Source: Runella defluvii | GTDB lineage: Bacteria; Bacteroidota; Bacteroidia; Cytophagales; Spirosomataceae | Assembly: GCF_014195535.1 (NCBI RefSeq) | Contig: NZ_JACIBY010000001.1 | Location: 561,748-625,747 of the forward strand | DNA: 64,000 bases | Reading direction: 5' to 3' | Shown: piece after piece, positions 1-64,000 of the stretch | Position numbering within the stretch: the first letter of the stretch is position 1 | Layout: each line of letters begins with the position of its first letter | The notes under the pieces: model-generated | What the model was told of the DNA's origin: nothing | Database searches by the model: none | What the model saw: the letters and a program-made list of their open reading frames with translations, nothing else | Position numbers and translations under genes: made by a program

Positions 1-624
1 AAGGTCAAATTTTTTGATATTGGTAAAAGTTTGACGTTCGCAGGCACCAAAATTTTCCCCGTCGGTCAGAAGTAAAATAATTTTTGAGGTATTGGTCGAA
101 CGGTTTTGGACAAGTTTTTCTACCCCCAAATCCAGCGCACTGCAAATATCAGTACCGTGGTTGCTGACTTGAGAGGTGTTGAGGGTTTGGGTAAACAAGC
201 TGAAAGCGTTTAGGTCGAACGTAAGCGGAACTTGCAAAAATGGACTACTTGAAAAAATCATGAGGCCAAACCGATTTCCGCTGAGGGAAGTAGTGAGGCG
301 TTGTAGTTCAAATTTGACTTTGTCGAGGCGAGAAGGCTGAACGTCAGTCGCATCCATTGATTTTGATACATCGACGAGCACCATGATGTCTTTTCCTTCA
401 GCAATAATGTCGCGTTCGGGTTCACCAAAAAAAGGCCCTAAAATCGCTACAATCAACAGAGCAACGTAGGTAGTTCTCAAAAAAAACTTGATGACTACGC
501 CCCGCGCAGTACTACCCAACGCCTTGGCAACGTACAAGGTTCGTCCAATGTACACACTGTACAAAATGAGGAATGCAGCAATAAAAATATACTCGACGAG
601 TGTGAGTTCGTAGTTAAAATTCAT
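1..624 (-). CDS. VWA-domain membrane protein, BatA/BatB-like (partial)
   Basis: Only the N-terminal 208 residues are in the window; the frame runs off the left edge without a stop. Two hydrophobic segments (about residues 10-28 and 45-65) precede a von Willebrand factor A domain. The MIDAS metal site is visible as DVSKSMDA (D85, S87, S89), with T158 in GTDI and D188 in LLLTDGEN. Membrane-bound VWA proteins of this shape are the BatA/BatB components of the Bacteroidota aerotolerance operon, which typically follows a MoxR ATPase. The partner genes would lie to the left and cannot be checked. ATG start at 624; divergent from sua5. Other membrane VWA proteins remain possible. Confidence 0.8.
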   Translation of the reverse strand, partial: MNFNYELTLVEYIFIAAFLILYSVYIGRTLYVAKALGSTARGVVIKFFLRTTYVALLIVAILGPFFGEPERDIIAEGKDIMVLVDVSKSMDATDVQPSRLDKVKFELQRLTTSLSGNRFGLMIFSSSPFLQVPLTFDLNAFSLFTQTLNTSQVSNHGTDICSALDLGVEKLVQNRSTNTSKIILLLTDGENFGACERQTFTNIKKFDL

Positions 625-698
625 ATCAAAACCCTAAAATCCTGTTCAAATAAACAAAAAATCCCCAAAAGGTAAACCGTGAACTGTAAACTCTCCGC

Positions 699-706
699 TA
701 ACTTTG
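699..706 (+). promoter_or_regulatory. Bacteroidota -7 promoter element before sua5
   Basis: TAACTTTG matches the TAnnTTTG consensus exactly and ends only four bases before the ATG at 711. Transcription would start at or next to the start codon, which suggests a leaderless mRNA or true initiation at the second in-frame ATG (717). Confidence 0.5.
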
Positions 707-710
707 CAGC

Positions 711-1670
711 ATGGCAATGATAGGAACAGATATTTTAGCAGTAAAAAAACTCCTTGAAGCGGGGGAAGTGGTGGGAATTCCGACCGAAACGGTCTATGGT
801 TTGGCAGGAAATGCGTTGAATGATGACGCTGTTCTTCAAATTTTTAAGGTTAAAAATCGTCCACAATTTGATCCACTGATTGTGCATACTAATTCGTTGG
901 AGAAAGTCAAAACGTTTGTGGCTGATTTCCCACCCAAAGCCCAGCAATTGGCCGAAGCATTCTGGCCTGGGCCATTGACGCTGCTTTTGCCAAAGTCAGA
1001 AGCCATTTCTGATTTGGTAACGTCGGGGTTAGGAACGGTGGCGGTACGTATTCCGAACCATCCTCTGACGCTGGAGTTACTCTCCGAACTTGATTTTCCA
1101 TTGGCAGCACCCAGTGCCAATCCTTTTGGCTACATTAGCCCGACCTCGGCGCAGCACGTTGAGAAACAGTTGGGTAAAAAAATACCTTACATTTTGGATG
1201 GAGGTGCCAGTCAAGTAGGAATTGAATCGACGATTGTGGGTTTTGAAGAAGAAGAAACGGTGGTGTATCGGTTGGGTGGAGCATCGGTAGAGGCCATCGA
1301 AAACGTAGTGGGTCCCGTCCGTTTGGTGGCACATTCAAGTTCCAATCCCAAAGCGCCAGGTATGTTAAAAAGCCATTATTCTCCCCGAAAACCGCTCTTT
1401 ATTAATGCTTTGGAGGAGGTGGTGAAAGCGTATGACGCTCAAAAAGTAGGATATTTGACCTTCAAAAAAACGTCTCCGCTCGTTCCTGCCGAGCACCAGC
1501 GCATTTTATCGTCATCGGGGAGTTATGCTGAGGCGGCCAAGCACCTTTTTGCATACATGCGCCAACTTGATGCACTTGAGGTTGAGGTGATTTGTACTGA
1601 ACTTTTGCCCGAAAAAGATTTAGGCCGAGCCATCAATGATCGTATCCGACGAGCAGCGGTTCGAGAGTGA
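711..1670 (+). CDS. sua5: L-threonylcarbamoyladenylate synthase, two-domain Sua5 type
   Basis: Makes threonylcarbamoyl-AMP from threonine, bicarbonate and ATP, the first step of t6A modification of ANN-decoding tRNAs in the cytoplasm. The YrdC domain covers about residues 8-195, with TVYGLAG, the substrate-binding KNRPQFDPL (K48, R50), GPLTLLLPK, PLAAPSANPFG and the GIESTIV strand. A linker containing APGMLKSHYSPR leads into the small C-terminal Sua5 domain (about 210-319), so this is the two-domain form and of normal length (319 residues). The first codon is ATG at 711; a second in-frame ATG at 717 is equally plausible given the promoter position. No partner t6A genes are nearby. Confidence 0.93.
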   Translation: MAMIGTDILAVKKLLEAGEVVGIPTETVYGLAGNALNDDAVLQIFKVKNRPQFDPLIVHTNSLEKVKTFVADFPPKAQQLAEAFWPGPLTLLLPKSEAISDLVTSGLGTVAVRIPNHPLTLELLSELDFPLAAPSANPFGYISPTSAQHVEKQLGKKIPYILDGGASQVGIESTIVGFEEEETVVYRLGGASVEAIENVVGPVRLVAHSSSNPKAPGMLKSHYSPRKPLFINALEEVVKAYDAQKVGYLTFKKTSPLVPAEHQRILSSSGSYAEAAKHLFAYMRQLDALEVEVICTELLPEKDLGRAINDRIRRAAVRE

Positions 1671-1781
1671 AATGCTTTATTGGACACTTTGTCCCTTTTA
1701 TGAACTTCAAAGTCGGATAATTAAGGCAGTTTTTATAGTGTTACAGTCAAACACTTATTGACTTGTTGTTGTTAGAAAAAC

Positions 1782-2576
1782 ATGGAAACCATTGATTTTG
1801 CCCAGCCCGATATTTTTGCCCAAACGGCTTTCTATATGTTTTTAGGCATTTTTGGGCGTTATGTGCTCATTGCTGCCTTGTTTTACTACTTGTTTAAAGT
1901 AAAATACCAAGCTTATTTTCAGCCAAGAGAAGTCAATTTACGACCTCGTCGTCCCGAACAGCATTGGCGCGAAATTGGCTTTTCGTTTATTACATCGGTT
2001 ATTTTTGCCGTTGTAGGCACGGCCATGGTGGTGCTTTGGCAGAAGGGATATACAAAAATTTATACTGATTTTAGCCAATATTCTATTCTGTGGTTTGTGT
2101 TTAGTATTGGCTTAGTTTTGTTTTTGCATGAAACGTATTACTACTGGCTCCACCGCTGGATGCACCTTCCAAAGGTATATAAATGGGTGCACAAAGCCCA
2201 CCACGATAGCATCACTACCTCCGCGTGGACGTCTTTTTCTTTTCACCCGACAGAGAGTATTTTACAGGCGTTAGTTCTGCCTGCGTTGACGTTTGTGATT
2301 CCCCTGCATTACAGCGCAATTGTGGTTATTTTGCTCATAATGACTACTACGAGCGTTATCAATCACCTGAATACGGAGCTTTATCCGCGCGATTTTCATC
2401 GGCATTGGTTTGGCAAATGGTGGATAGGTGCGACGCACCATAGCCTACACCATTCGCAGTTTAAGTACAACTACGGACTGTATTTTACCTTTTGGGATAA
2501 ATGGGGTAAAACCGAAAGCCCTGATTACGACAAACTTTTTGATAAAAAGACTTCCCAAGTGGGCGAATCAGCTTGA
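1782..2576 (+). CDS. Sterol desaturase / fatty acid hydroxylase family membrane protein
   Basis: A 264-residue integral membrane enzyme of the FA_hydroxylase superfamily, which uses a di-iron centre held by clustered histidines to oxidise lipids. The histidine boxes are clear: HETYYYWLHRWMH near residues 117-129, HKAHHDS near 137-143, and THHSLHHSQF near 218-227. About four transmembrane segments lie before and between the boxes. The substrate cannot be deduced; bacterial members act on sterols, carotenoids, ether lipids or fatty acids. It stands alone between sua5 and a convergent phosphatase gene. Confidence 0.85.
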   Translation: METIDFAQPDIFAQTAFYMFLGIFGRYVLIAALFYYLFKVKYQAYFQPREVNLRPRRPEQHWREIGFSFITSVIFAVVGTAMVVLWQKGYTKIYTDFSQYSILWFVFSIGLVLFLHETYYYWLHRWMHLPKVYKWVHKAHHDSITTSAWTSFSFHPTESILQALVLPALTFVIPLHYSAIVVILLIMTTTSVINHLNTELYPRDFHRHWFGKWWIGATHHSLHHSQFKYNYGLYFTFWDKWGKTESPDYDKLFDKKTSQVGESA

Positions 2577-2656
2577 ACGCATTAAAGCATAGAACTACTA
2601 TTTATGGCTCCAGAGGGCTACATCATAGTAGAATAAAGTGTACGCAATTTTGCAGA

Positions 2657-2764
2657 AAACCACATAGCTCACTTAGATTTTTCACATAGAAGACAAATCT
2701 AAAGTCCTAAGCGGCTGTTATCTCCATTTTCTATGTGTTTATTCTAATGTGATCTATGTGGTTT
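2657..2764. repeat. Imperfect 108-bp palindrome with CTATGTG motifs
   Basis: The arms read AAACCACATAGCTCAC on the left and GTGATCTATGTGGTTT on the right, and the match continues inwards with gaps over about 40 bases per arm, including a second CACATAG/CTATGTG pair. It fills most of the gap between two convergent genes (2577-2866), where nothing else is recognisable. It could be a dispersed non-coding repeat or act as a two-way terminator; it lacks a clean T-tract. Confidence 0.7.
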
Positions 2765-2866
2765 GGAATGAATGCTGATTAATCTTGCATTTATTTGTAC
2801 CCCAAATAGACAGCCTCTTTGTACAAGTCAAGGTTATCTTTGTGTAAACTTTTTGAATCAAGCCCG

Positions 2867-3742
2867 CTATTTTTTACACAAATTTTCGTACACCAACTGG
2901 ATAATTCCATCTTTTAGTCCCAAATCAGGAACGATAATTTCGGAGGCTCCCGCCCACTTCATCACCGAAATGTAGATGTCGGAAGCAGGTACGATGACGT
3001 CCGCGCGGTCGGCGTTAAGGCGAAGTTTATGGACGCGGTCTTCTTGGCTGAAGGAAGCAATGTAGTTGCGCATTCGAGCAAGTTCCTCGACAGACGTAGC
3101 GTTATCGGACGTTTTTGAGACCAAGTTAAAAAGCTTAGAAATGTTGCCGCCTGTTCCTACCGCCTTTACAGGCTCATAGCTGTCCACGTTTTCTTCAATC
3201 CAGCGTTCCATTTTTTGCCAAGCGCCTTTGCTTTCTTTGCCTTCTAGCAGCCGTACTGAACCAATCTTAAAGGACTTAGAAGCCACTTTTTGACGGTTAA
3301 AATACAGGTTTAGCTCCGTACTCCCACCCCCAACGTCGATGTGCAGGTATTGGCCATCTACCAGGGCCTGAACCACCACATTATTGATAAGTTCGGCCTC
3401 TTTGCTGCCGTCGATGATGTGGATTTTTATCCCTGTTTCATGGGCGATGCGTTCAACTACCTCGTGCCCATTGGCCGATTCGCGCATGGCGGAGGTAGCG
3501 CAAGCCATGTATCCTTCCACGTCATGAAGCTCTAGCAACAGCTTGTAACACTTCATGAGTTTGATGGTGCGTTCTTGGCTTTCGGGGGTTAGACTACCGT
3601 ATGTAAACACATCATGCCCCAAGCGGAGTGGAAAGCGGACGTACTCTACCTTTTTGAAACTGGTGTAACCTCCATCTTTCAGAACCGATGAAATTTGCAA
3701 ACGTGCCGCGTTTGAGCCAATATCAATTGCTGCTATTTTCAA
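2867..3742 (-). CDS. Ppx/GppA-family phosphatase, short form
   Basis: Belongs to the exopolyphosphatase / guanosine pentaphosphate phosphatase family of the actin-like ATPase fold. The phosphate-binding loops IDIGSNAARL (about residues 6-15) and DVGGGSTEL (about 140-148) are both present. At 291 residues it contains only the two-lobed Ppx/GppA domain and lacks the C-terminal HD-like region of E. coli Ppx, as is common in Bacteroidota. The start is TTG: the codon at 3742-3740 is the only usable start before an in-frame TAA, and a consensus promoter lies just upstream. Whether it acts on polyphosphate or pppGpp cannot be told from sequence; a RelA/SpoT gene lies at the far end of the window but is not linked. 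Confidence 0.85.
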   Translation of the reverse strand: MKIAAIDIGSNAARLQISSVLKDGGYTSFKKVEYVRFPLRLGHDVFTYGSLTPESQERTIKLMKCYKLLLELHDVEGYMACATSAMRESANGHEVVERIAHETGIKIHIIDGSKEAELINNVVVQALVDGQYLHIDVGGGSTELNLYFNRQKVASKSFKIGSVRLLEGKESKGAWQKMERWIEENVDSYEPVKAVGTGGNISKLFNLVSKTSDNATSVEELARMRNYIASFSQEDRVHKLRLNADRADVIVPASDIYISVMKWAGASEIIVPDLGLKDGIIQLVYENLCKK

Positions 3743-3765
3743 TTTTGTCTCAATTTAAGTTTCTG

Positions 3766-3773
3766 CAAAAGTA
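3766..3773 (-). promoter_or_regulatory. Promoter -7 element for the Ppx/GppA gene
   Basis: Reads TACTTTTG on the minus strand, a perfect TAnnTTTG match, about 24 bases before the TTG start codon. No clear -33 TTG is seen. Confidence 0.6.
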
Positions 3774-3815
3774 AACGGGAAAGAGCTACCATTAAATAAC
3801 CTATTTCCTAATTTT

Positions 3816-3846
3816 TTGAAATATTAGGTAATCCTGCGTAGTTTTG
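3816..3846 (+). promoter_or_regulatory. Promoter for the carbamoyltransferase cassette
   Basis: TTG at 3816-3818 and TAGTTTTG at 3839-3846 are separated by 20 bases, the full Bacteroidota sigma-factor consensus. The start codon of the first cassette gene follows 23 bases later. Confidence 0.75.
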
Positions 3847-3869
3847 TTGCCTTATATAATTCTGGTTGA

Positions 3870-5732
3870 ATGAAAATCCTTGGAATTTCAGCATTTTATC
3901 ACGACTCCGCAGCCGCCCTCATCGATAACGGCGAAATTGTAGCAGCAGCACAAGAAGAGCGTTTCACTCGTAAAAAACATGACCCTAATTTCCCTACCAA
4001 TGCGGTCAAATACTGTTTAGAGTACGGTGGGACTACCCTCAATGAATTGGACGCTATTGTCTTCTATGACAAGCCCCTTTTGAAATTTGAGCGCTTGCTC
4101 GAAACCTATTATACCTTTGCTCCTAAGGGGTTGAAGTCATTTATTACGGCGATTCCTGTGTGGATCAAAGAAAAAATGTTCTTGAAGCGCCTTATCAACG
4201 AGGAATTAGAAAAAATAGGTTACGACAAAAAGAAGCCCGTTAAGCTTCTGTTCCCTGAGCACCACTTATCGCACGCAGCAAGTGCTTACTATCCATCTCC
4301 CTACGAAAAGGCAGCAGTCTTGACCATCGACGGGGTGGGTGAGTGGGCTACCGCTTCTATCTGTTTGGGTGAAGGAAACAAGATGTCAATTCTCAAAGAA
4401 TTGCGGTTTCCGCACTCGTTGGGGTTGTTGTATTCTGCTTTTACGTACTTCTTAGGATTTAGAGTAAACTCGGGAGAGTACAAATTGATGGGATTGGCGC
4501 CTTACGGCAACCCCACTGCTCCCGAAGTTGATAAATACATCGAGACCATTAAAAAAGAACTGATTGAAATCAAAGAAGATGGCTCTATTTGGTTAGACCA
4601 ACGCTATTTTGATTATGCAACAGGTTTAAAAATGGTAAACGAAGGTGAGTGGGAGCGCATGTTTGGCATGAAGACCCGCCGTCCTGAAGACCCGCTCGAA
4701 GCCCATCACTGTAACCTTGGGTTGGCGATTCAGCGCGTGACCGAAGAGGTGGTAGTGAAAATGGCACAAGAAGCCAAACGCCTCACAGGAGCCGATTATT
4801 TGTGCCTAGCGGGTGGGGTAGCACTCAACTGCGTATCGAACGGAAAATTACAAAAATCGAACGTTTTCAAAGAAGTATATATCCAACCTGCCGCAGGTGA
4901 TGCTGGTGGGGCATTAGGAGCTGCTTTGACGGGTTATTATATTTATTTTGACCAAAAACGCGTCATTAACTACACGCGTGATGCCATGAGAGGTTCTTAT
5001 TTAGGGCCTACTTTCTCTGACATCGACGTGGAGCTTGTCGCGAAAAAATACAAAGCTTCGTTTAAGCATTTTGACAAATTGGACGACTTAACCAAAGAAG
5101 TTGCTCAGATTTTGGCAGATGGAAACGTAGTAGGTTGGGTGCAAGGCCGTATGGAATTTGGACCACGGGCGTTGGGAGCGCGTAGTATTTTGGGCGATCC
5201 ACGTAATGCCGAAATGCAGAAAAAACTCAACGTAAAAATCAAATACCGCGAGTCGTTCCGTCCGTTTGCGCCTTCGGTGTTGGCCGAAAAAGTAGGTGAT
5301 TATTTCGACTACGAGGGAATTTCGCCTTATATGTTGCTGGTTCACCCTGTCAAAGATTCGCGTCGCAAACCTTTGCCAAAAGACTTTGATGGATTCGACT
5401 TGCGTAACAAGCTTTATTATTTGCGCTCTGATTTGCCATCGATTACCCACATCGACTTCTCGGCACGGATTCAGACTGTTCACCAAGATACCAACCCACG
5501 CTACTACCAGCTTATTAGCGATTTTGAGAAGTTGACAGGCTACGGAGTAATCGTAAACACCAGTTTCAACGTACGTGGGGAGCCTATCGTTAGCACGCCA
5601 AATGATGCCTACCGCTGTTTCATGCGTACCGAAATGGACTACTTGGTGGTAGGTAACTATTTGTTTGACAAACGTCAACAGCCTGAGTGGCAAGATACCG
5701 ATAACTGGAAAGAAGAGTTTGTCCTCGATTAA
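3870..5732 (+). CDS. Carbamoyltransferase (NodU/CmcH/SxtI family)
   Basis: A 620-residue O-carbamoyltransferase: it adenylates carbamoyl phosphate and passes the carbamoyl group to a hydroxyl of a sugar or natural product. The N-terminal Kae1-like domain (about 1-360) begins MKILGISAFYHDSAAALI and holds the metal-binding HHLSHAASAY near residue 131. The C-terminal domain (about 400-570) contains GRMEFGPRALGARSILGD and FRPFAPSVL. It is first in a same-strand set with two SGNH-type membrane proteins, a 49-residue peptide and an SxtJ-like protein, which suggests the acceptor is a surface or secreted molecule handled at the membrane. The acceptor is unknown. Length is normal for the family. Confidence 0.93.
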   Translation: MKILGISAFYHDSAAALIDNGEIVAAAQEERFTRKKHDPNFPTNAVKYCLEYGGTTLNELDAIVFYDKPLLKFERLLETYYTFAPKGLKSFITAIPVWIKEKMFLKRLINEELEKIGYDKKKPVKLLFPEHHLSHAASAYYPSPYEKAAVLTIDGVGEWATASICLGEGNKMSILKELRFPHSLGLLYSAFTYFLGFRVNSGEYKLMGLAPYGNPTAPEVDKYIETIKKELIEIKEDGSIWLDQRYFDYATGLKMVNEGEWERMFGMKTRRPEDPLEAHHCNLGLAIQRVTEEVVVKMAQEAKRLTGADYLCLAGGVALNCVSNGKLQKSNVFKEVYIQPAAGDAGGALGAALTGYYIYFDQKRVINYTRDAMRGSYLGPTFSDIDVELVAKKYKASFKHFDKLDDLTKEVAQILADGNVVGWVQGRMEFGPRALGARSILGDPRNAEMQKKLNVKIKYRESFRPFAPSVLAEKVGDYFDYEGISPYMLLVHPVKDSRRKPLPKDFDGFDLRNKLYYLRSDLPSITHIDFSARIQTVHQDTNPRYYQLISDFEKLTGYGVIVNTSFNVRGEPIVSTPNDAYRCFMRTEMDYLVVGNYLFDKRQQPEWQDTDNWKEEFVLD

Positions 5733-5735
5733 AAA

Positions 5736-6869
5736 ATGACTTCAAAACTCGTCACGTCTGTTTTTAGACTTTTATTGCTTGGTATTCCATTTGTCTTGTT
5801 GTTTTTCCCTGACAAATGGAATATCAAATTTGACTACCCCTATGCAGGGTTAGTTGATAACTTCTACATTCGCCTTGCCAAGGCCATGACCTTGCTTTTG
5901 GTGCTGGTAGAATTGCTCCGCATGTTTTATTACGGAGTAATCAAAAACGAAAAAAGTAACAAGATTATCGCTAACATCGCCACCTTGGGGATTATGGTGG
6001 TTTGGTTGGTGGGATTGTTGGAAATAACCTTCATGTTTATTTCGCAAAGCCACGAAGGTGACCTTAGCAAAGCCTCTCAGATTTGGTTTGCCAAATACTG
6101 GCGTCCCATCACAGCTGAGGGTTACCGCGATTTTCCTAAAACAAACGCCGAAAAGAAAAAGAAGGTATTGGTTTTGGGAGACTCGTTTGCGGCGGGGCAC
6201 GGATTGGAAAATACGGAAGATCGTTTCTCTGACCAATTAGAACAAAAGCTCGGAGCAGATAACTACGCTGTTTACAATTTAGGGGTTTCAGGTTCAGACA
6301 CGCGCGATGAGTTTCAGCGTTTGCAGAAGTTTCCCGTAAAGCCCGAAGTATTGGTGCTGGAGTATTTTCCGAACGACATTGAGAAAGCGGCGCGCGATGC
6401 TAAATTGACTTTGGCACAGTTTCAACCTTACGATGACATTAAAATTCCAGGAGCAGGTTCGCTGGTGATGCGTTTTTATTTTCCCAACTACCTCTATTGG
6501 CAATTTCCGCACATGCCTCCTGCGTCGATTACCGATTTTGTTCAAAAATCATACACCGACACAACGATTCTGAACCCACACTTGCGTGACTTACAGAAAA
6601 TTGTGGATTATGCGCGCCAAAACAACGCTCCCATGTACGTGGTGATGGTGCCGTTTTTACAGAACGTTGAAAAAAGCAATGGTTATACCAAGCCTATTGA
6701 AGACTTTTTCATTAATCAGAAAATTCCAGTCGTTCGCCTTAGCGATCATTTGGGCAGTATTCCCCCAAAGGAGCGAATTGTGGGTAAAAACGACGGTCAT
6801 GCAAGCGCCAAAGTAAATGCGTTGATTGCCGACTTATTATATAAACAGATTCATGCAAGCACCCCGTAA
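5736..6869 (+). CDS. SGNH/GDSL hydrolase-like membrane protein
   Basis: 377 residues starting three bases after the carbamoyltransferase stop. Three N-terminal hydrophobic segments (about 8-24, 42-65 and 78-100) anchor an extracytoplasmic domain with SGNH blocks: GDSFAAGHG (block I, catalytic Ser), NLGVSGSDT (block II), EYFPNDIE (block III, Asn) and NDGHAS near the C-terminus (block V, Asp and His). SGNH enzymes are esterases or acyltransferases that often modify polysaccharides. Close linkage to the carbamoyltransferase suggests decoration of the same product, but the activity is inferred. Its 3' end overlaps the next gene by 17 bases. Confidence 0.75.
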   Translation: MTSKLVTSVFRLLLLGIPFVLLFFPDKWNIKFDYPYAGLVDNFYIRLAKAMTLLLVLVELLRMFYYGVIKNEKSNKIIANIATLGIMVVWLVGLLEITFMFISQSHEGDLSKASQIWFAKYWRPITAEGYRDFPKTNAEKKKKVLVLGDSFAAGHGLENTEDRFSDQLEQKLGADNYAVYNLGVSGSDTRDEFQRLQKFPVKPEVLVLEYFPNDIEKAARDAKLTLAQFQPYDDIKIPGAGSLVMRFYFPNYLYWQFPHMPPASITDFVQKSYTDTTILNPHLRDLQKIVDYARQNNAPMYVVMVPFLQNVEKSNGYTKPIEDFFINQKIPVVRLSDHLGSIPPKERIVGKNDGHASAKVNALIADLLYKQIHASTP

Positions 6870-7920
6870 CAGTGTGAGGCAGAAAGGTTTGTTTGCATTA
6901 ATTACCATCGTATTGATTGGGCTTTTTTGCGAACTAGCTTTTCGTCTAACCCTGAAAATCAGCAAAGAAATTCCTTTTGTTAGACCCGACTTGGCCGTTG
7001 AGGAACATTTTTATAAGGAATTGAAACTCGTTCAAAATTCGACTATTTCAACGGATAATGATTCGTTGGATGTGCTTATTTTGGGTGGGTCGGTTGTGGC
7101 TGATGAATGGAGGAGTAAAGTAGCTCGCTATCTGCAAGATTCGCTACGAAAAGGACTAAATACGTCTAAAGTTCGGTATTTTAACTTAGCCAATTTGGGT
7201 CATAATACCAACGACAACTTGTATAAATACAAGATGTTGGGAGACAAACGCTTCGATTTGGTGGTTTTTTATGAAGGGATTAACGAGACCCGTTTCAACA
7301 ATGTACCCGCATCGTTGTTCCGCTCTGATTATACCCACGTGCGCTGGTACCACGACATAGCTTTGATAAAACAACACCCTGAGATGCGTTATACAGTGAT
7401 TCCGTTTACGGTTCACTTGTTCTTAAATTACGCCTCTACGCTTGTGGGGAAACGGTATTTTATCAACGATACTCCCGACGAACGCTTTTATTCGGAAGCG
7501 TTTGACGTTAAAACCGCCCCTACGTATCGAAAAAATCTAAGTCAGATTGTAGCAACAGCACAGGCGCGTAAAGAGCCACTTATTTTGGTGAACTTTACCT
7601 ATTACATCCCCGAAAAATGGCGTAAATCAAATTTTAAAGATCAAGAATGGGATTATGCGGGCTGTGATTTATCATCGCCTATTCGGACGTGGGGAACGCC
7701 CTTGGCAGTAGAGAAAGGAATTTTGACCCACCGCGCCATGATGCAACAAATTGCGAACGAGAACAAGGGTGTATATTACCTAGATATGATGCCACTTTTG
7801 CCGCGTGAAGGCCGAAATTTCTGTGATATTTGCCATTTGACGGACGATGGTAGTCGGGTGTTTGCCAATAATGTGGCCTCCTATGTTTTGAAAAACAATA
7901 TGATTCGCAGCTCATATTGA
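6853..7920 (+). CDS. SGNH hydrolase-like membrane protein with GGS nucleophile box
   Basis: 355 residues. The start is taken as ATG 6853 (MQAPRNSVRQKG), inside the end of the preceding gene, because it gives one clean N-terminal membrane anchor (about residues 11-30). The domain resembles its neighbour: ILGGSVVAD in the block I position (Gly-Gly-Ser instead of Gly-Asp-Ser), FNLANLGHNT in block II, FYEGINETR in block III and DICHLTDDG in block V, which keeps the Asp-x-x-His pair. The pair of related genes in tandem suggests duplication and divergence, possibly to different acceptors. A consecutive cassette with the carbamoyltransferase is seen; function is inferred. Confidence 0.7.
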   Translation: MQAPRNSVRQKGLFALITIVLIGLFCELAFRLTLKISKEIPFVRPDLAVEEHFYKELKLVQNSTISTDNDSLDVLILGGSVVADEWRSKVARYLQDSLRKGLNTSKVRYFNLANLGHNTNDNLYKYKMLGDKRFDLVVFYEGINETRFNNVPASLFRSDYTHVRWYHDIALIKQHPEMRYTVIPFTVHLFLNYASTLVGKRYFINDTPDERFYSEAFDVKTAPTYRKNLSQIVATAQARKEPLILVNFTYYIPEKWRKSNFKDQEWDYAGCDLSSPIRTWGTPLAVEKGILTHRAMMQQIANENKGVYYLDMMPLLPREGRNFCDICHLTDDGSRVFANNVASYVLKNNMIRSSY

Positions 7921-8029
7921 GTTGGTTATCGTAATATTGGTTATTTTTGCGGGCGTCAGAGGGTTACGCAAAACCTCGGCTAGGCTAGTAACAACGATTA
8001 AATTTGCACTATAAAAACGTTTTAAAAAA

Positions 8030-8179
8030 ATGGATTTTCTAAAAGACTTGTTGGCGTTCTTGAGCGAGCGTAAAAAATGGTGGTTAGCTCCAATGATCAT
8101 CCTTTTGTTATTGATTGGTATCATCATCGTGATTGGTGGTGGCTCGGCCGTAGCACCTTTCATTTATACATTGTTTTAA
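8030..8179 (+). CDS. DUF5989-type 49-residue membrane peptide (SxtK-like)
   Basis: Too short for most gene callers. The frame encodes 49 residues beginning MDFLKDLLAFLSERKKWW, then a single hydrophobic segment (about 20-44) with IIIVIGGGSAVAPF and the end FIYTLF. The amphipathic ERKKWW stretch before one membrane helix is the pattern I associate with DUF5989, small proteins that neighbour carbamoyltransferases and SxtJ-like proteins. In the saxitoxin cluster the corresponding small gene is sxtK. Preceded by a 109-base gap; followed by a palindrome. Function is unknown; a role as a membrane subunit of the cassette is inferred. Confidence 0.75.
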   Translation: MDFLKDLLAFLSERKKWWLAPMIILLLLIGIIIVIGGGSAVAPFIYTLF

Positions 8180-8185
8180 TTGAAT

Positions 8186-8234
8186 GTTATCCGTTATTGG
8201 TTATCAGACTTCCTAATAACCAGTAACGGATAAC
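8186..8234. repeat. Near-perfect stem-loop between the SxtK-like and SxtJ-like genes
   Basis: GTTATCCGTTATTGGTTAT pairs with ATAACCAGTAACGGATAAC (one mismatch) around an 11-base loop. It occupies almost the whole 75-base gap. It shares the TTATCCGTTA core with the repeats at 15178-15222 and 35195-35232. It lacks a T-tract and is more likely a dispersed repeat or mRNA-stability element than a terminator. Confidence 0.75.
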
Positions 8235-8254
8235 AGATAACTTTTTCCCTAAAA

Positions 8255-8623
8255 ATGTCAGAAGCAGAAAAAAGTAAAGCCCAGTTGGTGATTGTTACTG
8301 GGCTGGTGGTGTTTTCGTTTATTTTCAAAAATGCAGCTACGTATCTTTTGTATGCGGCAGGGGCAGTGGGACTTATCAGCATTTTTATCCCAATCGTTGG
8401 CGATTTTATCGTTAAAATCTGGTTTAAAATCGCGGAAGGACTTGGCTGGTTTAACTCACGCGTTATTTTGACGGTTCTCTTTTACGTGTTTTTGTGGCCG
8501 ATTGCGACACTTTATCGCCTTTCTACCAAAAATCCAATGAACGTAAAACGCCCAGATTCAAATACGGTGTATGCAGAAAGAAATCATACTTATACACCCA
8601 AAGATTTGGAGCAAATTTGGTAG
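8255..8623 (+). CDS. SxtJ-family membrane protein
   Basis: A 122-residue protein with two to three hydrophobic segments (about 10-28, 32-52 and 66-88) and a hydrophilic tail ending in YTPKDLEQIW. The layout and position match the SxtJ family, proteins of unknown function that were named from the saxitoxin cluster and are repeatedly found beside O-carbamoyltransferases. It closes the same-strand cassette that starts at 3870. No catalytic motif is evident, so a structural or membrane-recruiting role for the carbamoyltransferase is an inference. Converges with the minus-strand aminotransferase gene 16 bases away. Confidence 0.75.
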   Translation: MSEAEKSKAQLVIVTGLVVFSFIFKNAATYLLYAAGAVGLISIFIPIVGDFIVKIWFKIAEGLGWFNSRVILTVLFYVFLWPIATLYRLSTKNPMNVKRPDSNTVYAERNHTYTPKDLEQIW

Positions 8624-8639
8624 TTAGCTTCCCTTTTGC

Positions 8640-9770
8640 TTAGTTACAGACAACATTTGTTTCGATGGCGCGGCTTTTATGCTGCGCCATCGTTTTTTTA
8701 AGGAGACGTACCACTCGGTGCATTTCTACTTCGGTGCCAATGGTAAGGCGGAGGCAGTTTTGGAGCGGATAACCTACCAAAATACGATTGGCTTGGAGGG
8801 CAAATTTGAGGTTGTTATATAAATCCTCATCGTGAAAACGGAGCAACAAAAAGTTGGCCGCTGAAGGCTGAACTGAAAACGTATGAGGGGTAGCCACTTC
8901 GTCGATAAGCTGATAAACAAAATCGCGCAAGTTGTTGATACGTTGGATATTGGCTTGCTGGAATTTGATAAACTCCGCGTTGGTAAGCGCTTCTGAAACA
9001 ATAACTTCCGTAAAACAATTGACCGTAAAAGGAATCGTATATTTCTTCACTAATTGGATAAGAGCTGCGTTGCCAGCGGCATAACCAAAACGAACACTAG
9101 GTAAGCCGTACCCTTTTGAAAATGTACGGAGTACGAGTAAGTTGGCATAGTGTTGTACCAATGAAAGTGCCGTTTCGCCCCCAAAATCACCGTAAGCTTC
9201 ATCAATTACAAAGACACATTCGGGGTGTTTTTCTAGCAATGTTTGAAGCTCTGCCAACGGAAGTGTTGCGCCCGTTGGGTTGTTGGGAGAGGTTAACACC
9301 ACCAACGCAGGCTCCGTCACTTGAGGAAAAGACGCTAGGTCAAAACCCGTGTTTGGTGACAATATCCATTCTTTATAGCTCATCCGTTCGTTTTGACATA
9401 CTTGGTGGTAAAACGTAAACGTAGGGCTTTCGAGAATGGCCGTCGAAAATACCTTCGAAAAGCAGCTGACGATTTGTTGGATGAGTTGTGAAGAACCATT
9501 TCCCAAGAGTATGTTTTCAGAGGTTACATTGGCTTGTTGGGCAATGAGCGCTTTGAGTGCGGTATTGTGAAAATCGGGATAGTGATTCCAGGCCAACGAT
9601 GCCATTTTGGCGGTCAACTGCTGCTTTAATGCTTCGGGTAAATCGAAAGGCGTTTCGTTGCAGTGAAGCCGAGCGACAGTTTCAGGTGTTTCGACTGAGA
9701 TAGTTTGTGGAGTAAAGGCAAATGATTTCCGTATCTCGCGGGGTACCGCCAGTTGTGCAATTGAGTTCAT
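8640..9770 (-). CDS. hisC: Histidinol-phosphate aminotransferase-like PLP enzyme
   Basis: A 376-residue fold-type I, class I/II aminotransferase most like HisC, which converts imidazole-acetol phosphate and glutamate to histidinol phosphate. Visible are SPNNPTG (161-167), the PLP-binding VIDEAYGDF (Asp190, Tyr193) and FSKGYGLPSVRFGY with the Schiff-base Lys219. ATG start at 9770. There are no other histidine-biosynthesis genes in the window; it lies downstream of a GRAS-domain gene on the same strand with a repeat in the 177-base gap. It may therefore be the sole HisC of a split pathway or act on another aromatic or imidazole substrate. Confidence 0.8.
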   Translation of the reverse strand: MNSIAQLAVPREIRKSFAFTPQTISVETPETVARLHCNETPFDLPEALKQQLTAKMASLAWNHYPDFHNTALKALIAQQANVTSENILLGNGSSQLIQQIVSCFSKVFSTAILESPTFTFYHQVCQNERMSYKEWILSPNTGFDLASFPQVTEPALVVLTSPNNPTGATLPLAELQTLLEKHPECVFVIDEAYGDFGGETALSLVQHYANLLVLRTFSKGYGLPSVRFGYAAGNAALIQLVKKYTIPFTVNCFTEVIVSEALTNAEFIKFQQANIQRINNLRDFVYQLIDEVATPHTFSVQPSAANFLLLRFHDEDLYNNLKFALQANRILVGYPLQNCLRLTIGTEVEMHRVVRLLKKTMAQHKSRAIETNVVCN

Positions 9771-9852
9771 GGTTCTGTTATGTTAGAAAAAGGTTCAGAG
9801 AGTTATTTGAAGCGTTTAGTATGGCTTATCGTCAGCTAAGGTTGTTGAAAGT

Positions 9853-9937
9853 TTTACCCGCTAATTGGCGCAGATTTTCGCTGACCGTTTCTGCGCTACT
9901 CCGCGGGTAATAATTCTGCGAAATCTGCGGGTAAAAC
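9853..9937. repeat. Single degenerate copy of the CGCAGA / GCGGGT repeat
   Basis: The stretch from TTTTACCCGC to GCGGGTAAAA contains CGCAGATTTTCGCTGA and CTGCGAAATCTGCGGG and forms a palindromic unit related to the 101-bp repeats at 37-39 kb, but shorter and diverged. It lies between hisC and the GRAS gene. Confidence 0.7.
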
Positions 9938-9947
9938 AATAAAATGA

Positions 9948-11033
9948 TTAAACAGCCCAGAAAAGACTTGTAATTTCTTCTCCTTCAAAGACCGTGGCGT
10001 AGCGATTGGGCAGGTCGGTTTGCAAATCTGTTCCGTTGAGGTGGGTGTATTGGAACTGAGCCTCGCGTTTTTCAAGTTGGAATCCAGTTTCGGTCAGCAG
10101 TTGTTCCCATTGCTCAGTGGCGTAGTGTTTTTCTACGCGAACTTCCTCCGAATTGCCCAGAACATCGTCGATTTCACGGCTAAAGAACAGTTTCAACGCT
10201 GCTTTTTCCGTATTGGTTATGTCGAGGGTATCAATAATTCTGAACAACGCGCCGTAGTGATTGACGCAATTTTGGAAGCGACGCTGGTAATTGGGTTCAT
10301 AATGGTTTGAATTGGGTTCGCTCAAGGCCAATGCTTTAATACCGAGCGTTTTTAGTAATTCAAACACCGTTTTACGTTGCGAAGCGTGTTGAATATGGTG
10401 TAAGGCAAACGAGGCGTTGGCATAAATTCCGTCGTGTTGCGCGGGGAGAAGTGCTTGCAGCGTTTCCAAGGTATAGTTTTCGATAAATGCGACTTCCGTT
10501 ACCAATTCAACCGTGAATGGGGCTTGGGCACTTCCGCGTTTTACATTTTCGTGGGCAGTCGTCACGGCATCTGCAAATGGCTCAATGCCAACGACAGTTA
10601 GGTGCTTGACGTTGCTGTTTTCTTTTTTAGACAACCCTTCAATGATGTTAGCCACCTGAAAACCAGTTCCGATACCGATGTCCATCAAGACGGGATGCGT
10701 GTGCTGGGCGAGGGCGTCAATCAATAAAGTATTGGTGCAATGTTGGCTCAAATTTGCCAATGGAAATTGTTGAATCAACAATTCAAACAAACGAATTTGG
10801 GGAATTTCAAAACGTTGTAAATAAATATGTTCTTGGCTTTGTGTACCTGTAGTGTGCTTACGCATGGCTTTCGTAAGCGTGTAATTGAACAGTGACTCGG
10901 GGTTTTCTAAATCTTCGACTGACTCAAAATAAATGTCGCTAAGGGTTTGATTATCAGCTTCGGTGAGCGAATGAGGCATCCGACTAGCTAGGTCATGTAA
11001 AGAAGTCAAGGCGGTAGTTGCGAGAAAGTCCAT
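9948..11033 (-). CDS. Bacterial GRAS-domain protein (Rossmann methyltransferase fold)
   Basis: 361 residues from ATG 11033, chosen because a consensus promoter ends just upstream. The order of motifs follows plant GRAS proteins: a leading helical part with LLIQQFPLANLSQH, then VLMDIGIGTGFQ (115-126, in place of VHIID), LTVVGIEPF (145-153), ALSEPNSNHYEP with RRFQNCVNHYGALF (236-264, the PFYRE region), FFSREIDDVLG (283-293) and a SAW-like end SLFWAV. GRAS domains derive from SAM-dependent methyltransferases, and bacterial members have been proposed to bind or modify small molecules. The glycine-rich DIGIGTGFQ loop could still bind SAM. No DNA-binding region is seen. Substrate unknown; neighbours are LOG and HisC-like genes. 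Confidence 0.8.
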   Translation of the reverse strand: MDFLATTALTSLHDLASRMPHSLTEADNQTLSDIYFESVEDLENPESLFNYTLTKAMRKHTTGTQSQEHIYLQRFEIPQIRLFELLIQQFPLANLSQHCTNTLLIDALAQHTHPVLMDIGIGTGFQVANIIEGLSKKENSNVKHLTVVGIEPFADAVTTAHENVKRGSAQAPFTVELVTEVAFIENYTLETLQALLPAQHDGIYANASFALHHIQHASQRKTVFELLKTLGIKALALSEPNSNHYEPNYQRRFQNCVNHYGALFRIIDTLDITNTEKAALKLFFSREIDDVLGNSEEVRVEKHYATEQWEQLLTETGFQLEKREAQFQYTHLNGTDLQTDLPNRYATVFEGEEITSLFWAV

Positions 11034-11066
11034 TGTCGAGCGCGGTTGTGTTTTTGTTTGATGGTT

Positions 11067-11098
11067 CAAAGCTACAACCAATGCCTCCTAAGGTTCAA
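11067..11098 (-). promoter_or_regulatory. Promoter for the GRAS gene
   Basis: On the minus strand TTG (11098-11096) and TAGCTTTG (11074-11067) are 21 bases apart, a full consensus. The ATG at 11033 follows 33 bases after the -7 element, which argues against the longer TTG-initiated frame. Confidence 0.7.
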
Positions 11099-11158
11099 AA
11101 CTGAGTTGCCAAGGCGTTGATATTTGCCATTGAATAGGGAAAAAATGAAAATGAACCG

Positions 11159-11908
11159 CTAACTCTTTTCAAACAACCACCAGATAGGACGACGGCGGCG
11201 TTGGATTTTAAAATTTGCCTTCAAATAACTTTGGATGTGCTGAGTCGCTTCTTCCAAGTCATCGGTGATTTTGAGCAAATTAAGGTCATCAGGAGAAATG
11301 GTTCCTTTGTCAATCATCTTTTGGAGCATTTCAATCAGTGGCTCATAGTAAGATTTTCCAATCAATACCATCGGAAAGTTCTGAATCGTCCCCGTTTGAA
11401 TAAGCGTTAGGGTTTCAAACAGTTCGTCCATGGTGCCTACGCCGCCAGGCATAATCACAAAAGCGTAGGAATATTTGACCAAAAGTACCTTACGAATGAA
11501 AAAGTACTTGATTTTTACCCATTTGTGCATGTAAGGGTTTTCACTTTGTTCGTGCGGAAGAATGATATTGCAACCCACCGAACGCCCGCCTGCTTCAAAC
11601 GCCCCACGGTTGGCGGCTTCCATGATGCCAGGCCCACCGCCTGTCATCACGGTAAGGCCAAGTTCTTGGGCAATGCGCCGACCCATCTCACGGGCTTGTT
11701 CGTAGTGTTCACTTCCTTCTTTGAACCTTGCCGACCCAAAAACCGTGACACAAGGGCCAACAAAGTGCAGGGCACGGATTCCTTTCAGAAATTCCCAAAA
11801 AACTTCGAGCACAAACAAAAACTCAAATCGACGGCTTTTGGGGCCTTCTAAATAGTAGTCGCCCGTGCGTTGGTCGAGGAAGGGCGGAGGGAAAGGTGGA
11901 TTGGGCAT
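11159..11908 (-). CDS. LOG family protein (nucleoside 5'-monophosphate phosphoribohydrolase fold)
   Basis: 249 residues of the TIGR00730 Rossmann-fold family. The hallmark loops are GGGPGIMEAANRGAFEAG and PGGVGTMDELFE, which bind the nucleotide and carry the catalytic Arg and Glu. LOG enzymes release free base from cytokinin riboside monophosphates in plants and some bacteria; in most bacteria the physiological substrate (for example AMP-like nucleotides) is unsettled. The N-terminal extension of about 50 residues precedes the core. ATG start at 11908. It is divergent from an MBL hydrolase and upstream of the GRAS gene on the same strand, though the GRAS gene has its own promoter. Confidence 0.87.
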   Translation of the reverse strand: MPNPPFPPPFLDQRTGDYYLEGPKSRRFEFLFVLEVFWEFLKGIRALHFVGPCVTVFGSARFKEGSEHYEQAREMGRRIAQELGLTVMTGGGPGIMEAANRGAFEAGGRSVGCNIILPHEQSENPYMHKWVKIKYFFIRKVLLVKYSYAFVIMPGGVGTMDELFETLTLIQTGTIQNFPMVLIGKSYYEPLIEMLQKMIDKGTISPDDLNLLKITDDLEEATQHIQSYLKANFKIQRRRRPIWWLFEKS

Positions 11909-11967
11909 AGAACTCGTCTGGTTTCGGAAATACTTTAGTAACTTAGCGGCAGAATAGCTTAACTACT

Positions 11968-12606
11968 ATGATTCAAATCACTTCTTTTGTTTTTTCTCCT
12001 TTTTCAGAAAATACCTACGTTCTTTATGACGAGACCAAGGAAGCGGTCATCATCGACCCAGGTTGTTTGATGCAGTCGGAAAAGGAAACATTGGCTAATT
12101 TTATTACTGAAAAAGGATTAAAAGTGACCGCTTTACTCCAAACTCATGCGCATTTGGACCATGTCTTCGGGAGTGCATTTGTGAAGCGTAAATATGGCGT
12201 AAAAATGTACATGCACAAAAAAGAATTGCCTGTATTGGAGGCGGTCGAAAGCCGCTGTAAGTTATGGGGAATTCCTGGTTTTGAACCCGTAGAGGCCGAT
12301 GCGTTTTTGGATGAAGGAGACAAAGTGACGTTTGGACAGTCGTCGTTGGACGTGGTTTTTGTGCCAGGTCACGCACCAGGGCACATTGCCTTTATTTGTC
12401 ATCCGCAAAAATTTGTCATTGGTGGCGATGTGTTGTTTAAAGGAAGCATAGGCCGTACCGATTTTCCTTTGTGCGACCATGCAGCTCTCCTGAACAGCAT
12501 TCGTACCAAGTTTTTTACGCTCGACGACGACTATCAAGTATATGCAGGGCACATGGAACCCACCACCATCGGCTACGAACGCCGTTATAATCCTTTTTTG
12601 AAATAA
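11968..12606 (+). CDS. MBL-fold metallo-hydrolase, glyoxalase II-like
   Basis: A 212-residue metallo-beta-lactamase-fold hydrolase. Metal ligands are visible in THAHLDH (H-x-H-x-D-H), GHAPGH, GGDVLFKGSIGRTDFP (bridging Asp) and the late AGHMEPT histidine. The compact size and GSIGRTDFP segment match YcbL/glyoxalase-II-like thioesterases, which hydrolyse glutathione or other thioesters; the exact substrate is unknown. It is followed four bases later by pssA, so the two are probably cotranscribed. Confidence 0.87.
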   Translation: MIQITSFVFSPFSENTYVLYDETKEAVIIDPGCLMQSEKETLANFITEKGLKVTALLQTHAHLDHVFGSAFVKRKYGVKMYMHKKELPVLEAVESRCKLWGIPGFEPVEADAFLDEGDKVTFGQSSLDVVFVPGHAPGHIAFICHPQKFVIGGDVLFKGSIGRTDFPLCDHAALLNSIRTKFFTLDDDYQVYAGHMEPTTIGYERRYNPFLK

Positions 12607-12610
12607 ACGT

Positions 12611-13318
12611 ATGCGCCTTTTTACGATTCCCAATTTGATGACCTGCGGCAATCTACTTTGTGGATGCTTAGGTATCGTGTTCAGCTTTCGGGGTGATTTG
12701 TTATTAGCGGGAGCCTTGATATTTTTGGCTGCGGTGTTGGACTTTTTTGATGGCTTTGCCGCGCGACTTTTAAATCAATCCTCGCCCATTGGCAAAGAAT
12801 TGGATTCATTGGCCGACATGGTAACGTTCGGTGTTTTGCCTTCCATGATTGTGTTTCAATACCTCGAACGTACCAATGATTCCATCGAAATTGAGGGGAT
12901 GTTGGTGTCCTTCGTGGCGTTTTTACTGGCAGTTTTTTCGGCCTTGCGTTTGGCCAAATTCAACATTGATACCCGCCAAGCCGATTCGTTTATTGGGGTA
13001 CCCACTCCCGCCAATGCCATTGTAGTGGCCTCGCTTCCTTTTATTCTTAGGATGTATCCTGAGTCTCAATCCATCATTGTGAATCCAACGGTATTGATCG
13101 GCTACACGCTCGTGATGTCGTTTTTGATGATCATGGAAGTGCCTTTGTTGGCCTTTAAATTCAAAAGTTTTGGTTGGAAAGAAAATCAACTCAAATATAT
13201 TTTCCTTGGGGTGTCGGTGGTTTTATTGATTTTGCTGAAATTTGCAGCTGTTCCGCTGATAGTCGGTATTTACATTTTACTCTCATTCATAGCCCCCAAA
13301 TCCCCAAAAGGGGCTTAA
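12611..13318 (+). CDS. pssA: CDP-diacylglycerol-serine O-phosphatidyltransferase
   Basis: A 235-residue integral membrane enzyme that makes phosphatidylserine, precursor of phosphatidylethanolamine. The CDP-alcohol phosphotransferase signature is read as DGFAAR followed by GKELDSLAD (DGxxAR-x8-G-x3-D-x3-D form), with about six to seven membrane helices. It begins with MRLFTIPNLMTCGNLLCG, typical of the family. The last residues (APKSPKGA) are encoded by a GC-rich palindromic repeat that starts at 13291, so the original C-terminus may have been replaced. Confidence 0.92.
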   Translation: MRLFTIPNLMTCGNLLCGCLGIVFSFRGDLLLAGALIFLAAVLDFFDGFAARLLNQSSPIGKELDSLADMVTFGVLPSMIVFQYLERTNDSIEIEGMLVSFVAFLLAVFSALRLAKFNIDTRQADSFIGVPTPANAIVVASLPFILRMYPESQSIIVNPTVLIGYTLVMSFLMIMEVPLLAFKFKSFGWKENQLKYIFLGVSVVLLILLKFAAVPLIVGIYILLSFIAPKSPKGA

Positions 13319-13354
13319 CAATCAAAATCTCCCCCATTGGGGGTGGGGGGCTTT
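13291..13354. repeat. GC-rich palindromic repeat at the 3' end of pssA
   Basis: Starts AGCCCCCAAATCCCC and AAAAGGGGCTT and ends CCCCCATTGGGGG and TGGGGGGCTTT, giving nested inverted repeats. The first half is translated as the PssA tail and contains its stop. Related in composition to the elements at 41337-41371, 49086-49169 and 61346-61440. It may also work as a transcript-end structure. Confidence 0.7.
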
Positions 13355-13361
13355 AAGTTCT

Positions 13362-13613
13362 ATGAAATTCATCGCCGAAATCAACGTCATGCCCCAAAAA
13401 GAAATCCTTGATCCACAAGGGAAAGCCGTTAAACTCGGGCTTCATAATTTGGGTATCGACGACGTATCTGATGTCCGTATTGGCAAACACATCACTTTGA
13501 GTTTAGACGCTGATTCAGAGGCTGCTGCCCAACAACTCGTCGAAACGGCTTGCAGTAAATTGTTGGCCAATTTGATTATGGAAGACTATACTTACACGTT
13601 GAAAGAAGCTTAG
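13362..13613 (+). CDS. purS: Phosphoribosylformylglycinamidine synthase subunit PurS
   Basis: 83 residues, the usual length of PurS, the small dimeric subunit that bridges PurL and PurQ in the FGAM synthase complex of purine biosynthesis. It begins MKFIAEINVMPQKEILDPQG and carries VKLGLHNLGI and the VRIGKHITL strand typical of the family. It lies alone after pssA, separated by the palindromic repeat; purL and purQ are not in the window, while purA is 47 kb away. Followed by a strong terminator. Confidence 0.93.
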   Translation: MKFIAEINVMPQKEILDPQGKAVKLGLHNLGIDDVSDVRIGKHITLSLDADSEAAAQQLVETACSKLLANLIMEDYTYTLKEA

Positions 13614-13622
13614 TGAAGCGAT

Positions 13623-13657
13623 AAAGGCAGAACGTTCGGAAGGAAGTTCTGCCTTTT
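13623..13657 (+). terminator. Rho-independent terminator after purS
   Basis: AAAGGCAGAAC pairs with GTTCTGCCTTT over an 11-base stem with a 12-base loop, followed by TTGTTATTT. It ends the purS transcript just before fabH. Confidence 0.85.
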
Positions 13658-13679
13658 GTTATTTAATACTCCTACAATC

Positions 13680-14681
13680 ATGCCATATTCCAAAATTACA
13701 GGTTTGGGTTTTTACGTACCCGAAAACGTAGTAACCAATGATGACTTGAGCAAACTGATGGATACCTCTGACCAGTGGATTCGTGAGCGGACAGGGATTC
13801 AAGAACGTCGTTACTTTACCTACGGCAAAGATACCAACGCGAGCATGGCTACTGCGGCGGCCCGTCAGGCATTGGAACGGGCGGGTTTGCAGCCATCGGA
13901 TGTTGACATGATTGTATATGCCACCATTACGCCCGACTATTTTTTTCCAGGTTCGGCGTTTTTGATGCAGCGCGAACTCGACCTCATTGGTATTCCTGTG
14001 ATTGATATTCGGGAACAATGTTCGGGTTTTGTGTATGCGCTTTCGATTGCCGACCAATTTATCAAAACCAGTACGTATAAAACGATTTTGGTCATAGGAG
14101 CCGAGATTCAATCGACTTGGACTGATAAAAGCAATAAAGGCCGCAACGTTGCCGTAATTTTTGGAGATGGTGCAGGGGCTGCCGTTGTGCAAGCAACCGA
14201 AGACCCCACCCATCGCGTGCTTTCTACGCACTTACACGCCGACGGTCGTTTTGCCGAAGATTTGTTTGTGAAAGACCCAGGCAGTAGCCGCCCAGTTCGC
14301 TCGGCTACCAAAGAGATGGTGGACGAGGGAGGATTTGAAGTCATTATGAACGGAAACGCGGTCTTCAAACACGCCGTTGTTCGTTTTGCCGAAGCCATCA
14401 ACGAAGCCTTGGATGCCAATGGCTACAAGCCCGAAGATATTTCGCTGCTGGTACCTCACCAAGCGAATATTCGTATCAGCGAGTACATTCGCCAGCAAAT
14501 GGGCCTGCGCGAAGACCAAGTCTATAACAACATTCATAAATACGGTAATACCACCGCCGCTTCCATTCCAATTGCCCTTACCGAAGCTTGGGAAGAAGGA
14601 CGCGTCAAAGAAGGCGACCTTGTTTGTTTAGCCGCTTTTGGTAGCGGTTTTACGTGGGCGTCTGCACTGATTAAATGGTAA
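13680..14681 (+). CDS. fabH: Beta-ketoacyl-ACP synthase III (KAS III)
   Basis: 333 residues from ATG 13680 (MPYSKITGLGFYVPEN); the longer TTG frame would start inside the terminator. FabH condenses acetyl-CoA with malonyl-ACP to start fatty acid synthesis. The catalytic triad is visible: Cys in REQCSGFVYAL, His in LVPHQANIRI and Asn in YGNTTAASIPIAL. The RERTGIQERRY segment that lines the CoA site is also present. A second FabH is common in Bacteroidota and can take branched or unusual primers; this copy is not linked to other fab genes. Confidence 0.92.
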   Translation: MPYSKITGLGFYVPENVVTNDDLSKLMDTSDQWIRERTGIQERRYFTYGKDTNASMATAAARQALERAGLQPSDVDMIVYATITPDYFFPGSAFLMQRELDLIGIPVIDIREQCSGFVYALSIADQFIKTSTYKTILVIGAEIQSTWTDKSNKGRNVAVIFGDGAGAAVVQATEDPTHRVLSTHLHADGRFAEDLFVKDPGSSRPVRSATKEMVDEGGFEVIMNGNAVFKHAVVRFAEAINEALDANGYKPEDISLLVPHQANIRISEYIRQQMGLREDQVYNNIHKYGNTTAASIPIALTEAWEEGRVKEGDLVCLAAFGSGFTWASALIKW

Positions 14682-14724
14682 TCGTACTGGGCAACTTATC
14701 GAAGTAATCATAGCTTTTGTTTCC

Positions 14725-15180
14725 ATGAAAACGCATTTTCTCCGACTTCTCGATTATGAACGTTGGGCCAACGCCCAATTGGTCGCTTCTATTGAATCGC
14801 TCGAAACACCTCCCGAAAGAGCTTTGTCGCTGATGAGCCATGTGCTCAATGCGCAAATGGTTTGGTTTACACGCGTTGCCAATGATCATTTGGTGGTAGG
14901 CGTGTGGGACGTCTTACCTGTTGCTTGGCTTTCCGAAACGTTGGAACACAGTTACCAAAAATGGTCAAGCTTTGTAAAAGATACCGACGAAGCCGATTTT
15001 GATAAAATTATTACGTACCAAACCACCACTGGTGCTACTTTTCAGTCGTCGTTAGGTGATATTTTAACGCACTTGAGCCACCACGCGGCCTATCATCGTG
15101 GACAAATCATCAGCATTTTGAAACCCGAATTGTCGCAAGTGCCATCGACTGACTTTATACTTTGGGCGCGTCAATCTTAG
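14725..15180 (+). CDS. DinB/YfiT-family metalloenzyme-like protein
   Basis: A 151-residue four-helix-bundle protein of the DinB family. The three metal-binding histidines are expected in LMSHVLNAQ near residue 38 and in THLSHHAAYHRGQI near residues 122-132, both present. Family members are thiol-dependent transferases or hydrolases, such as bacillithiol S-transferases; no substrate can be assigned. The TAG stop codon coincides with the first three bases of a repeat shared with position 35232. Confidence 0.88.
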   Translation: MKTHFLRLLDYERWANAQLVASIESLETPPERALSLMSHVLNAQMVWFTRVANDHLVVGVWDVLPVAWLSETLEHSYQKWSSFVKDTDEADFDKIITYQTTTGATFQSSLGDILTHLSHHAAYHRGQIISILKPELSQVPSTDFILWARQS

Positions 15181-15222
15181 GTGCTAAAGCACAAGTTAAC
15201 CGTTATTTGTTATCCGTTCAAA
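15178..15222 (+). repeat. Stop-codon-associated repeat, copy A
   Basis: Begins with the DinB stop codon and reads TAGGTGCTAAAGCACA, then GTTAACCGTTATTTGTTATC and CGTTCAAA. GTGCT/AGCAC forms a small hairpin. A second copy (35195-35232, other strand) lacks seven bases but has the same position relative to its host stop codon. Confidence 0.75.
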
Positions 15223-15285
15223 ATTAGCGGATTACGTTAAAAAAACACCCTAAAACTTTTGCTCTGTTACTTAAAAAATAGACCA

Positions 15286-15876
15286 ATGGAAGAGTTTGAA
15301 CAACCCAAAGAAAAAGACAAGTCGAAGAAAGAGAAAAAGAAGAAGAAAAAAAAAGAAGGCCGTAGCGCCGAAACAATGTTTCGGACGACGTTGGCAAGTC
15401 ATCTTCAGCTCAGTGCCATGGCCGACCAAAAAGCGGGCTTGATGATTTCGATTAATTCTATCATCATTTCGGTAGTTATCACTTTTTTGGTGAGTGAAGT
15501 AGAGTCCAATCCTCAGTTATTGGTGCCGATGACTTTATTGGTACTCGTTTGCCTTGCGACTATCACTTTGGCGTTGCTTTCCACCCGCCCGTCGGTACGC
15601 TCAAAAGCCGAGCGTCTGACGTTGGATAAATCAAACATTGACCTGTTGTTTTTCGGAGATTATTTGGCGCTATCGCGCGATGAGTACAAAGAAGCAATGA
15701 AGCAACTGGTGACGGAAGAAGAACGAGTGAAAGAAACGATGATTGACAATATTTACGCCCAAGGGTTTGTCATTGAACGTAAATATCGTCTGTTGAAAAT
15801 CACCTATTTGGTGTTTATGATTGGTTTTCCGTTGGTTCTTCTTAGCTTTTTGGTGGTGTTGTTTGGGGTTAGTTAA
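15286..15876 (+). CDS. Pycsar-effector-like (PycTM/DUF5706) membrane protein
   Basis: 196 residues from ATG 15286. After a highly charged lysine-rich head (KKEKKKKKKKEG) comes the motif SHLQLSAMADQKAGLMISIN, then two membrane helices (about 48-66 and 76-96), a cytoplasmic helical region and a final membrane helix near 175-195. This matches the PycTM domain of Pycsar anti-phage effectors, which open or disrupt the membrane on binding cyclic pyrimidine nucleotides. No cyclase gene is adjacent, so a defence role is not established; stand-alone versions and HD-domain fusions are widespread in Bacteroidota. The last eight bases overlap the convergent gene. Confidence 0.75.
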   Translation: MEEFEQPKEKDKSKKEKKKKKKKEGRSAETMFRTTLASHLQLSAMADQKAGLMISINSIIISVVITFLVSEVESNPQLLVPMTLLVLVCLATITLALLSTRPSVRSKAERLTLDKSNIDLLFFGDYLALSRDEYKEAMKQLVTEEERVKETMIDNIYAQGFVIERKYRLLKITYLVFMIGFPLVLLSFLVVLFGVS

Positions 15877-16954
15877 GCCCTTTGATCACAACACCCGCCG
15901 CCTGTGGTTTTCCCCCACCATAAATCAGCAAGCGCTTTACATCTTTAGGATTGTCGATAATCGAATAAAAATCATCCAAATAGCGAAGGGTGCGTTTGAC
16001 GTAGCCTGGTTTTAGATGAGGGTTGTTTTGATACAACGCATAGATTTCGGGTTTGGCGGCTTTAAACCGTGCAAAAACCTGCTGGAGCAAAGCGGGCGGA
16101 TAGGTCAATCCTCGGTAAAGTCGCTCACGCACCGAGGCAAGTTCCAATTGCTCGGCAGGTTGGGCGTATTTGGCCTCTACAATACCCGAATGGTCAAAAT
16201 CATAAGGAACAGGAATCGGATATTTTCCTCCTTTGGGGGCTAACAGTTTGATATTGTGCAAATAAGGCACGGACCAATCGGTGTTGCCAATCATGTATTC
16301 AAACACCGCAACCGTCGCCATTTGAAGAGAATCAATGCGGGGCATCGGAATTTGTTTGATTGTATAATCTTTAGCTTTGTTGCGTTTGGCCATATCGTCT
16401 TCGTCTTCAAGCAAAAACGCATAACTTGTTACGGGTTTTTGAAGCCCCGCCGAGTCTTCGTACGTTACCTGGGCAATTCGCGCCCGAAAACTGTAATTTG
16501 TAATCAGGTTGTACATTCGATAGACCAAGTATTCGTTGAAAATGTATTCTTCGCTCTGGCAATGCGTGACAAGTTTAAGTCGATTTTGACGCTCAAAGAT
16601 GGAGTTTTTGTCTTTTTTTTGCGGTAAATCCAACAGCAAAGGTGGAAAAATGCAGTTTTTAGCTGCTTTGCGGAAGTTGCCGCGTACTTTGAGTTTGATA
16701 GGAATTTTTAAATCCCCTTTCTTTTTGCGGGCATAATACAATTCGGCCCAGTGATTGGAAGGAGAAGCGCCTCGGTCTTTTTGGAGCGCCTTGATGTTGG
16801 TGACAATGCGCAGTTTGATGACGTCATCGTTTTTAAAGAGCGGGCCAAAATTGGCCTTTTTTTCCACTTTTGCCGTGTCGGAAGAAACAGATTGGCCGAA
16901 AGTGCAAGGAGTAAACCAGGCCCAAAAAGCAACTAGATAGAGGTAATGTTTCAT
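15869..16954 (-). CDS. Secreted CotH-like kinase-fold protein (tentative)
   Basis: 361 residues with a signal peptide (about 1-20, ending CTFGQ). The core has RGNFRKAAKNCIFPPLLLD, the segment RLKLVTHCQ, an N-lobe-like stretch about the line FNEYLVYRMYNL, then MIGNTDWSVPYLHN and PVPYDFDHSGIV. GNTDW and YDFD resemble the catalytic and metal-binding segments of CotH protein kinases, but overall similarity is low and I would not claim activity. It is last in a string of minus-strand genes starting at 28077, 17 bases after the preceding peptidase, and overlaps the end of the convergent PycTM gene by eight bases. Confidence 0.55.
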   Translation of the reverse strand: MKHYLYLVAFWAWFTPCTFGQSVSSDTAKVEKKANFGPLFKNDDVIKLRIVTNIKALQKDRGASPSNHWAELYYARKKKGDLKIPIKLKVRGNFRKAAKNCIFPPLLLDLPQKKDKNSIFERQNRLKLVTHCQSEEYIFNEYLVYRMYNLITNYSFRARIAQVTYEDSAGLQKPVTSYAFLLEDEDDMAKRNKAKDYTIKQIPMPRIDSLQMATVAVFEYMIGNTDWSVPYLHNIKLLAPKGGKYPIPVPYDFDHSGIVEAKYAQPAEQLELASVRERLYRGLTYPPALLQQVFARFKAAKPEIYALYQNNPHLKPGYVKRTLRYLDDFYSIIDNPKDVKRLLIYGGGKPQAAGVVIKGLN

Positions 16955-16971
16955 AGCAATGGCTGATTGTA

Positions 16972-17994
16972 TTATTTAACAGGATTAGGCGGTGTAAGGT
17001 GGGGTGCCAGGAAGCGATAAATCTCTTGCCGCGATTCTTTGGCTAATTTTGTGTCAATGCGGTTAAACGTATGCCCGCCTGGGGCTTCTTGGTAAATTTT
17101 ATACTCAAATTTTTTACCGTTGGCTTTCAGTGCGTTGATAAGTCCTTCTACTTCCAGTACGTTGACGTCCTCGTCGTTGGTATTGGTGTGAATGAGAAGT
17201 GGGGTTTTCAGTTTTTGAGCATTCCAAAGCGGCGAGCGGCGGCGGTATTCGGCCACGTTTTCGGCGGCATCTTTCCCAATGTGGTTGGGCGATGAAAACT
17301 CGTTGCGATAGCTTTGGGTTTTGTAGCCCATGCGCGCAATCAAGTCACTGACAGGCACGCCAGCGTAGGCAACGCGGTAATCTTCGGGATGGTCAAAAAT
17401 ATTCATGAGCGTAATCATCCCGCCGTGGCTCCATCCCATAATTCCCACGCGTTCGGCATCGACTTGTGGCATGTTTTCGACGGCCCAGCGTTTTCCTGCC
17501 AACACATCGTCGTTTTCATAGGCACCGTAGTCGATTTGGCGGTAAAAAGTGCTTCCGTAGCCCGTGCTTCCTCGGTATTCGGGAGCGATGATGATGTACC
17601 CTTGCTCAACCATTTCGCGGACGATGTGGGCATAAAACGTATTGAAATCGCCGTGAACACCGCCGTGAATGAGCACAATCAACGGCAATTTTTTCGACTC
17701 AGCGTATTTTTTTGGAATAAAAGTATAGGCAGGAATAACCACGGGATTGTAGGCACCTTGCCCAGTGGGGTTGCGTACCACGTGTGGGGGTTTGCTGGCG
17801 TACCGAACTTTGTCGATGATGGCGATATCGCCCAGTTTTTCGTACCAAAGCAGGTCGTCGATGGTCTTGGTAAGACCTTGTTCCATAAATTGGAGTTTGT
17901 CTTCCAATGCTTTTACGCGTTCATTTAAGTCGGAACTTTGTCCAAATGACCACGTTGTCAAGAACAATAAACAAACAAAATAGAGTTTTCTCAT
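16972..17994 (-). CDS. Secreted S9-type prolyl oligopeptidase family hydrolase
   Basis: 340 residues from ATG 17994 (MRKLYFVCLLFLTTWSFGQ, a signal peptide); this start removes an overlap with the upstream gene and leaves a 23-base gap. The alpha/beta-hydrolase core shows LIVLIHGGVHGD (oxyanion region), PEYRGSTGYG, the nucleophile elbow GWSHGG, NTNDEDVN (acid) and PGGHTFNR (His). Without the beta-propeller of full prolyl oligopeptidases it is the catalytic domain alone, so it is an esterase or peptidase of unknown substrate acting in the periplasm or outside. Confidence 0.85.
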   Translation of the reverse strand: MRKLYFVCLLFLTTWSFGQSSDLNERVKALEDKLQFMEQGLTKTIDDLLWYEKLGDIAIIDKVRYASKPPHVVRNPTGQGAYNPVVIPAYTFIPKKYAESKKLPLIVLIHGGVHGDFNTFYAHIVREMVEQGYIIIAPEYRGSTGYGSTFYRQIDYGAYENDDVLAGKRWAVENMPQVDAERVGIMGWSHGGMITLMNIFDHPEDYRVAYAGVPVSDLIARMGYKTQSYRNEFSSPNHIGKDAAENVAEYRRRSPLWNAQKLKTPLLIHTNTNDEDVNVLEVEGLINALKANGKKFEYKIYQEAPGGHTFNRIDTKLAKESRQEIYRFLAPHLTPPNPVK

Positions 17995-18017
17995 GATGAA
18001 TGGGCGTTTAGGTCGTT

Positions 18018-19343
18018 TTATTTGGCCAAACCTGCTTCCGATACAAGCGTCAGCAAGGCAAGTTGAATGGCTTTGTAGCTGTCTTTTTCGTCGTACCACC
18101 ACTCGTTAAGGGCGTGGTTATTGCCCGTTTTTCCGCCTTGTCCGAGCGTAATGGCAGGTATTCCTTTGGAAATAGGCACGTTGGAGTTGGTCGAGCCACG
18201 GGTTAGTCGAGGCGATACCCCAAAATAGGTAGTAGCGGCCATGGCGCGTTGAATGAGTGGAAGACTTTCGGGAAGTTCGCCAGAAGGACGGTCGCCGATT
18301 TTTTTGATTTCTACCGTCAAGGCAGGCCCCATGCGTTTCATGGCATTGTGCTCCACCAAGGCTTGTTGAATGGACGCTTTTAGTAACGAATCGACCATGT
18401 TGAGGTTTTCGGGAATTTCAGAACGCATATCGACTTCCATCCACGACTCAAATGCAATCGAGTTGACCGATGTCCCGCCGCCAATGCGCCCTACGTTGTA
18501 GCTCGTGCGAGCGCCCGAACGCGTAAACTTATCCGCCGCTTTGGAAAAATAATGAATGGCCGAGCCGAGCGCGTGTTGCGGATTGGCCAGCCCAAAAGCG
18601 CCCCACGAGTGGCCGCCTGGGCCACGAAACGTAACACGGTAACGAAACGAACCCAAACCCATGTTGATAAGCGTGCCCGTTTCGCCGCCGTCGATGGCAA
18701 TCCAAGAGTCGATGCGACGACTTTGGTCGGTAAATAAAAACTTGGTACCGCGCAAATCTCCTAAGCCTTCTTCGCCCACTGAGCCCACAAACAGCACATC
18801 CGCTTCGGTTTCCACCTTAGCCTCTTCCAAGGCCCGAACTACGGACAACAATAAAACCAGGCCACGGGTGTTATCGGCGATACCTGGCGCAAAGAGCGTA
18901 TCGGCATTGTTGCTTACTTTAATCTTGGTTTCGAGCGGAAAAACGGTGTCCAAATGGGCGTCAAAAGCAACCGTGCGCGTGCGTTTCTTTCCCTTGCGAA
19001 GTGCGAGTACGTTTCCTTCCTTATCCGTCCAAACCGAATCAGCACCCGCTTCTTTGAGCATACTGGCAAAGCGTTCGCCGCGCTTGGTTTCCATAAATGG
19101 TGGCGCAGGAATTTCGGTGAGCATGATAAGCTCGTTTCGGTTGCGCTGGGTTTGGTCTAGAATGGACTGAAACGCGGCTTGCAATGGCTTGGTTTTGGCC
19201 AATTGCTCTACTTCTTTCAAATAAGAGCTTTCTACTTTTCCGCTTTTTCCTTCGCCGTTTTCTTGGGTATTTCCGTGCTTTGGAAGAAAGACAAAACAAC
19301 TCAACAAGGTAAACAATGTGAAGGTAGAGGTACGATTTAGCAT
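18018..19343 (-). CDS. Secreted M20-family metallopeptidase
   Basis: 441 residues from ATG 19343, which gives a signal peptide (LFTLLSCFVFLP). The co-catalytic zinc motifs are AFDAHLDTVFP (His and Asp), GIADNTRG (bridging Asp), GSVGEEGLGD (Glu-Glu), DGGETG and a late HALNEWW histidine. The lid domain GPGGHSWGAFG follows the family pattern. M20 enzymes are tripeptidases, carboxypeptidases or amidohydrolases; the T-peptidase-like subgroup is closest by motif. It sits next to the S9 hydrolase, so the two may process peptides taken up by the cell. Confidence 0.87.
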   Translation of the reverse strand: MLNRTSTFTLFTLLSCFVFLPKHGNTQENGEGKSGKVESSYLKEVEQLAKTKPLQAAFQSILDQTQRNRNELIMLTEIPAPPFMETKRGERFASMLKEAGADSVWTDKEGNVLALRKGKKRTRTVAFDAHLDTVFPLETKIKVSNNADTLFAPGIADNTRGLVLLLSVVRALEEAKVETEADVLFVGSVGEEGLGDLRGTKFLFTDQSRRIDSWIAIDGGETGTLINMGLGSFRYRVTFRGPGGHSWGAFGLANPQHALGSAIHYFSKAADKFTRSGARTSYNVGRIGGGTSVNSIAFESWMEVDMRSEIPENLNMVDSLLKASIQQALVEHNAMKRMGPALTVEIKKIGDRPSGELPESLPLIQRAMAATTYFGVSPRLTRGSTNSNVPISKGIPAITLGQGGKTGNNHALNEWWYDEKDSYKAIQLALLTLVSEAGLAK

Positions 19344-19408
19344 ATTGATGAAATAAAAAGATGGTACGCTAATTTTACCGCAATCTACACATGTTTTTAA
19401 ATAAGCCA

Positions 19409-20137
19409 TCAAAAACTCAACTCATAAAACCACTGACAGAACGTTTGCCAAAAAGGAAACTTGTAGAAATTGAGCACAGAGTAATGATAGACTAAAAGAA
19501 TCCCGAGGGCAAGTGGAAATACATTCAGCCGTTTGTGCGACCGCCAATCCCAAATACTTAGCGCTATCAACAGCAAGTCGGCCAATAAAAAACCTGCCAC
19601 GGGCGTGATAGGCCATCCTTCTAATGTAGGCAGATAAGCCCGAATCCCACGGGCAAAATGACCAATGAGTCGGTCGGTAATGGGGGTAACCATGGGAAAA
19701 GCACTACAAACCAAGTACCGTGCGTGAATGGTTGCCTTCTTTTTGTAATAAATCCCCAAACCGTACAAAATTAGGAAAGCAACGAGGGCGTTGATTACCA
19801 GTGCGATAAAGAAATATTCCATGGTTCCTAACGCCTGGCTTTTGTCAATTTGGAATTTGAGCAAATCCAACGTAGTGAGGATAATCAACGGAACCAATAC
19901 GTACGAATACTTCCCAATTTGGCGGTGTAACGCCGTTTTCTTTTGGCGAATCAGGTAAGGTTGTACAACCAACATAGCGCACCACAAAATGAGACTGATG
20001 CCGTGGGTATGCATTCGATAATTGGCTTGGTCTAGCAATCGGGAAAAATAACTAAACCAAAACCCGCCGACCATCAACAGGAAGAACCCAACGAAGTAGA
20101 AGTGACTCCTTTTAAATAGCGCGGTTTCGAGTTTCAT
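19409..20137 (-). CDS. Polytopic membrane protein, DUF2306-like (tentative)
   Basis: 242 residues with about seven hydrophobic segments. MHTHGISLILWCAMLVVQP followed by ALHRQIGKYSYVLVP gives paired histidines on adjacent helices, as in DUF2306 and related haem- or quinone-linked membrane families; further histidines lie in HARYLV and IGHFARG. I do not recognise a specific function. It is 23 bases downstream of a histidine kinase and 65 bases upstream of the M20 peptidase, within the same minus-strand string. Confidence 0.6.
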   Translation of the reverse strand: MKLETALFKRSHFYFVGFFLLMVGGFWFSYFSRLLDQANYRMHTHGISLILWCAMLVVQPYLIRQKKTALHRQIGKYSYVLVPLIILTTLDLLKFQIDKSQALGTMEYFFIALVINALVAFLILYGLGIYYKKKATIHARYLVCSAFPMVTPITDRLIGHFARGIRAYLPTLEGWPITPVAGFLLADLLLIALSIWDWRSHKRLNVFPLALGILLVYHYSVLNFYKFPFWQTFCQWFYELSF

Positions 20138-20160
20138 AGGTAAAGGTGTATTTAGGGGAA

Positions 20161-22347
20161 TTAAACCAGGGGAAGTGCTGAAATCGGTAGTTTTATCGTA
20201 AACGTTGTTCCTTTTCCTTCCGCACTTTCTACTTCCAACGTTCCATCGTGCCCTTTGGTGATGATGTCATAACTCAGCGACAAACCCAGCCCCGTGCCTT
20301 CGCCCGTGGGTTTGGTGGTGAAGAAAGGCTGGAATATTTTGGGTAAAATGTCGTTTGGAATCCCGTTTCCGTTGTCGCTTACTTTTATTTCGACCGCGTT
20401 TGCAAGGCGTTTGGTTTGCACCGTTACGGTTGGGTTTGGTAGGGACGTTGCATGCAACGCCCCTACGGTATTTCGTTGGTTGACGGCGTAAAAGGCGTTG
20501 TTAAACAGATTTAACAATACGCGGCCAATGTCTTGCGGCACAATATTGATTTTGGAGAGGGTAGGGTCAAGATGAATCTGAAAATCAGCATTAAAAGCTT
20601 TGTCTTTTGCCCTCATTCCGTGGAAGGAGAGTCGTAAATATTCATCACAAAGGGCGTTGATGTCGGTGGGTTGTCGTTCGCCTGTACCCATGCGCGAGTG
20701 CTCCAACATCCCTTTGACGATGCTTGAGGCGCGCTTGCCATGGTGGTTGATTTTTCCAAGGTTTTGCGAAATATCGGCCAATATTTCTGCTCCCAACCCC
20801 TCAATATGGGCTTCTTCCTTGAGTTCATCAATAAGTTCGACGGACAATTCGGCGAAGTTATTGACAAAGTTCAACGGGTTTTGAATCTCGTGAGCGATGC
20901 CCGCTGTGAGTTCGCCGAGGCTGGCCATCTTTTCTTTTTGAATCAATTGATTTTGCGCCGCCCTCAATTCTTCCAATGATTGCTCAAGTTGCGACGTTCG
21001 TTCGCGTACTTGTCGCTCAAGCGTTTCGTTCTGAACTTCAAGTAGTTGCTGCCTTTCTTGTTCCTGCTGTAGCGTTTTTTGGGTAAGGGTATTGTTTTCT
21101 TGCAGCTTCTCAATCAGCACTTTATTGGTTTGAGAAAAACTAATGGCCAAATAGAGCGAAATCGACAGCGGTACGCACAAAACGGCGATTTGGTAAGTGA
21201 AAATACCTCCAAATCCTTGAGGAAACAAGGGTGCAAAACCGTAGTATGCAAGGAGAAGGTCAAAATAAAACAGCATAAACATCACCAACGAAATCCCCAT
21301 TCCAATCATGATGAGGCGAGCTCCAGGGAGATGCTTCCGTAAAGCCACCACCGTCACCCGAATCACCTCCGCCGTCATCAGTAGTTCGGTACCGAGCTCG
21401 GCCCAAATGGAGCCTAATGAGTAGGGGGTAAAAAGGCTTAACATAATGACCGCCCCAAAAACGACAATGAGCCAAAAGAGTATCCCTGTTTTTTGGTGAT
21501 AAATCTCATAAATGGCCCGTATCAAAAACAGGTACGCAATGGGGAAAGAAAGGGTCTGAATGAACTCGACAATAAAATAAAGCGAGAGGGTTTCGACAAA
21601 CTCAAAAGAAAGGGGAATGCAAAAAAAAGCAATTCCCAACGCCAAGGTTGTTCCTGAAAAATAGAGGTTGGCGCGTTGGGTTCGGTAGAGGGAGAAAAAG
21701 GACAAGTGCAAAAAGGTGAGAATAAAAAAGACCCCGACCTGAAACCAACCGTAATCGCTTTGCTGGCGCTGGTAAGCTTGGCTTTTGGGGGCGTTTTCGG
21801 TTTCAATCAGCGTGGCTCGGAAACAATGGTTCTTGTTGAAACCCACACGGTTATAAAAAGAGTTTCGCTCGTATGCTACCCGTACTGCGATTTGTACAAA
21901 CGGATAACTGACCGAATAAGGCAATCCGATGGAGTTGTTGTGGAAAATATTGGCCGCTTGAGTAATGCCTCGTTTGGCGTCGATGTCGCCGATTTTTCGG
22001 GCCAAAATGCCGTTGATATATACTTCAGAAGCTACACTTTGGCTGATTTGGAGGGTGGTTAATTTTTGGGCAACCATCGGCGAAAACTCAATCGTGGTGC
22101 GAAACCAGCCGTAGCCCTTTCGAGAGAGTTCTGGGATGGCGTTGACGTCTTGCGTAGGGTCAATTATTTTCCAGTCGCTGTCATCAAATTCGGGGTCAGC
22201 CCATTCGTGGTTGTCGCCTACGTGCCATTTCCATCCGTTGGTAAGCACCAAACCTTTGGATGGAATGCTGTCGATGTTGTTTACATTTTGGCCTTGGGCC
22301 CCGACCCAAAACAGCAAAAAGAAAAGGATTAAAATAGGGTTTTTCAT
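20161..22347 (-). CDS. Sensor histidine kinase with extracytoplasmic jelly-roll and 7TM domain (paralogue 1)
   Basis: 728 residues. Signal peptide (1-19), then a galactose-binding-like beta-sandwich (about 25-185) with GDNHEWADPEFDDSDW and YGWFRTTIEF, a seven-helix membrane domain (about 200-405), a coiled coil (about 410-465), the H-box [11 protein letters not shown] (His486) and a HATPase_c domain with N-box NLFNNAFYAVN, DNGNGIP and [15 protein letters not shown]. This is the 7TMR-DISM plan. It autophosphorylates on His486 in response to an external ligand of unknown nature. Last of four tandem paralogous kinases; 35 bases after paralogue 2. No response regulator is encoded nearby. Confidence 0.88.
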   Translation of the reverse strand: MKNPILILFFLLFWVGAQGQNVNNIDSIPSKGLVLTNGWKWHVGDNHEWADPEFDDSDWKIIDPTQDVNAIPELSRKGYGWFRTTIEFSPMVAQKLTTLQISQSVASEVYINGILARKIGDIDAKRGITQAANIFHNNSIGLPYSVSYPFVQIAVRVAYERNSFYNRVGFNKNHCFRATLIETENAPKSQAYQRQQSDYGWFQVGVFFILTFLHLSFFSLYRTQRANLYFSGTTLALGIAFFCIPLSFEFVETLSLYFIVEFIQTLSFPIAYLFLIRAIYEIYHQKTGILFWLIVVFGAVIMLSLFTPYSLGSIWAELGTELLMTAEVIRVTVVALRKHLPGARLIMIGMGISLVMFMLFYFDLLLAYYGFAPLFPQGFGGIFTYQIAVLCVPLSISLYLAISFSQTNKVLIEKLQENNTLTQKTLQQEQERQQLLEVQNETLERQVRERTSQLEQSLEELRAAQNQLIQKEKMASLGELTAGIAHEIQNPLNFVNNFAELSVELIDELKEEAHIEGLGAEILADISQNLGKINHHGKRASSIVKGMLEHSRMGTGERQPTDINALCDEYLRLSFHGMRAKDKAFNADFQIHLDPTLSKINIVPQDIGRVLLNLFNNAFYAVNQRNTVGALHATSLPNPTVTVQTKRLANAVEIKVSDNGNGIPNDILPKIFQPFFTTKPTGEGTGLGLSLSYDIITKGHDGTLEVESAEGKGTTFTIKLPISALPLV

Positions 22348-22382
22348 GGAAAGGCTGTATTGAAAAGAATGGTTTGGAAATG

Positions 22383-24575
22383 CTAGGAAACGGCAACGGG
22401 CGCGGTTGCTATGGGAAGCCGAATCGTAAATGTGGTACCGTTGCCCTCCGCCGATTCTACGTCGATTTTGCCACCGTGGCCTTTGGTAATAATATCATAG
22501 GCCAACGACAACCCTAAACCAGTGCCTTGGCCTGTGGGTTTGGTGGTAAAAAAGGGTTGGAAAATTTTGGCTTTGACTTTGTCGCTCATTCCCCCGCCGT
22601 TGTCTTTGACTTTAATAATGAGCTGGTTGTCGCTTTTTTCGGTGAACACACTTACCTTAGGTTTGAAGGATGGGCTAGAAGCCCGTGCTACATTGACGGC
22701 ATAAAAGGCATTGTTGATAAGGTTAAGTAGGACACGTCCAACGTCTTGAGAAACTACACTGATTCGGGGAAGGTCAGGTTCGGTAATGAGTTCAAAATCA
22801 GCGTTGAAGCTTTTGTCTTTGGCGCGCATTCCGTGGTAAGAAAGGCGCAGGTATTCGTCACACAAGGCATTGATGTCGGTGAGTTGGCGCTCACCCGTAC
22901 CCATCCTCGAATGCTCCAGCATTCCTTTGACAATGCTGCTGGCACGCTTGCCGTGGTGGACAATCTTTTGAAGGTTTTGCTGTAAATCGCCCGCAATGGC
23001 TTTCACTTCTTCGGTGTCGCCGCGCTCGATTTCTTCTTTCATTTCGTCGATTAATTCCGTCGATACTTCTGAGAAATTATTGACAAAATTCAACGGATTC
23101 TGAATCTCGTGGGCAATCCCCGCCGTCAATTCTCCCAATGAAGCCAATTTTTCCGATTGTACCAACTGCGCTTGCGTGGCTTTGAGGCTTTGCAATGACT
23201 TTTTGAGTTCGGACGTACGCGTGGCTACTTGTTTTTCGAGCAACTCATTTTGGGTACTCAAGAGGTGCTGTTTTTCTTGCTCTTGGGCTAAATTTCGCGC
23301 TGAAAGCTCTTCGATTTCGGTGATTTTTTTGAGCAACGAACGGTGCGTACGGGTGTATTCTTTTACCAACGACAAAGAAAGTCCAACAGGAATGCTCAAT
23401 ACAAAGATGAGGGCTAAAATTCCTAAAACGACCAAGAAGTATTCGCTAGTAGATTGAATCGAGTCAATGTTGTAAGCCAACATCCCAAAAAGAATGGACA
23501 CCGCAAAGAACACTACAATACAAACCGCCATCGCAATGAGGGTATTGACGGGCACTTTGGCGTTGGGGTGGCGTCGGCGGTCGGCAAGAATACTGACCCG
23601 AATAAAATCAACAAATAACAAAACGAAGAAAGGCCAAGTTTGAAGCTCGAAGGGAAGCGTGATGTCAAAAATCGTGGAGGTCAAGGCCAACACCATGAGC
23701 CCCGCTTGCAGGTAAAAGAAATACTTGAAGGGCTGGTCGAGGTAGAGATACAGCGAAACATTGATGAGAAGCAGGCCAAGGTAGAGCGTAATCAGCGTGA
23801 TTAACTCATTGATTTCGTGTCCACTAATGGTGGTAATATGGTCGTCGAGAAAGTCGGCGAAGAACGAAATACCAAAAAATAACAACGTAAATCCCAGCGA
23901 TAAGCTAACCTTTTGCTGGCGATTGGTTGAATAAAAAAGAAAGTGTAATAAGCTGAAAATAAAGAAAACGCCAATGCAAAATGCCAGCGCTCGACTCATT
24001 TCTAGGTTATCCCGATAAAAGGAGCCTCCCCAGCGATTAATGTCGTGAAGTTTGATTTTGAAAAGCTCTTGGCCCGTGCCTGGAAAATAAAAATTACTTT
24101 TCGTAAACGAGTAGCGAATGGCCAATACGTGCTGCAACGTGTCTGGAAGCGTGATTGGAAGTAATTCGGCCAGCACCTTGGTTTTTTCTACGGCAGGATT
24201 GGTACTGACGACCCCAATCTTGTGGAGTAGCTTGCCGTCGAGGTAAATCTCCGAGGCACCCATTTGCTCGATATTCAGGAACAACGTCTTTTTAGCAAGG
24301 CTCGAATCGAGTCGAATTGGTTTGCGAAACCAGCCAATTTGGGCTTTGCGTAGTTCGGGAAAATGGCTGATATTTTTGTACAAAACGGGGGCATCTTTCC
24401 ACGTAGAGTCATTGAACGACGGAGCCGCCCACGCAGCGTTGTCGCCTTCTTTCCATTTCCAAAATTTAGACAGGGAAAAGCCATCGGAGGAAATGCTTTT
24501 GATAGGGGCGCGGCTTTGAGCCCAAACCTGACAACCGATTAAAATGAAAAGAAAAACTTTAAATAAATGCTTCAT
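22383..24575 (-). CDS. Sensor histidine kinase, 7TMR-DISM type (paralogue 2)
   Basis: 730 residues with the same plan as its neighbours: signal peptide, beta-sandwich (WKEGDNAAWAAPSFNDSTW, IGWFRKPIRL), seven membrane helices (about 195-410), coiled coil, H-box [11 protein letters not shown] (His489) and HATPase with [18 protein letters not shown] and [15 protein letters not shown]. The catalytic core is nearly identical to paralogues 3 and 4 while the sensor half is diverged, as expected when duplicates specialise for different ligands. Follows paralogue 3 by 11 bases. All ATP-binding residues look intact. Confidence 0.88.
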   Translation of the reverse strand: MKHLFKVFLFILIGCQVWAQSRAPIKSISSDGFSLSKFWKWKEGDNAAWAAPSFNDSTWKDAPVLYKNISHFPELRKAQIGWFRKPIRLDSSLAKKTLFLNIEQMGASEIYLDGKLLHKIGVVSTNPAVEKTKVLAELLPITLPDTLQHVLAIRYSFTKSNFYFPGTGQELFKIKLHDINRWGGSFYRDNLEMSRALAFCIGVFFIFSLLHFLFYSTNRQQKVSLSLGFTLLFFGISFFADFLDDHITTISGHEINELITLITLYLGLLLINVSLYLYLDQPFKYFFYLQAGLMVLALTSTIFDITLPFELQTWPFFVLLFVDFIRVSILADRRRHPNAKVPVNTLIAMAVCIVVFFAVSILFGMLAYNIDSIQSTSEYFLVVLGILALIFVLSIPVGLSLSLVKEYTRTHRSLLKKITEIEELSARNLAQEQEKQHLLSTQNELLEKQVATRTSELKKSLQSLKATQAQLVQSEKLASLGELTAGIAHEIQNPLNFVNNFSEVSTELIDEMKEEIERGDTEEVKAIAGDLQQNLQKIVHHGKRASSIVKGMLEHSRMGTGERQLTDINALCDEYLRLSYHGMRAKDKSFNADFELITEPDLPRISVVSQDVGRVLLNLINNAFYAVNVARASSPSFKPKVSVFTEKSDNQLIIKVKDNGGGMSDKVKAKIFQPFFTTKPTGQGTGLGLSLAYDIITKGHGGKIDVESAEGNGTTFTIRLPIATAPVAVS

Positions 24576-24586
24576 AAAAACTAAGA

Positions 24587-26710
24587 TTAGGAAGGGTCAG
24601 GTAACGTAATGGTAAAGGTCGTTCCTTCTCCTTCAATGCTGTCGAGTTCGATGGTTCCTCCGTGGCCTTTGGTGACGATGTCGTAGGCCAAACTTAGCCC
24701 CAGACCTGTGCCTTGTCCTGTGGGTTTGGTGGTAAAAAAGGGTTGGAAAATTTTGGATTTGAGTTCTTCAGGAATGCCCGTTCCGTTGTCTTCCACTTTG
24801 ACGACAATTCCTTGCTCGGTGGTTTGGGTATGTACCGAAACCGTGGGGGAATAGTCCTTGATTCCTAATTTTTCTTTGGCTTGTACGGCGTAAAAAGCGT
24901 TGTTGATGAGGTTGAGTAATACCCGTCCAAAATCCTGTGGAATGACGTTGACTTTGGGCAAAGATGGGTCAAGATACGTATTCATTTTGGCATTAAATGA
25001 TTTGTCTTTGGCGCGCAATCCGTGGTAACTCAGGCGTAAATATTCGTCGGCGAGGGTGTTGAGATTGACGGGTTCTTTTTTGCCCGTACTCGCCCGCGAA
25101 TGCTGGAGCATCCCTGTTACAATGCTCGATGCGCGTTTGCCGTGGTAATTTATCTTTTCTAGGTTTTGGAAAATATCATCCAAAATCTCGTTCTCCAATT
25201 CTTCGTCGCGCTCTTCTTTGGTACGTTCCGATTTGAGTTCGTCGAGCAGTTCTACCGATACTTCCGAAAAGTTATTGACAAAGTTAAGCGGGTTTTGTAT
25301 TTCGTGGGCGATGCCTGCCGTAAGTTCGCCCAAACTCGCCAGTTTTTCCGACTGAATCAGTTGTTGTTGGGTGGCTTTTAGGTGTTTTAGCGATTGGGTG
25401 AGGGCAGAGGTTCGTTCGGCTACTTGTTTTTCAAGCACGTCATTTTGCTGAGAAAGAATGCGTTGTTTTTCCAACGACAACTCTTCTAGCTCTTTTAGTT
25501 TTAACTGCAATTCTTTTTCGGTGGTTGAAATACCACGCGCAATCAACATGGAAAGCGTCAGCGGCGTACACGCATAAAAAGCAATCATCAAGAAATTGGC
25601 CCAGTTTTGAACCGAACCGACCTGAATGGTTCCCGAAATGATGAGCAAACGAGCGCTCAAAAAAACAATCATTAAGACAAACGAAAGAATCAGAGAACGG
25701 GAGTCGAGCTGATTGGATTTGCGGGCAAGTACGACTTTTCGGACGACTTCTATCAATAGACCAAGAATACTCCCGTAATAGATGTATTGGGTGAGCGGAG
25801 CGTTGGGGGCAAGAATGCTTACAGAAGTAACACTTAGAAAAACGACGCCTAACACCTTAAAAAACCAAGAGATGGGCTGCTGTAAGTAGCTGATAATGGT
25901 ATAGCAAAGGATGAGTAAATAAAGCGAAATAAAGAGACTGTAACCAAAAGTGAGAAGTGAGGCGGTAAAAGGATGGCTGGTGCCAAATAAAACATCGCCT
26001 GTTACAAAATGTAGGGTGGCAAACAAAAGACACAGGGCAAAGGTGCGGTTGTAGCTTTTGGTTGTATTGTAAAGGTAAAGGATAAAATGCAAAACGGCCA
26101 TGACCAGAAATAATCCCGCCAATGACCAATGATACCAAGCGACGTATCGACCCGATTGAAAGGCTTTTTCAAAACGCCCCGTTGGGTCAATCAGCGTACA
26201 TTCAAACAGCGCCTTTTTGGAAGGAAATAACGTTTGAAAAAACGTCGTTGGACGACTGGTGTACGAATGTCGAACGGTGAGGGTATAAGTTCCTGCTTTG
26301 GGAAAAACAAGGTAGGAAATACTGCCCAAGCCCGTCGAATAGGTGCTTTCGGCGGTAGGGTCTTCGCTTACTTTCCCAAGTTCACGAATGCGTTTTCCGT
26401 TCAGATAAACTTCGGATGCACCTGCCTGACGGGTGAGGATGGCAAGCGGGCGTTGACACAAGCTGGAATCTATTGTTAGGGTAAGTCGCAACCAGCTGAC
26501 TTTTGAGGACGCAAAGTCAGGGTTTTCAGAAAAGGGTAGGGACACGTCGATGGGTTTCCAGACGGTATCTTTTGCGTTTTCTGACCGCCAACTCCATCCT
26601 TTATCAAAGCGGACGCCAGTGGCTGGTAGAGAGTCCACTTGGAGAGGAGGAAGTTGCGCATTGGCGAGGGTGGCAGCGCAGAAAAGAAAAAAGAATAAAA
26701 AATGCTTCAT
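24587..26710 (-). CDS. Sensor histidine kinase, 7TMR-DISM type (paralogue 3)
   Basis: 707 residues from ATG 26710; this ATG shares its A with the TGA stop of paralogue 4 (TGATG), a translational-coupling junction. Signal peptide [18 protein letters not shown], beta-sandwich domain ([23 protein letters not shown]), seven membrane helices (about 190-400), coiled coil, H-box [11 protein letters not shown] (His469) and HATPase with DNGTGIP and [15 protein letters not shown]. The kinase half is very close to paralogue 4, including [13 protein letters not shown] in the dimerisation helix, so these two are the most recent duplicates. Confidence 0.88.
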
Positions 26711-28077
26711 CAATGATTGGGTAACGTGATGGTAAAGGTCGTTCCTTCTCCTTCGACGCTGTCGAGTTCGATGGTGCCGCCGTGGCTTTTGGTGACGATG
26801 TCGTAGGCCAAACTTAGCCCCAAACCCGTGCCTTGCCCCGTGGGCTTGGTGGTAAAAAAGGGTTGGAAAATTTTGGATTTGAGTTCTTCTGGAATCCCCG
26901 TTCCGTTGTCGCCTACTTTAATGATGATTCCTTGGTCGGTATTTTGGGTACTAACCGTCACGGTGGGCATATAGTTTTCGGGTTGGCTGATGCTTCGGGC
27001 TTGTACGGCGTAAAAAGCGTTGTTGATGAGGTTGAGCAATACCCGTCCAAAATCCTGCGGAATGACGTTGACTTTGGGCAAAGACTCATCAAAAAACGTA
27101 TTCATTTTGGCATTAAACGATTTGTCTTTGGCGCGCAAGCCGTGGTAACTCAGTCGTAAATATTCGTCGGCGAGGGCGTTGAGATTGACGGGTTCTTTTT
27201 TGCCCGTACTTGCCCGCGAGTGTTGTAGCATCCCCGTAACGATGCTGGACGCGCGCTTTCCGTGGTGGTTTATTTTTTCTAGGTTTTGAAAAATATCGTC
27301 CAAAATTTCTGCTTCCAATCCTTCGTCGCGGTCTTCTGTGGGTCGGGCGCGTTCGGTTTTGAGTTCTTCGAGCAGCTCTACCGATACTTCCGAAAAGTTA
27401 TTGACAAAGTTAAGCGGGTTTTGTATTTCGTGCGCGATACCTGCCGTAAGTTCGCCCAAACTCGCCAGTTTTTCCGACTGAATCAGTTGCTCTTGGGTGG
27501 CTTTTAGGTGTTCGAGGGCTTGTTGTAATTCTTCTTTTTGTTTGGTGATTTCGGCGGTACGTTCGGCTACTTGGTATTCCAAATCCAATTTTTTGGCTTC
27601 CAAGATTCGGTTGTTTTCTTCTTCTTGGACCAATTTTTGGCGTTGCTTGTTAAACTCTCGTTGCTGATTTCGGGCAATAATGGCAAGCACAAAACTGAGG
27701 ACAAAAACGATGGATTTGGCCGTTTGAAAGAAGAGATCGTAGTTTTCGTAGAAGCGAGGCATCCAGTATTCGGCCAAGTTATCAATAAAGAAAACAACTC
27801 CCAATGGCACAATCATCCAAAACAACAAGCGGGCATTAGGGACTTCTTCTTTTAAAAGATAGGCGGGGTATGCCACCAAAATAAGTAAGCCAAAAAAAAC
27901 GGGTGGGGAGATTTTTTCTCCATCGGTCACAACCTCCACCAATAATAAACCAAATGCAATCAATCGCCCGATGCGAATTCGGTCGTGCCACTCGGGCAGG
28001 CGCTCAGCAGTTTGTAAAAACTTTTGAACAAAAGGCAGCAAAAAGAAGGCTACCAGAAAAGGAAGTATAAAGCTCAT
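26710..28077 (-). CDS. Sensor histidine kinase without extracytoplasmic domain (paralogue 4)
   Basis: 455 residues. It lacks the signal peptide and beta-sandwich of the other three and instead starts with about four membrane helices (about 1-130), followed by a coiled coil ([18 protein letters not shown]), H-box [11 protein letters not shown] (His216) and HATPase with [15 protein letters not shown]. It is first in the kinase operon and divergent from the transporter-HEAT-cNMP fusion. It may sense a membrane or cytoplasmic cue or form heterodimers with the downstream kinases, since the dimerisation segments are nearly the same; that is inference. Confidence 0.87.
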
Positions 28078-28117
28078 AACCGTGACCGAACGAGGTTTTG
28101 TTAGGAATAAGTTATAT

Positions 28118-28162
28118 CAAAGGTCGCAATAAGTTGTTTTTTGTCCAATATCTGTATTTTTG
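28118..28162. promoter_or_regulatory. Divergent promoters with a direct repeat between kinase operon and transporter fusion
   Basis: Plus strand: TTG (28134-28136), 18 bases, TATTTTTG (28155-28162). Minus strand: TTG (28148-28146), 20 bases, GACCTTTG (28125-28118; one mismatch). A direct repeat TTTTTGTCCAATAT occurs twice with 20-base spacing (28138-28151 and 28158-28171), covering both promoters on the same face of the helix (two turns). It could bind a shared regulator. Confidence 0.6.
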
Positions 28163-28182
28163 TCCAATATTGCTTACTCGCT

Positions 28183-31100
28183 ATGTCTTTTTACCCACTA
28201 TACCGTTCGTTAGGCATCAGGGCTGAAGAAGTCCGAACCGTAGGACTGTTTTTCTTGCACCACTTTTTTTTAGGCTTTGGTACGATGCTTATTTACGTGT
28301 CGGCCAACGTCATTCTCCTTGAAAATCACCCCGAAACGAGCCTCCCGCTGGCGTACATGGCTTCGGCGGTGGGGATGATGTTAGTAGGGAAAATCTATAG
28401 TTATTTTGAACACCACTTGTTGCTCGACCGCCTGGTGATTCGGGTGCTTGGGGCAGTGCTGGTGCTGACGGCCGTCATTTTGGCGTTGGTTTATTTTGGG
28501 CATTCGGTGGCGGCCTCCGTTGCCATCATGGTGGGTTTTCGAGCGATTTATTTATTAACAAATCTTGAATTTTGGGGCGTCTCAGCGGTGGTATTTGACG
28601 TGCGTCAAAGCAAACGGTTGTTTGGGGTAATCAGCGCGGGCGATATGCCAGCCAAAGCCCTTGGGGGTGTTTTGGCAGTCTTAATTCATGGCCATACCGA
28701 ACTGCTGGTGCTTATTTTATTGGCATTTGGGTTCTTTTGGGCGGCGATGTACACCGCCGTGCAAACGTTTCGGTCGCACAAAGTCGCCACCGAACACGGG
28801 CACGCTCCTGTGCGTCGTACCCACATGCCCCGCCTGATTGCGCAGTTGTTTGGAGGGAGCGAGTTGATTTTTGCCATGTGTCTGAGCCTGACCGCAGTAG
28901 CCATCATGGCAACGGGGGTAGAATACGCCTTTTTTATTAACGTTAAATACAAACTTCACAGCCAAGCCGACGTGATGAAATACCTCGGTATTGTATTGGC
29001 ACTCACGTATTTATTGGCAACGTTTGTGAAACTGATTGTCTCCCGCCAAACGGTCGAGTACTTTGGCATCAACCGAATGTTGGCATTGCTTCCTGTAGGA
29101 GGATTGTTGGTGTCGATGGCATTGGGCGTGATTTTCTTCACGGAGGCCGACGTGTCGGTGCAATTGGTGGCTTATTGCTTTGTCTATTTAGGCTTTGAGG
29201 TTGTGCGTCGGGCTTTGTTTGATCCCGTTTTTTTGGTGCTTTTTCAACCGCTTTCTACCCACCAACGCCTGCGCGGACATACCCTCGCCAAAGGTTTCTA
29301 CGAGCCACTGGGACTAGGAATTGGGGGATTGATGCTGTACTTGAGCCATCATTTGTGGCAAGGTGGCGACTGGTTTTTGGTAGAAGAAATTGTGATTGGG
29401 GCGTTGTTTGCCTTGTGGTTTTTGAGGAGAACGTACCGTCAATACGTGCTTACGCTGCAAGAGGCATTGAGCAAACGTTTTATGGCGGCCGAAGATTTGG
29501 CCGTCCCCGATGAGGCTGTTCATGCGGTGTTGAAAAACTTGCAAAGTGATAAACCTAAAGAAGTGATCAACGCGATTGAATGGTTGGTGGCCAATCGGCC
29601 GAAAAGTGTGTCATCAGATCGGCTGTATCGGTACGTGACGGAGTTGGTAGGGCATTCCAACGAACGGATTCGGGTAAAAGCCCTTGACATTGCCGACCAA
29701 CTTAAAGTAAAACTCAAACCTGCTCAGCTTCGCATGATGATTTTGCATGACTCGGAAGTCAGTGTACGGGAGAAAGCGGCATTTGTGTTGAGTAAAGATT
29801 CGGAATCGGCGGCGGTAGAGTTTTTGTACCACGACGATTTGGTGGTTAGAAAGGGGGCATTGCTTGGGTTATTGACCACCCATCCTGAGCAAGCACAGGG
29901 GCAAACCGCGCTCAAAGCGATGTTGCAAAGTGAGCAGGTGAAAAGCCAGTTGGCCGCCCTCGACATTGTAAAAGAATTGGGCTTATCAACCCACAGTAAA
30001 CTGATAGGTAATGCACTAAAACAGTCTGACCCCGCAGTGGTCATGTCTGCGATTGAGACAGCAGGAAGGTTGAAAGACCCAGTCCTGACCGAACAAGTAG
30101 CGGGATTATTAAATGAAAAAATATACTGGCGGCAAGCAGCACGAAGCTTGGCCAAACTAGAAGCGATACCCGTACTAGCTGCTTTAGAAACCTCGGCTAA
30201 CTCCCTGACAGTGACCCAGCGGGTGATAGCTACGGCGGGACAGATGCATTCGGAAGAAGCCCATGCTTTGTTGGTAGAAATGGTGCAACGCCCCGACGTG
30301 ACGGTTCGAACTTCGGCTTTGCAGGCGTTGCGAAATTATCCCAATGCGCGAGGTAAGGCTGCTGTTTTTGAGCAATTGCTGAAAGAAGAGTTTTTGTTGG
30401 CACAACGTTTATTGCACGCTACCAATGAAACAGACCTTGGCAATGACCTGAAAAATAGCCTTATCTACGAGCAAGAAGTGCTCATTCAGCGGATTTTTGG
30501 CTTGCTGATGCAACAATATGACCAAGAGGCGATTCTGAGCACGCAGGCAAGTTTGTTGCACAGCTCGCGCGAACGCCGTGCCAATTCGCTGGAATTGCTT
30601 CAAAATGTGGTGCCTCGTCAGGTATATGCGAATTTACACGCACTGCTCGACAACGTTGCCGATGCCGACAAAATTCGGATGATGGATGCTCAATTGGGAA
30701 CATCTACGGTTACAGGTTCTATCAAAGACTATATTTTACAGCAAGGAACACGCTATTTTACCGATTGGACCATCCGATTGGCTCTGCGTGGTATCCCGCT
30801 CGAAACCCTATTTCAATACCCCGATTTACGCCTTATGAGTCATTCTTCTGCCACCGCTACGGTTTCGATTACGGAACGGGTTATGGTTCTAAAAAATACC
30901 GAACTTTTTGCTGAAACCCCCGAAAACGTCCTGAGTAGCATTGCGCCCATCATGCGCGAAGTTAGCTACCACGAAGGTCAAACGATCTTTGACAAAGGCG
31001 ATTTGGGAACGAGTATGTTTGTGATTTATGATGGCGAAGTTGGTATTTACGATGGCAAAGTTCAGCTGGCAACCTTTGGTCGGGGAGATGTTTTTGGAGA

Positions 31101-31296
31101 ACTAGCCCTGCTTGATACCGAACCTCGCTCGGCTGGCGTGGTAGCGTTATCAGATGTACAATTGTTCCGCATCGACCAAGGCGATTTTTATGATTTGATG
31201 GACGAACGCGGCGAAGTGCTTCGGAACATCATCAAAATTCTTTGCCAACGGATTCGCACCCAAAATACCAAGCTACGCCAGCTTTCGACAAAATAA
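28183..31296 (+). CDS. Fusion of transporter-like membrane domain, HEAT repeats and cyclic-nucleotide-binding domain
   Basis: 1037 residues from ATG 28183; the longer TTG frame would start inside the promoter. The first 425 residues hold about 11-12 membrane helices with DVRQSKRLFGVISAGDMPAK, resembling the Npt1/Npt2 nucleotide-transporter branch of the MFS-like superfamily. Residues about 450-780 are helical HEAT-like repeats (VRVKALDIA, VSVREKAAFVL, VTVRTSALQAL). The C-terminal domain (about 880-1005) is CAP_ED-like with a phosphate-binding cassette FGELALLDTEPRSAGV, so cyclic-nucleotide binding is plausible. No helix-turn-helix follows. The likely meaning is a transporter gated by, or a membrane receptor for, cNMP. 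The transported substrate is unknown. Confidence 0.82.
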   Translation: MSFYPLYRSLGIRAEEVRTVGLFFLHHFFLGFGTMLIYVSANVILLENHPETSLPLAYMASAVGMMLVGKIYSYFEHHLLLDRLVIRVLGAVLVLTAVILALVYFGHSVAASVAIMVGFRAIYLLTNLEFWGVSAVVFDVRQSKRLFGVISAGDMPAKALGGVLAVLIHGHTELLVLILLAFGFFWAAMYTAVQTFRSHKVATEHGHAPVRRTHMPRLIAQLFGGSELIFAMCLSLTAVAIMATGVEYAFFINVKYKLHSQADVMKYLGIVLALTYLLATFVKLIVSRQTVEYFGINRMLALLPVGGLLVSMALGVIFFTEADVSVQLVAYCFVYLGFEVVRRALFDPVFLVLFQPLSTHQRLRGHTLAKGFYEPLGLGIGGLMLYLSHHLWQGGDWFLVEEIVIGALFALWFLRRTYRQYVLTLQEALSKRFMAAEDLAVPDEAVHAVLKNLQSDKPKEVINAIEWLVANRPKSVSSDRLYRYVTELVGHSNERIRVKALDIADQLKVKLKPAQLRMMILHDSEVSVREKAAFVLSKDSESAAVEFLYHDDLVVRKGALLGLLTTHPEQAQGQTALKAMLQSEQVKSQLAALDIVKELGLSTHSKLIGNALKQSDPAVVMSAIETAGRLKDPVLTEQVAGLLNEKIYWRQAARSLAKLEAIPVLAALETSANSLTVTQRVIATAGQMHSEEAHALLVEMVQRPDVTVRTSALQALRNYPNARGKAAVFEQLLKEEFLLAQRLLHATNETDLGNDLKNSLIYEQEVLIQRIFGLLMQQYDQEAILSTQASLLHSSRERRANSLELLQNVVPRQVYANLHALLDNVADADKIRMMDAQLGTSTVTGSIKDYILQQGTRYFTDWTIRLALRGIPLETLFQYPDLRLMSHSSATATVSITERVMVLKNTELFAETPENVLSSIAPIMREVSYHEGQTIFDKGDLGTSMFVIYDGEVGIYDGKVQLATFGRGDVFGELALLDTEPRSAGVVALSDVQLFRIDQGDFYDLMDERGEVLRNIIKILCQRIRTQNTKLRQLSTK

Positions 31297-31300
31297 AAAA

Positions 31301-31392
31301 ACGCTGGGAAAAGCGTCGGGTTTTGAGAAACCCTCGACACGATAATCGGGTTGTGAGCAACCCTCCACACAATCAGATTGCTCACAACCCGA
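31301..31392. terminator. Cluster of three hairpins between convergent genes
   Basis: ACGCT/AGCGT (31301-31316), GGGTTT/AAACCC (31318-31333) and a perfect 15-base pair TCGGGTTGTGAGCAA with TTGCTCACAACCCGA (31346-31360 and 31378-31392). They fill the gap between the transporter fusion and the AlkC-like gene and probably end both transcripts, although T-tracts are poor. Confidence 0.65.
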
Positions 31393-31411
31393 CGAAATCA
31401 ATCTTCTGTTT

Positions 31412-32539
31412 TTATACTTCCAATTCAAACTGAAAAGAGGCTAGCACCGCTCCATTGACTTGAATGTCAATCTGATGAGTTCCTGCGTACAATTGCCGCG
31501 TAGTCATGTTGGGACGAAAAACATGGCGCTTAGAAAGCGTTTGGGGCGCTTCGGGATGAAGGGTAAGCGTTTGTAATTTAAAGACTTTTTTGCTGGTCAT
31601 CACTCCTTGCTTATTCTGAAAATACAGAATATAATCCACCACGGCGCCTTTGGTTTCGGTGCTGCTTAGTTCAAATGAAAACGAAAGTGCATCTCCTACT
31701 TTTACACGCGTATCAAACTGCACAGCACTGAGATTGAGGTTGGTGCTGTTTCCAAATCCTAACATACGCAGCGCTTCGGGCTGACCCATTTTTACCAATG
31801 TTCGCAAGGAATGTTTGGTCATAAAATTCATTTCAGCCTCGGTCTGTTGCCCCGACGATTGCCATTGTTTCAAGGTAGTGAGCACCAATTCGGGATGAAT
31901 TTTAGCGATATCATTAAGGTGATTAGCGACACTTCTTGTAACAAAGCGGGTTTTATCGGCAAAAAGACGATGTAGAATGGGCACGGCATCTTCGGCGGCA
32001 ATATGAATCTTTTGAGCCCACGGCAATTTAGGCCGACTCCCTTCACTGCAAAGACGCCGAACGTGGTAATTGGAATCGTTGGCCCAAGTGAGGAGCGCCG
32101 CTAGGGTTTCTTGGGGAAAGGCGTTGATAAAAAATCGAATAGAAAACTCGGCAGAAAAACGTTTGGTCATTTCTTTGATGGCTTCCAACGAGAAATGAAG
32201 CTGTTCGCGGGTGCAGCCATAATGCGCCACAAAGTCGCTGAAAGGGGCATAGATAAACTCTCCGAAGTCATTGTCGCTCAAGGTTTCGTCCAAAGGTGCG
32301 GGGAGTGTTCGGAGCAAAATGTTGGTAGCCTCTTGATAATCTTCGGGTAAGTATTTCCGAAAACACTGCCGAATGTGCGCGATGCGTTCTTTCAGTTCGA
32401 GTTGTGGGAAGGCTTGGAGAACCTCTTGTTGAAATAATTCTTGTTCAAAAGCGGGATACACATTGGCAATTGAACGGGTGAGAAATGCCACCTTCGACGA
32501 GTTAAAAAGGTGGTCTTTGAGAGAAAATTTTTCTTCCAT
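31412..32539 (-). CDS. DNA alkylation repair protein, AlkC-like glycosylase with Ig-like tail
   Basis: 375 residues from ATG 32539, chosen because a consensus promoter lies 33 bases upstream. Helical ALK/HEAT repeats fill about residues 20-260, with the characteristic segment NYHVRRLCSEGSRPKLPWA. The last 100 residues (VKVGDALSFSFELSS to QIDIQVNGAV) look like an immunoglobulin-like beta-sandwich. HEAT-repeat glycosylases of the AlkC/AlkD family excise cationic N-alkylpurines; the extra Ig-like domain is the feature of the AlkC branch. Converges with the transporter fusion; no other repair genes are near. Confidence 0.82.
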   Translation of the reverse strand: MEEKFSLKDHLFNSSKVAFLTRSIANVYPAFEQELFQQEVLQAFPQLELKERIAHIRQCFRKYLPEDYQEATNILLRTLPAPLDETLSDNDFGEFIYAPFSDFVAHYGCTREQLHFSLEAIKEMTKRFSAEFSIRFFINAFPQETLAALLTWANDSNYHVRRLCSEGSRPKLPWAQKIHIAAEDAVPILHRLFADKTRFVTRSVANHLNDIAKIHPELVLTTLKQWQSSGQQTEAEMNFMTKHSLRTLVKMGQPEALRMLGFGNSTNLNLSAVQFDTRVKVGDALSFSFELSSTETKGAVVDYILYFQNKQGVMTSKKVFKLQTLTLHPEAPQTLSKRHVFRPNMTTRQLYAGTHQIDIQVNGAVLASFQFELEV

Positions 32540-32571
32540 GAGTAATTTGTTTTGTAAGGCTGTTGACCCTG

Positions 32572-32579
32572 CAAAGATA
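32572..32579 (-). promoter_or_regulatory. Promoter -7 element for the AlkC-like gene
   Basis: TATCTTTG on the minus strand is a perfect TAnnTTTG match lying just past the stop codon of the response regulator gene, so the repair gene can be transcribed separately from the two-component operon. Confidence 0.6.
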
Positions 32580-32591
32580 CAAATAGCGGTG

Positions 32592-33317
32592 CTAAACCTC
32601 GGAAGAAATAGGCAAAATAGTGTCGGTTTGTACATTTAAAATGAAACCTACCCGAAATACATTGTCGATGCTAATGCGGGAGTCGTGCTGGAGCATTTTG
32701 CGGAGTTTTGAAATAAAAACGTCAAAACTGCGACCTAAGAAATAATCCTTTTTGCCATAAATTTTTTCCACCGCATCTTCACGGCGCAGGATTTGGTTTT
32801 GGTGCTGACACAGTAGTTTTAATACTTCGTTCTCGGTTTCGGTCAAGCGCCACGTTTCGTTTTGGTATATTAATTCTTGCCGCGAGTAATCAAACACATA
32901 CGCACCGATGGAAAACCGTTGGCTAGGCACGGCGGTAGCAGGGGAGACTTGCCGACGCAGTAGCACTTTGAGGCGGCACAGCAACTCGTCTTCGTCAAAG
33001 GGCTTGGTAATGTAATCTTCGGCACCCAACTCAAACCCTTTGAGTTTGTCGTCTTTGAGAGAACGCGCTGTTAAAAATAGGAAAGGAGTGGAGGAGGATT
33101 GCGTTCGAGCGTGTTGTGCCAGCGTAAAACCGTCCATGTTGGGCATCATTATGTCAAAAATACATAGGTCAAACGGGCTACGTTGAAGGGCGACAAGTCC
33201 ACTTTCTCCGTCGCGGCACAGTTTTACTTCAAAGCCATTATCCTCCAAAAATTCCGTCAACAAAAAGCCCATGCTGAGGTCATCTTCTACCAGTAAAATG
33301 CGTTGTTTTTGTTTCAT
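32592..33317 (-). CDS. OmpR-family response regulator
   Basis: 241 residues from the ATG at 33317 (MKQKQRILLVEDD); an in-frame ATG at 33350 adds 11 residues that do not fit the family. The receiver has the acidic pocket EDD (11-13), phosphoacceptor Asp55 in FDIMMPNMDG, Thr in FLTARS and Lys in ITKPFD. The C-terminal winged helix shows ETWRLTETENEVLKLL, RREDAVEKIYG and SFDVFISKLRKML. It follows its kinase on the same strand with a 20-base-arm palindrome between them. The likely target is the divergent Cys-rich gene or the operon itself, which is inference. Confidence 0.92.
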   Translation of the reverse strand: MKQKQRILLVEDDLSMGFLLTEFLEDNGFEVKLCRDGESGLVALQRSPFDLCIFDIMMPNMDGFTLAQHARTQSSSTPFLFLTARSLKDDKLKGFELGAEDYITKPFDEDELLCRLKVLLRRQVSPATAVPSQRFSIGAYVFDYSRQELIYQNETWRLTETENEVLKLLCQHQNQILRREDAVEKIYGKKDYFLGRSFDVFISKLRKMLQHDSRISIDNVFRVGFILNVQTDTILPISSEV

Positions 33318-33354
33318 TTTCAGATGATTGTGGGTGTTAGTTAAGGCCATTGAT

Positions 33355-33414
33355 GGTCAGACGGTAGTCAGACCATACTTTGACGATTTTTCACGGTCTG
33401 ACTATCGTCTGACC
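33355..33414. repeat. Palindrome at the 3' end of the sensor kinase gene
   Basis: GGTCAGACGGTAGTCAGACC (33355-33374) pairs with GGTCTGACTATCGTCTGACC (33395-33414), one mismatch, loop of 20 bases. Each arm is itself a tandem of GTCAGAC units. It encodes the last residues of the kinase and spans the kinase/regulator junction, where it could tune the ratio of the two proteins. It looks like an inserted repeat. Confidence 0.8.
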
Positions 33415-34672
33415 TAGTCAAACCCTCGTTTGATACCGTAGGGAGATATACCTCAAACTTACTTCCACGATTTTCTTCGCTACTAACCCGCACAAAGCCG
33501 TTGTGCAGTTCAATCATACTTTTAACGTAGGCCAACCCTAGCCCAAAACCTTTGGCAGCGTGCTTGTCTCCGTGATGAATGCGTTGAAATTTCTCAAAAA
33601 TCATTTCTCGTTGGTTCGTCGGAATCCCAATGCCGTTATCCTGAACTGCTACGATGACGCCTTTATCGTCGGTTTGAACCGAAATCCGAATCAAGGGACG
33701 TTCTTTGGTGTATTTGAGGGCGTTATCAAGCAAATTGCGGAAAACATTTCCCAAATGTTGTTTATCTCCAAAGATATAAAGGTCGTTAGGGACATCTTCG
33801 AGTAAGAGCGTAGCTTGGCGCTCGGCAATTGGCATGGACAAGCTATCAATGGCCTTTTGGAGGAGCTGGCTTACCGATACATGTTCTTTTTCGAGGGCGT
33901 AGTCGCCATTTTCAACTTTGGCCAACTGTAAAACTCGCTCTACTTCGTGCAGCAGTTGCTTGTTTTCGCGACGGATGATGTCTATTAATTGATTGCCTTT
34001 TAGTTCGCCGTGTTTTTTGGATAACATGTTTACGGCCAATCCGATATTGCTAAGTGGAGTTCGGAATTCATGGGCCATGTTGTTGAAAAAATCAACATTG
34101 GTTTGTAGCAAGCGTTTTTGTTTCATCAACGACCAGTTGACAAGTAATAGGAGTACTGTCACAAAAATCAAAATTATGACCGTAGCGAACATCATCAAGT
34201 TCATACTGCGAAGAATGAAGCTTTTTTTATTGGGAAAACTCATTCGTAGATACGCTTCTTTGCCTTTTAAAGATGGCAACGATACGACGGTTTGATAAAC
34301 ATCGGGTTGACATTGTTTGGTGGTCGAAAGGCTCAATTGGTAGTCCAAATCAATTTGATAGAATGCCAGCGTTTTGTTGAGTTCGGTTCGAAAATCGGGC
34401 TTATCAATCAATCCTGCGGGTAAATGATTGACATTGGCGAAGACAAGCGTTTCCGAGTTTTTGGCCATCGAACAATGACTCCCCGCGCACAGAGAACCGC
34501 CATCGTAGGTTTCGATGGTAGCACAAAGCGCCATTGACACACGCTGGTTAAAAATCTCTTCTGAGAGTTGCCAGGAGTGCCGCATCCAAATCAATTGAAT
34601 TACTACCAGCGCAATTCCTCCCAGCGCCGACGCGATAAGAATGACCGATAGGTTGTTTCGTTGAATTTTCAT
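33368..34672 (-). CDS. Sensor histidine kinase, EnvZ-like two-helix type
   Basis: 434 residues from ATG 34672 (MKIQRNNLSVILI). Membrane helix 1 (about 9-28), a periplasmic region of about 130 residues and helix 2 (about 165-187) precede HisKA with MAHEFRTPLSN (His201) and HATPase with NLLDNALKYT, DNGIGIP and KGFGLGLAYVKSM. The sensor region contains the cysteine and histidine cluster CAGSHCSMAK, which could bind a metal or form a redox disulphide. Its C-terminal tail is encoded by a palindromic repeat. It diverges from a small Cys-rich secreted protein. Confidence 0.9.
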   Translation of the reverse strand: MKIQRNNLSVILIASALGGIALVVIQLIWMRHSWQLSEEIFNQRVSMALCATIETYDGGSLCAGSHCSMAKNSETLVFANVNHLPAGLIDKPDFRTELNKTLAFYQIDLDYQLSLSTTKQCQPDVYQTVVSLPSLKGKEAYLRMSFPNKKSFILRSMNLMMFATVIILIFVTVLLLLVNWSLMKQKRLLQTNVDFFNNMAHEFRTPLSNIGLAVNMLSKKHGELKGNQLIDIIRRENKQLLHEVERVLQLAKVENGDYALEKEHVSVSQLLQKAIDSLSMPIAERQATLLLEDVPNDLYIFGDKQHLGNVFRNLLDNALKYTKERPLIRISVQTDDKGVIVAVQDNGIGIPTNQREMIFEKFQRIHHGDKHAAKGFGLGLAYVKSMIELHNGFVRVSSEENRGSKFEVYLPTVSNEGLTRSDDSQTVKNRQSMV

Positions 34673-34676
34673 AGAA

Positions 34677-34684
34677 CAAATGTA
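34677..34684 (-). promoter_or_regulatory. Promoter -7 element abutting the kinase start codon
   Basis: TACATTTG on the minus strand ends four bases before the ATG at 34672, so a transcript from it would be leaderless. No -33 TTG at standard spacing is seen. Confidence 0.45.
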
Positions 34685-34773
34685 ACACCTAGCTAGAGAA
34701 TAAAACCCTAAAATAACAACTTGATAACAAGTGGGTAACATCCCAATGACACCAAGCAAAGGGGAGGCTGCCG

Positions 34774-34781
34774 TACCTTTG
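34774..34781 (+). promoter_or_regulatory. Promoter -7 element for the Cys-rich protein gene
   Basis: TACCTTTG is a perfect TAnnTTTG match 50 bases before the start codon. The -33 position has no TTG, which would fit activation by a response regulator. Confidence 0.55.
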
Positions 34782-34831
34782 TAGCGTTAAAACAATCAAA
34801 TCAATTAATCATTCTTTAACGTATTTTTATC

Positions 34832-35059
34832 ATGAAAAAAGTTCTTTTGTCTGCGTTGTTTTTGGTAGCTGTAGCAACGGCTGGAGTGTCAGCTCAATCA
34901 AGCCCTAACTGCTGCGACAAGTCGAAGTGTTGCAAAACTGCTTGCGAAAAAACAGAGGCTTGCGCCAAAAACGACAAAAATTGCCAAACATCTTGTGCTA
35001 AAACAGCATCGGCAAAACCGAGTAAACTTTCAAAATCAAAAGCCATTGCGAAATTGTAA
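34832..35059 (+). CDS. Small secreted cysteine-rich protein
   Basis: 75 residues: signal peptide (about 1-22, ending VSAQ), then a short mature part with nine cysteines in NCCDKSKCCKTACEKTEACA and NCQTSCAKT, finishing in a lysine/serine-rich tail. There is no recognised domain. The closely spaced CC and C-x3-C pairs could bind metal (copper or zinc) or form disulphides in the periplasm. It is divergent from a sensor kinase that has its own Cys/His cluster outside the membrane, so a stress or metal response unit is plausible. A strong terminator follows. Confidence 0.8.
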   Translation: MKKVLLSALFLVAVATAGVSAQSSPNCCDKSKCCKTACEKTEACAKNDKNCQTSCAKTASAKPSKLSKSKAIAKL

Positions 35060-35079
35060 GTTGATAGCTTGGTGCTAAA

Positions 35080-35118
35080 AAAACGCCACCCTGCGGAGTA
35101 TCCGTAGGGTGGCGTTTT
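35080..35118 (+). terminator. Strong terminator after the Cys-rich gene
   Basis: AAAACGCCACCCT pairs perfectly with AGGGTGGCGTTTT (13 bases), with an inner CTGCGGA/TCCGTAG extension. Symmetric A/T tails allow two-way function. Confidence 0.9.
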
Positions 35119-35194
35119 GCTAAATGTAAGTGCAGAATGTGCTTTTAAGTAAGAAAGCAAAATTAGGGTATTTGCCTTGGTGTAATTCGTTGAC

Positions 35195-35232
35195 TTTGAA
35201 CGGATAACGATTAACATGTGCTTGAGCACCTA
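35195..35232 (-). repeat. Stop-codon-associated repeat, copy B
   Basis: On the minus strand it starts with the TAG stop of the upstream gene and reads TAGGTGCTCAAGCACATG, then TTAATCGTTATCCGTTCAAA. Compared with copy A (15178-15222) it has four substitutions and a seven-base deletion between two GTTAT units. Confidence 0.75.
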
Positions 35233-35850
35233 GCGTCTCATTAGCTTAAAACCAATGTCGCGGCCTTGGCCTTTGAACATCGCAAGGTTTATCCAAAAGA
35301 AAGCAAACTGTTCCATGAGTTGAAATTTATCATTTCCACCTACGTCGTAGCAAGCACCAAAACCCGCATCCAACGCTAATTGCGAAGCGATGGCTTTGCC
35401 TTTTTCTGAGTCACCCGCCACAAATGCGTCGATGGCGTGGTCACCATAAGTAGGGTCAAGCATGTTATTAAAGCCTGTGGTGTTAAAGCATTTCACTACG
35501 TCGGTGGTGGCGGTGTTGGCCAAAATGGCTTCCGAGGTATTGGTAAAACCTGCGGGGCCACGCCCCATCACGATGTTCATGGTGTCGATGATTACTTTGC
35601 CCGTGGTATTGCCCAGCGATTGGGCTACTTCTGAGGCCAAAGGGGCAGGGGTGGCGAGCACAATGATGTCGCATTGTTGGACAGCACTTTCGATGCTTGT
35701 AAAACGGTCTTCGCCGATTTGGGTAGCGAGCTTGATTGACTTGTCGCTTAACGGGAATTTGGCTCCCATCAAGACGGTATGGCCCGCGCCGATAAACTTT
35801 TGAGCTAATGCCCCGCCGACATTGCCCGAACCGATGATTGCTATTTTCAT
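35230..35850 (-). CDS. F420-dependent NADP reductase-like Rossmann protein
   Basis: 206 residues. The N-terminus MKIAIIGSGNVGGALAQKF is a dinucleotide-binding loop (GxGxxG), followed by DIIVLATPAPLASEVAQSL, VVKCFNTTGFNNM and a C-terminal helical part. This is the NADP_oxidoreductase F420-binding fold, used by FNO-like reductases and many unassigned NAD(P)-dependent enzymes; F420 itself is not expected in Bacteroidota, so the hydride partner is unknown. It lies 15 bases downstream of the bestrophin gene, on the same strand, and its stop codon starts a dispersed repeat. Confidence 0.85.
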   Translation of the reverse strand: MKIAIIGSGNVGGALAQKFIGAGHTVLMGAKFPLSDKSIKLATQIGEDRFTSIESAVQQCDIIVLATPAPLASEVAQSLGNTTGKVIIDTMNIVMGRGPAGFTNTSEAILANTATTDVVKCFNTTGFNNMLDPTYGDHAIDAFVAGDSEKGKAIASQLALDAGFGACYDVGGNDKFQLMEQFAFFWINLAMFKGQGRDIGFKLMRR

Positions 35851-35865
35851 ATCTGTTTAGTTTTT

Positions 35866-36804
35866 TTAGAAAACAAATCCGTTTTCGGCTTCGATTTTAG
35901 TAGGTAAGTTACTCTCTTCCAGCATTTCTTTCAAGTCCCGCTCAATCGTATTGCAAATAGACGTCATTGGAACGTCCGTAATTCGATTTTCAAATGGGTC
36001 TTCGTTGACTTCACCTACCTTACCCATTACCCCAAATACGAACGAAACCAAGATACTCACGGGAATCATCAGCGCAGGAATGCCCATTTTATTGAAGTCG
36101 CCTATTAAAGAAAACGGAAGAATAACCATAAACACCACCATAAATAATTTAGTAAAAAAGTGGTATTGGCGTAAAAGGGGCGTGTTTTTAATGCGTTCAC
36201 AAGCCCCTTGGAAATTGTTGAAGCCTGCTAGTGTAGGTTCGAGACTAATGTTGTCAAATGCCCCTAAAATTTCTGAACGCATTCCTTCTTTGATACGAAT
36301 GCCTTGATTTTGAAGTAAATAGTTGGGCTTGTTAGTTTTTTGGAGGAGGTGTTGGTATTCGTGTTCTGACAATAAGTGCCTGATTTCATCCCACGAATCT
36401 TGACGACGAAGGTGCAAGCGCAGTGCATGGGCAAAGGCAATCTGACGGTACATTAATTCCCTTTTGTAGTCATCGACCTGCTGTGAGGAGGCTTTGCCAA
36501 TCGCGACGGCATTGTCGGCATTGGCGATGATTTGGCGCGCAAAAATGCGGCTATTGTTAATGATACTTCCCCAAAGGGTGCGAGCCTCCCACCAGCGATT
36601 GTAGGAATTGTTGTTGCGAAAAGCCAAAAAAATGGCCAAGGCACTCCCTAAAATAGCCGCGACGGAAAAGGGTAAAACTACTTTTTCGAGGTGCTGATTG
36701 TGGTATAAAAAATAAACAGCGGCGGAGAGGCCTGCCGAGGCAAGCAATTCGGTACGCATGTAACGAGCAACGGCAATAGGGTTAAATACTTTGCGTAGAA
36801 TCAT
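35866..36804 (-). CDS. Bestrophin-family anion channel (copy 1)
   Basis: 312 residues of the bacterial bestrophin (YneE-type) family, pentameric anion channels of the inner membrane. Two N-terminal hydrophobic hairpins (about 20-62 and 205-250) frame the helical body; NNNSYNRWWEARTLWGSIINNSR and YRQIAFAHALRLHLR are the typical conserved segments, and the C-terminus RDLKEMLEESNLP matches that of the second copy at 43642-44652. Substrate ions may be chloride or bicarbonate. The two copies are diverged in the middle. This one pairs with the F420-reductase-like gene. Confidence 0.88.
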   Translation of the reverse strand: MILRKVFNPIAVARYMRTELLASAGLSAAVYFLYHNQHLEKVVLPFSVAAILGSALAIFLAFRNNNSYNRWWEARTLWGSIINNSRIFARQIIANADNAVAIGKASSQQVDDYKRELMYRQIAFAHALRLHLRRQDSWDEIRHLLSEHEYQHLLQKTNKPNYLLQNQGIRIKEGMRSEILGAFDNISLEPTLAGFNNFQGACERIKNTPLLRQYHFFTKLFMVVFMVILPFSLIGDFNKMGIPALMIPVSILVSFVFGVMGKVGEVNEDPFENRITDVPMTSICNTIERDLKEMLEESNLPTKIEAENGFVF

Positions 36805-36890
36805 GATTGTTAAAATTCGTTTCTTCTCGATGAATTGAAGTTACCTTCTTGTTTTGAATCAGTCATAAGCCAGCCCAAAAAGATAGAAAA

Positions 36891-37274
36891 ATGACCGAAA
36901 ACGATATTTCTTACAAAATACGAGGCTGTATTTTCAAGGTGTTTAAAAATCTTGGACCTGGACTTTTAGAAAGTGCTTATGAAGTTGCTTTAATGTATGA
37001 GCTTCGTAAGGAAGGTTTGATGGTTAGTAACCAAGTAAATCTTCCCATGATTTATGAAGAAATGAGGGTGGATATTGCCTATCGCTTGGACATTGTGGTT
37101 GACAACAAGGTCATTATTGAACTCAAATCGGTTGAAAATCTTTTGGATGTTCATCACAAACAGGTCATTACCTATTTAAAGCTTTCAGGAATGAAACTCG
37201 GTATATTGGTGAATTTTAATACGGATGATATTTCAAAAAGCATTTTTCGAAAAGTCAATGGTTTAGCTTCTTAG
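36891..37274 (+). CDS. GxxExxY protein, PD-(D/E)xK nuclease-like
   Basis: 127 residues. The family signature is GLLESAY (G24, E27, Y30). It is followed by a core that looks like a nuclease active site: Asp67 in RLDIVVDNK, then Glu77-Leu-Lys79 in IIELK, and the helix HHKQVITYLKL, which is the D-x9-ExK plus helix layout of the PD-(D/E)xK superfamily. The biological role of GxxExxY proteins is unknown. The stop codon is followed within six bases by a three-unit 101-bp palindromic repeat array, suggesting a functional link between protein and repeat. Confidence 0.87.
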   Translation: MTENDISYKIRGCIFKVFKNLGPGLLESAYEVALMYELRKEGLMVSNQVNLPMIYEEMRVDIAYRLDIVVDNKVIIELKSVENLLDVHHKQVITYLKLSGMKLGILVNFNTDDISKSIFRKVNGLAS

Positions 37275-37275
37275 C

Positions 37276-37576
37276 CCTCCGACTCACGCAGATTTTTTCG
37301 CTGACTTTCGCTGACTAATTCTGTGCTGTTCTGTGGGTATTAATTCTGGGCAATCAGCGGGTTAAAATTTTTCTACCCGCAGACTCACGCAGATTTTTTC
37401 GCAGACTTCCGCTGACTAATTCTGCGCTGTTCTGCGGGTATTTATTCTGCGTAATCAGCGGGTTAAAATTTTTCTACCCGCCGACTCACGCAGATTTTTT
37501 CGCAGACTTCCGCTGACTAATTCTGCGCTGCTCTGCGGGTATTAATTCTGCGCAATCAGCGGGTTAAAATTTTTAC
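37276..37576. repeat. Tandem array of 101-bp palindromic units (three copies)
   Basis: GACTCACGCAG recurs at 37281, 37382 and 37483, an exact 101-base period. Each unit can fold: CCCGCAGACTCACGCAG (37376-37392) pairs with CTGCGCTGTTCTGCGGG (37422-37438) except for a four-base bulge, and each ends AATCAGCGGGTTAAA. The array begins just after the GxxExxY stop and its last bases encode KILTR-stop of the DJ-1 gene. No spacer variation, so it is not CRISPR. Confidence 0.92.
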
Positions 37577-38314
37577 CACCAATTCAGCTGCAGCGGCACC
37601 CGAATTTTGTTGTTGACCCGTAATCAAATTCTCGTCTTGGATTGCGTATGATGAGAACGGAGCAGCTACTTTGAAGGTCGTTCCTACTAATTTTTGAGCT
37701 TCGGTTTCGATGCGGTAGGGCTGAATTTTCATGCCCACGGCTTGGTCAGCAAATTCTTCTTCAGCATCGGCAAAACCAGTCCACGTTTTTCCTGCGACAA
37801 TTAGTTCGCCGTTTGATTTTTTAGCTTCTAGCAACAACGTTGTCGAGTGACAAACGGCGGTACTTGGCTTACCAGCTTCGTAGAAATCCGCAAATAGTTT
37901 TTGTAGTTCGTGATTGCCGCGAAACGTGTACATCGGGCCTTGGCCACCCACCAAAAAGATAGCATCGTATTCGTCTGCCTTTACTTCGGTTAGTTTTTTG
38001 GTGTTAGAAAGCATGTCGTTGAACCACTGCTGCTGCATGTAGCCCAACGAAATTACATCGTGAGCAGAATACCCACTAGCATCGGCAGGATTTGAGTAAG
38101 TATCCATCTCCAATTTGCCGCCTTCGGTCGATACTAGTTCTACTTCATAGCCCGCTTCTTGGAAAACGCGAAGTGGGTGTGTGAGTTCGGCCACCCAAAA
38201 ACCAATGGGCCAACCTGTTTGTTGTGAGACACTTGGCGAACTGGCTACCATTAAAATTTTGCCCTTAGTAGGTGCGCCGTGGAAATGTACGTAGCTGTTA
38301 ATTTCTGTAATCAT
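37556..38314 (-). CDS. DJ-1/PfpI family protein, Hsp31-like
   Basis: 252 residues from ATG 38314 (MITEINSYVHFHGAP). The fold shows KILMVASSP, the cap region GFWVAELTHPLRVF, VELVSTEGGKLEMD, FLVGGQGPMYTF and the nucleophile elbow STAVCHSTTLL with the reactive Cys next to His. These are features of class I glutamine-amidotransferase-like proteins of the Hsp31/YDR533C type, which act as glutathione-independent glyoxalases or deglycase/chaperones. The last five residues and the stop codon come from the adjacent 101-bp repeat. Divergently oriented from an HxlR regulator that may control it. Confidence 0.85.
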   Translation of the reverse strand: MITEINSYVHFHGAPTKGKILMVASSPSVSQQTGWPIGFWVAELTHPLRVFQEAGYEVELVSTEGGKLEMDTYSNPADASGYSAHDVISLGYMQQQWFNDMLSNTKKLTEVKADEYDAIFLVGGQGPMYTFRGNHELQKLFADFYEAGKPSTAVCHSTTLLLEAKKSNGELIVAGKTWTGFADAEEEFADQAVGMKIQPYRIETEAQKLVGTTFKVAAPFSSYAIQDENLITGQQQNSGAAAAELVVKILTR

Positions 38315-38727
38315 TGTGAGGTGTTTTGGTCGTTTATTTGTGGAGCAAAATTGGGAGGCCAAGCACACAAAACCATGTGTACCACTTTTTTGTACGATAC
38401 GCACTAAAAAGTATGTATAAAATTATGAAGATGTATGTTTATTTTTGAAGACAGATAGGTCTCGAATAAGCGTAATTGCTCCGCAATCAGCGGGTTAAAG
38501 TTTTTCTACCCGCAGACTCACGCAGATTTTTTCGCAGATTTCCGCTGACTGATTCTGCGCTGTTCTGCGGGTATTTATTCTGCGCAATCAGCGGGTTAAA
38601 GTTTTTCTACCCGCCGACTCACGCAGATTTTTTTCGCAGACTTCCGCTGACTAATTCTGCGCTGTTCTGCGGGTATTTATTCTGCGAAATCAGCGGGTTC
38701 AAATAGTTCTACACTGACTAATTCAAA
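38315..38727. other. 413-base intergenic region, mostly repeat
   Basis: About 100 bases next to the DJ-1 start are AT-rich and probably hold its promoter; 38480-38705 is occupied by repeat units and the last 22 bases lead into the HxlR gene. No gene is supported; a 76-codon frame across the repeats is a by-product of the repeat sequence. Confidence 0.8.
38480..38705. repeat. Second array of 101-bp palindromic units (two full, one partial)
   Basis: GACTCACGCAG recurs at 38515 and 38616 (period 101), preceded by a partial unit from about 38480 that contains CCGCAATCAGCGGGTTAAAG. Same orientation and consensus as the array at 37276-37576, so the DJ-1 gene is bracketed by two arrays about 0.9 kb apart. 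Confidence 0.9.
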
Positions 38728-39075
38728 ATGGGAGATTTTAGATACAACGGTAAAATGTATTACAATCCAGTAGAGTTTGCAATGGACCGAATTGGTGGGA
38801 CGTGGAAAATGCCGATTTTGTGGCGGTTGAAAGACCGTGTTATGCGGTACAGTGAGTTACAGAAAGACATTCCGCATATATCGCAAAAAATGCTCACTAC
38901 CCAACTGCGAGAACTCGAAGACGATGGATTTGTGGTAAGAAAAGTATATGCAGTTGTGCCACCCAAAACCGAATACACCATCACTGAACGCGGGCTCAGA
39001 GCTATCGAAGTAGTGAAAGTTATCAGAAACTATGGACTAGAACTGATGGATGAAATGGGGATAAATGATAAATGA
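38728..39075 (+). CDS. HxlR-family transcriptional regulator (1)
   Basis: 115 residues, a winged-helix HxlR protein: IGGTWKMPILWRLKDRVMRYSELQ leads into the recognition helix region QKMLTTQLRELEDDGFV, followed by the wing YAVVPPKTEYTITERG. No cysteine suitable for a redox switch stands near the N-terminus, unlike the second HxlR gene. HxlR regulators usually control a neighbouring divergent gene; here that is the DJ-1 protein beyond the repeat array. Start at ATG 38728. Confidence 0.9.
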   Translation: MGDFRYNGKMYYNPVEFAMDRIGGTWKMPILWRLKDRVMRYSELQKDIPHISQKMLTTQLRELEDDGFVVRKVYAVVPPKTEYTITERGLRAIEVVKVIRNYGLELMDEMGINDK

Positions 39076-39135
39076 CTTTTTAAATAATAGCAGAAGGGAC
39101 AAACCTCCGTTCACAGATTTTTGCCCCTTCAATGA

Positions 39136-39705
39136 CTACTTTCTTACAATGGGTACCTGTAAATTAGTTGGACGGTTTTCGGGTTTGTCAAAGCCTCTCC
39201 CGTCCACATGTTTGCCCCCCATAAAGAGCATATCATTGTAGATGTAGATAAGGTCATAATCGCCTACTGTTTCACCCGCTTTTACCCCAAACAATGGAAA
39301 TTCTTTTCCTTTGATGTCTTGCGTTACGCCAACTGCCCAAGTGTTTAGACCTTCTACGGGAGCAGAGTTGAGTTGGTCGGCAAACATGGGGTGTAAGGGA
39401 GTTACTTCAAAACCTTCGTCCAAGATGTAATCAACCTCAAAAGCCCCCTCAGCAATTGGGTGGGCTTTACCCCAAATAGTGTGCCCTTTAAAGGTGAACT
39501 TTACCAAAGGAAGCTGTCCATAGGGGTCTGCTGAACTTAAAATACTTCCCTCAAAACGGTCATTGGAAAAATATTGAAAATTGCGCTGAACATAAAAAGG
39601 TTCAATTTTACCAGTGCCAAGTCTGTCTTCAAAAGGACGCAGTTCAGGCGAAATACTTACCCATTCGCCACCTTGTACGTACGTTTTAATCTGCTCAATT
39701 GTCAT
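39136..39705 (-). CDS. APCDD1-like beta-sandwich protein (tentative)
   Basis: 189 residues with no signal peptide. The sequence GEWVSISPELRPFED near residues 12-27, then FYVQRNFQYFSNDRFEGS and EGAFEVDYILDEG near 88-100, resembles the repeat of animal APCDD1 (a W-x5-E-x-RP opening, a beta-hairpin and a G-x-E-x-DY strand). The APCDD1 cysteines are missing. The function in bacteria is unknown. It is 19 bases downstream of the Spy-like gene on the same strand, so the two form an operon divergent from the HxlR regulator at 40140. Confidence 0.5.
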   Translation of the reverse strand: MTIEQIKTYVQGGEWVSISPELRPFEDRLGTGKIEPFYVQRNFQYFSNDRFEGSILSSADPYGQLPLVKFTFKGHTIWGKAHPIAEGAFEVDYILDEGFEVTPLHPMFADQLNSAPVEGLNTWAVGVTQDIKGKEFPLFGVKAGETVGDYDLIYIYNDMLFMGGKHVDGRGFDKPENRPTNLQVPIVRK

Positions 39706-39724
39706 TTTTTTGTTGATTTTAATG

Positions 39725-40042
39725 TTAGTTAATACGCAATTTTTGTGCTTGCTCGGTGGTTAATACCTGTTTCAACTCGGCCTGCCATTTGGCAACAGCT
39801 GCATAAATCACTTCTTTTTTTCGGCCTTGCTTGTAGGCTTCTTCATGCCCATTGGCTCTTTCGAGGTTGATTTGAAACACTTTTGTTTTTTGCTCCTCTG
39901 TCAGCGACAGTTTTTTTGCCATTTTTTCGGTAATGTGCTTTATCTTTTCTTCCTTATTGAGGCGGGAAAAGCTGAATGCCTTGAAACTGATGGCTGAGAT
40001 GGCAAGCAGGGCCAGTCCGAGGATGATTTGCTTTGTTTTCAT
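39725..40042 (-). CDS. Small exported Spy/LTxxQ-like protein
   Basis: 105 residues. A signal peptide (about 1-25) precedes an all-helical mature part. LSLTEEQKTKVFQINLERA and LKQVLTTEQAQKLR carry the two LTxxQ-like motifs of CpxP/Spy-type periplasmic proteins, which act as ATP-independent chaperones or stress sensors in Proteobacteria; short Bacteroidota versions are common and less studied. It is first in a two-gene unit with the APCDD1-like gene and diverges from an HxlR regulator, which probably represses or activates it. Confidence 0.75.
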   Translation of the reverse strand: MKTKQIILGLALLAISAISFKAFSFSRLNKEEKIKHITEKMAKKLSLTEEQKTKVFQINLERANGHEEAYKQGRKKEVIYAAVAKWQAELKQVLTTEQAQKLRIN

Positions 40043-40076
40043 TTGTCTGTTTTTTAAGTTAACGCTACAAAACTCT

Positions 40077-40084
40077 TATATTTG
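40077..40084 (+). promoter_or_regulatory. Promoter -7 element for HxlR gene (2)
   Basis: TATATTTG is a perfect TAnnTTTG match 55 bases upstream of ATG 40140. The -33 TTG is not evident. Confidence 0.45.
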
Positions 40085-40139
40085 TCTGTAAAAAATAAGT
40101 AGTCGTATTTTTTATATATAGTACAAAAAAAATAGACTA

Positions 40140-40478
40140 ATGGAAAATAAGAGAAAAAACAAAGATTTTAACCCGAATGGTTGCCCTGTGACGCATTGCA
40201 TGAACCTGATTGGGGGAAAGTGGAAGCCCGTCATTATTCATTTGATACGAAAAGACTGCAACCGTTTTTCGATGCTTCAAAGGGCGATTCCTGATATTAG
40301 TAAACAGATGCTCGTGAATCAACTGCGAGAATTAGAAGAAGATGGGCTGGTGGAACGCATTATCTATGCCGAAATTCCACCCCGTGTGGAATATAAAATG
40401 TCAGATTATGGCCAAACGTTAGTGCCCATCATTGATGCCATGAGTAAGTGGGGGTTGCAGGATATGAAAGTGGAGTAA
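40140..40478 (+). CDS. HxlR-family transcriptional regulator (2)
   Basis: 112 residues. The N-terminus NPNGCPVTHCMNLIGGKWKP contains two cysteines, the first in the position used as a redox or aldehyde sensor by HxlR/HypR/YodB proteins. The winged helix continues with RAIPDISKQMLVNQLRELEEDGLV and AEIPPRVEYKMSDYG. It diverges from the Spy-like and APCDD1-like genes and converges with the esterase gene, so it most likely controls the former in response to electrophiles or oxidants; that is inferred. Confidence 0.92.
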   Translation: MENKRKNKDFNPNGCPVTHCMNLIGGKWKPVIIHLIRKDCNRFSMLQRAIPDISKQMLVNQLRELEEDGLVERIIYAEIPPRVEYKMSDYGQTLVPIIDAMSKWGLQDMKVE

Positions 40479-40488
40479 AGAAAGCGGG

Positions 40489-41268
40489 TTAAACGTATTG
40501 ATTAAAAAACAGCAACGTATCCGCAATGTGTTCTTCCCAATACTCCCACGAATGACCGCCTGAAAATTCTTGGTAGGTATGAGGTATGTTGTTGGCAGTT
40601 AGGTTTTTGTGTAATTCTCGGTTGTGTTCAATCAAAATGTCTTCGCTGCCACAATCGAAACGAAAAGGAGGTAAACAGTCTTTGTTTTGGAGCAAATACT
40701 CCCACACGCCATCTTGTTCCAATGCATCGTTTTGTAATTGGTCAAAGTCTTCCACAAACTCACCAAGTTGCTCGAAATGAGTAATGCTTGACAGACCCGA
40801 AAACGCCCGAAATAAGTTGGGGTACTTTGCTCCCAAGCGCATTGCCCCAAAACCACCCATCGATAGCCCCGTAATAAAAACGGGCGACTCGTCCGTCGCT
40901 TGCGGGAACTGCTCTTTTACTACTTGTAGTACATCTTCTACAATCCAACGCTCATAATCGGCGGTTTTGTGGGGTACATAACCACTGCCATCCCCGTACA
41001 ATCCATCAGAGGGCATCACCAAAATCATGGGTTTGATTTGTCCCGCGTCTATGAGTTTTTGTGCCGTTTCGTGTACTTTTCCTTTTACTGCCCAAGCCCA
41101 GTGGCTACCATATACACCGTGTAACAAAATGACAATAGGAAGCACTCCCTCCGCCTTTGATGGGGTATAAACGGTTAAATCTGCCCGTTTTTTCAACGCA
41201 TTACTTTTCACGGTAATAAAGTGTAAACCTTGAAAAATGGCATTTTCGGTCGTAAAAAATGAACTCAT
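40489..41268 (-). CDS. Putative esterase, alpha/beta hydrolase (esterase D-like)
   Basis: 259 residues from ATG 41268 (MSSFFTTENAIFQG). The PF00756-type esterase core shows VILLHGVYGSHWAW, GLSMGGFGAMRLG (nucleophile Ser), an acid in FDCGSEDILIEHN and GGHSWEYWEEH with the catalytic His. Members include S-formylglutathione hydrolases, siderophore and carbohydrate esterases. It is the last gene of a minus-strand series behind a zinc alcohol dehydrogenase, which would fit formaldehyde detoxification, but the 106-base gap holds a repeat and the FrmB-specific motifs are not clear. Confidence 0.82.
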   Translation of the reverse strand: MSSFFTTENAIFQGLHFITVKSNALKKRADLTVYTPSKAEGVLPIVILLHGVYGSHWAWAVKGKVHETAQKLIDAGQIKPMILVMPSDGLYGDGSGYVPHKTADYERWIVEDVLQVVKEQFPQATDESPVFITGLSMGGFGAMRLGAKYPNLFRAFSGLSSITHFEQLGEFVEDFDQLQNDALEQDGVWEYLLQNKDCLPPFRFDCGSEDILIEHNRELHKNLTANNIPHTYQEFSGGHSWEYWEEHIADTLLFFNQYV

Positions 41269-41336
41269 AGGGGCTTTCGTCAAGTAATTATGCAAAAACT
41301 TGTAAGTGCTTTAGGGGTTTGATTATCAACTAATGA

Positions 41337-41371
41337 AAGTCCTCCCTTGGAGGGGAGGATTTAGGTGGGGT
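41337..41371. repeat. GC-rich palindromic repeat downstream of the alcohol dehydrogenase gene
   Basis: CCTCCCTTGGAGGGGAGG then ATTTAGGTGGGGTT. Its reverse complement aligns with the start of the element inserted in the FG-GAP gene (CCTAAATCC, then TCCCCT, then AGGGAGG). It may also function as a transcript-end hairpin. Confidence 0.7.
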
Positions 41372-41374
41372 TAC

Positions 41375-42481
41375 TTAAAACACAATGACTCCTTTGGCAT
41401 TCACACCCGCGTGCATGTCAGCAAATGCCTGCGACAAATCGCTGAGTGGGTAGGTGCGGGTGACCATTTTATCCAAAATCAAAGCACCTTTAGCGTAGAG
41501 GTCTTGCAAAATGGGGAAGTCAATTTGTGGACGAGTCTTGCCGTACAACGGGTTGATATATACTTTATCCCATTCAAATAAATTCATATCAATCACAATC
41601 TCCTGCTCTATGCCGCTGACCTGAACGGCCATCCCCGCATTTCGAACCATCGCCAACGGTGCTGCTCCCAATTCTGGAATGGCGGTACATTCAAACGCAT
41701 AATCGGCACCGCGCCCGTCGGTCATGGTTTTAACTACTTTGGACGCATTCACCAAGCCTTTGTCGGTTTTTTCGGCCAAAACCGTGTGCGTGGCGCCGTA
41801 TTCTTTGGCCATTTCGAGGCGCAAAGGATTAATATCGACGGCAATGATTTTGCCTGCTCCTGCGATGCGTGCGCCTTGGATGACGTTCAGACCCACGCCG
41901 CCCGTACCCAATACTACCACCGATGTGCCTGGTTTTACCTTGGCGGCATTGACCACTGAACCATAGCCTGTCATCACGCCACAGCCGACAATCGCCGCAG
42001 AGCTGAAAGGCATCTCAACGTGCATTTTGACGCACGCGGCCTCACGCACAAGGGTGTATTCGGACATGGTACCGAGGCTAAAGGCACGTTCAATCGGCAC
42101 ATCGTTGTAGGTGGTTGAACTGAAAGTTGCATGGCCTTCGCTTAGTCTATTTCCCGCCGTGACTGCCGAGTTACGTTCGCAAATGTGTTGGTTTCCTTCT
42201 TGGCATTGAAAACATTCGTAGCAGGGAATCGCCCAATTGAGCATTACTTTGTCACCCACTTGTAGCGATTTTACGCGATTCCCTACTTTTTTTACGATAC
42301 CAGCCCCTTCGTGCCCCATTACCAGCGGCTTCCCCCACGACTGCGAATCCCAATCGGTATGGCATACCCCTGCGGCCTTGATTTCTACCAAGACTTCATC
42401 GCCTTGCGGGGCGGCTACGGTGATATTTTGAATGGAAAAATGGCCGTTGCCATCGGCAACGGCGGCTTTGGATTGTAACAT
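41375..42481 (-). CDS. Zinc-dependent alcohol dehydrogenase, class III-like
   Basis: 368 residues of the medium-chain dehydrogenase family. Catalytic zinc ligands appear in GVCHTDWD (Cys, with Thr/Asp relay) and VMGHEGAG (His, Glu) and a later VGCGVMTG (Cys). The structural zinc site is CYECFQCQEGNQHIC. The NAD-binding loop is VVLGTGGVGLNVIQGARIAGAG with acceptor Asp in IIAVDINP. The overall pattern is like glutathione-dependent formaldehyde dehydrogenase (FrmA/AdhC), though the substrate is not certain. It lies 40 bases downstream of the HopJ gene in the bestrophin/LCIB operon. Confidence 0.88.
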   Translation of the reverse strand: MLQSKAAVADGNGHFSIQNITVAAPQGDEVLVEIKAAGVCHTDWDSQSWGKPLVMGHEGAGIVKKVGNRVKSLQVGDKVMLNWAIPCYECFQCQEGNQHICERNSAVTAGNRLSEGHATFSSTTYNDVPIERAFSLGTMSEYTLVREAACVKMHVEMPFSSAAIVGCGVMTGYGSVVNAAKVKPGTSVVVLGTGGVGLNVIQGARIAGAGKIIAVDINPLRLEMAKEYGATHTVLAEKTDKGLVNASKVVKTMTDGRGADYAFECTAIPELGAAPLAMVRNAGMAVQVSGIEQEIVIDMNLFEWDKVYINPLYGKTRPQIDFPILQDLYAKGALILDKMVTRTYPLSDLSQAFADMHAGVNAKGVIVF

Positions 42482-42521
42482 GGATTCGTGCTTTTTTAAA
42501 TGTTGCAGCTTATCTCACGAA

Positions 42522-42848
42522 TTAGTTCGCTTTCAATGCTTCACCTTCAAACTGAATGCCGTCCCAACCGTACTTGATAAAGTTGCGGATGTTTTGGTGG
42601 TCGGTGCCATCGGGGTTGCCGAGGACGTCTTTGTTGTAAAAATCACCAAAGCAGTGGAGGGTATCTTGTTGGCTTAAACCTAATAATTTGGCAAAAGAAA
42701 ATACTTTGCACGAACCTGAGTTTTGCCCCACGGCATTGTAGGTGTCTCCGTTCTTGAATGCCGTAGGGGTAAACTCAAAATTTGCCTCAATGTGGGCAAT
42801 CACTTCTTGAAAACTAACTTCGTTGGCTTTAATTTGATCTAAAATCAT
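42522..42848 (-). CDS. HopJ type III effector-family protein
   Basis: 108 residues, full length for the family, which was named from a Pseudomonas effector but is found widely in free-living bacteria without type III secretion, including aquatic ones. The conserved stretches are NSGSCKVFSFAKLLGLSQ and CFGDFYNKDVLGNPDGTDHQ followed by NIRNFIKYGWDGIQFEG. There is no signal peptide. The biochemical role is unknown. It is 28 bases downstream of the LCIB-type carbonic anhydrase, inside a five-gene minus-strand operon. Confidence 0.88.
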   Translation of the reverse strand: MILDQIKANEVSFQEVIAHIEANFEFTPTAFKNGDTYNAVGQNSGSCKVFSFAKLLGLSQQDTLHCFGDFYNKDVLGNPDGTDHQNIRNFIKYGWDGIQFEGEALKAN

Positions 42849-42876
42849 GGGTCTTTTTTTGCCACAAAGGTAGGAA

Positions 42877-43623
42877 TTATACGGTCAGCAATTCCATCAA
42901 ATCACGTTTTTGACCCGATTCTAAGTTGATTAACTCAAAGCGTTTGGCGGAGGTATAAGACCCCATGTCAGTATCACTGTTGATAAGAACTGCCCCCATT
43001 AAAATCACGTATTTGCAGTTGTAGGTAGTTTTTGAAACCAATTCGCAAATGCGAGCGTCGATGGCTTCATAAATCACTTCGGTTGCCTCAAATAGTGGCG
43101 TTTTAGCGGAGAGAATCCGCTCTTTTTGTTTGAGTAATATCTGTTCAAGGGTATTCATTTGGTAATCTAAATCAGTGACATTCCCTTCCACAATTTGGTC
43201 GTTCATTAATTTGGCCAACGCTCCCTTCGCAGCTCCGCAGCAGCCGCTATTTTTGTGCTGACCAAAACGGTGAATTTCTCCAATAGTTCCCGTTTTAGTG
43301 ATTCCGATGTGCGGGCCGTAGTAGATAAACACCGCGCCATCGTCGGGAACGTGGCTGGCAAAAGCGCCCATGCCCGTCAGTCCCGTAAAAGGAAACCCGT
43401 CTAGGCCACCCATTTTGAAGGGGCCGAGCAGTTCTTTCGTACGAGCAGGATATTGAATACTGTTGACGTCGTCGCTACAAACGCTGTCGGCAAGCATTAC
43501 TTGTTCGGGTTCGAGGTCAAGGTGTTCTTCAATAAAATCAATAAAACGATTGACACTGTCGATGGTCGTAATGGCATTAGGATACCACTGACGGATGATT
43601 TTTAATTTTTCTTTCTTGAGCAT
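42877..43623 (-). CDS. LCIB-type carbonic anhydrase-like protein
   Basis: 248 residues. The core resembles the LCIB/LCIC carbonic anhydrase domain of algae: DSVCSDDVN (Cys49, Asp51), FKMGGLDGFPFTGLTGMGAF (69-88), SHVPDDG (His91), IYYGPHIGI (His105) and NSGCCGAAKGAL (Cys128/129). These supply the Cys, His, Cys zinc set used by beta-type enzymes, with Asp51 as the catalytic acid candidate; the Arg partner of that Asp is not at its usual place. The expected reaction is CO2 hydration. Its gene lies 18 bases after a bestrophin gene, reproducing the algal LCIB-bestrophin partnership. I recognise the family from motifs only. Confidence 0.75.
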   Translation of the reverse strand: MLKKEKLKIIRQWYPNAITTIDSVNRFIDFIEEHLDLEPEQVMLADSVCSDDVNSIQYPARTKELLGPFKMGGLDGFPFTGLTGMGAFASHVPDDGAVFIYYGPHIGITKTGTIGEIHRFGQHKNSGCCGAAKGALAKLMNDQIVEGNVTDLDYQMNTLEQILLKQKERILSAKTPLFEATEVIYEAIDARICELVSKTTYNCKYVILMGAVLINSDTDMGSYTSAKRFELINLESGQKRDLMELLTV

Positions 43624-43641
43624 GATTTTTGAGAATTTGGG

Positions 43642-44652
43642 TTATAAAACAATGTTATTTTGGGGTTGAATGGCGGGTGGAAGGTCAGTTTCTCCGAGCA
43701 TTTCTCGCATGTCAATTTCGATGGTTCGGCTCATTTGTGAAATCGGAACGTCGTTAGGACTTCCTTCAAATGGGTTTTCGGTGCTTTCACCCACTTGGTC
43801 GAGCGTGGTGTACATCCAGCAAATCAGAATACTAAACGGCACCACAAACCAAATCATGTGTCCTTGCAAGACGCCCGAAATGGTTTCATTGAGTTTGTCA
43901 AAATCTTTGAGCATTCCGTAGGGGAGGAGAATGCAAAAAATCCGAATAAAAACGGTGTTGATGGTCGCAAACTGACGCGGATAGGGGAAGTTTTTGATGC
44001 GTTCGCTGCGGCCTTGCTGGTCGTACAAATCCTTGATGGCGCGTTGCATTTCAACAAATTGAATGCTGTCGATTTGGTGGTTGCGGTACAACTCCTTGAT
44101 GGTTTTGCTTTGTAAGCTCAGCAGTTGAGCCGCCTTGTTTTTGGTACCCATAATATACGAAAGCTCGTCTTTCGAAAGGTATTTTTCCAATTCGCTTTCC
44201 AACGAGCTTTGTTTTTCAGGAACAGAATAATATTTGTCTTGGTACTCGAGGTTGTGCTGAAGCGACTGTGCTTCCCACGAGCGGCCATCGCGCATGGCAT
44301 AGCGCAAGGCGGTTAGCCACGCAAAATGCCGATAAACCAGTTGTTTAGATTGTTGAGGATTGTCCAAAAAATCGCGTGCCATAACGCCCCACGCGCGGCT
44401 ACTGTTGAGAATACTACCCCAAATTTGCCGTGCCTCCCAGGTTCGGTTGTAGGTTTGGGTATTCTTAAAGCCCACAATGAAGGCCGTGGCAGTACCTAAC
44501 AAGGCGACTACCGTCCAAGGTACGGCCAGCCATTGCAAGTTTACATATTCGTACAAAAGCACAGGTATGACGCTCAGAATGACGAATTTGAGGATGTTTT
44601 TTCGAGTCCAGATGAGAAGTTCGGCGGTTGAATATCTTTTTCCTGCGTGCAT
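43642..44652 (-). CDS. Bestrophin-family anion channel (copy 2)
   Basis: 336 residues, 24 longer than copy 1. It has the N-terminal hydrophobic pair (about 20-60), NTQTYNRTWEARQIWGSILNSSRAW, YRHFAWLTALRYAMR, a second hydrophobic pair (about 230-275) and the C-terminal EIDMREMLGETDLPPAIQ. Bestrophins are pentameric anion channels; in algae thylakoid members carry bicarbonate and associate with LCIB. This gene heads the operon with the LCIB-type gene directly behind it, so a bicarbonate or CO2-related role is a reasonable inference. ATG start at 44652, no signal peptide needed. Confidence 0.88.
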   Translation of the reverse strand: MHAGKRYSTAELLIWTRKNILKFVILSVIPVLLYEYVNLQWLAVPWTVVALLGTATAFIVGFKNTQTYNRTWEARQIWGSILNSSRAWGVMARDFLDNPQQSKQLVYRHFAWLTALRYAMRDGRSWEAQSLQHNLEYQDKYYSVPEKQSSLESELEKYLSKDELSYIMGTKNKAAQLLSLQSKTIKELYRNHQIDSIQFVEMQRAIKDLYDQQGRSERIKNFPYPRQFATINTVFIRIFCILLPYGMLKDFDKLNETISGVLQGHMIWFVVPFSILICWMYTTLDQVGESTENPFEGSPNDVPISQMSRTIEIDMREMLGETDLPPAIQPQNNIVL

Positions 44653-44770
44653 GGGTAATGAGGGTTGAAAGTCAAAAATTACGATTAATATACTATTTAT
44701 TTAATGAAAAGTCACAAATCAAAAAGGCGTTGGCAAGTGATAGAGGTGTTAATAAACAAAAAGTTAAGTA

Positions 44771-44801
44771 TTGGTAAACTTCGTAAAAGCCGTTATTTTT
44801 G
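44771..44801 (+). promoter_or_regulatory. Promoter for the DUF2490 gene
   Basis: TTG (44771-44773), 20 bases, TATTTTTG (44794-44801): full consensus, 25 bases before ATG 44827. Confidence 0.75.
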
Positions 44802-44826
44802 TTGAATACTGCCCCCAAGCACCTTT

Positions 44827-45522
44827 ATGAAGAAAATTTTACTGGTAGTTTTTACAGGATTTGTTCCGTTGTTTACCCTTGCTCAACATTACACCCACGT
44901 AGGCTCGTGGTCGCGGTTGGCGCTAAGTGCAAAACTAACCCCCAAACTAGGCGTAATGGCTGAAGTAGGAATGCGCCGTCAAAATAGCCTCATTCATCTC
45001 AATCCGATTGAAAAACCGCAGACCAACAACGTTAAATTAACCCTGACTTATTCCCTCAAACGTCTCAACTTAATCTTATCTCCCGCTGAAAATATTTACT
45101 CGGAGGCATTGTTAGGAAAAGAAACGGACTCAACTATCCCACGGGTGCACGAGTTTCGGGTATCGGGTGGGGTTGAATACCTAAAGCCTGCGCTTAAACG
45201 CCGTTTTCAGATTCGTAGCATTTATGAATACCGCAATTTTGATGGTTTCAAACGGGGAAGGCTCCGTACACGGGTGATGAATCGGTGGACGATAAGCCCT
45301 GCTAATACACTGAGCTTGTACGATGAGTTTTTTGTAAATACCCACCCTCATCCCCAGCCCAATTGGTTTAACCAAAATCGACTGTCTTGTACCTATACCC
45401 GCTCATTGACCCGTTTTTTAGACCTAGAGCTTGGTTACATTTATGTCCTGTCCGAACGCCCCACGCTGTCCGAATTTGACCATACCCATGCGCTGATTAC
45501 GTACCTTACTGTTAAGATTTGA
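44827..45522 (+). CDS. DUF2490 outer-membrane beta-barrel-like protein
   Basis: 231 residues with a signal peptide (about 1-19, ending TLAQ). The mature protein is a series of alternating beta strands with aromatic ends (GSWSRLALSAKLTPKLGVMAE, LSYTYSLKRL-like repeats, LDLELGYIYVL) and finishes LITYLTVKI, consistent with a small outer-membrane barrel of the DUF2490 family, whose function is unknown. It has its own promoter and faces away from the bestrophin operon. No partner genes are evident. Confidence 0.8.
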   Translation: MKKILLVVFTGFVPLFTLAQHYTHVGSWSRLALSAKLTPKLGVMAEVGMRRQNSLIHLNPIEKPQTNNVKLTLTYSLKRLNLILSPAENIYSEALLGKETDSTIPRVHEFRVSGGVEYLKPALKRRFQIRSIYEYRNFDGFKRGRLRTRVMNRWTISPANTLSLYDEFFVNTHPHPQPNWFNQNRLSCTYTRSLTRFLDLELGYIYVLSERPTLSEFDHTHALITYLTVKI

Positions 45523-45666
45523 AAGGGTGGTAGGCCGCCTGAGTTGAAGCCTTGCGATGAATAACACGGTTTTAGATAGTTGTTAATTAACACTTATTTA
45601 AAGTCGATTGCCTTAAACCAACCGACATTCTTTAATTTTACAGCCTACATTAAACTTCGTTCTGTT

Positions 45667-46785
45667 TTGCTGTTTAAAGATATTATCGGTCACGACGAAA
45701 CCAAACGCGCGCTTATTCGCTCAGTTCAAACCAACCACGTCGCTCATGCTCAGCTATTTGACGGGCCCGTAGGCGGGGCAGGTATTGCGCTGGCGTGGGC
45801 GTTTGCTACTTATGTCAATTGCGAAGACCGACAGCCCGAGGATTCTTGTGGGCGGTGTCCGTCGTGTATCAAAATGCGTAAACTCGTCCATCCTGACGTG
45901 TATCACATCTTTCCATTGCCTCGTACACCCAAAGAGGGCGAAGATTTGTTGGCCGAGCTTACTCCCAAATGGCGCGCTTTTCTGGAAGAACAACCTTACC
46001 GAACGTTATCCGATTGGCTGGCGTATATCAATGCCACGGGTAATCAACAGGGGATTATTCCTATTCGTGAATCACGCGGAATTATCAATAAACTTTCACT
46101 CAAAGCGTTTGAGGGAGAGTATAAAATTATGTTGTTTTGGCAGCCTGAACTGCTCAATACAGCAGCGGCCAATGCACTGCTTAAAATTTTGGAAGAGCCT
46201 CCCCAAAAGACGTTGTTTTTGCTCATTTCGAGCCAGTCGGATAAGCTGCTGACAACCATTATTTCGCGGACACAACGGGTAGCAGTGCGGGGTTTTGATG
46301 ACGAAGAGGTTACTCAATTTTTATCCCAAAAAGGAATCGACGAGCGCCGTGCGCGGCAAATAGCGTTTTTGTGCGAAGGCAATTTGTCGGAAGCCATGCG
46401 CTTGACCCACGAAACCGAAGACGACCGCCATGCGTGGTTTGCCAATTGGATGCGGAAATGCTATTCGCGCGATTTTGGGGCTTTGGTAAAGTTGGCGGAT
46501 GAATTTGATGGTTTGGGAAAAGAAAAACAAAAAAGGATTTTTGACTACACCCTCAATCTTTTCCGCGATTTGTTTTTATGGCAAAACGGCGTGGAAGATT
46601 TGCTTCGTTTGCAAGATGAAGAACTAGGTTTTGTGCAAAAATTTGGGAAAGCAGTTGTACCTGCTTCCATCGAATTGCTCATTCAAGAAATGACGGAAGG
46701 GTATTATCACCTTGAGCGAAATGCCCGCGCTAAAGTGCTTTTTTTGGACATTTCACTGACGGCTGCTCGAACGATGCGAGGGTAA
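45667..46785 (+). CDS. holB: DNA polymerase III delta-prime subunit
   Basis: 372 residues, clamp-loader subunit. The open frame has no ATG before the conserved region, and the best start is TTG 45667 (MLFKDIIGHDETKRAL). Visible are LFDGPVGGAGIALAWAFA at the P-loop position (degenerate, as usual for delta-prime), zinc-binding cysteines in CEDRQPEDSCGRCPSC, NALLKILEEPP and the SRTQ sensor region (IISRTQRVAV). The C-terminal domain forms the clamp-loader collar. It has no replication neighbours here and ends at a hairpin shared with the convergent FG-GAP gene. Confidence 0.88.
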   Translation: MLFKDIIGHDETKRALIRSVQTNHVAHAQLFDGPVGGAGIALAWAFATYVNCEDRQPEDSCGRCPSCIKMRKLVHPDVYHIFPLPRTPKEGEDLLAELTPKWRAFLEEQPYRTLSDWLAYINATGNQQGIIPIRESRGIINKLSLKAFEGEYKIMLFWQPELLNTAAANALLKILEEPPQKTLFLLISSQSDKLLTTIISRTQRVAVRGFDDEEVTQFLSQKGIDERRARQIAFLCEGNLSEAMRLTHETEDDRHAWFANWMRKCYSRDFGALVKLADEFDGLGKEKQKRIFDYTLNLFRDLFLWQNGVEDLLRLQDEELGFVQKFGKAVVPASIELLIQEMTEGYYHLERNARAKVLFLDISLTAARTMRG

Positions 46786-46811
46786 GTTTTGGGATTGATA
46801 TGAACCCCAAA

Positions 46812-46841
46812 GCACGCCCCGAACTACGATTCGGGGCGTGC
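46812..46841. terminator. Hairpin between holB and the FG-GAP gene
   Basis: GCACGCCCCGAA pairs perfectly with TTCGGGGCGTGC (12 bases, loop 6), followed on the plus strand by ACGGTTTTT. Terminates holB and possibly the convergent gene. Confidence 0.8.
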
Positions 46842-46866
46842 ACGGTTTTTACGTCTCTGACGTTCG

Positions 46867-49800
46867 CTAATTGCTTTTATACGAAACTATCCCCTGCTGA
46901 TTAATCCCAAAGAAGAGGTAATTAGTAACAGAAAGAACACTGCGAACTTCGCCTTGTAACATAAAGCCTGAACGGGCCTGCGGAACATAACTGAATTTCC
47001 CTTGGCCGTTGTTGTGTAAAAGCACCCCAAAATTGGCGTCATAATGTCCAAAGCGCAAGCGGGTATGTAATTGGTTTCCGCAAAGCAGCAGGTCTTTTTT
47101 ACCGTCTTTGTCATAATCCAAAGCTACCAACGCATGAACAGGCGATGCTTGGACTTCGAGCGGAAGGGCTTGTGGAGCAAATTTACCGTCGGCACCACGG
47201 ATAAACAAAGTAGTGGCAAGATGAGTGGCTTCCAAATGCCCCGCACCACTCAACTCCGACGAGTCAAAAACATCTTGCAGTGTCGCGTCGGCGTACGTTT
47301 TGTAGTCGGTATAGCGCTTGCCCATAATCGGAAGTTGTCCAATCAACTCATCACGCGTGACATAAGGGTAGCTTTTCCCTTGGATGTAGGTACACAAAAT
47401 GGGGTCAATTCGGCCGTTTTGGTCAAAATCTTTGAAGTACAATTCGGCAGGTTGTTCTTTCGAGGCTTTTACTTGCGAGTTTAGCCCCAAATTCCCCACA
47501 ACCAAATCCATTTTTCCATCGCCGTTGAAATCATCCACCAACAATTTGTTCCACCAACCGCTGTATTTTTGGTAAAAATAGGCATCCGTTTTGTTCTCCA
47601 ATTTGCCATTGACGTTTTCAAACACCGTTACGGGTATCCATTCGCCCACCACAATTAGTTCAGGTCTTTTATCACTGTTGAGGTCAAGCCAAACGGCATC
47701 CGTTACCATACCCATTTTTTTCACTTCAGGAGCTATACTAGCTGTTACATCTTTAAAAGTAACCCCATTTGAGCCGCTAATAGGGCTGAGTATAAAACTT
47801 TGCGGAGTCTCAGGATAACTTCCAGGTACCACTCGCCCACCTACAAACAAATCAGGTTTTCCGTCGCCATTCACATCCGCTACTCGAACGCAGCTTGTGC
47901 TTACGGGCATTGAAGGAAGTGCGGCGGCGTTTTTGGTGAAATTTCCTTGTCCATCGTTCAGGTAAAGGGCATCTTGCAAAAGCGGGTCGTTGGGCTGAAA
48001 ATTGGCATAGCCTCCGTGGCAAACGTACAAATCAAGGTCTTTATCGCCGTCGGCATCAAAAAACACGGCGTCCGAAGCATCGCTTTTCGCATCCATTTCA
48101 AAAGCAGGCTGGGATTTTTTTGCAAAACGCGGAGCAGCGCCCGAACTGCCTTTTTGTTGTAAAAACAAGGCACCTGCTTGCCCGTTTCCACCTCCCACAA
48201 AGACGTCTTCGAGGCCATCGCCATTCACATCGCCTTTGGCAAGACACGGCCCGACGTACGATTGTGGGTTGACCATCAAAATCTGACGTTTGAAATCATT
48301 GAAGCCTGTTGAGGGTTGTTGGTACACAATGGGCGAGGAGGTAGGTTGAAAAAGCGGGGCGGGAGTGGTAGTCTTAAAAGGATTCAACGTCGCGTCTTTC
48401 TCATTCAGCGTTAGCCATTGGTCACCTTTAAGGTTGGCAAGGCGCTTTTGTTTGCCGTTTGGCCAAGTCACGTGCAGCGAATCAACGGTGGCGTTTGTCC
48501 CTAATCCAAAATTGAGCACACCCGACACGCTCGACTGATACCCACGCATGGGCATTTGTTCGAGGTACTGAGGTTGGCCTTTTTGGAAAATGGTCACTTT
48601 GGCACCGATTCCAAAACGGTTGTTTTCTGAACCAGCCAAACTGATTTTGAGGTAGTGGTTTTGGAGTTTTTTGTTGGCGTCGTTTTGATAAATAAAAGCG
48701 GGGGCGTTGATGTTATTAACGACCAAGTCCAAGTCGCCATCGTTGTCCAAATCGGCATATACCGCACCATTGCTGTTGGAATGTTGACCCAATCCCCAAG
48801 CCATACCAACGTTTTTGAAAGTCAGGTCTTTGTTGTTTTTATAGGCATAATTGACCACGTTCGAGGCGGGCATCTGTTGCACGAGCTTCATCACGTCGTC
48901 GCGGGTTACGTTGGTCGCATTTTGCTGAAACTCATTCATGTATTTCAGAAAATCGAGGTTCGTATAGTCGCGTAAGTAGCCGTTGGTAATGTAGAGGTCT
49001 TTCCAGCCGTCGTTGTCATAATCGGCAAACAAGGCGGCCCAGCTCCAATCGGTGTTGGAAATCCCCGCCATTTGGCCGATTTCGGAGAACCCCTCCCTAA
49101 ATCCCTCCCCTGTAGGGAGGGACGTTTTTGCTCCTCCACCTGACAGGGGGGAGGCAGGGAGGGGGGTATTCACCTGCAACATATTCCGCATAAACTGCTT
49201 TTGAAAACCCGAGCGCACGGTCATGTCAAACTTTTCGTAGTTGTCGGGGGCCATCAAGAGTTTTTGGCGTCGATTTTCTTCGGGCAACATATCGAGGGTG
49301 AAAATATCGGGTAAGGCATCGTTGTTCACGTCTGCTACGTCATTCCCCATCGAAAACTGCGAAATATGCCCCATCGACTGCCCAAGTTGGTCAGTAAATC
49401 CTCCCTTTTGATTGTTTATATAGAGGCGGTCGGGGATGGTATAGTCATTACTTACGTAAATGTCGGGCCAACCGTCTTGGTTAAAGTCGGCGATTCCCGC
49501 CCCCAAACCATACGACAGCGGTGAACTATTGATGCCCGATTGGGTAGTAATGTCGGTAAACCGTTTGTTATCGTTCCTAAAAAGCCGAGAGCCACTTACC
49601 TCATCGTTCATTTTTATCCATTCCGCACTATTGGATTCATTCAAGACGGGCAACGATTTGATGTTGTGGTTGAGCAAAAACAAATCCAAATCGCCATCGC
49701 GGTCGTAGTCAAAGAAATACGCGTTGGTGCTTGATGCCATGCTGTTGAGGCCATATTCAGCGGCTTGTTCTACGAAGGTAGGAATGCCCTGAGCGTTGTT

Positions 49801-50283
49801 GCCTTGGTTGATAAACAGTTCGTTGGCTTTTTTCTCAGGCATCAAATTGCCCGAGTGGCAGACGTAAATATCAAGTTTCCCATCGCTGTTGACGTCCGCC
49901 ATGGTCACGCCTGTTTTCCACGGCCCCGAGCGCCCAGCAGCTCCCGACGGAAGCGTAATGTCCTCAAATTTCATGTTGCCACGGTTGAGGTACAGTTTAT
50001 TATCGCTCATGTTGGCCGTAAAATACAGGTCTTCGAGCTTATCGCCGTTGAGATCGCCCACGGCCACGCCACCACCATTGTAGAAATATTCGTACATCAA
50101 CACGTTGGTATTGAGTCCTTCGTTGATGATGTTTTGAAAGTCAACCCCCGTTTGCTCGGCGGTTAGCTGCGTAAAAAGCGTGGGTTCGTTGGATTCTTGG
50201 GCGCTTTGATTGTTGGGAGAATTGGTACAACCGCCAAGGAAAAGGGCAACACAGGCTATATAAAGAGTAGATGTTAGCTTCAT
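46867..50283 (-). CDS. FG-GAP/VCBS-repeat lipoprotein with ASPIC/UnbV domain
   Basis: 1138 residues. Lipoprotein signal with lipobox LGGC (Cys19). Many FG-GAP calcium-binding blades of the form VAVGDLNGDKLEDLYF are seen from about residue 70 to 560 and again from about 670 to 1130, so two beta-propellers are likely, separated by an ASPIC/UnbV domain (about 580-645, GYQSSVSGVLNFGLG, HVTWPNGKQ). Members of this large Bacteroidota class are surface or periplasmic proteins often linked to SusCD loci. Residues near 371-400 (NTPLPASPLSGGGAK and on) are encoded by an inserted palindromic repeat. It is the last gene behind SusC and SusD. Confidence 0.88.
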   Translation of the reverse strand: MKLTSTLYIACVALFLGGCTNSPNNQSAQESNEPTLFTQLTAEQTGVDFQNIINEGLNTNVLMYEYFYNGGGVAVGDLNGDKLEDLYFTANMSDNKLYLNRGNMKFEDITLPSGAAGRSGPWKTGVTMADVNSDGKLDIYVCHSGNLMPEKKANELFINQGNNAQGIPTFVEQAAEYGLNSMASSTNAYFFDYDRDGDLDLFLLNHNIKSLPVLNESNSAEWIKMNDEVSGSRLFRNDNKRFTDITTQSGINSSPLSYGLGAGIADFNQDGWPDIYVSNDYTIPDRLYINNQKGGFTDQLGQSMGHISQFSMGNDVADVNNDALPDIFTLDMLPEENRRQKLLMAPDNYEKFDMTVRSGFQKQFMRNMLQVNTPLPASPLSGGGAKTSLPTGEGFREGFSEIGQMAGISNTDWSWAALFADYDNDGWKDLYITNGYLRDYTNLDFLKYMNEFQQNATNVTRDDVMKLVQQMPASNVVNYAYKNNKDLTFKNVGMAWGLGQHSNSNGAVYADLDNDGDLDLVVNNINAPAFIYQNDANKKLQNHYLKISLAGSENNRFGIGAKVTIFQKGQPQYLEQMPMRGYQSSVSGVLNFGLGTNATVDSLHVTWPNGKQKRLANLKGDQWLTLNEKDATLNPFKTTTPAPLFQPTSSPIVYQQPSTGFNDFKRQILMVNPQSYVGPCLAKGDVNGDGLEDVFVGGGNGQAGALFLQQKGSSGAAPRFAKKSQPAFEMDAKSDASDAVFFDADGDKDLDLYVCHGGYANFQPNDPLLQDALYLNDGQGNFTKNAAALPSMPVSTSCVRVADVNGDGKPDLFVGGRVVPGSYPETPQSFILSPISGSNGVTFKDVTASIAPEVKKMGMVTDAVWLDLNSDKRPELIVVGEWIPVTVFENVNGKLENKTDAYFYQKYSGWWNKLLVDDFNGDGKMDLVVGNLGLNSQVKASKEQPAELYFKDFDQNGRIDPILCTYIQGKSYPYVTRDELIGQLPIMGKRYTDYKTYADATLQDVFDSSELSGAGHLEATHLATTLFIRGADGKFAPQALPLEVQASPVHALVALDYDKDGKKDLLLCGNQLHTRLRFGHYDANFGVLLHNNGQGKFSYVPQARSGFMLQGEVRSVLSVTNYLFFGINQQGIVSYKSN
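49086..49169. repeat. Palindromic repeat inserted in frame in the FG-GAP gene
   Basis: AACCCCTCCCTAAATCCC at the left and GGGAGGGGGGTATT at the right form terminal inverted repeats, with TCCCCTGTAGGGAGGGA inside. The DNA is far more GC-biased and repetitive than the flanking gene, and the reading frame is kept open through about 28 codons rich in Pro, Gly and Ser. Confidence 0.85.
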
Positions 50284-50307
50284 AAAAAAGTGGAAATCGA
50301 AGGTAAA

Positions 50308-51015
50308 CTAGGTGAATTGACGACAAAATTCAATAATATCTTTTAGGTCTTTTTCATTTCTAAAGTCGGGTCTTTTTTCTTGTAAGTAATTCGTAATCTG
50401 TTTTTTATACTTAGGGAGTATTTTGAAAAGCGATGATTTTGACGCTTTGTAGCAACTGTTGTTTTTGTCAACAAAGTAATAAGTAGTGTTTTTACTAAAG
50501 ACAACATCGCCTTTGGGGTCAAGCTTTTGGACAGAGCCGTTGCCGTTGGAAAAAACGGTAAATGTTCGTATCGAAGAGACTCCTGTTGATTGTTGATATG
50601 CCCCAATTTTTTCCAGATTAGCTAACCTAAATTGCTGTTTTCTACCAAGCCGAACGGACGAAGAATCGTTGGGTTCGATGAACAAGTAACCATATTTGGG
50701 GGCAAAAACAAAGGGTTGTTTCCCTACAATAATCATCTTAATAAGTTGCTCATTGGTGAGTGATAGGGTGTCATTTTGTGTCCCTACAAAGTGAATCTCT
50801 CCTAAAAGCAAGTTATAGTTAAGCTGGGCGTTTGTGTTATTTCCATTATAAAAAATAACCCGTCCTGGTTGAAATTGTGGATAAAGATATTGTACCGAGG
50901 TGGGGATTGCCTTTTTTGGGTCTTCGCCAGCTTTTACCTTAAAAAACTCTTGGGCCTTCATTGGGTGAATGAAGTACAGCATTACCATTACTAAAGATAA
51001 ACAAACTGCCTTCAT
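50308..51015 (-). CDS. Secreted protein of unknown function
   Basis: 235 residues from ATG 51015 (MKAVCLSLVMVMLYFIHPMKAQ, a signal peptide). The mature part is mostly beta strands (YLYPQFQPGRVIFYNGN, LLGEIHFVGTQNDTLSL, YGYLFIEPNDSSSVRLGRK), then a helical C-terminus (SLFKILPKYKKQITNYLQEKR). I do not recognise the family by name, but similar exported proteins with a beta-rich front and a lysine-rich tail are common in Bacteroidota. It lies 22 bases downstream of a glycosyltransferase gene and 24 upstream of the FG-GAP gene. Confidence 0.75.
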   Translation of the reverse strand: MKAVCLSLVMVMLYFIHPMKAQEFFKVKAGEDPKKAIPTSVQYLYPQFQPGRVIFYNGNNTNAQLNYNLLLGEIHFVGTQNDTLSLTNEQLIKMIIVGKQPFVFAPKYGYLFIEPNDSSSVRLGRKQQFRLANLEKIGAYQQSTGVSSIRTFTVFSNGNGSVQKLDPKGDVVFSKNTTYYFVDKNNSCYKASKSSLFKILPKYKKQITNYLQEKRPDFRNEKDLKDIIEFCRQFT

Positions 51016-51037
51016 GGTCAAGCTCAGATTAAGTGGG

Positions 51038-51802
51038 TTATTTTATTTTTCGTAAAATACTTCTTAGTACAATAAGAACGTGGTTCCAAAGCGTTGGTAA
51101 AAAGCCAAAGTGTTTTGATAAAACATTGAACCTGTCAATGAGGGATTTACGGTGTTTTTGTACCGAAATACCTCCTGTGAGGTATTTACATAAGATAAAT
51201 TCTACCAAGTAAGTTTGGCGTGATTTTTTTAAGATGTCAATTTCCCAGCCGATATCAGCACTAAGATTTTGTACATCGTACAATGGAGCCAAAGCCCTTT
51301 TGGCAATAAAAGCCTGATGGCATACTTTCATCCCCAGTGCCATGTCTTGCCAAGTAAGTTGCCGAGGCAGACTGTGGGGCGTCACTTGGGAGCGAAGGCC
51401 AACGGTGGAGCCATCGTTGTTTACAAACAAAGCGTCGCTGTAATAGACATCGGCTTTTGCGGATAGCAGCGGAAACAAGCGTGCAAGTACTTCATTGTCA
51501 TGTATTTCGTCGCCTGCGTTCATAAACCAAACGTACTCACCCGTTGCCAATCCTAGTCCTTTGTTCATGGCATCGTACAAGCCTTTGTCGGGTTCCGAAA
51601 CAAGCTTATTGATGATTGAATGATACGACTGCGCGATGGCCAACGTAGTATCTTTTGACGCCCCATCCACGATTATATATTCGAAAAGGGAGCGTTGGTC
51701 GGGAGCAAGAGAAGCCAAGTTGGCAGATATACTTCTGAGGGTGCGTTCTAAAAAAGCTTCCGCGTTATAAGTAATGGTAATGATAGACAATAGCCGCGTC
51801 AT
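51038..51802 (-). CDS. Family 2 glycosyltransferase
   Basis: 254 residues with the GT-A core: SIITITYNAEAFLERTLRSI at the N-terminus, EYIIVDGASKDTT (first Asp), SEPDKGLYDAMNKGLGLATG and the metal-binding region WFMNAGDEI. This matches WcaE/WbbD-like transferases that add sugars to surface polysaccharides from nucleotide sugars on the cytoplasmic side. No other polysaccharide genes accompany it. A terminator separates it from susD, so it heads its own short unit with the secreted protein gene. Confidence 0.88.
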   Translation of the reverse strand: MTRLLSIITITYNAEAFLERTLRSISANLASLAPDQRSLFEYIIVDGASKDTTLAIAQSYHSIINKLVSEPDKGLYDAMNKGLGLATGEYVWFMNAGDEIHDNEVLARLFPLLSAKADVYYSDALFVNNDGSTVGLRSQVTPHSLPRQLTWQDMALGMKVCHQAFIAKRALAPLYDVQNLSADIGWEIDILKKSRQTYLVEFILCKYLTGGISVQKHRKSLIDRFNVLSKHFGFLPTLWNHVLIVLRSILRKIK

Positions 51803-51830
51803 GAAACGTACATTTTCTCAAAAATAAAAG

Positions 51831-51865
51831 AAAAAATCTACCTCTAAAGCAGAGGTAGATTTTTT
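51831..51865 (-). terminator. Terminator of the susCD operon
   Basis: AAAAAATCTACCTCT pairs perfectly with AGAGGTAGATTTTTT (15 bases, loop AAAGC). Symmetric A and T tails. It lies 27 bases past the susD stop. Confidence 0.92.
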
Positions 51866-51891
51866 CAAATAGGTAACTGCTATGAAATATC

Positions 51892-53745
51892 CTAGTAACC
51901 AGGGTTTTGAACCAACTTGCTGTTACGGTTCATTTCATCGCGGTGAATTGGCAAATAATACATTTTGTCCAACCAAGCACGGTTTTCTTTACCTGGGTCG
52001 ATTTCAAATACTTTGTAGGTGTAATCGTAGCTAGTTGGGTCGTACTTGTAAATTGTCACAGTTTTACCTGCTTTCAATGTACCTGTTACGTTGATACCGT
52101 TGGCTTTACGTCCGAGGGTTGTTGGAGCAATCATCCAACGACGTGTATCGTGGTAGCGTTGTTCTTCCATGTACATTTCGATACGCTTTTCGTTGCGGAA
52201 ACGCTGACGAAGTGCATCGCCCGACTCAGTAAGTGCTGGCATACCCGAACGGAAACGGATTTTGTTGAGCCACGTACGTGCTTCTGCATCTTGACCCAAT
52301 TCGATACACGCTTCAGCGTAGTTGAATATCGCTTCGGTATAACGCAATACAGGCCAAGGAATTTGTTGCCACGTATTTTGATCTACAATCGCAGGGCTAG
52401 GATCTACAAACTTACGAGCATAATAACCCGTGTAGCTACCGTTCCAGTCTTCTACCGACGACTTACGTGTATCCAAACCAAAGAACGGAACTTTTGAGCT
52501 TCCGCTTGAAACTTCGTACGTTCCAGTTTGGATTTGGTTTGCAGGATCTTTTGCTGCTACGTCAGCCGTACGTGGCTTCCAGTTAGAACCATCATACAAG
52601 ATAGAAGCGTAGAAACGTGGGTCGCGGTTGTCGTATGGTTTTGAAGCATGTTCTGCTTTGCTCCAATCAAACTTGCTACCGTCCATCATTTCGTAGTCAT
52701 CCACCATCAACTGAATAGGCGTGTTTCCAGCCCAGTTGTGATAACCGTTAGGGCCGTTAAACAATCCTTGGCGACCACCGTCTTCTTGTTTGGCGTTAAT
52801 GAAATAACGCGCCATCAACAGCTCTTTCTCACCACCGTTTCTTGCCATAGAAATATTATGGTAGTTGGTAGTTCCTTCATCTTTTGACGCGGGAGCCGAC
52901 AAAGTGAGCGCATAGCCATAGCCAGACAAGTCTAATACTGCTTTAGCTGCATCTTTGGCTTTTTGCCAACGGTCAGCTTGACTGCCGCTGGTGTAGCCGA
53001 TTAGCTCAGGCTTTGAAAAACTTGCTAATACTGTTGACTTTGCTTTTGCTTTGGTCATATCGTGCAAATCACTTGCTGCATAGGTAAGTATGCGAGCTTT
53101 GAGAGCCAAGGCTGCTGCACGGTTGGCACGGCCAGACGCCAATGACTTTCCATTCAACAACGTAGCGGCGTCGTCACAATCTTTCGTAATAGCGTTTACG
53201 CATTGCTCAAAGGTACTACGTTCTGCTAAGTAGTCAGCTTCACCTAGTTCGTATGGACGCTCTACAACAGGAAAACCTCCGTAATAGCGTAGCAATTGGT
53301 GGTTGTAATAAGCACGCATAAACTTGGCTTCTCCTTTCAAACGATCAACAAGGGTTGCATCGTTAAATAGAGGTTTTTCAAGTTTGCTAAGTGCTAAGTT
53401 ACAAGCGCGAATACGAATGTACATTTGCTGCCAGCTAAGTGTACCGTTTACCCAACCAATATCGGCAGGGTTTGAACGAGACTCAGTGATGGTTGTAATA
53501 CCGCGACCTGGGTGAGTAAAGAGGGTTTCGTCGGTCAAAGAAGCAAGCATTTGCTCATTAAAACCACCCTGTCCAAACCCTGCATAAATTTCGGTTACAA
53601 AAGCCTCACTTAAAGCCGCATCGGTCCATACCGTCGATTCAGAAAGCTGATCTAAAGGTTTGGTGTTGACAAAGTCGCCATTACAGCCAGAAAGAAATAA
53701 AGCAGCTGAAACGGCAGTGATAGATAAATATTTGAATCCTTTCAT
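51892..53745 (-). CDS. SusD/RagB-family nutrient-binding lipoprotein
   Basis: 617 residues, surface lipoprotein partner of the TonB-dependent transporter. Lipobox FLSGC near residue 20, then CNGDFVNTKPLDQLSESTVW, the TPR-like helical frame (YNHQLLRYYGGFPVVERPYEL, ALALKARILTYAA) and the C-terminal RYTEAIFNYAEACIELGQ with FRNEKRIEMYMEEQRYHDTRRW, all characteristic of SusD. It binds a glycan or other oligomer and closes the SusC pore. Starts 18 bases after susC stops. The ligand cannot be deduced; no glycoside hydrolase gene is adjacent. Confidence 0.95.
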   Translation of the reverse strand: MKGFKYLSITAVSAALFLSGCNGDFVNTKPLDQLSESTVWTDAALSEAFVTEIYAGFGQGGFNEQMLASLTDETLFTHPGRGITTITESRSNPADIGWVNGTLSWQQMYIRIRACNLALSKLEKPLFNDATLVDRLKGEAKFMRAYYNHQLLRYYGGFPVVERPYELGEADYLAERSTFEQCVNAITKDCDDAATLLNGKSLASGRANRAAALALKARILTYAASDLHDMTKAKAKSTVLASFSKPELIGYTSGSQADRWQKAKDAAKAVLDLSGYGYALTLSAPASKDEGTTNYHNISMARNGGEKELLMARYFINAKQEDGGRQGLFNGPNGYHNWAGNTPIQLMVDDYEMMDGSKFDWSKAEHASKPYDNRDPRFYASILYDGSNWKPRTADVAAKDPANQIQTGTYEVSSGSSKVPFFGLDTRKSSVEDWNGSYTGYYARKFVDPSPAIVDQNTWQQIPWPVLRYTEAIFNYAEACIELGQDAEARTWLNKIRFRSGMPALTESGDALRQRFRNEKRIEMYMEEQRYHDTRRWMIAPTTLGRKANGINVTGTLKAGKTVTIYKYDPTSYDYTYKVFEIDPGKENRAWLDKMYYLPIHRDEMNRNSKLVQNPGY

Positions 53746-53763
53746 CGTATTTCTTAGGAAAAA

Positions 53764-56700
53764 TTAGAATGTAACTGATAGACCAGCATTGATAATCCGC
53801 TGTTGTGGATAGTACTGTCCAGAAGATGAGTCTGATTCTGGGTCAAACTCTTTGAATTTGCTGATTGTAAACAAGTTCAATCCGTTAACGTAAAGACGCA
53901 AGTTGTTCATACCCATCTTGTTGGTAAGTCCGAAAGGTAAGTTATAACCCACTTCAAAGTTTTTCAAGCGGATATAGTCACGGTTCTTGAACCAATAGGT
54001 ATTTCCACCAGAGAAGTACTGGTCGCTACGGTTAGCGATACGTGGGTGTACGCTGCTTGGGTTTTCAACCGTCCAACGATCTTTGTACATATCTAACAAG
54101 TAGTTACCGATGTTACCCATTTCACCTGGACTAACGTATTGCTTGGCACCAGTAGAACCTTGGAATAAGATGTTTACGTCAAATCCTTTGTAGCTACCAA
54201 TCAAGCTAATACCTCCTTGGAATTTAGGAATGTTGTTGAACGTTGTACGTACTTGGTCATCAGGCGTGATTTTACCGTCGCCGTTATAGTCAAGGTACTT
54301 CATGTCACCAGGGCGGAGTGTATTTACGATAGCCTTGTAATCAATTTTGTTTTCATTGATTTCTTGTTGGTCTTTAAACACACCATCGTAGATATAAGCT
54401 TGTACAGTGTTCATTGGTTTACCAGTAGTACGTTGCCAATCTGGAGCACCTGGAGCTTCGTCCCAGAACAAGATTTTGTTTTGGGCATATCCTCCATTTA
54501 CGTTTACGCTGTATTTGAACGGACCTGATTGGTTACGGTAGCCAAGGCTAAATTCCCATCCTTTGTTAGATACTTCACCGATGTTTTGAGCAGGCAAGGT
54601 CAAACCTGTTGACTGAGGAACTGACGCGTTTTTGTACCACAAGATGTTGGTACGCTTGTTGTTGAATACGTCAAATTCAAAGCTGATTTTTCCACCCAAC
54701 AATTGACCTTCCAAACCGATGTCAGCATTGTTTGCCACTTCCCACGTGATGGTGTTGTTAGGAACGCGAGTTTCAAACAACGTTTTTGTTTCCGTGTTGT
54801 TGATAATGTAGCTGCGGAAACCGTAGGTTGACAAATACTGGTAAGTAGCAAGTGTTTCAGTACCTGGCAAATATACTTGGTCGTTACCCATTTGACCGTA
54901 TGAAGCACGGAGTTTCAAGTAGTTGAAAACTGGAAGTGATTTCTTGATAAATTCTTCTTCAGAAAGCACCCAGCCCACCATCGCGCCTGGGAAGAAACCA
55001 TAACGTGTTGCTTCTGGGAACATATCAGAACCATCGTAACGCCACAAGAATTCAGCCAAGTATTTTTCTTTGTAGTTATAAGCTACGCGACCGAAGTAGT
55101 TCAAACGAGCACGCTCGAAAGCACCACCGCCGTTGTTTTTCTCCAAGTCACCACCCGCAAAGATTTGGTCAAGGGCAGTAGAAAGGAAGTAACGACGATA
55201 CGCGTTGAAGTTATCTCCTTGAATCGTTTCTTTGTTTGTACCCGCCAAAGCAGTCAAGCTATGACCTCCGAAGGTGCGCTCATACGCGAGAACCCCTCCC
55301 AACAAAACGTTTAGCTGGTTGGTATTGGTCAATGTCAAACGTGGTTCTGCTGGTCCGCGCTTACTAGCAACGAGCTTAGGAGTTACCCCATCTGCTTCAA
55401 AGCCACTTCCACGCTCATACAACGTCCAAGGTGTTTCCCAACGGCGTTGATTTCTTGACAAAACGTCAATAGAGGCGGTTCCTGTAAATTTCAAACCTTC
55501 AACACCAGGGATTTTGATGTCCAATTGGCCATTGGTTTGTAGGTAGTTACGCTTGTCTCTGTCATAACCCGTTGCATTAGTTGTAATGGTTACTGGGTTT
55601 TCACCGTTTTCGATGTCAGGGCCAGGGAGTCCATTTGGCCAGTAAGCAGGTTGATTTGGCTTACCACGCATCAACATACGGAAAATGGCGCCTGCTCCTT
55701 TGGTTGGGAAGAAACGACTTTCCTGACGACCAGTTACCCCCAAATTCACGTTGATGAACTTGTTTACTTTTGCGTCGAGGTTGATACGGAAATCGTACTG
55801 CTTATAACCTGTTGCTGAGTTGATGTAGTTTCCGTCTTGGTTTTGGTAACCCAATGAGGCCAAGTACTTCACGTTATCGCTACCACCGTTTAGTTGTACG
55901 TTGTGGCGTGTCTGTGGCGACCAGGTTTTGAGCGTAGCGCCGTACCAATCAGTATCTGGGTGTCCCCATGGGTCAGAGCCATCGTTGTATTTTTTGAAAT
56001 CATCAGGTTGGTAAGGTGCTTTACGTTGTGCGCCAGCAGCTGTTGTGTAAACCCCTGTCGATTTGTAAGCAGCCGTAGCAGCCGACCATTCTGATGCTGG
56101 TAAACCGTAAATGTCCAAGTCATTCAACATTTCGGCGTACTGAGAAGCATTGGCCAACGATGGAAGTTTCGTAGGCTGAGCCCAACCTTGGTTGAATGAA
56201 TACGAAAGCTCTGGTTTACCCGACTTTCCACGTTTAGTAGTGATCAAGATAACCCCGTTTGCTGCACGAGCACCGTAAATAGCGGCCGAGGCATCTTTCA
56301 AAACGGAGATACTTTCGATGTCGTTAGGGTTGATACGGTCTAAGCCCCCTTCACGACCAGGAATACCGTCAATTACGATAAGTGCGGAGTTGTTTCCTAA
56401 GGTGTTTGAACCACGGATACGAATCCCTGCACCGTCGTACCCTGGCTCACCACTACGGTTGGTAGCAACAACCCCTGGTAAACGTCCAGCAAGTGATTGG
56501 GAAAGGTTAACGGCTGGTGATTTTACCAAATCGCCTCCTTTTACGCTCACAACTGAACCCGTAACGGTTTCTTTCTTTTGCACACCGTATCCAACGACTA
56601 CGACTTCGTTGAGTGATTTTACGTCAACGGCCAAAGTTACATTGACGCTTGAACGGTTGCTTACTGGTACTTCTTGCGAAAGATAACCAATAAATGAGAA

Positions 56701-57024
56701 TACCAACGTGGCATTTTTTTCATCGGTAACATTGATAGAATAAGCACCGTTGATGTCGCTGGATGTACCTACCGAGGTTCCTTTGACCACCACACTTACG
56801 CCAGGCAGAGGCTGCCCTTGCTCGTCTGTGATTTTACCTTTGACGGTAATCGCCAGGTTCCCTGAGTTGCGCTCAGGTTGGAGTTTAGCAAATACCACCG
56901 ATTTGCTTTCTTGACGTGCTTGCCACCGAGTTGCTTCTTGGGCATAACTGCTAATCGTGTTACCCACGAGTAGCATAGCCAGAGGCATTCTTAGCAAACT
57001 GAGTTTGTAGCTCACTTTTGTCAT
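53764..57024 (-). CDS. SusC/RagA-family TonB-dependent outer-membrane transporter
   Basis: 1086 residues. Signal peptide ending SSYAQ (about 28), a carboxypeptidase-regulatory-like domain (about 58-135, VKGKITDEQGQPLPGVSVVVKG in part), the TonB-box-like SLNEVVVVGYG, the plug (GRLPGVVATNRSGEPG, ILITTKRGKSG) and a 22-strand barrel ending in INAGLSVTF with the terminal Phe. It imports oligomers delivered by SusD using TonB energy. There is no N-terminal STN signalling domain, so regulation by an anti-sigma partner is not expected; control probably acts at the promoter in the 500-base upstream gap. Confidence 0.95.
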   Translation of the reverse strand: MTKVSYKLSLLRMPLAMLLVGNTISSYAQEATRWQARQESKSVVFAKLQPERNSGNLAITVKGKITDEQGQPLPGVSVVVKGTSVGTSSDINGAYSINVTDEKNATLVFSFIGYLSQEVPVSNRSSVNVTLAVDVKSLNEVVVVGYGVQKKETVTGSVVSVKGGDLVKSPAVNLSQSLAGRLPGVVATNRSGEPGYDGAGIRIRGSNTLGNNSALIVIDGIPGREGGLDRINPNDIESISVLKDASAAIYGARAANGVILITTKRGKSGKPELSYSFNQGWAQPTKLPSLANASQYAEMLNDLDIYGLPASEWSAATAAYKSTGVYTTAAGAQRKAPYQPDDFKKYNDGSDPWGHPDTDWYGATLKTWSPQTRHNVQLNGGSDNVKYLASLGYQNQDGNYINSATGYKQYDFRINLDAKVNKFINVNLGVTGRQESRFFPTKGAGAIFRMLMRGKPNQPAYWPNGLPGPDIENGENPVTITTNATGYDRDKRNYLQTNGQLDIKIPGVEGLKFTGTASIDVLSRNQRRWETPWTLYERGSGFEADGVTPKLVASKRGPAEPRLTLTNTNQLNVLLGGVLAYERTFGGHSLTALAGTNKETIQGDNFNAYRRYFLSTALDQIFAGGDLEKNNGGGAFERARLNYFGRVAYNYKEKYLAEFLWRYDGSDMFPEATRYGFFPGAMVGWVLSEEEFIKKSLPVFNYLKLRASYGQMGNDQVYLPGTETLATYQYLSTYGFRSYIINNTETKTLFETRVPNNTITWEVANNADIGLEGQLLGGKISFEFDVFNNKRTNILWYKNASVPQSTGLTLPAQNIGEVSNKGWEFSLGYRNQSGPFKYSVNVNGGYAQNKILFWDEAPGAPDWQRTTGKPMNTVQAYIYDGVFKDQQEINENKIDYKAIVNTLRPGDMKYLDYNGDGKITPDDQVRTTFNNIPKFQGGISLIGSYKGFDVNILFQGSTGAKQYVSPGEMGNIGNYLLDMYKDRWTVENPSSVHPRIANRSDQYFSGGNTYWFKNRDYIRLKNFEVGYNLPFGLTNKMGMNNLRLYVNGLNLFTISKFKEFDPESDSSSGQYYPQQRIINAGLSVTF

Positions 57025-57244
57025 AAGAAATTGGGATTATGAATTGATAGATAAAATGAAAAAAATTCGGTATCAGAGAAAATTAATTTTTGGAGTATAG
57101 GACGAAGGGGCTGTAGCTGCCTAAAAACACTCCTCAAGAAGTTGAGTATCAGTGGGTCATAAAGTATGTTTAGATTGATAGATAGGCGTAAGGCGACAAT
57201 AAAATCTCTTACAGAATATAATGTACAAATATATACTGATATAG

Positions 57245-57270
57245 TGCAAAAAACTTAGCTGTTTTTTGCA
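57245..57270. promoter_or_regulatory. Perfect 10-base inverted repeat upstream of susC
   Basis: TGCAAAAAAC and GTTTTTTGCA flank TTAGCT. It sits where the -33 region of the candidate susC promoter would be and is a candidate operator. Confidence 0.45.
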
Positions 57271-57507
57271 AATACTGACTATATTTTGACTAAAAAAGCG
57301 ATTTATTTATAATTTTTGAACAAAATATTCTTAGTTGATTAATATATAACTTTCTTTTGTATTAATATAATCCAATAAAGTTGCTTGAATGTAGCACTTG
57401 ATTGAAATCAGTTTGAGTGTGCAAATAAAAAGTGTTTTTATCCTATTTTTGGTTAAGATACTACCAAAATTGTAAGGAATTTTACCATTAAAAACAGATA
57501 AAACGTT

Positions 57508-57539
57508 TTGTAACAAGTTAACTTTTTGCTGTACTTTTG
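57508..57539 (+). promoter_or_regulatory. Promoter for the zinc-protease-fold gene
   Basis: TTG (57508-57510), 21 bases, TACTTTTG (57532-57539); the ATG at 57545 follows after five bases, so the leader is very short or absent. Confidence 0.65.
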
Positions 57540-57544
57540 CTGTG

Positions 57545-58015
57545 ATGGAAGTCAAAAAGAAAAAGAAGCCTAGCGTGACCGAAAAACGGGTCATTGGCCG
57601 TAATGACATGATAGATTTTCCTGATTTGGGATTAACGAACGTTCGTGTAAAAATTGACACGGGCGCTTATACTTCGTCTATCCATTGTTTTAAGATAAGT
57701 GTGGAAGAAGGGGTACTTTCTTTTTTCTTGCCTGCGCATCGTAGTGAAAAGCACCAAAAATTTACGACTGATCAATTTGAGCTAAAAGCCATCAAAAATT
57801 CGTTTGGCCAGACTGAAATGCGGTATGTCATCAAGACTAAAGTGATCCTTTTTGGCAAAAGCATTAGAACCGAGTTTTCGCTGGCTGACCGCTCTCAGAT
57901 GCGTTATCCCGTGCTTTTGGGGCGGAAATTGCTGCGTAGTCGTTTTTTGGTGGATGTCTCTCTCGAAAATTTATCCTACGATTTTATGCAACGCAAAAGT
58001 AGGACCAAAGCGTAG
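57545..58015 (+). CDS. RimK-associated retropepsin-like protein (ATP-dependent zinc protease family)
   Basis: 156 residues from ATG 57545. After a lysine-rich head it shows VIGRNDMIDFPDLGL, the aspartic-protease-like KIDTGAYTSSIH and a closing RYPVLLGRKLLRSRFLVD. This is the PF05618 family, originally called ATP-dependent zinc protease but structurally retropepsin-like; members are regularly encoded next to RimK-type ligases and may process or regulate glutamate tails. Here the RimK-like gene begins 117 bases downstream on the same strand. Full length for the family. Confidence 0.87.
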   Translation: MEVKKKKKPSVTEKRVIGRNDMIDFPDLGLTNVRVKIDTGAYTSSIHCFKISVEEGVLSFFLPAHRSEKHQKFTTDQFELKAIKNSFGQTEMRYVIKTKVILFGKSIRTEFSLADRSQMRYPVLLGRKLLRSRFLVDVSLENLSYDFMQRKSRTKA

Positions 58016-58053
58016 TTAACAAAAACGTAATATTATCTCAACGTACTTCCTTA

Positions 58054-58061
58054 TAATTTTG
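58054..58061 (+). promoter_or_regulatory. Possible -7 element before rimK
   Basis: TAATTTTG fits TAnnTTTG and lies 71 bases before ATG 58133; no clear -33 TTG. It may allow separate expression of the ligase. Confidence 0.4.
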
Positions 58062-58132
58062 TCACGCAGGAACATAAAACACGAGGGTTAAAGGAAGCCT
58101 TGTGTAGCGTTCCATTGTTTGTCTTTCCAATT

Positions 58133-59035
58133 ATGAAAATTGCGGTTTTATCAACCAATGCTAAGTTATATTCTACTCGAAAGCTAGTCGAGGCCATTCA
58201 GCAACGCGGCCATGAGGCAGTGGTAATCAACCACGCGTTGTGCCACGTACTCATCGAGGAAGAAAAGCCTGTTATTTTGTATAAAAACAAAGAAATTGAA
58301 GGGATTGACGCCGTTATTCCTCGAATTGGTGCATCGGTAACCGACTATGGAAGTGCCGTAGTGCGCCAGTTTGAGATGATGAAAGTCTTTACTACGGTGA
58401 AGTCGCAGGCCATCATGCGGTCGCGAAACAAACTGCGAAGCCTTCAAATTCTTTCCAAAGCTGGGGTGCAAATTCCCAAAACAGTTTTTGCTAATCAAGC
58501 AAAAGACATTGATAGTTTGATTAAACTGGTGGATGGCCCTCCCGTTATTATTAAGCTACTAGAAGGTACACAAGGCGTGGGCGTAGTGTTGGCGGAGTCT
58601 AATAAAGCAGCCAAATCGACGATTGAAGCCTTTTATGGACTAAAAACCAATGTCTTGATTCAAGAATACATTGCGGAGGCAAACGGAGCCGATATTCGGG
58701 CGTTTGTGGTGGGCAACAAAGTGGTAGCTGCCATGAAACGTCAAGGAACGACGGGGGAGTTTCGTTCAAACCTTCACCGTGGTGGAAAAGCAGAAGCCAT
58801 TTTGCTACCGCCAGAGGAAGAAAAAGCAGCTTTACAAGCGGCAAAGGCACTTGGAGTAAGGGTCGCAGGAGTTGATATGATTCGATCGAATCGGGGGCCG
58901 ATGATTATGGAAGTAAACTCTTCGCCAGGATTGGAGGGTATCGAAAAGGTGACAGGTATCAATGTTGCAGACTTGATAATTGGGTATATTGAAGAAAAAA
59001 AACCGATGGATGAAGGGGATACGATTGGGGTATAG
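58133..59035 (+). CDS. rimK: RimK-family alpha-L-glutamate ligase (ATP-grasp)
   Basis: 300 residues from ATG 58133 ([18 protein letters not shown]); the upstream TTG is not part of the family. RimK ligases add glutamates to the C-terminus of ribosomal protein S6 or make poly-alpha-glutamate. The ATP-grasp core is seen as [52 protein letters not shown] and the metal-binding [15 protein letters not shown]. The N-terminal RimK domain includes [15 protein letters not shown]. Follows the retropepsin-like partner gene. Confidence 0.93.
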
Positions 59036-59066
59036 GTAAAATGTACTATTTTTCGACTTTGAACCT

Positions 59067-59792
59067 ATGAGAAAAAAGTACTCTATGCTCGATATAGCAT
59101 CCTACAGTAAACAAACTAAATACCTTGTTGCGCTTGACTCCATTATTTTTGGGTTTGATGGCAACCAGCTAAATATCCTTTTGGTAAAACGTGGTCCTGA
59201 TTCTACCATCGACACTTGGTCGCTGATGGGAGGGTGGCTGGCCGAAAATGAAAATCTCGAACTGTCGGCTGAGCGGATTTTGTACGAGCTTACGGGACTG
59301 AAGGAGGTCTATCTCGAACAATTATACACTTTTGGAGACATTCACCGTGACCCCATCGCACGGACGGTTTCGGTGGCGTATTTTGCCCTGATTAATGTCG
59401 AACATTATGATTCGAGTGTCTCGGAAGTGCATCATGCGCAGTGGTTTCCTGTCAGTGAGATGCCCGCCGAAATATTGTTTGACCACCGACAAATGATCGA
59501 TTTGGCGATTCAGAAACTACGCTACAAAGCAGCTTTGCACCCGCTTGGCTTTGAGCTTTTACCTGAAAAATTTACAATTCCCCAGCTTCAAAAACTGTAC
59601 GAAGCCATCTTCCAAACAACCTTTGATAAGCGGAATTTTAGCCGAAAAATCCTTTCAACGCATTTGTTGGTGAAGTTAAAGGAAAAGCAAAAGTCTTCTA
59701 AAAAAGGAGCGTACTTGTACCAAGTCAACGAAGAAAAATACAAAACGTACAGCAATTCGTTTCTGAATTTTGTCTCAAATCCTGAATTTTAG
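59067..59792 (+). CDS. Nudix-domain transcriptional regulator (NrtR-like) with wHTH
   Basis: 241 residues. A Nudix fold (about 15-150) is followed by a winged-helix region (about 160-235, FTIPQLQKLYEAIFQTTFDKRNFSRKIL in part). The Nudix box GGWLAENENLELSAERILYELTGL-like segment lacks the REUxEE catalytic glutamates (AERILYEL instead), so hydrolase activity is probably lost and the domain acts as a ligand sensor, as in NrtR/AraR-type regulators of NAD or sugar metabolism. The target genes are not obvious; it may control itself or the rimK unit 31 bases upstream. A second start at ATG 59085 is possible. Confidence 0.85.
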   Translation: MRKKYSMLDIASYSKQTKYLVALDSIIFGFDGNQLNILLVKRGPDSTIDTWSLMGGWLAENENLELSAERILYELTGLKEVYLEQLYTFGDIHRDPIARTVSVAYFALINVEHYDSSVSEVHHAQWFPVSEMPAEILFDHRQMIDLAIQKLRYKAALHPLGFELLPEKFTIPQLQKLYEAIFQTTFDKRNFSRKILSTHLLVKLKEKQKSSKKGAYLYQVNEEKYKTYSNSFLNFVSNPEF

Positions 59793-59828
59793 AGGTACAT
59801 GGATATTATGAATAATATGTAACTTCTC

Positions 59829-59975
59829 TAACCCCACGCCTTTAGGCTGGGGATACAATGTGAAAGTTTTATTTAGGGCTTTAGCCCTGATTTTTAGCGC
59901 CTTGCTGTCAAAAAATCAGGGCTAAAGCCCTAAGTTTTGCTCTTTTTTAGACCCCAGCCTAAAGGCGTGGGGTTA
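59829..59975. repeat. Nested perfect inverted repeats (147 bp)
   Basis: Outer arms: TAACCCCACGCC and TTTAGGCTGGGG (59829-59852) match 59952-59975 over 24 of 24 bases. Inner arms: TTAGGGCTTTAGCCC and TGATTTTT (59873-59895) match 59911-59933 over 23 of 23. Each arm itself contains a near-palindrome (GCCTTTAGGC, AGGGCTTTAGCCCT). It can extrude as a cruciform and has no coding content. Confidence 0.95.
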
Positions 59976-59992
59976 AAGGAATAGCAATAAAA

Positions 59993-60022
59993 ATGCCGTC
60001 GTTTTTGGGCGACGGCATTTTT
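59993..60022. terminator. Two-way terminator between the Nudix gene and purA
   Basis: ATGCCGTCG pairs with CGACGGCAT (loop of 8), flanked by AATAAAA on the left and TTTTTATT on the right, so it can stop transcription from both sides. Confidence 0.9.
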
Positions 60023-60047
60023 ATTGACCTAATAGCTAACCGCTGAT

Positions 60048-61337
60048 TTAAGCGGTCTGCGCTTCGCGGTGAATGATGGCTTCGCGGTCAGGGCCAGTGG
60101 AGATAAAGCTAATTGGAAGTTTCAATTCGGCTTCCAAAAACTCAATGTACGCAGCAAGTTCTGCTGGAATTTCGTTGTACGAATGAAGGTTTTCTAGTGA
60201 TGTAGCCCAGCCCTTCAACGTTTTGTAAACAGGCGTTACTTCTTCGTCGCAAAGGTCGTAAGGAAGCTGGTCAGTAGTGGTACCGTCGGGCAATTGGTAG
60301 TGCGTACAAATTTGAATTTCATCAAAAATATTCAAAACGTCCACTTTCATCATAACCAACTGCGTGACGCCATTGATCATAATTGCGTATTTGAGGGCAG
60401 GAAGATCAATCCATCCACAACGACGCGGACGCCCCGTGGTTGAGCCAAACTCACGTCCTTCTTGACGGATACGTTCTCCGACTTCATCCAACAATTCGGT
60501 AGGGAATGGGCCGCTTCCTACGCGTGTGCAGTAGGCTTTGAAAATCCCAAATACCTCGCCGATGTGCTTTGGTGCAACCCCCAAGCCAGTACAAGCCCCC
60601 GCAGCGGTGGTGGTAGAACTGGTTACAAAAGGATACGAACCAAAATCAATGTCCAACAATGAACCTTGTGCACCTTCTGCCAATACCGTTTGACCTGCTT
60701 CGAGTGATTCGTTCACTACGTATTCGCTGTCAACAAATTGGAATTGTTTGAGGAATTCGACTGCTTCAAAGAACGCTTTTTCCGCTTCGGCAAGTGAGGT
60801 TTCAAACTCATAGTTATAAAACTTGAGGATGACCTTGTGCTGATCCACTAGGTGGCTGTACTTTTCTTTGAAATTTGGAGAAAGAATGTCACCCATTCGC
60901 AATCCCATCCGCGCTACTTTGTCTTGGTAAGTGGGGCCAATACCGCGCAATGTAGAACCAATTTTGGCAGCACCTTTAGATTGTTCGTAGGCGGCATCAA
61001 GCAAGCGGTGGGTTGGAATAATGACCGCCGCCTTTTTTGAGATAAACAAATTTTTATCAAGTGGGAGATTGAACTTAGCCAAGCCATCAATTTCTTTTTT
61101 GAGGACGATGGGGTCAAGTACAAGCCCGTTTCCGATAACGTTTTTGATTTCAGGACGGAAAATCCCTGACGGAATTTGGTGCAAAACGTGCTTAAAACCG
61201 TCAAATTCGAGTGTATGCCCCGCGTTAGGCCCACCTTGGAAGCGAGCCACCACTTGGTACTGTGGCGCCAAAACGTCCACTATTTTCCCTTTTCCTTCGT
61301 CGCCCCATTGGAGGCCGAGTAATACATCAACTTTCAT
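60048..61337 (-). CDS. purA: Adenylosuccinate synthetase
   Basis: 429 residues, normal length. Converts IMP, aspartate and GTP to adenylosuccinate in AMP synthesis. The GTP-binding and catalytic start QWGDEGKGKIVD (about 10-21, Asp13 general base) and GGPNAGHT (35-42, His41 general acid) are present, with GSTLRGIGPTYQDK for IMP, TTTGRPRRCGW and the STGPDREAII guanine-binding end. ATG start at 61337. It is on the minus strand ahead of a terminator, downstream of a Fur-family gene with a repeat in between. Other purine genes (purS) are far away. Confidence 0.97.
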   Translation of the reverse strand: MKVDVLLGLQWGDEGKGKIVDVLAPQYQVVARFQGGPNAGHTLEFDGFKHVLHQIPSGIFRPEIKNVIGNGLVLDPIVLKKEIDGLAKFNLPLDKNLFISKKAAVIIPTHRLLDAAYEQSKGAAKIGSTLRGIGPTYQDKVARMGLRMGDILSPNFKEKYSHLVDQHKVILKFYNYEFETSLAEAEKAFFEAVEFLKQFQFVDSEYVVNESLEAGQTVLAEGAQGSLLDIDFGSYPFVTSSTTTAAGACTGLGVAPKHIGEVFGIFKAYCTRVGSGPFPTELLDEVGERIRQEGREFGSTTGRPRRCGWIDLPALKYAIMINGVTQLVMMKVDVLNIFDEIQICTHYQLPDGTTTDQLPYDLCDEEVTPVYKTLKGWATSLENLHSYNEIPAELAAYIEFLEAELKLPISFISTGPDREAIIHREAQTA

Positions 61338-61345
61338 TAGAAATT

Positions 61346-61440
61346 ATAACCCCTAACCCTGAAGGGGATTTTATTGGATGTGATACATGCCCATAGGGTT
61401 GGGGTAGGGCACGGTGCATGTTGGGCAAGTAGCCCCCTCT
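61346..61440. repeat. GC-rich repeat remnant between purA and the Fur-family gene
   Basis: Contains ACCCCTAACCCTGAAGGGG, then TGGGGTAGGGCACGGTGCAT and AGTAGCCCCCTCTCC. Composition and the CCCCTAACCCTGAAGGGG hairpin resemble the other GC-rich palindromic elements, but it is less regular. Confidence 0.5.
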
Positions 61441-61445
61441 CCGCA

Positions 61446-61949
61446 CTATTCAACTTCTATTCTTTTGGGCCGTTCGGCAATGGCCTTGGTTTTATTTTCA
61501 CAGTTTGCCCGTTGGCAATTACCATAAAAAATTAACGAGTGATGAAGTACGTTAAATTTAAGAAGTTCGCCCACCATGTTTTGAATATTCTGGACGCGAG
61601 GGTCACAAAACTCCATTACTTGGTGGCAATCCATACAAATCAGGTGGTCGTGTTGACGGGAGCCGTAAGCTTTTTCGTATTGGGCCAAATTTTTGCCAAA
61701 CTGGTGTTTCGTAACCAAGTCACAGTCAACGAGTACATCCAATGTATTATAAACAGTTGCCCTACTTACCCGATACTTTTTGTTTTTCATCGAAATATAC
61801 AGCTCATCCACGTCGAAGTGGTCTTCGCGGGTGTATATTTCTTCCAATATCGCAAATCGCTCAGGGGTTTTGCGAAGCCCTTTGCGCTCTAAGTAGGCAG
61901 TCAGAATGCGCTTCGCAGCTTCTAAGTTTTCGTGCTTGGCCTGTGGCAT
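61446..61949 (-). CDS. Fur-family transcriptional regulator
   Basis: 167 residues from ATG 61949 ([16 protein letters not shown]); the longer frame is read from leader repeats. The winged helix has [27 protein letters not shown] with the metal-site His/Asp residues and [19 protein letters not shown] as the recognition helix. The metal-binding core [15 protein letters not shown] and CENKTK near the C-terminus give the structural zinc cysteines. It could be Fur, Zur or PerR; Bacteroidota often have several. The substitution pattern does not allow a metal to be assigned with confidence. Sits between purA and relA/spoT. Confidence 0.92.
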
Positions 61950-61960
61950 GATTACAATAA

Positions 61961-62036
61961 GAAAATTTGAAAATTTGAAAATTTGAAAATGAACCTTAAT
62001 TTTCAAATTGGGTGCATTTGCAAATTTTCAAATTAG
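61961..62036. repeat. Period-8 GAAAATTT repeats and inverted partner in the Fur-family leader
   Basis: GAAAATTT repeats about 3.75 times from 61961 to 61990, followed after GAACCTTA by ATTTTCAAATT and later CAAATTTTCAAATT, which pair with it. The whole block falls in the 88-base leader of the Fur-family transcript and could fold in the mRNA. Confidence 0.75.
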
Positions 62037-62041
62037 AGTGG

Positions 62042-62049
62042 CAAAAGTA
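62042..62049 (-). promoter_or_regulatory. Promoter -7 element for the Fur-family gene
   Basis: TACTTTTG on the minus strand, a perfect match, placing the start of transcription just before the AAATTTTC repeats. Confidence 0.55.
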
Positions 62050-62056
62050 CTAATTT

Positions 62057-64000
62057 TCAATCAAACCTCGCTACTTTAAATACACCATCTACTTTTTCGA
62101 TTTTGTGGATGAGTTGTTCTAAGTGCCGAGTGTCATAGACATACAGTTTGATGAGTCCTTCAAAGAGCCCTTCTTCGGTTTCTACCGAAATAGAACGAAT
62201 ATTAATGTGGAGCTCATTGGATATAATCCGAGTCAAATCGTTGACCAATCCCACGCGGTCGGTGCCGTCGATGCGGAGTCCTGCCAAAAAAGCAATTTTT
62301 TGCTGTGACGTCCATTTTGCTTTAATGACGCGGTTGCCGTGGTTCGACAAAAGCTCTGGGGCATTGGGGCAGGTAGTTCGGTGAATTTTGATGCCTTCAT
62401 TGACCGTCACAAATCCAAACACGTCATCGCCAGGAATAGGGTTGCAGCATTGGGCCAAGATGTAGTCAATCTTGTCCATGTCTTCGCCAATGAGCAGCGC
62501 GTCGGCGTCGGTGCGCTCGCCGTGCATTTTTTTGAGCTCTTTGGTAAACTGCTTGCCGTCTTGGAGGTCGTCGGTATTTATTTTGGCTTGTATGTTCTGT
62601 TTTGCCTCCTTTTCCTGTTTAAATTTCTTGATTTCGTCAGGTTGAATGTAGGCTTTTCCAAAACGATAATAGAGGTCACTTGGGGTTTTACAGTTAAAAT
62701 ACGCCCTCAGCTGATTGATAAGCTCAAGGGTAACGTCAAGGTGTAAGATTTTACACTTTTTCTCAATAATACTACGGCCGTCGCTGATGTATTGTTTGTT
62801 TTCCTCCTTGATAAGTTCTTTAATACGGGCTTTTGCTTTGGAGGTAACGACAAACTTTAACCAGTCTTCGCTTGGTTTTTGACGTTTGGCCGTGATGATT
62901 TCCACTTGGTCGCCGTTGTTTAGTGGCTGACTAATGGGGACCAACGTATTATTGACTTTTGCCGCGATGCAGCGTGCGCCAACTTCAGAGTGAATGTCAA
63001 ACGCAAAATCGAGGGCTGTAGCGCCGCGTTGTAGTACCCGAAGCTCCCCTTTTGGGGTAAAGACAAATACTTCTTCGGCAAACAAGTTGCTCCGGAAATC
63101 ATCCAAAAACTCCAACGCTGCCGACTTGCTGTCTTTGGTTGCTTCAAGCATTTCGCGGACTTGGTTAATCCACTGGTCGATTCCTTGCCCCGTGCGGGTG
63201 TCGTTGCCTTTGTATTTCCAGTGGGCAGCTACGCCTTTTTCGGCAATTTCGTCCATTCGTTTTGAACGAACTTGTACTTCTACCCACTGTCCTTTGTCGG
63301 CTCCCTCGGGGCGGTACATAACCGTGATGTGCAACGACTCGTAGCCGTTGGCACGGGGTGTGGCCAACCAATCCTTGAGGCGGTCGATATTGGGCGTGTA
63401 GTGGTCAGTAACGATGGAGTAGGCGTGCCAGCAATCCGATTTCTCCGCCTTAATGTCCACCGAATTCATAATGATCCGTACGGCAAACAAATCGTAGATT
63501 TCTTCAAACGGCTTTTTTTGTTTCCTCATTTTGTTCCAAATCGAATAAATCGACTTGGGGCGTCCTTTAATAACAAAGTCATAGCCTTGTTCTTTGAGGT
63601 CGATGTCAATAGGTTCGATAAACTTATTAATAAACCTATCGCGGGAGGTTTTGGTCGCACGTAGTTTGTTCTTGATTTCCTCGTAGCTTTCGGGCTCGGT
63701 ATATTTGAGGTAGAGGTCTTCAAGGTCGGTTTTTATCGAGTGCAATCCCAAACGGTGGGCGAGTGGGGCATAGATAAAGATAGTCTCAGACGCAATTTTC
63801 AGCTGCTTGTCGCGCGCCATGCTGTCGAGGGTGCGCATGTTGTGGAGGCGGTCGGCGAGCTTAATCATAATAACCCGAATGTCATCCGAGAGCGTAAGGA
63901 GCATCTTGCGGAAGTTTTCGGCTTGTTGCGACGTACCAAACTCAAACTGTCCCGAAATTTTGGTTAAGCCATCGATGATTTGGGCAACCTTAGGCCCAAA
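62057..64000 (-). CDS. RelA/SpoT-family (p)ppGpp synthetase/hydrolase (N-terminus outside window)
   Basis: 648 codons to the window edge; the protein starts beyond 64000. The visible part begins in the HD hydrolase domain (IIDGLTKIS, then VIMIKLADRLHNMRTL), continues with the RelA/SpoT synthetase domain (YDFVIKGRPKSIYSIWNKM, TVMYRPEGADKGQWVEVQVR), the TGS domain (VFVFTPKGELRVL), a helical linker, the Cys-containing CCNPIPGDDVFGFVT segment and the C-terminal ACT domain (KIAFLAGLRIDGTDRVGL). Intact HD residues and synthetase residues suggest a bifunctional enzyme, usual for Bacteroidota. Upstream of the Fur-family gene on the same strand. Confidence 0.94.
   Translation of the reverse strand, partial: FGPKVAQIIDGLTKISGQFEFGTSQQAENFRKMLLTLSDDIRVIMIKLADRLHNMRTLDSMARDKQLKIASETIFIYAPLAHRLGLHSIKTDLEDLYLKYTEPESYEEIKNKLRATKTSRDRFINKFIEPIDIDLKEQGYDFVIKGRPKSIYSIWNKMRKQKKPFEEIYDLFAVRIIMNSVDIKAEKSDCWHAYSIVTDHYTPNIDRLKDWLATPRANGYESLHITVMYRPEGADKGQWVEVQVRSKRMDEIAEKGVAAHWKYKGNDTRTGQGIDQWINQVREMLEATKDSKSAALEFLDDFRSNLFAEEVFVFTPKGELRVLQRGATALDFAFDIHSEVGARCIAAKVNNTLVPISQPLNNGDQVEIITAKRQKPSEDWLKFVVTSKAKARIKELIKEENKQYISDGRSIIEKKCKILHLDVTLELINQLRAYFNCKTPSDLYYRFGKAYIQPDEIKKFKQEKEAKQNIQAKINTDDLQDGKQFTKELKKMHGERTDADALLIGEDMDKIDYILAQCCNPIPGDDVFGFVTVNEGIKIHRTTCPNAPELLSNHGNRVIKAKWTSQQKIAFLAGLRIDGTDRVGLVNDLTRIISNELHINIRSISVETEEGLFEGLIKLYVYDTRHLEQLIHKIEKVDGVFKVARFD

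Follow-up and report, generated by a model that had tools for sequence, protein, structure and literature searches.

Locus Organization

The window, which is the 64,000-nucleotide stretch of Runella defluvii DNA that was analyzed, contained a bestrophin-family channel gene followed on the same strand by a gene for an LCIB-type carbonic anhydrase (CA) homologue (Table 1). The ORF reading placed 18 bases between the two genes, as the sequence-only reading had described, and this gap and the common strand suggest that they form a single transcription unit. The bestrophin gene was the first gene of the minus-strand run because a divergent DUF2490 gene began at 44827. The HopJ-family gene was considered as a conserved partner and rejected, as its neighbour cluster (C39) was shown for L001 and L002 only among 110 loci. 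The closest named locus belonged to Runella limosa, the LCIB protein of which was 99% identical to that of the window. A search of plasmid records gave no match, and NCBIfam assigned neither the LCIB-type protein nor the bestrophin to a family.

Table 1. Genes and predicted functional residues of the bestrophin–LCIB locus (window positions).
Feature	Position	Strand	Description	Basis
Bestrophin-family channel gene	43642..44652	-	336 aa, ATG start; first gene of the pair	PF25539
Thr54 codon	44491..44493	-	First neck residue (Ile in KpBest and animals)	Alignments
Phe58 codon	44479..44481	-	Middle neck residue; corresponds to Ile66 of KpBest and Phe80 of human BEST1	Alignments
Phe62 codon	44467..44469	-	Third neck residue	Phe in 62/62, alignment A2
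LCIB-type carbonic anhydrase homologue gene	42877..43623	-	248 aa, ATG start; second gene of the pair	PF18599
Cys49 codon	43477..43479	-	Predicted zinc ligand (Asp51 two residues on)	58/58 in alignment A1
His105 codon	43309..43311	-	Predicted zinc ligand	58/58 in alignment A1
Arg119 codon	43267..43269	-	Invariant, predicted partner of Asp51	58/58 in alignment A1
Cys129 codon	43237..43239	-	Predicted zinc ligand	58/58 in alignment A1
HopJ-family gene	42522..42848	-	28 bases downstream of the LCIB gene; possibly co-transcribed	PF08888
Zinc-type alcohol dehydrogenase gene	41375..42481	-	40 bases beyond the HopJ gene; probably outside the unit	

Predicted Active Site of the LCIB-Type Protein

The assignment of the second gene product to the LCIB/LCIC family was borne out by the profile search. 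PF18599 (LCIB_C_CA) matched the protein with 260.5 bits (cut-off of 25), and residues 19–232 were aligned with positions 2–222 of the 223 in the profile. The motifs Cys49-x-Asp51, FKMGGLDGFPFTG, GPHIGI and NSGCCG were present, and structural modelling is consistent with the LCIB-type β-CA fold. PtLCIB4 (5b5y) and the LCIB_C_CA protein 6kfs are titled an LCIB homologue and a CCM-related protein, respectively, whereas the window's LCIB, with 25–29% identity to them, is the product of a putative bacterial operon.

The residues Cys49, Asp51, His91, His105, Arg119 and Cys129 were invariant in all 58 LCIBs of alignment A1, and Cys128, next to Cys129, was replaced by Ser in nine of them. The zinc-ligand numbering combined this alignment with the general β-CA pattern, and Cys49, His105 and Cys129 were assumed to be the ligands after that pattern; Arg119 presumably pairs with Asp51, as in β-CAs. 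A conserved Cys-His-Cys zinc site with an Asp/Arg pair is predicted, in agreement with what the motifs had first suggested. The enzyme was taken to be cytoplasmic, as a signal peptide was not evident on visual inspection, and would catalyze the hydration of CO2. According to one review, three of six purified LCIB homologues lacked CA activity, with the Chlamydomonas proteins, judged by residue numbers, among the inactive ones (PMC5876011).

Bestrophin Channel and Its Pore Neck

The first gene product matched PF25539 (Bestrophin_2) with 149.4 bits (cut-off of 27), in line with its earlier identification as a bestrophin, and no PF01062 match was listed for it at E values up to 1. KpBest was found from this protein by phmmer (3.8e-22). 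The AF2 model had a pLDDT of 96.8, and KpBest (4wd7/4wd8) appeared among the 50 Foldseek matches listed with TMt values of 0.87–0.93 and an identity of 21–22%; the modelled protein has the same fold as KpBest. The neck of the window's bestrophin was Thr54-Phe58-Phe62, with the anion-type Phe at the position of human BEST1 residue 80 and KpBest residue 66. In contrast, KpBest is a Na+ channel with an Ile-Ile-Phe neck; its I66F substitution favours Cl-, and the F80I substitution lowers the Cl- permeability of human BEST1 (PMC8496536). The neck residues predict that the window's bestrophin is anion-selective, and bicarbonate would be the ion that it carries.

The middle-neck Phe occurred in all 49 distinct LCIB-adjacent bestrophins (52 rows on the tree described below, in which L026, L016 and L059 duplicate L197, L216 and L114), in 14 of 15 β-CA-adjacent bestrophins and in none of the 40 control bestrophins, the neck residues of which (including L301, L316 and L326) were taken from the alignment. 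One control, L307, had an IIF neck with Ile in the middle, yet it lay beside a β-CA. All eight bestrophins labelled as exchanger-adjacent had Phe, and in one of these the exchanger was on the opposite strand. The first LCIB-adjacent set gave a similar picture, with Phe in 48/48 bestrophins (47 distinct; 39 TFF and 9 IFF), against 2/24 in the first comparison set, both with an LCIB gene at a distance of about 5 kb. By alignment, the middle neck was placed in 132 of the 133 window-like bestrophins on the tree, and 123 had Phe; an earlier reading had left 12/134 unplaced. Moreover, among the 145 bestrophins that had no labelled partner, 94 also carried Phe. Hence, the neck Phe is a trait of a wider clade and is not specific to CA pairing. 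The necks of the other two PF25539 bestrophins in the window's own genome were FMF and SIF.

Recurrence of the Gene Pair

The adjacency surveys covered Bacteroidota. Genome contigs were searched with the LCIB protein, and 80 of 94 confirmed loci were kept, a selection that favours close relatives. A bestrophin gene lay directly beside the LCIB gene on the same strand in 43 of these 80 loci, upstream in 37 and downstream in six. The gap was between 2 and 84 bases in 37 of the 43 and 223 bases in one, and there were five overlaps; those of -56, -53 and -17 bases arose because the ORFs were begun at the first possible start codon. In the combined set, the bestrophin was the commonest neighbour cluster of LCIB (46/110 loci, the next cluster having 16). 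By record label, the pairing occurred in 11 families, namely Spirosomataceae, Cyclobacteriaceae, Flammeovirgaceae, Flavobacteriaceae, Weeksellaceae, Sphingobacteriaceae, Saprospiraceae, Chitinophagaceae, Leadbetterellaceae, Cytophagaceae and Kapaibacteriaceae, and under two MAG labels as given in the records, Limnohabitans (L051) and Chthonomonas (L076).

The window's own genome (8.0 Mb) contained one PF18599 gene and three PF25539 genes, for which a chance adjacency of approximately one in a thousand was estimated. Since 43/80 related loci were nevertheless paired, the adjacency is more than chance, and chance was rejected given both gene orders and many families. The pairing was recurrent among relatives, but 37/80 loci had no directly adjacent bestrophin, and less biased samples gave lower values, with a bestrophin neighbour at 3/30 LCIB loci in the phylum survey (35 LCIB matches, 30 with loci examined) and at 3/21 in the order survey. 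Outside the window's clade, LCIB was mostly without a bestrophin neighbour (27/30 phylum-survey loci). Most of the phylum matches (27/35) came from a single non-Bacteroidia family, f24, and a bestrophin neighbour was found at none of its 22 examined loci. A divergent LCIB at L117 also had a bestrophin, and two genomes (G182 and G206) contained LCIB and no close window-like bestrophin. No LCIB–bestrophin fusion protein occurred among the best 120 of 4697 hits to a joined query. These 120 were all bestrophins of 335–347 aa in which PF25539 was the sole domain, and more distant fusions could rank lower.

Exchange of the Carbonic Anhydrase Partner

Window-like bestrophins were searched for in 395 phylum and 345 class genomes, two samples that overlap, and the neighbours were read at 134 loci, which were mostly best-scoring matches. 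CAs were the commonest neighbours. A CA lay beside 22/134 window-like bestrophins (14 β-CA and 8 LCIB) and beside 1/40 comparison bestrophins, which were drawn from the top of the profile ranking and unmatched by clade (Fisher p = 0.03; the loci are related, and the p-values given here are guides only). For the β-CA neighbours, PF00484 was confirmed for the three that were checked, and the CxDSR motif was read; the β-CA of L180 was of a different subtype. L180 was scored as β-CA-adjacent with one stop in its bestrophin frame, and L220 and L291 were scored as LCIB-adjacent after over-long ORFs were read by eye.

A FastTree tree of 222 bestrophin leaves was evaluated, from which L291 (short ORF) and L001, L083 and L085 (copies of L167, L168 and L171) were excluded. 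The window's own bestrophin clade had a support of 95 and contained 74 leaves, all with Phe. Among its 42 sampled members, 17 were beside a CA (10 β-CA and 7 LCIB), six were beside an exchanger and 19 were beside neither; the 17/42 refers to survey loci only, so that copied rows have no effect on the count. The CA adjacency in this clade exceeded that of the controls (Fisher p = 2.5e-5, read with the same reservation). On the whole tree, 104/133 sampled window-like bestrophins had neither a CA nor an exchanger as a neighbour. The state changed between CA and no CA at least 23 times and, among the partnered bestrophins, between LCIB and β-CA at least 7 times. Furthermore, paired LCIBs that were 69–77% identical to that of the window accompanied bestrophins that were 34 to 73% identical to that of the window, and the LCIB and bestrophin identities within pairs were weakly correlated (Spearman 0.27).

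These results do not support the suggestion of an ancient, vertically kept pair. That the channel has repeatedly been paired anew with a different protein for the same reaction is the strongest evidence for CO2/bicarbonate chemistry as the shared function. Because the CA partner was switched, the identities within pairs were mismatched, and LCIB outside the clade was mostly unpaired, the algal resemblance looks like a parallel and not like a demonstrated inheritance.

Other Neighbours and Inorganic-Carbon Genes

A K+-channel-like protein was encoded before the bestrophin in 13/46 LCIB–bestrophin loci. Ion_trans_2 (PF07885) was found in L029, L083 and L085, and K+-type filters were read in L083 (TSIGYGD) and L085 (TSIGFGD). 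For 8/134 window-like bestrophins, the same strand carried a neighbouring Na+/H+ exchanger gene no more than 200 bases away. PF00999 was found for the two exchangers that were checked (L045 and L203). In L203, one of these eight, the gene row was exchanger–bestrophin–LCIB, and an exchanger followed the LCIB–bestrophin pair in L039, L042 and L045. At three of the 22 examined f24 loci (L096, L099 and L106), SbtA and an SbtB-like PII protein were encoded divergently from LCIB, with PF05982 in L096; this is another inorganic-carbon neighbour of LCIB. As separate observations, the bestrophin of L193 began 94 bases after an ORF matching the second half of the SbtA profile, and two further five-member neighbour clusters of bestrophins consisted of unrelated-looking proteins with no evident inorganic-carbon link.

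The window's own genome contained a SulP–β-CA–SulP–β-CA cluster (L155), with PF00916 for both transporters and two PF00484 genes; the idea that LCIB was the only CA of this genome was rejected accordingly. A PEP carboxylase was also present. The sole RuBisCO-family gene lay beside a PF07005/PF17042 sugar-acid-kinase-type gene and carried a KPSIG motif, which we take to be a mark of RuBisCO-like proteins; the neighbour and the motif suggest that it encodes such a protein. The earlier placement of a likely channel–CA unit outside phototrophy is in keeping with this.

Proposed Mechanism and Alternatives

On balance, we think that the bestrophin and the LCIB-type homologue probably act as one bicarbonate-handling unit, in which the enzyme would hydrate CO2, yielding bicarbonate and a proton, and the channel would pass the bicarbonate, most likely outward. 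The two families, the recurrent adjacency, the neck Phe, the full conservation of the residues predicted to form the active site, the modelled folds and the occurrence of β-CA in the place of LCIB within the clade were observed; catalysis, the ion, physical contact and the direction of flux are what we infer from them. CO2 from respiration or the medium would be hydrated at the cytoplasmic side, and bicarbonate would leave across the inner membrane through the open channel while the proton stays behind. At a membrane potential of about 100 mV or more, negative inside, a passively distributed anion is in equilibrium when its concentration in the cell is approximately one fiftieth of that outside. 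Bicarbonate would flow outward because the cytoplasm is electrically negative and the channel is passive. Therefore, respiratory CO2 would be vented as bicarbonate and the cytoplasm would be acidified, which may be useful at alkaline pH. K+ flux may balance the charge and Na+/H+ exchangers may share the task of pH control, and this reading fits the exchangers and K+-channel-like proteins of some clusters as sources of counter-ions and pH control. Uptake would fall to the SulP/β-CA cluster of the same genome.

The direction of flux is the weakest step of this explanation, and the main rival is an inward role under depolarized or high-bicarbonate conditions. The channel would then admit bicarbonate and LCIB would balance CO2/HCO3- for carboxylases such as the PEP carboxylase that this genome encodes, forming a small CO2-concentrating device in a heterotroph. 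Algal BST1–3 are proposed to carry HCO3- toward a CO2-using site (PMC6708349), and the SbtA/SbtB-type uptake pair divergent from LCIB at the three f24 loci points the same way. However, a channel that lets anions pass passively would conduct them outward across an inside-negative membrane, and the genome already contains two SulP-family transporters with two β-CAs. An inward role is unlikely, and bicarbonate uptake for anaplerosis, which had been put forward from the sequence, appears less likely than export. Somewhat further down in probability is the passage of another ion, Cl- or, as in KpBest (PMC8496536), Na+, in a cluster for salt, turgor or membrane-potential control where the CA only buffers pH. 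The Na+/H+ exchangers and the K+-channel-like protein in some clusters are consistent with this, but Phe at the selectivity position speaks against Na+, and within the window's clade CAs were found beside the bestrophin more often than any other neighbour, exchangers included.

It is also improbable, and more so than either of these roles, that LCIB is a non-enzymatic subunit that gates the bestrophin in response to CO2 or bicarbonate. The inactivity of some purified homologues (PMC5876011) and the interaction of Chlamydomonas LCIB/LCIC with BST1/BST3 (PMC6708349) would suit such a subunit. Nevertheless, LCIB is replaced by ordinary β-CAs next to other bestrophins of this clade, an exchange that speaks for the reaction and not for a special LCIB surface, and the six predicted active-site residues were invariant in the LCIBs. 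It seems very improbable that the two genes are neighbours by accident or as a block that hitch-hikes and is passed on by descent. In favour of this reading, the LCIB loci of the contig search are related to each other and a sizeable share of them were unpaired; against it, both gene orders occurred, LCIBs of 69–77% identity to that of the window sat beside bestrophins of different subclades, and the other CA family repeatedly replaced LCIB on the tree.

Relation to Known Systems

Both protein families, and their partnership in Chlamydomonas, were already known; no description was found of the unit in bacteria, of the exchangeability of its enzyme or of the signature in its pore. No bacterial bestrophin–CA or bestrophin–LCIB partnership was found in the titles and abstract openings of the open-licence PubMed Central papers listed. 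In Chlamydomonas, BST1 and BST3 are reported interaction partners of LCIB/LCIC, and a recapture cycle has been proposed (PMC6708349). Like the window, Chlamydomonas combines a bestrophin-family anion channel (BST1–3) with LCIB-family proteins (LCIB/LCIC) for inorganic carbon, and the presence of both families in one organism is true of the window's genome as well. The algal pair, however, belongs to the thylakoid membrane and RuBisCO supply, whereas the window holds a bacterial gene pair from a likely heterotroph. Its channel is of the Bestrophin_2 type and its enzyme is interchangeable with β-CA, unlike the algal partnership. The algal likeness of the bacterial pair looks like a parallel.

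Bacterial SulP–β-CA clusters also join a membrane bicarbonate protein to a CA, and one of them is in the same genome. SulP proteins are secondary transporters, in contrast to the passive bestrophin channel, and the flux would therefore likely be opposite. DAB complexes couple a CA-like protein to a membrane protein for inorganic carbon. They are set apart from the window's pair by description, in that DabB is an antiporter-like, ion-coupled subunit and not a bestrophin.

For the family as a whole, we regard it as evenly balanced whether a widespread branch of bacterial bestrophins differs from the Na+ channel KpBest and consists of bicarbonate channels, each joined in a transport unit to any available CA (LCIB- or β-type) and to Na+/H+ exchangers and K+ channels, as a pH/CO2 vent that arose independently of the algal partners though by similar molecular means. 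The partnership with two CA families and the anion-type pore residue give bacterial bestrophins a concrete, testable role in bicarbonate transport, and the bacterial pair offers a model for the algal bestrophin–LCIB partnership. Moreover, the findings suggest that CO2 hydration linked to a passive efflux of bicarbonate is a part of bacterial pH control.

Gene Neighborhoods of Additional Bestrophin and LCIB Loci

The bestrophin–LCIB pair was followed directly by a HopJ-family gene (PF08888). The name of this family comes from a plant-pathogen effector; the gene in the window looks like an ordinary chromosomal gene. Of the 110 LCIB loci in the combined set, L001 and L002, both Runella limosa-like, were the only ones in which HopJ lay directly 3' of LCIB. 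A second bestrophin of the genome was located in the same window, approximately 6 kb from the pair, and its pore neck was Ser-Ile-Phe, the middle residue of which was cation-type. Query sequences for LCIB, beta-CA, exchanger and K+-channel-like genes found none of these around it (span 33001–39500).

Coordinates of the features discussed
Feature	Location	Position	Strand
HopJ-family gene	window	42522–42848	-
Second bestrophin	window	35866–36804	-
Bestrophin with TFF neck, broken by one in-frame stop	L180 (G140)	1495–3098	
RuBisCO-family gene	L341 (G000:C21)	74468–75301	

The broken bestrophin was followed by a beta-CA gene, the subtype of which differed from that at other loci. The RuBisCO-family gene of the Runella genome lay beside a gene of kinase type (PF07005/PF17042) and a SusD-like one, the latter identified from its sequence. 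The RuBisCO-family gene appears to encode a RuBisCO-like protein that acts in sugar catabolism.

SbtA bicarbonate transporter and SbtB-like PII protein genes were oriented divergently from LCIB in 3 of the 22 loci examined in the non-Bacteroidia family f24 (L096, L099 and L106). In L117/L156 (G594), a sequence-divergent LCIB preceded a bestrophin with an IFF neck, and next came a histidine-kinase-type gene, the cyclic-nucleotide-binding-like domain of which scored slightly below the cut-off. GTP cyclohydrolase I genes (PF01227) adjoined sequence-divergent LCIB genes in L115 and L123. In L123, LCIB was also next to a gene that matched the Fur family (PF01475) weakly, a hint that such LCIBs may be metal-regulated.
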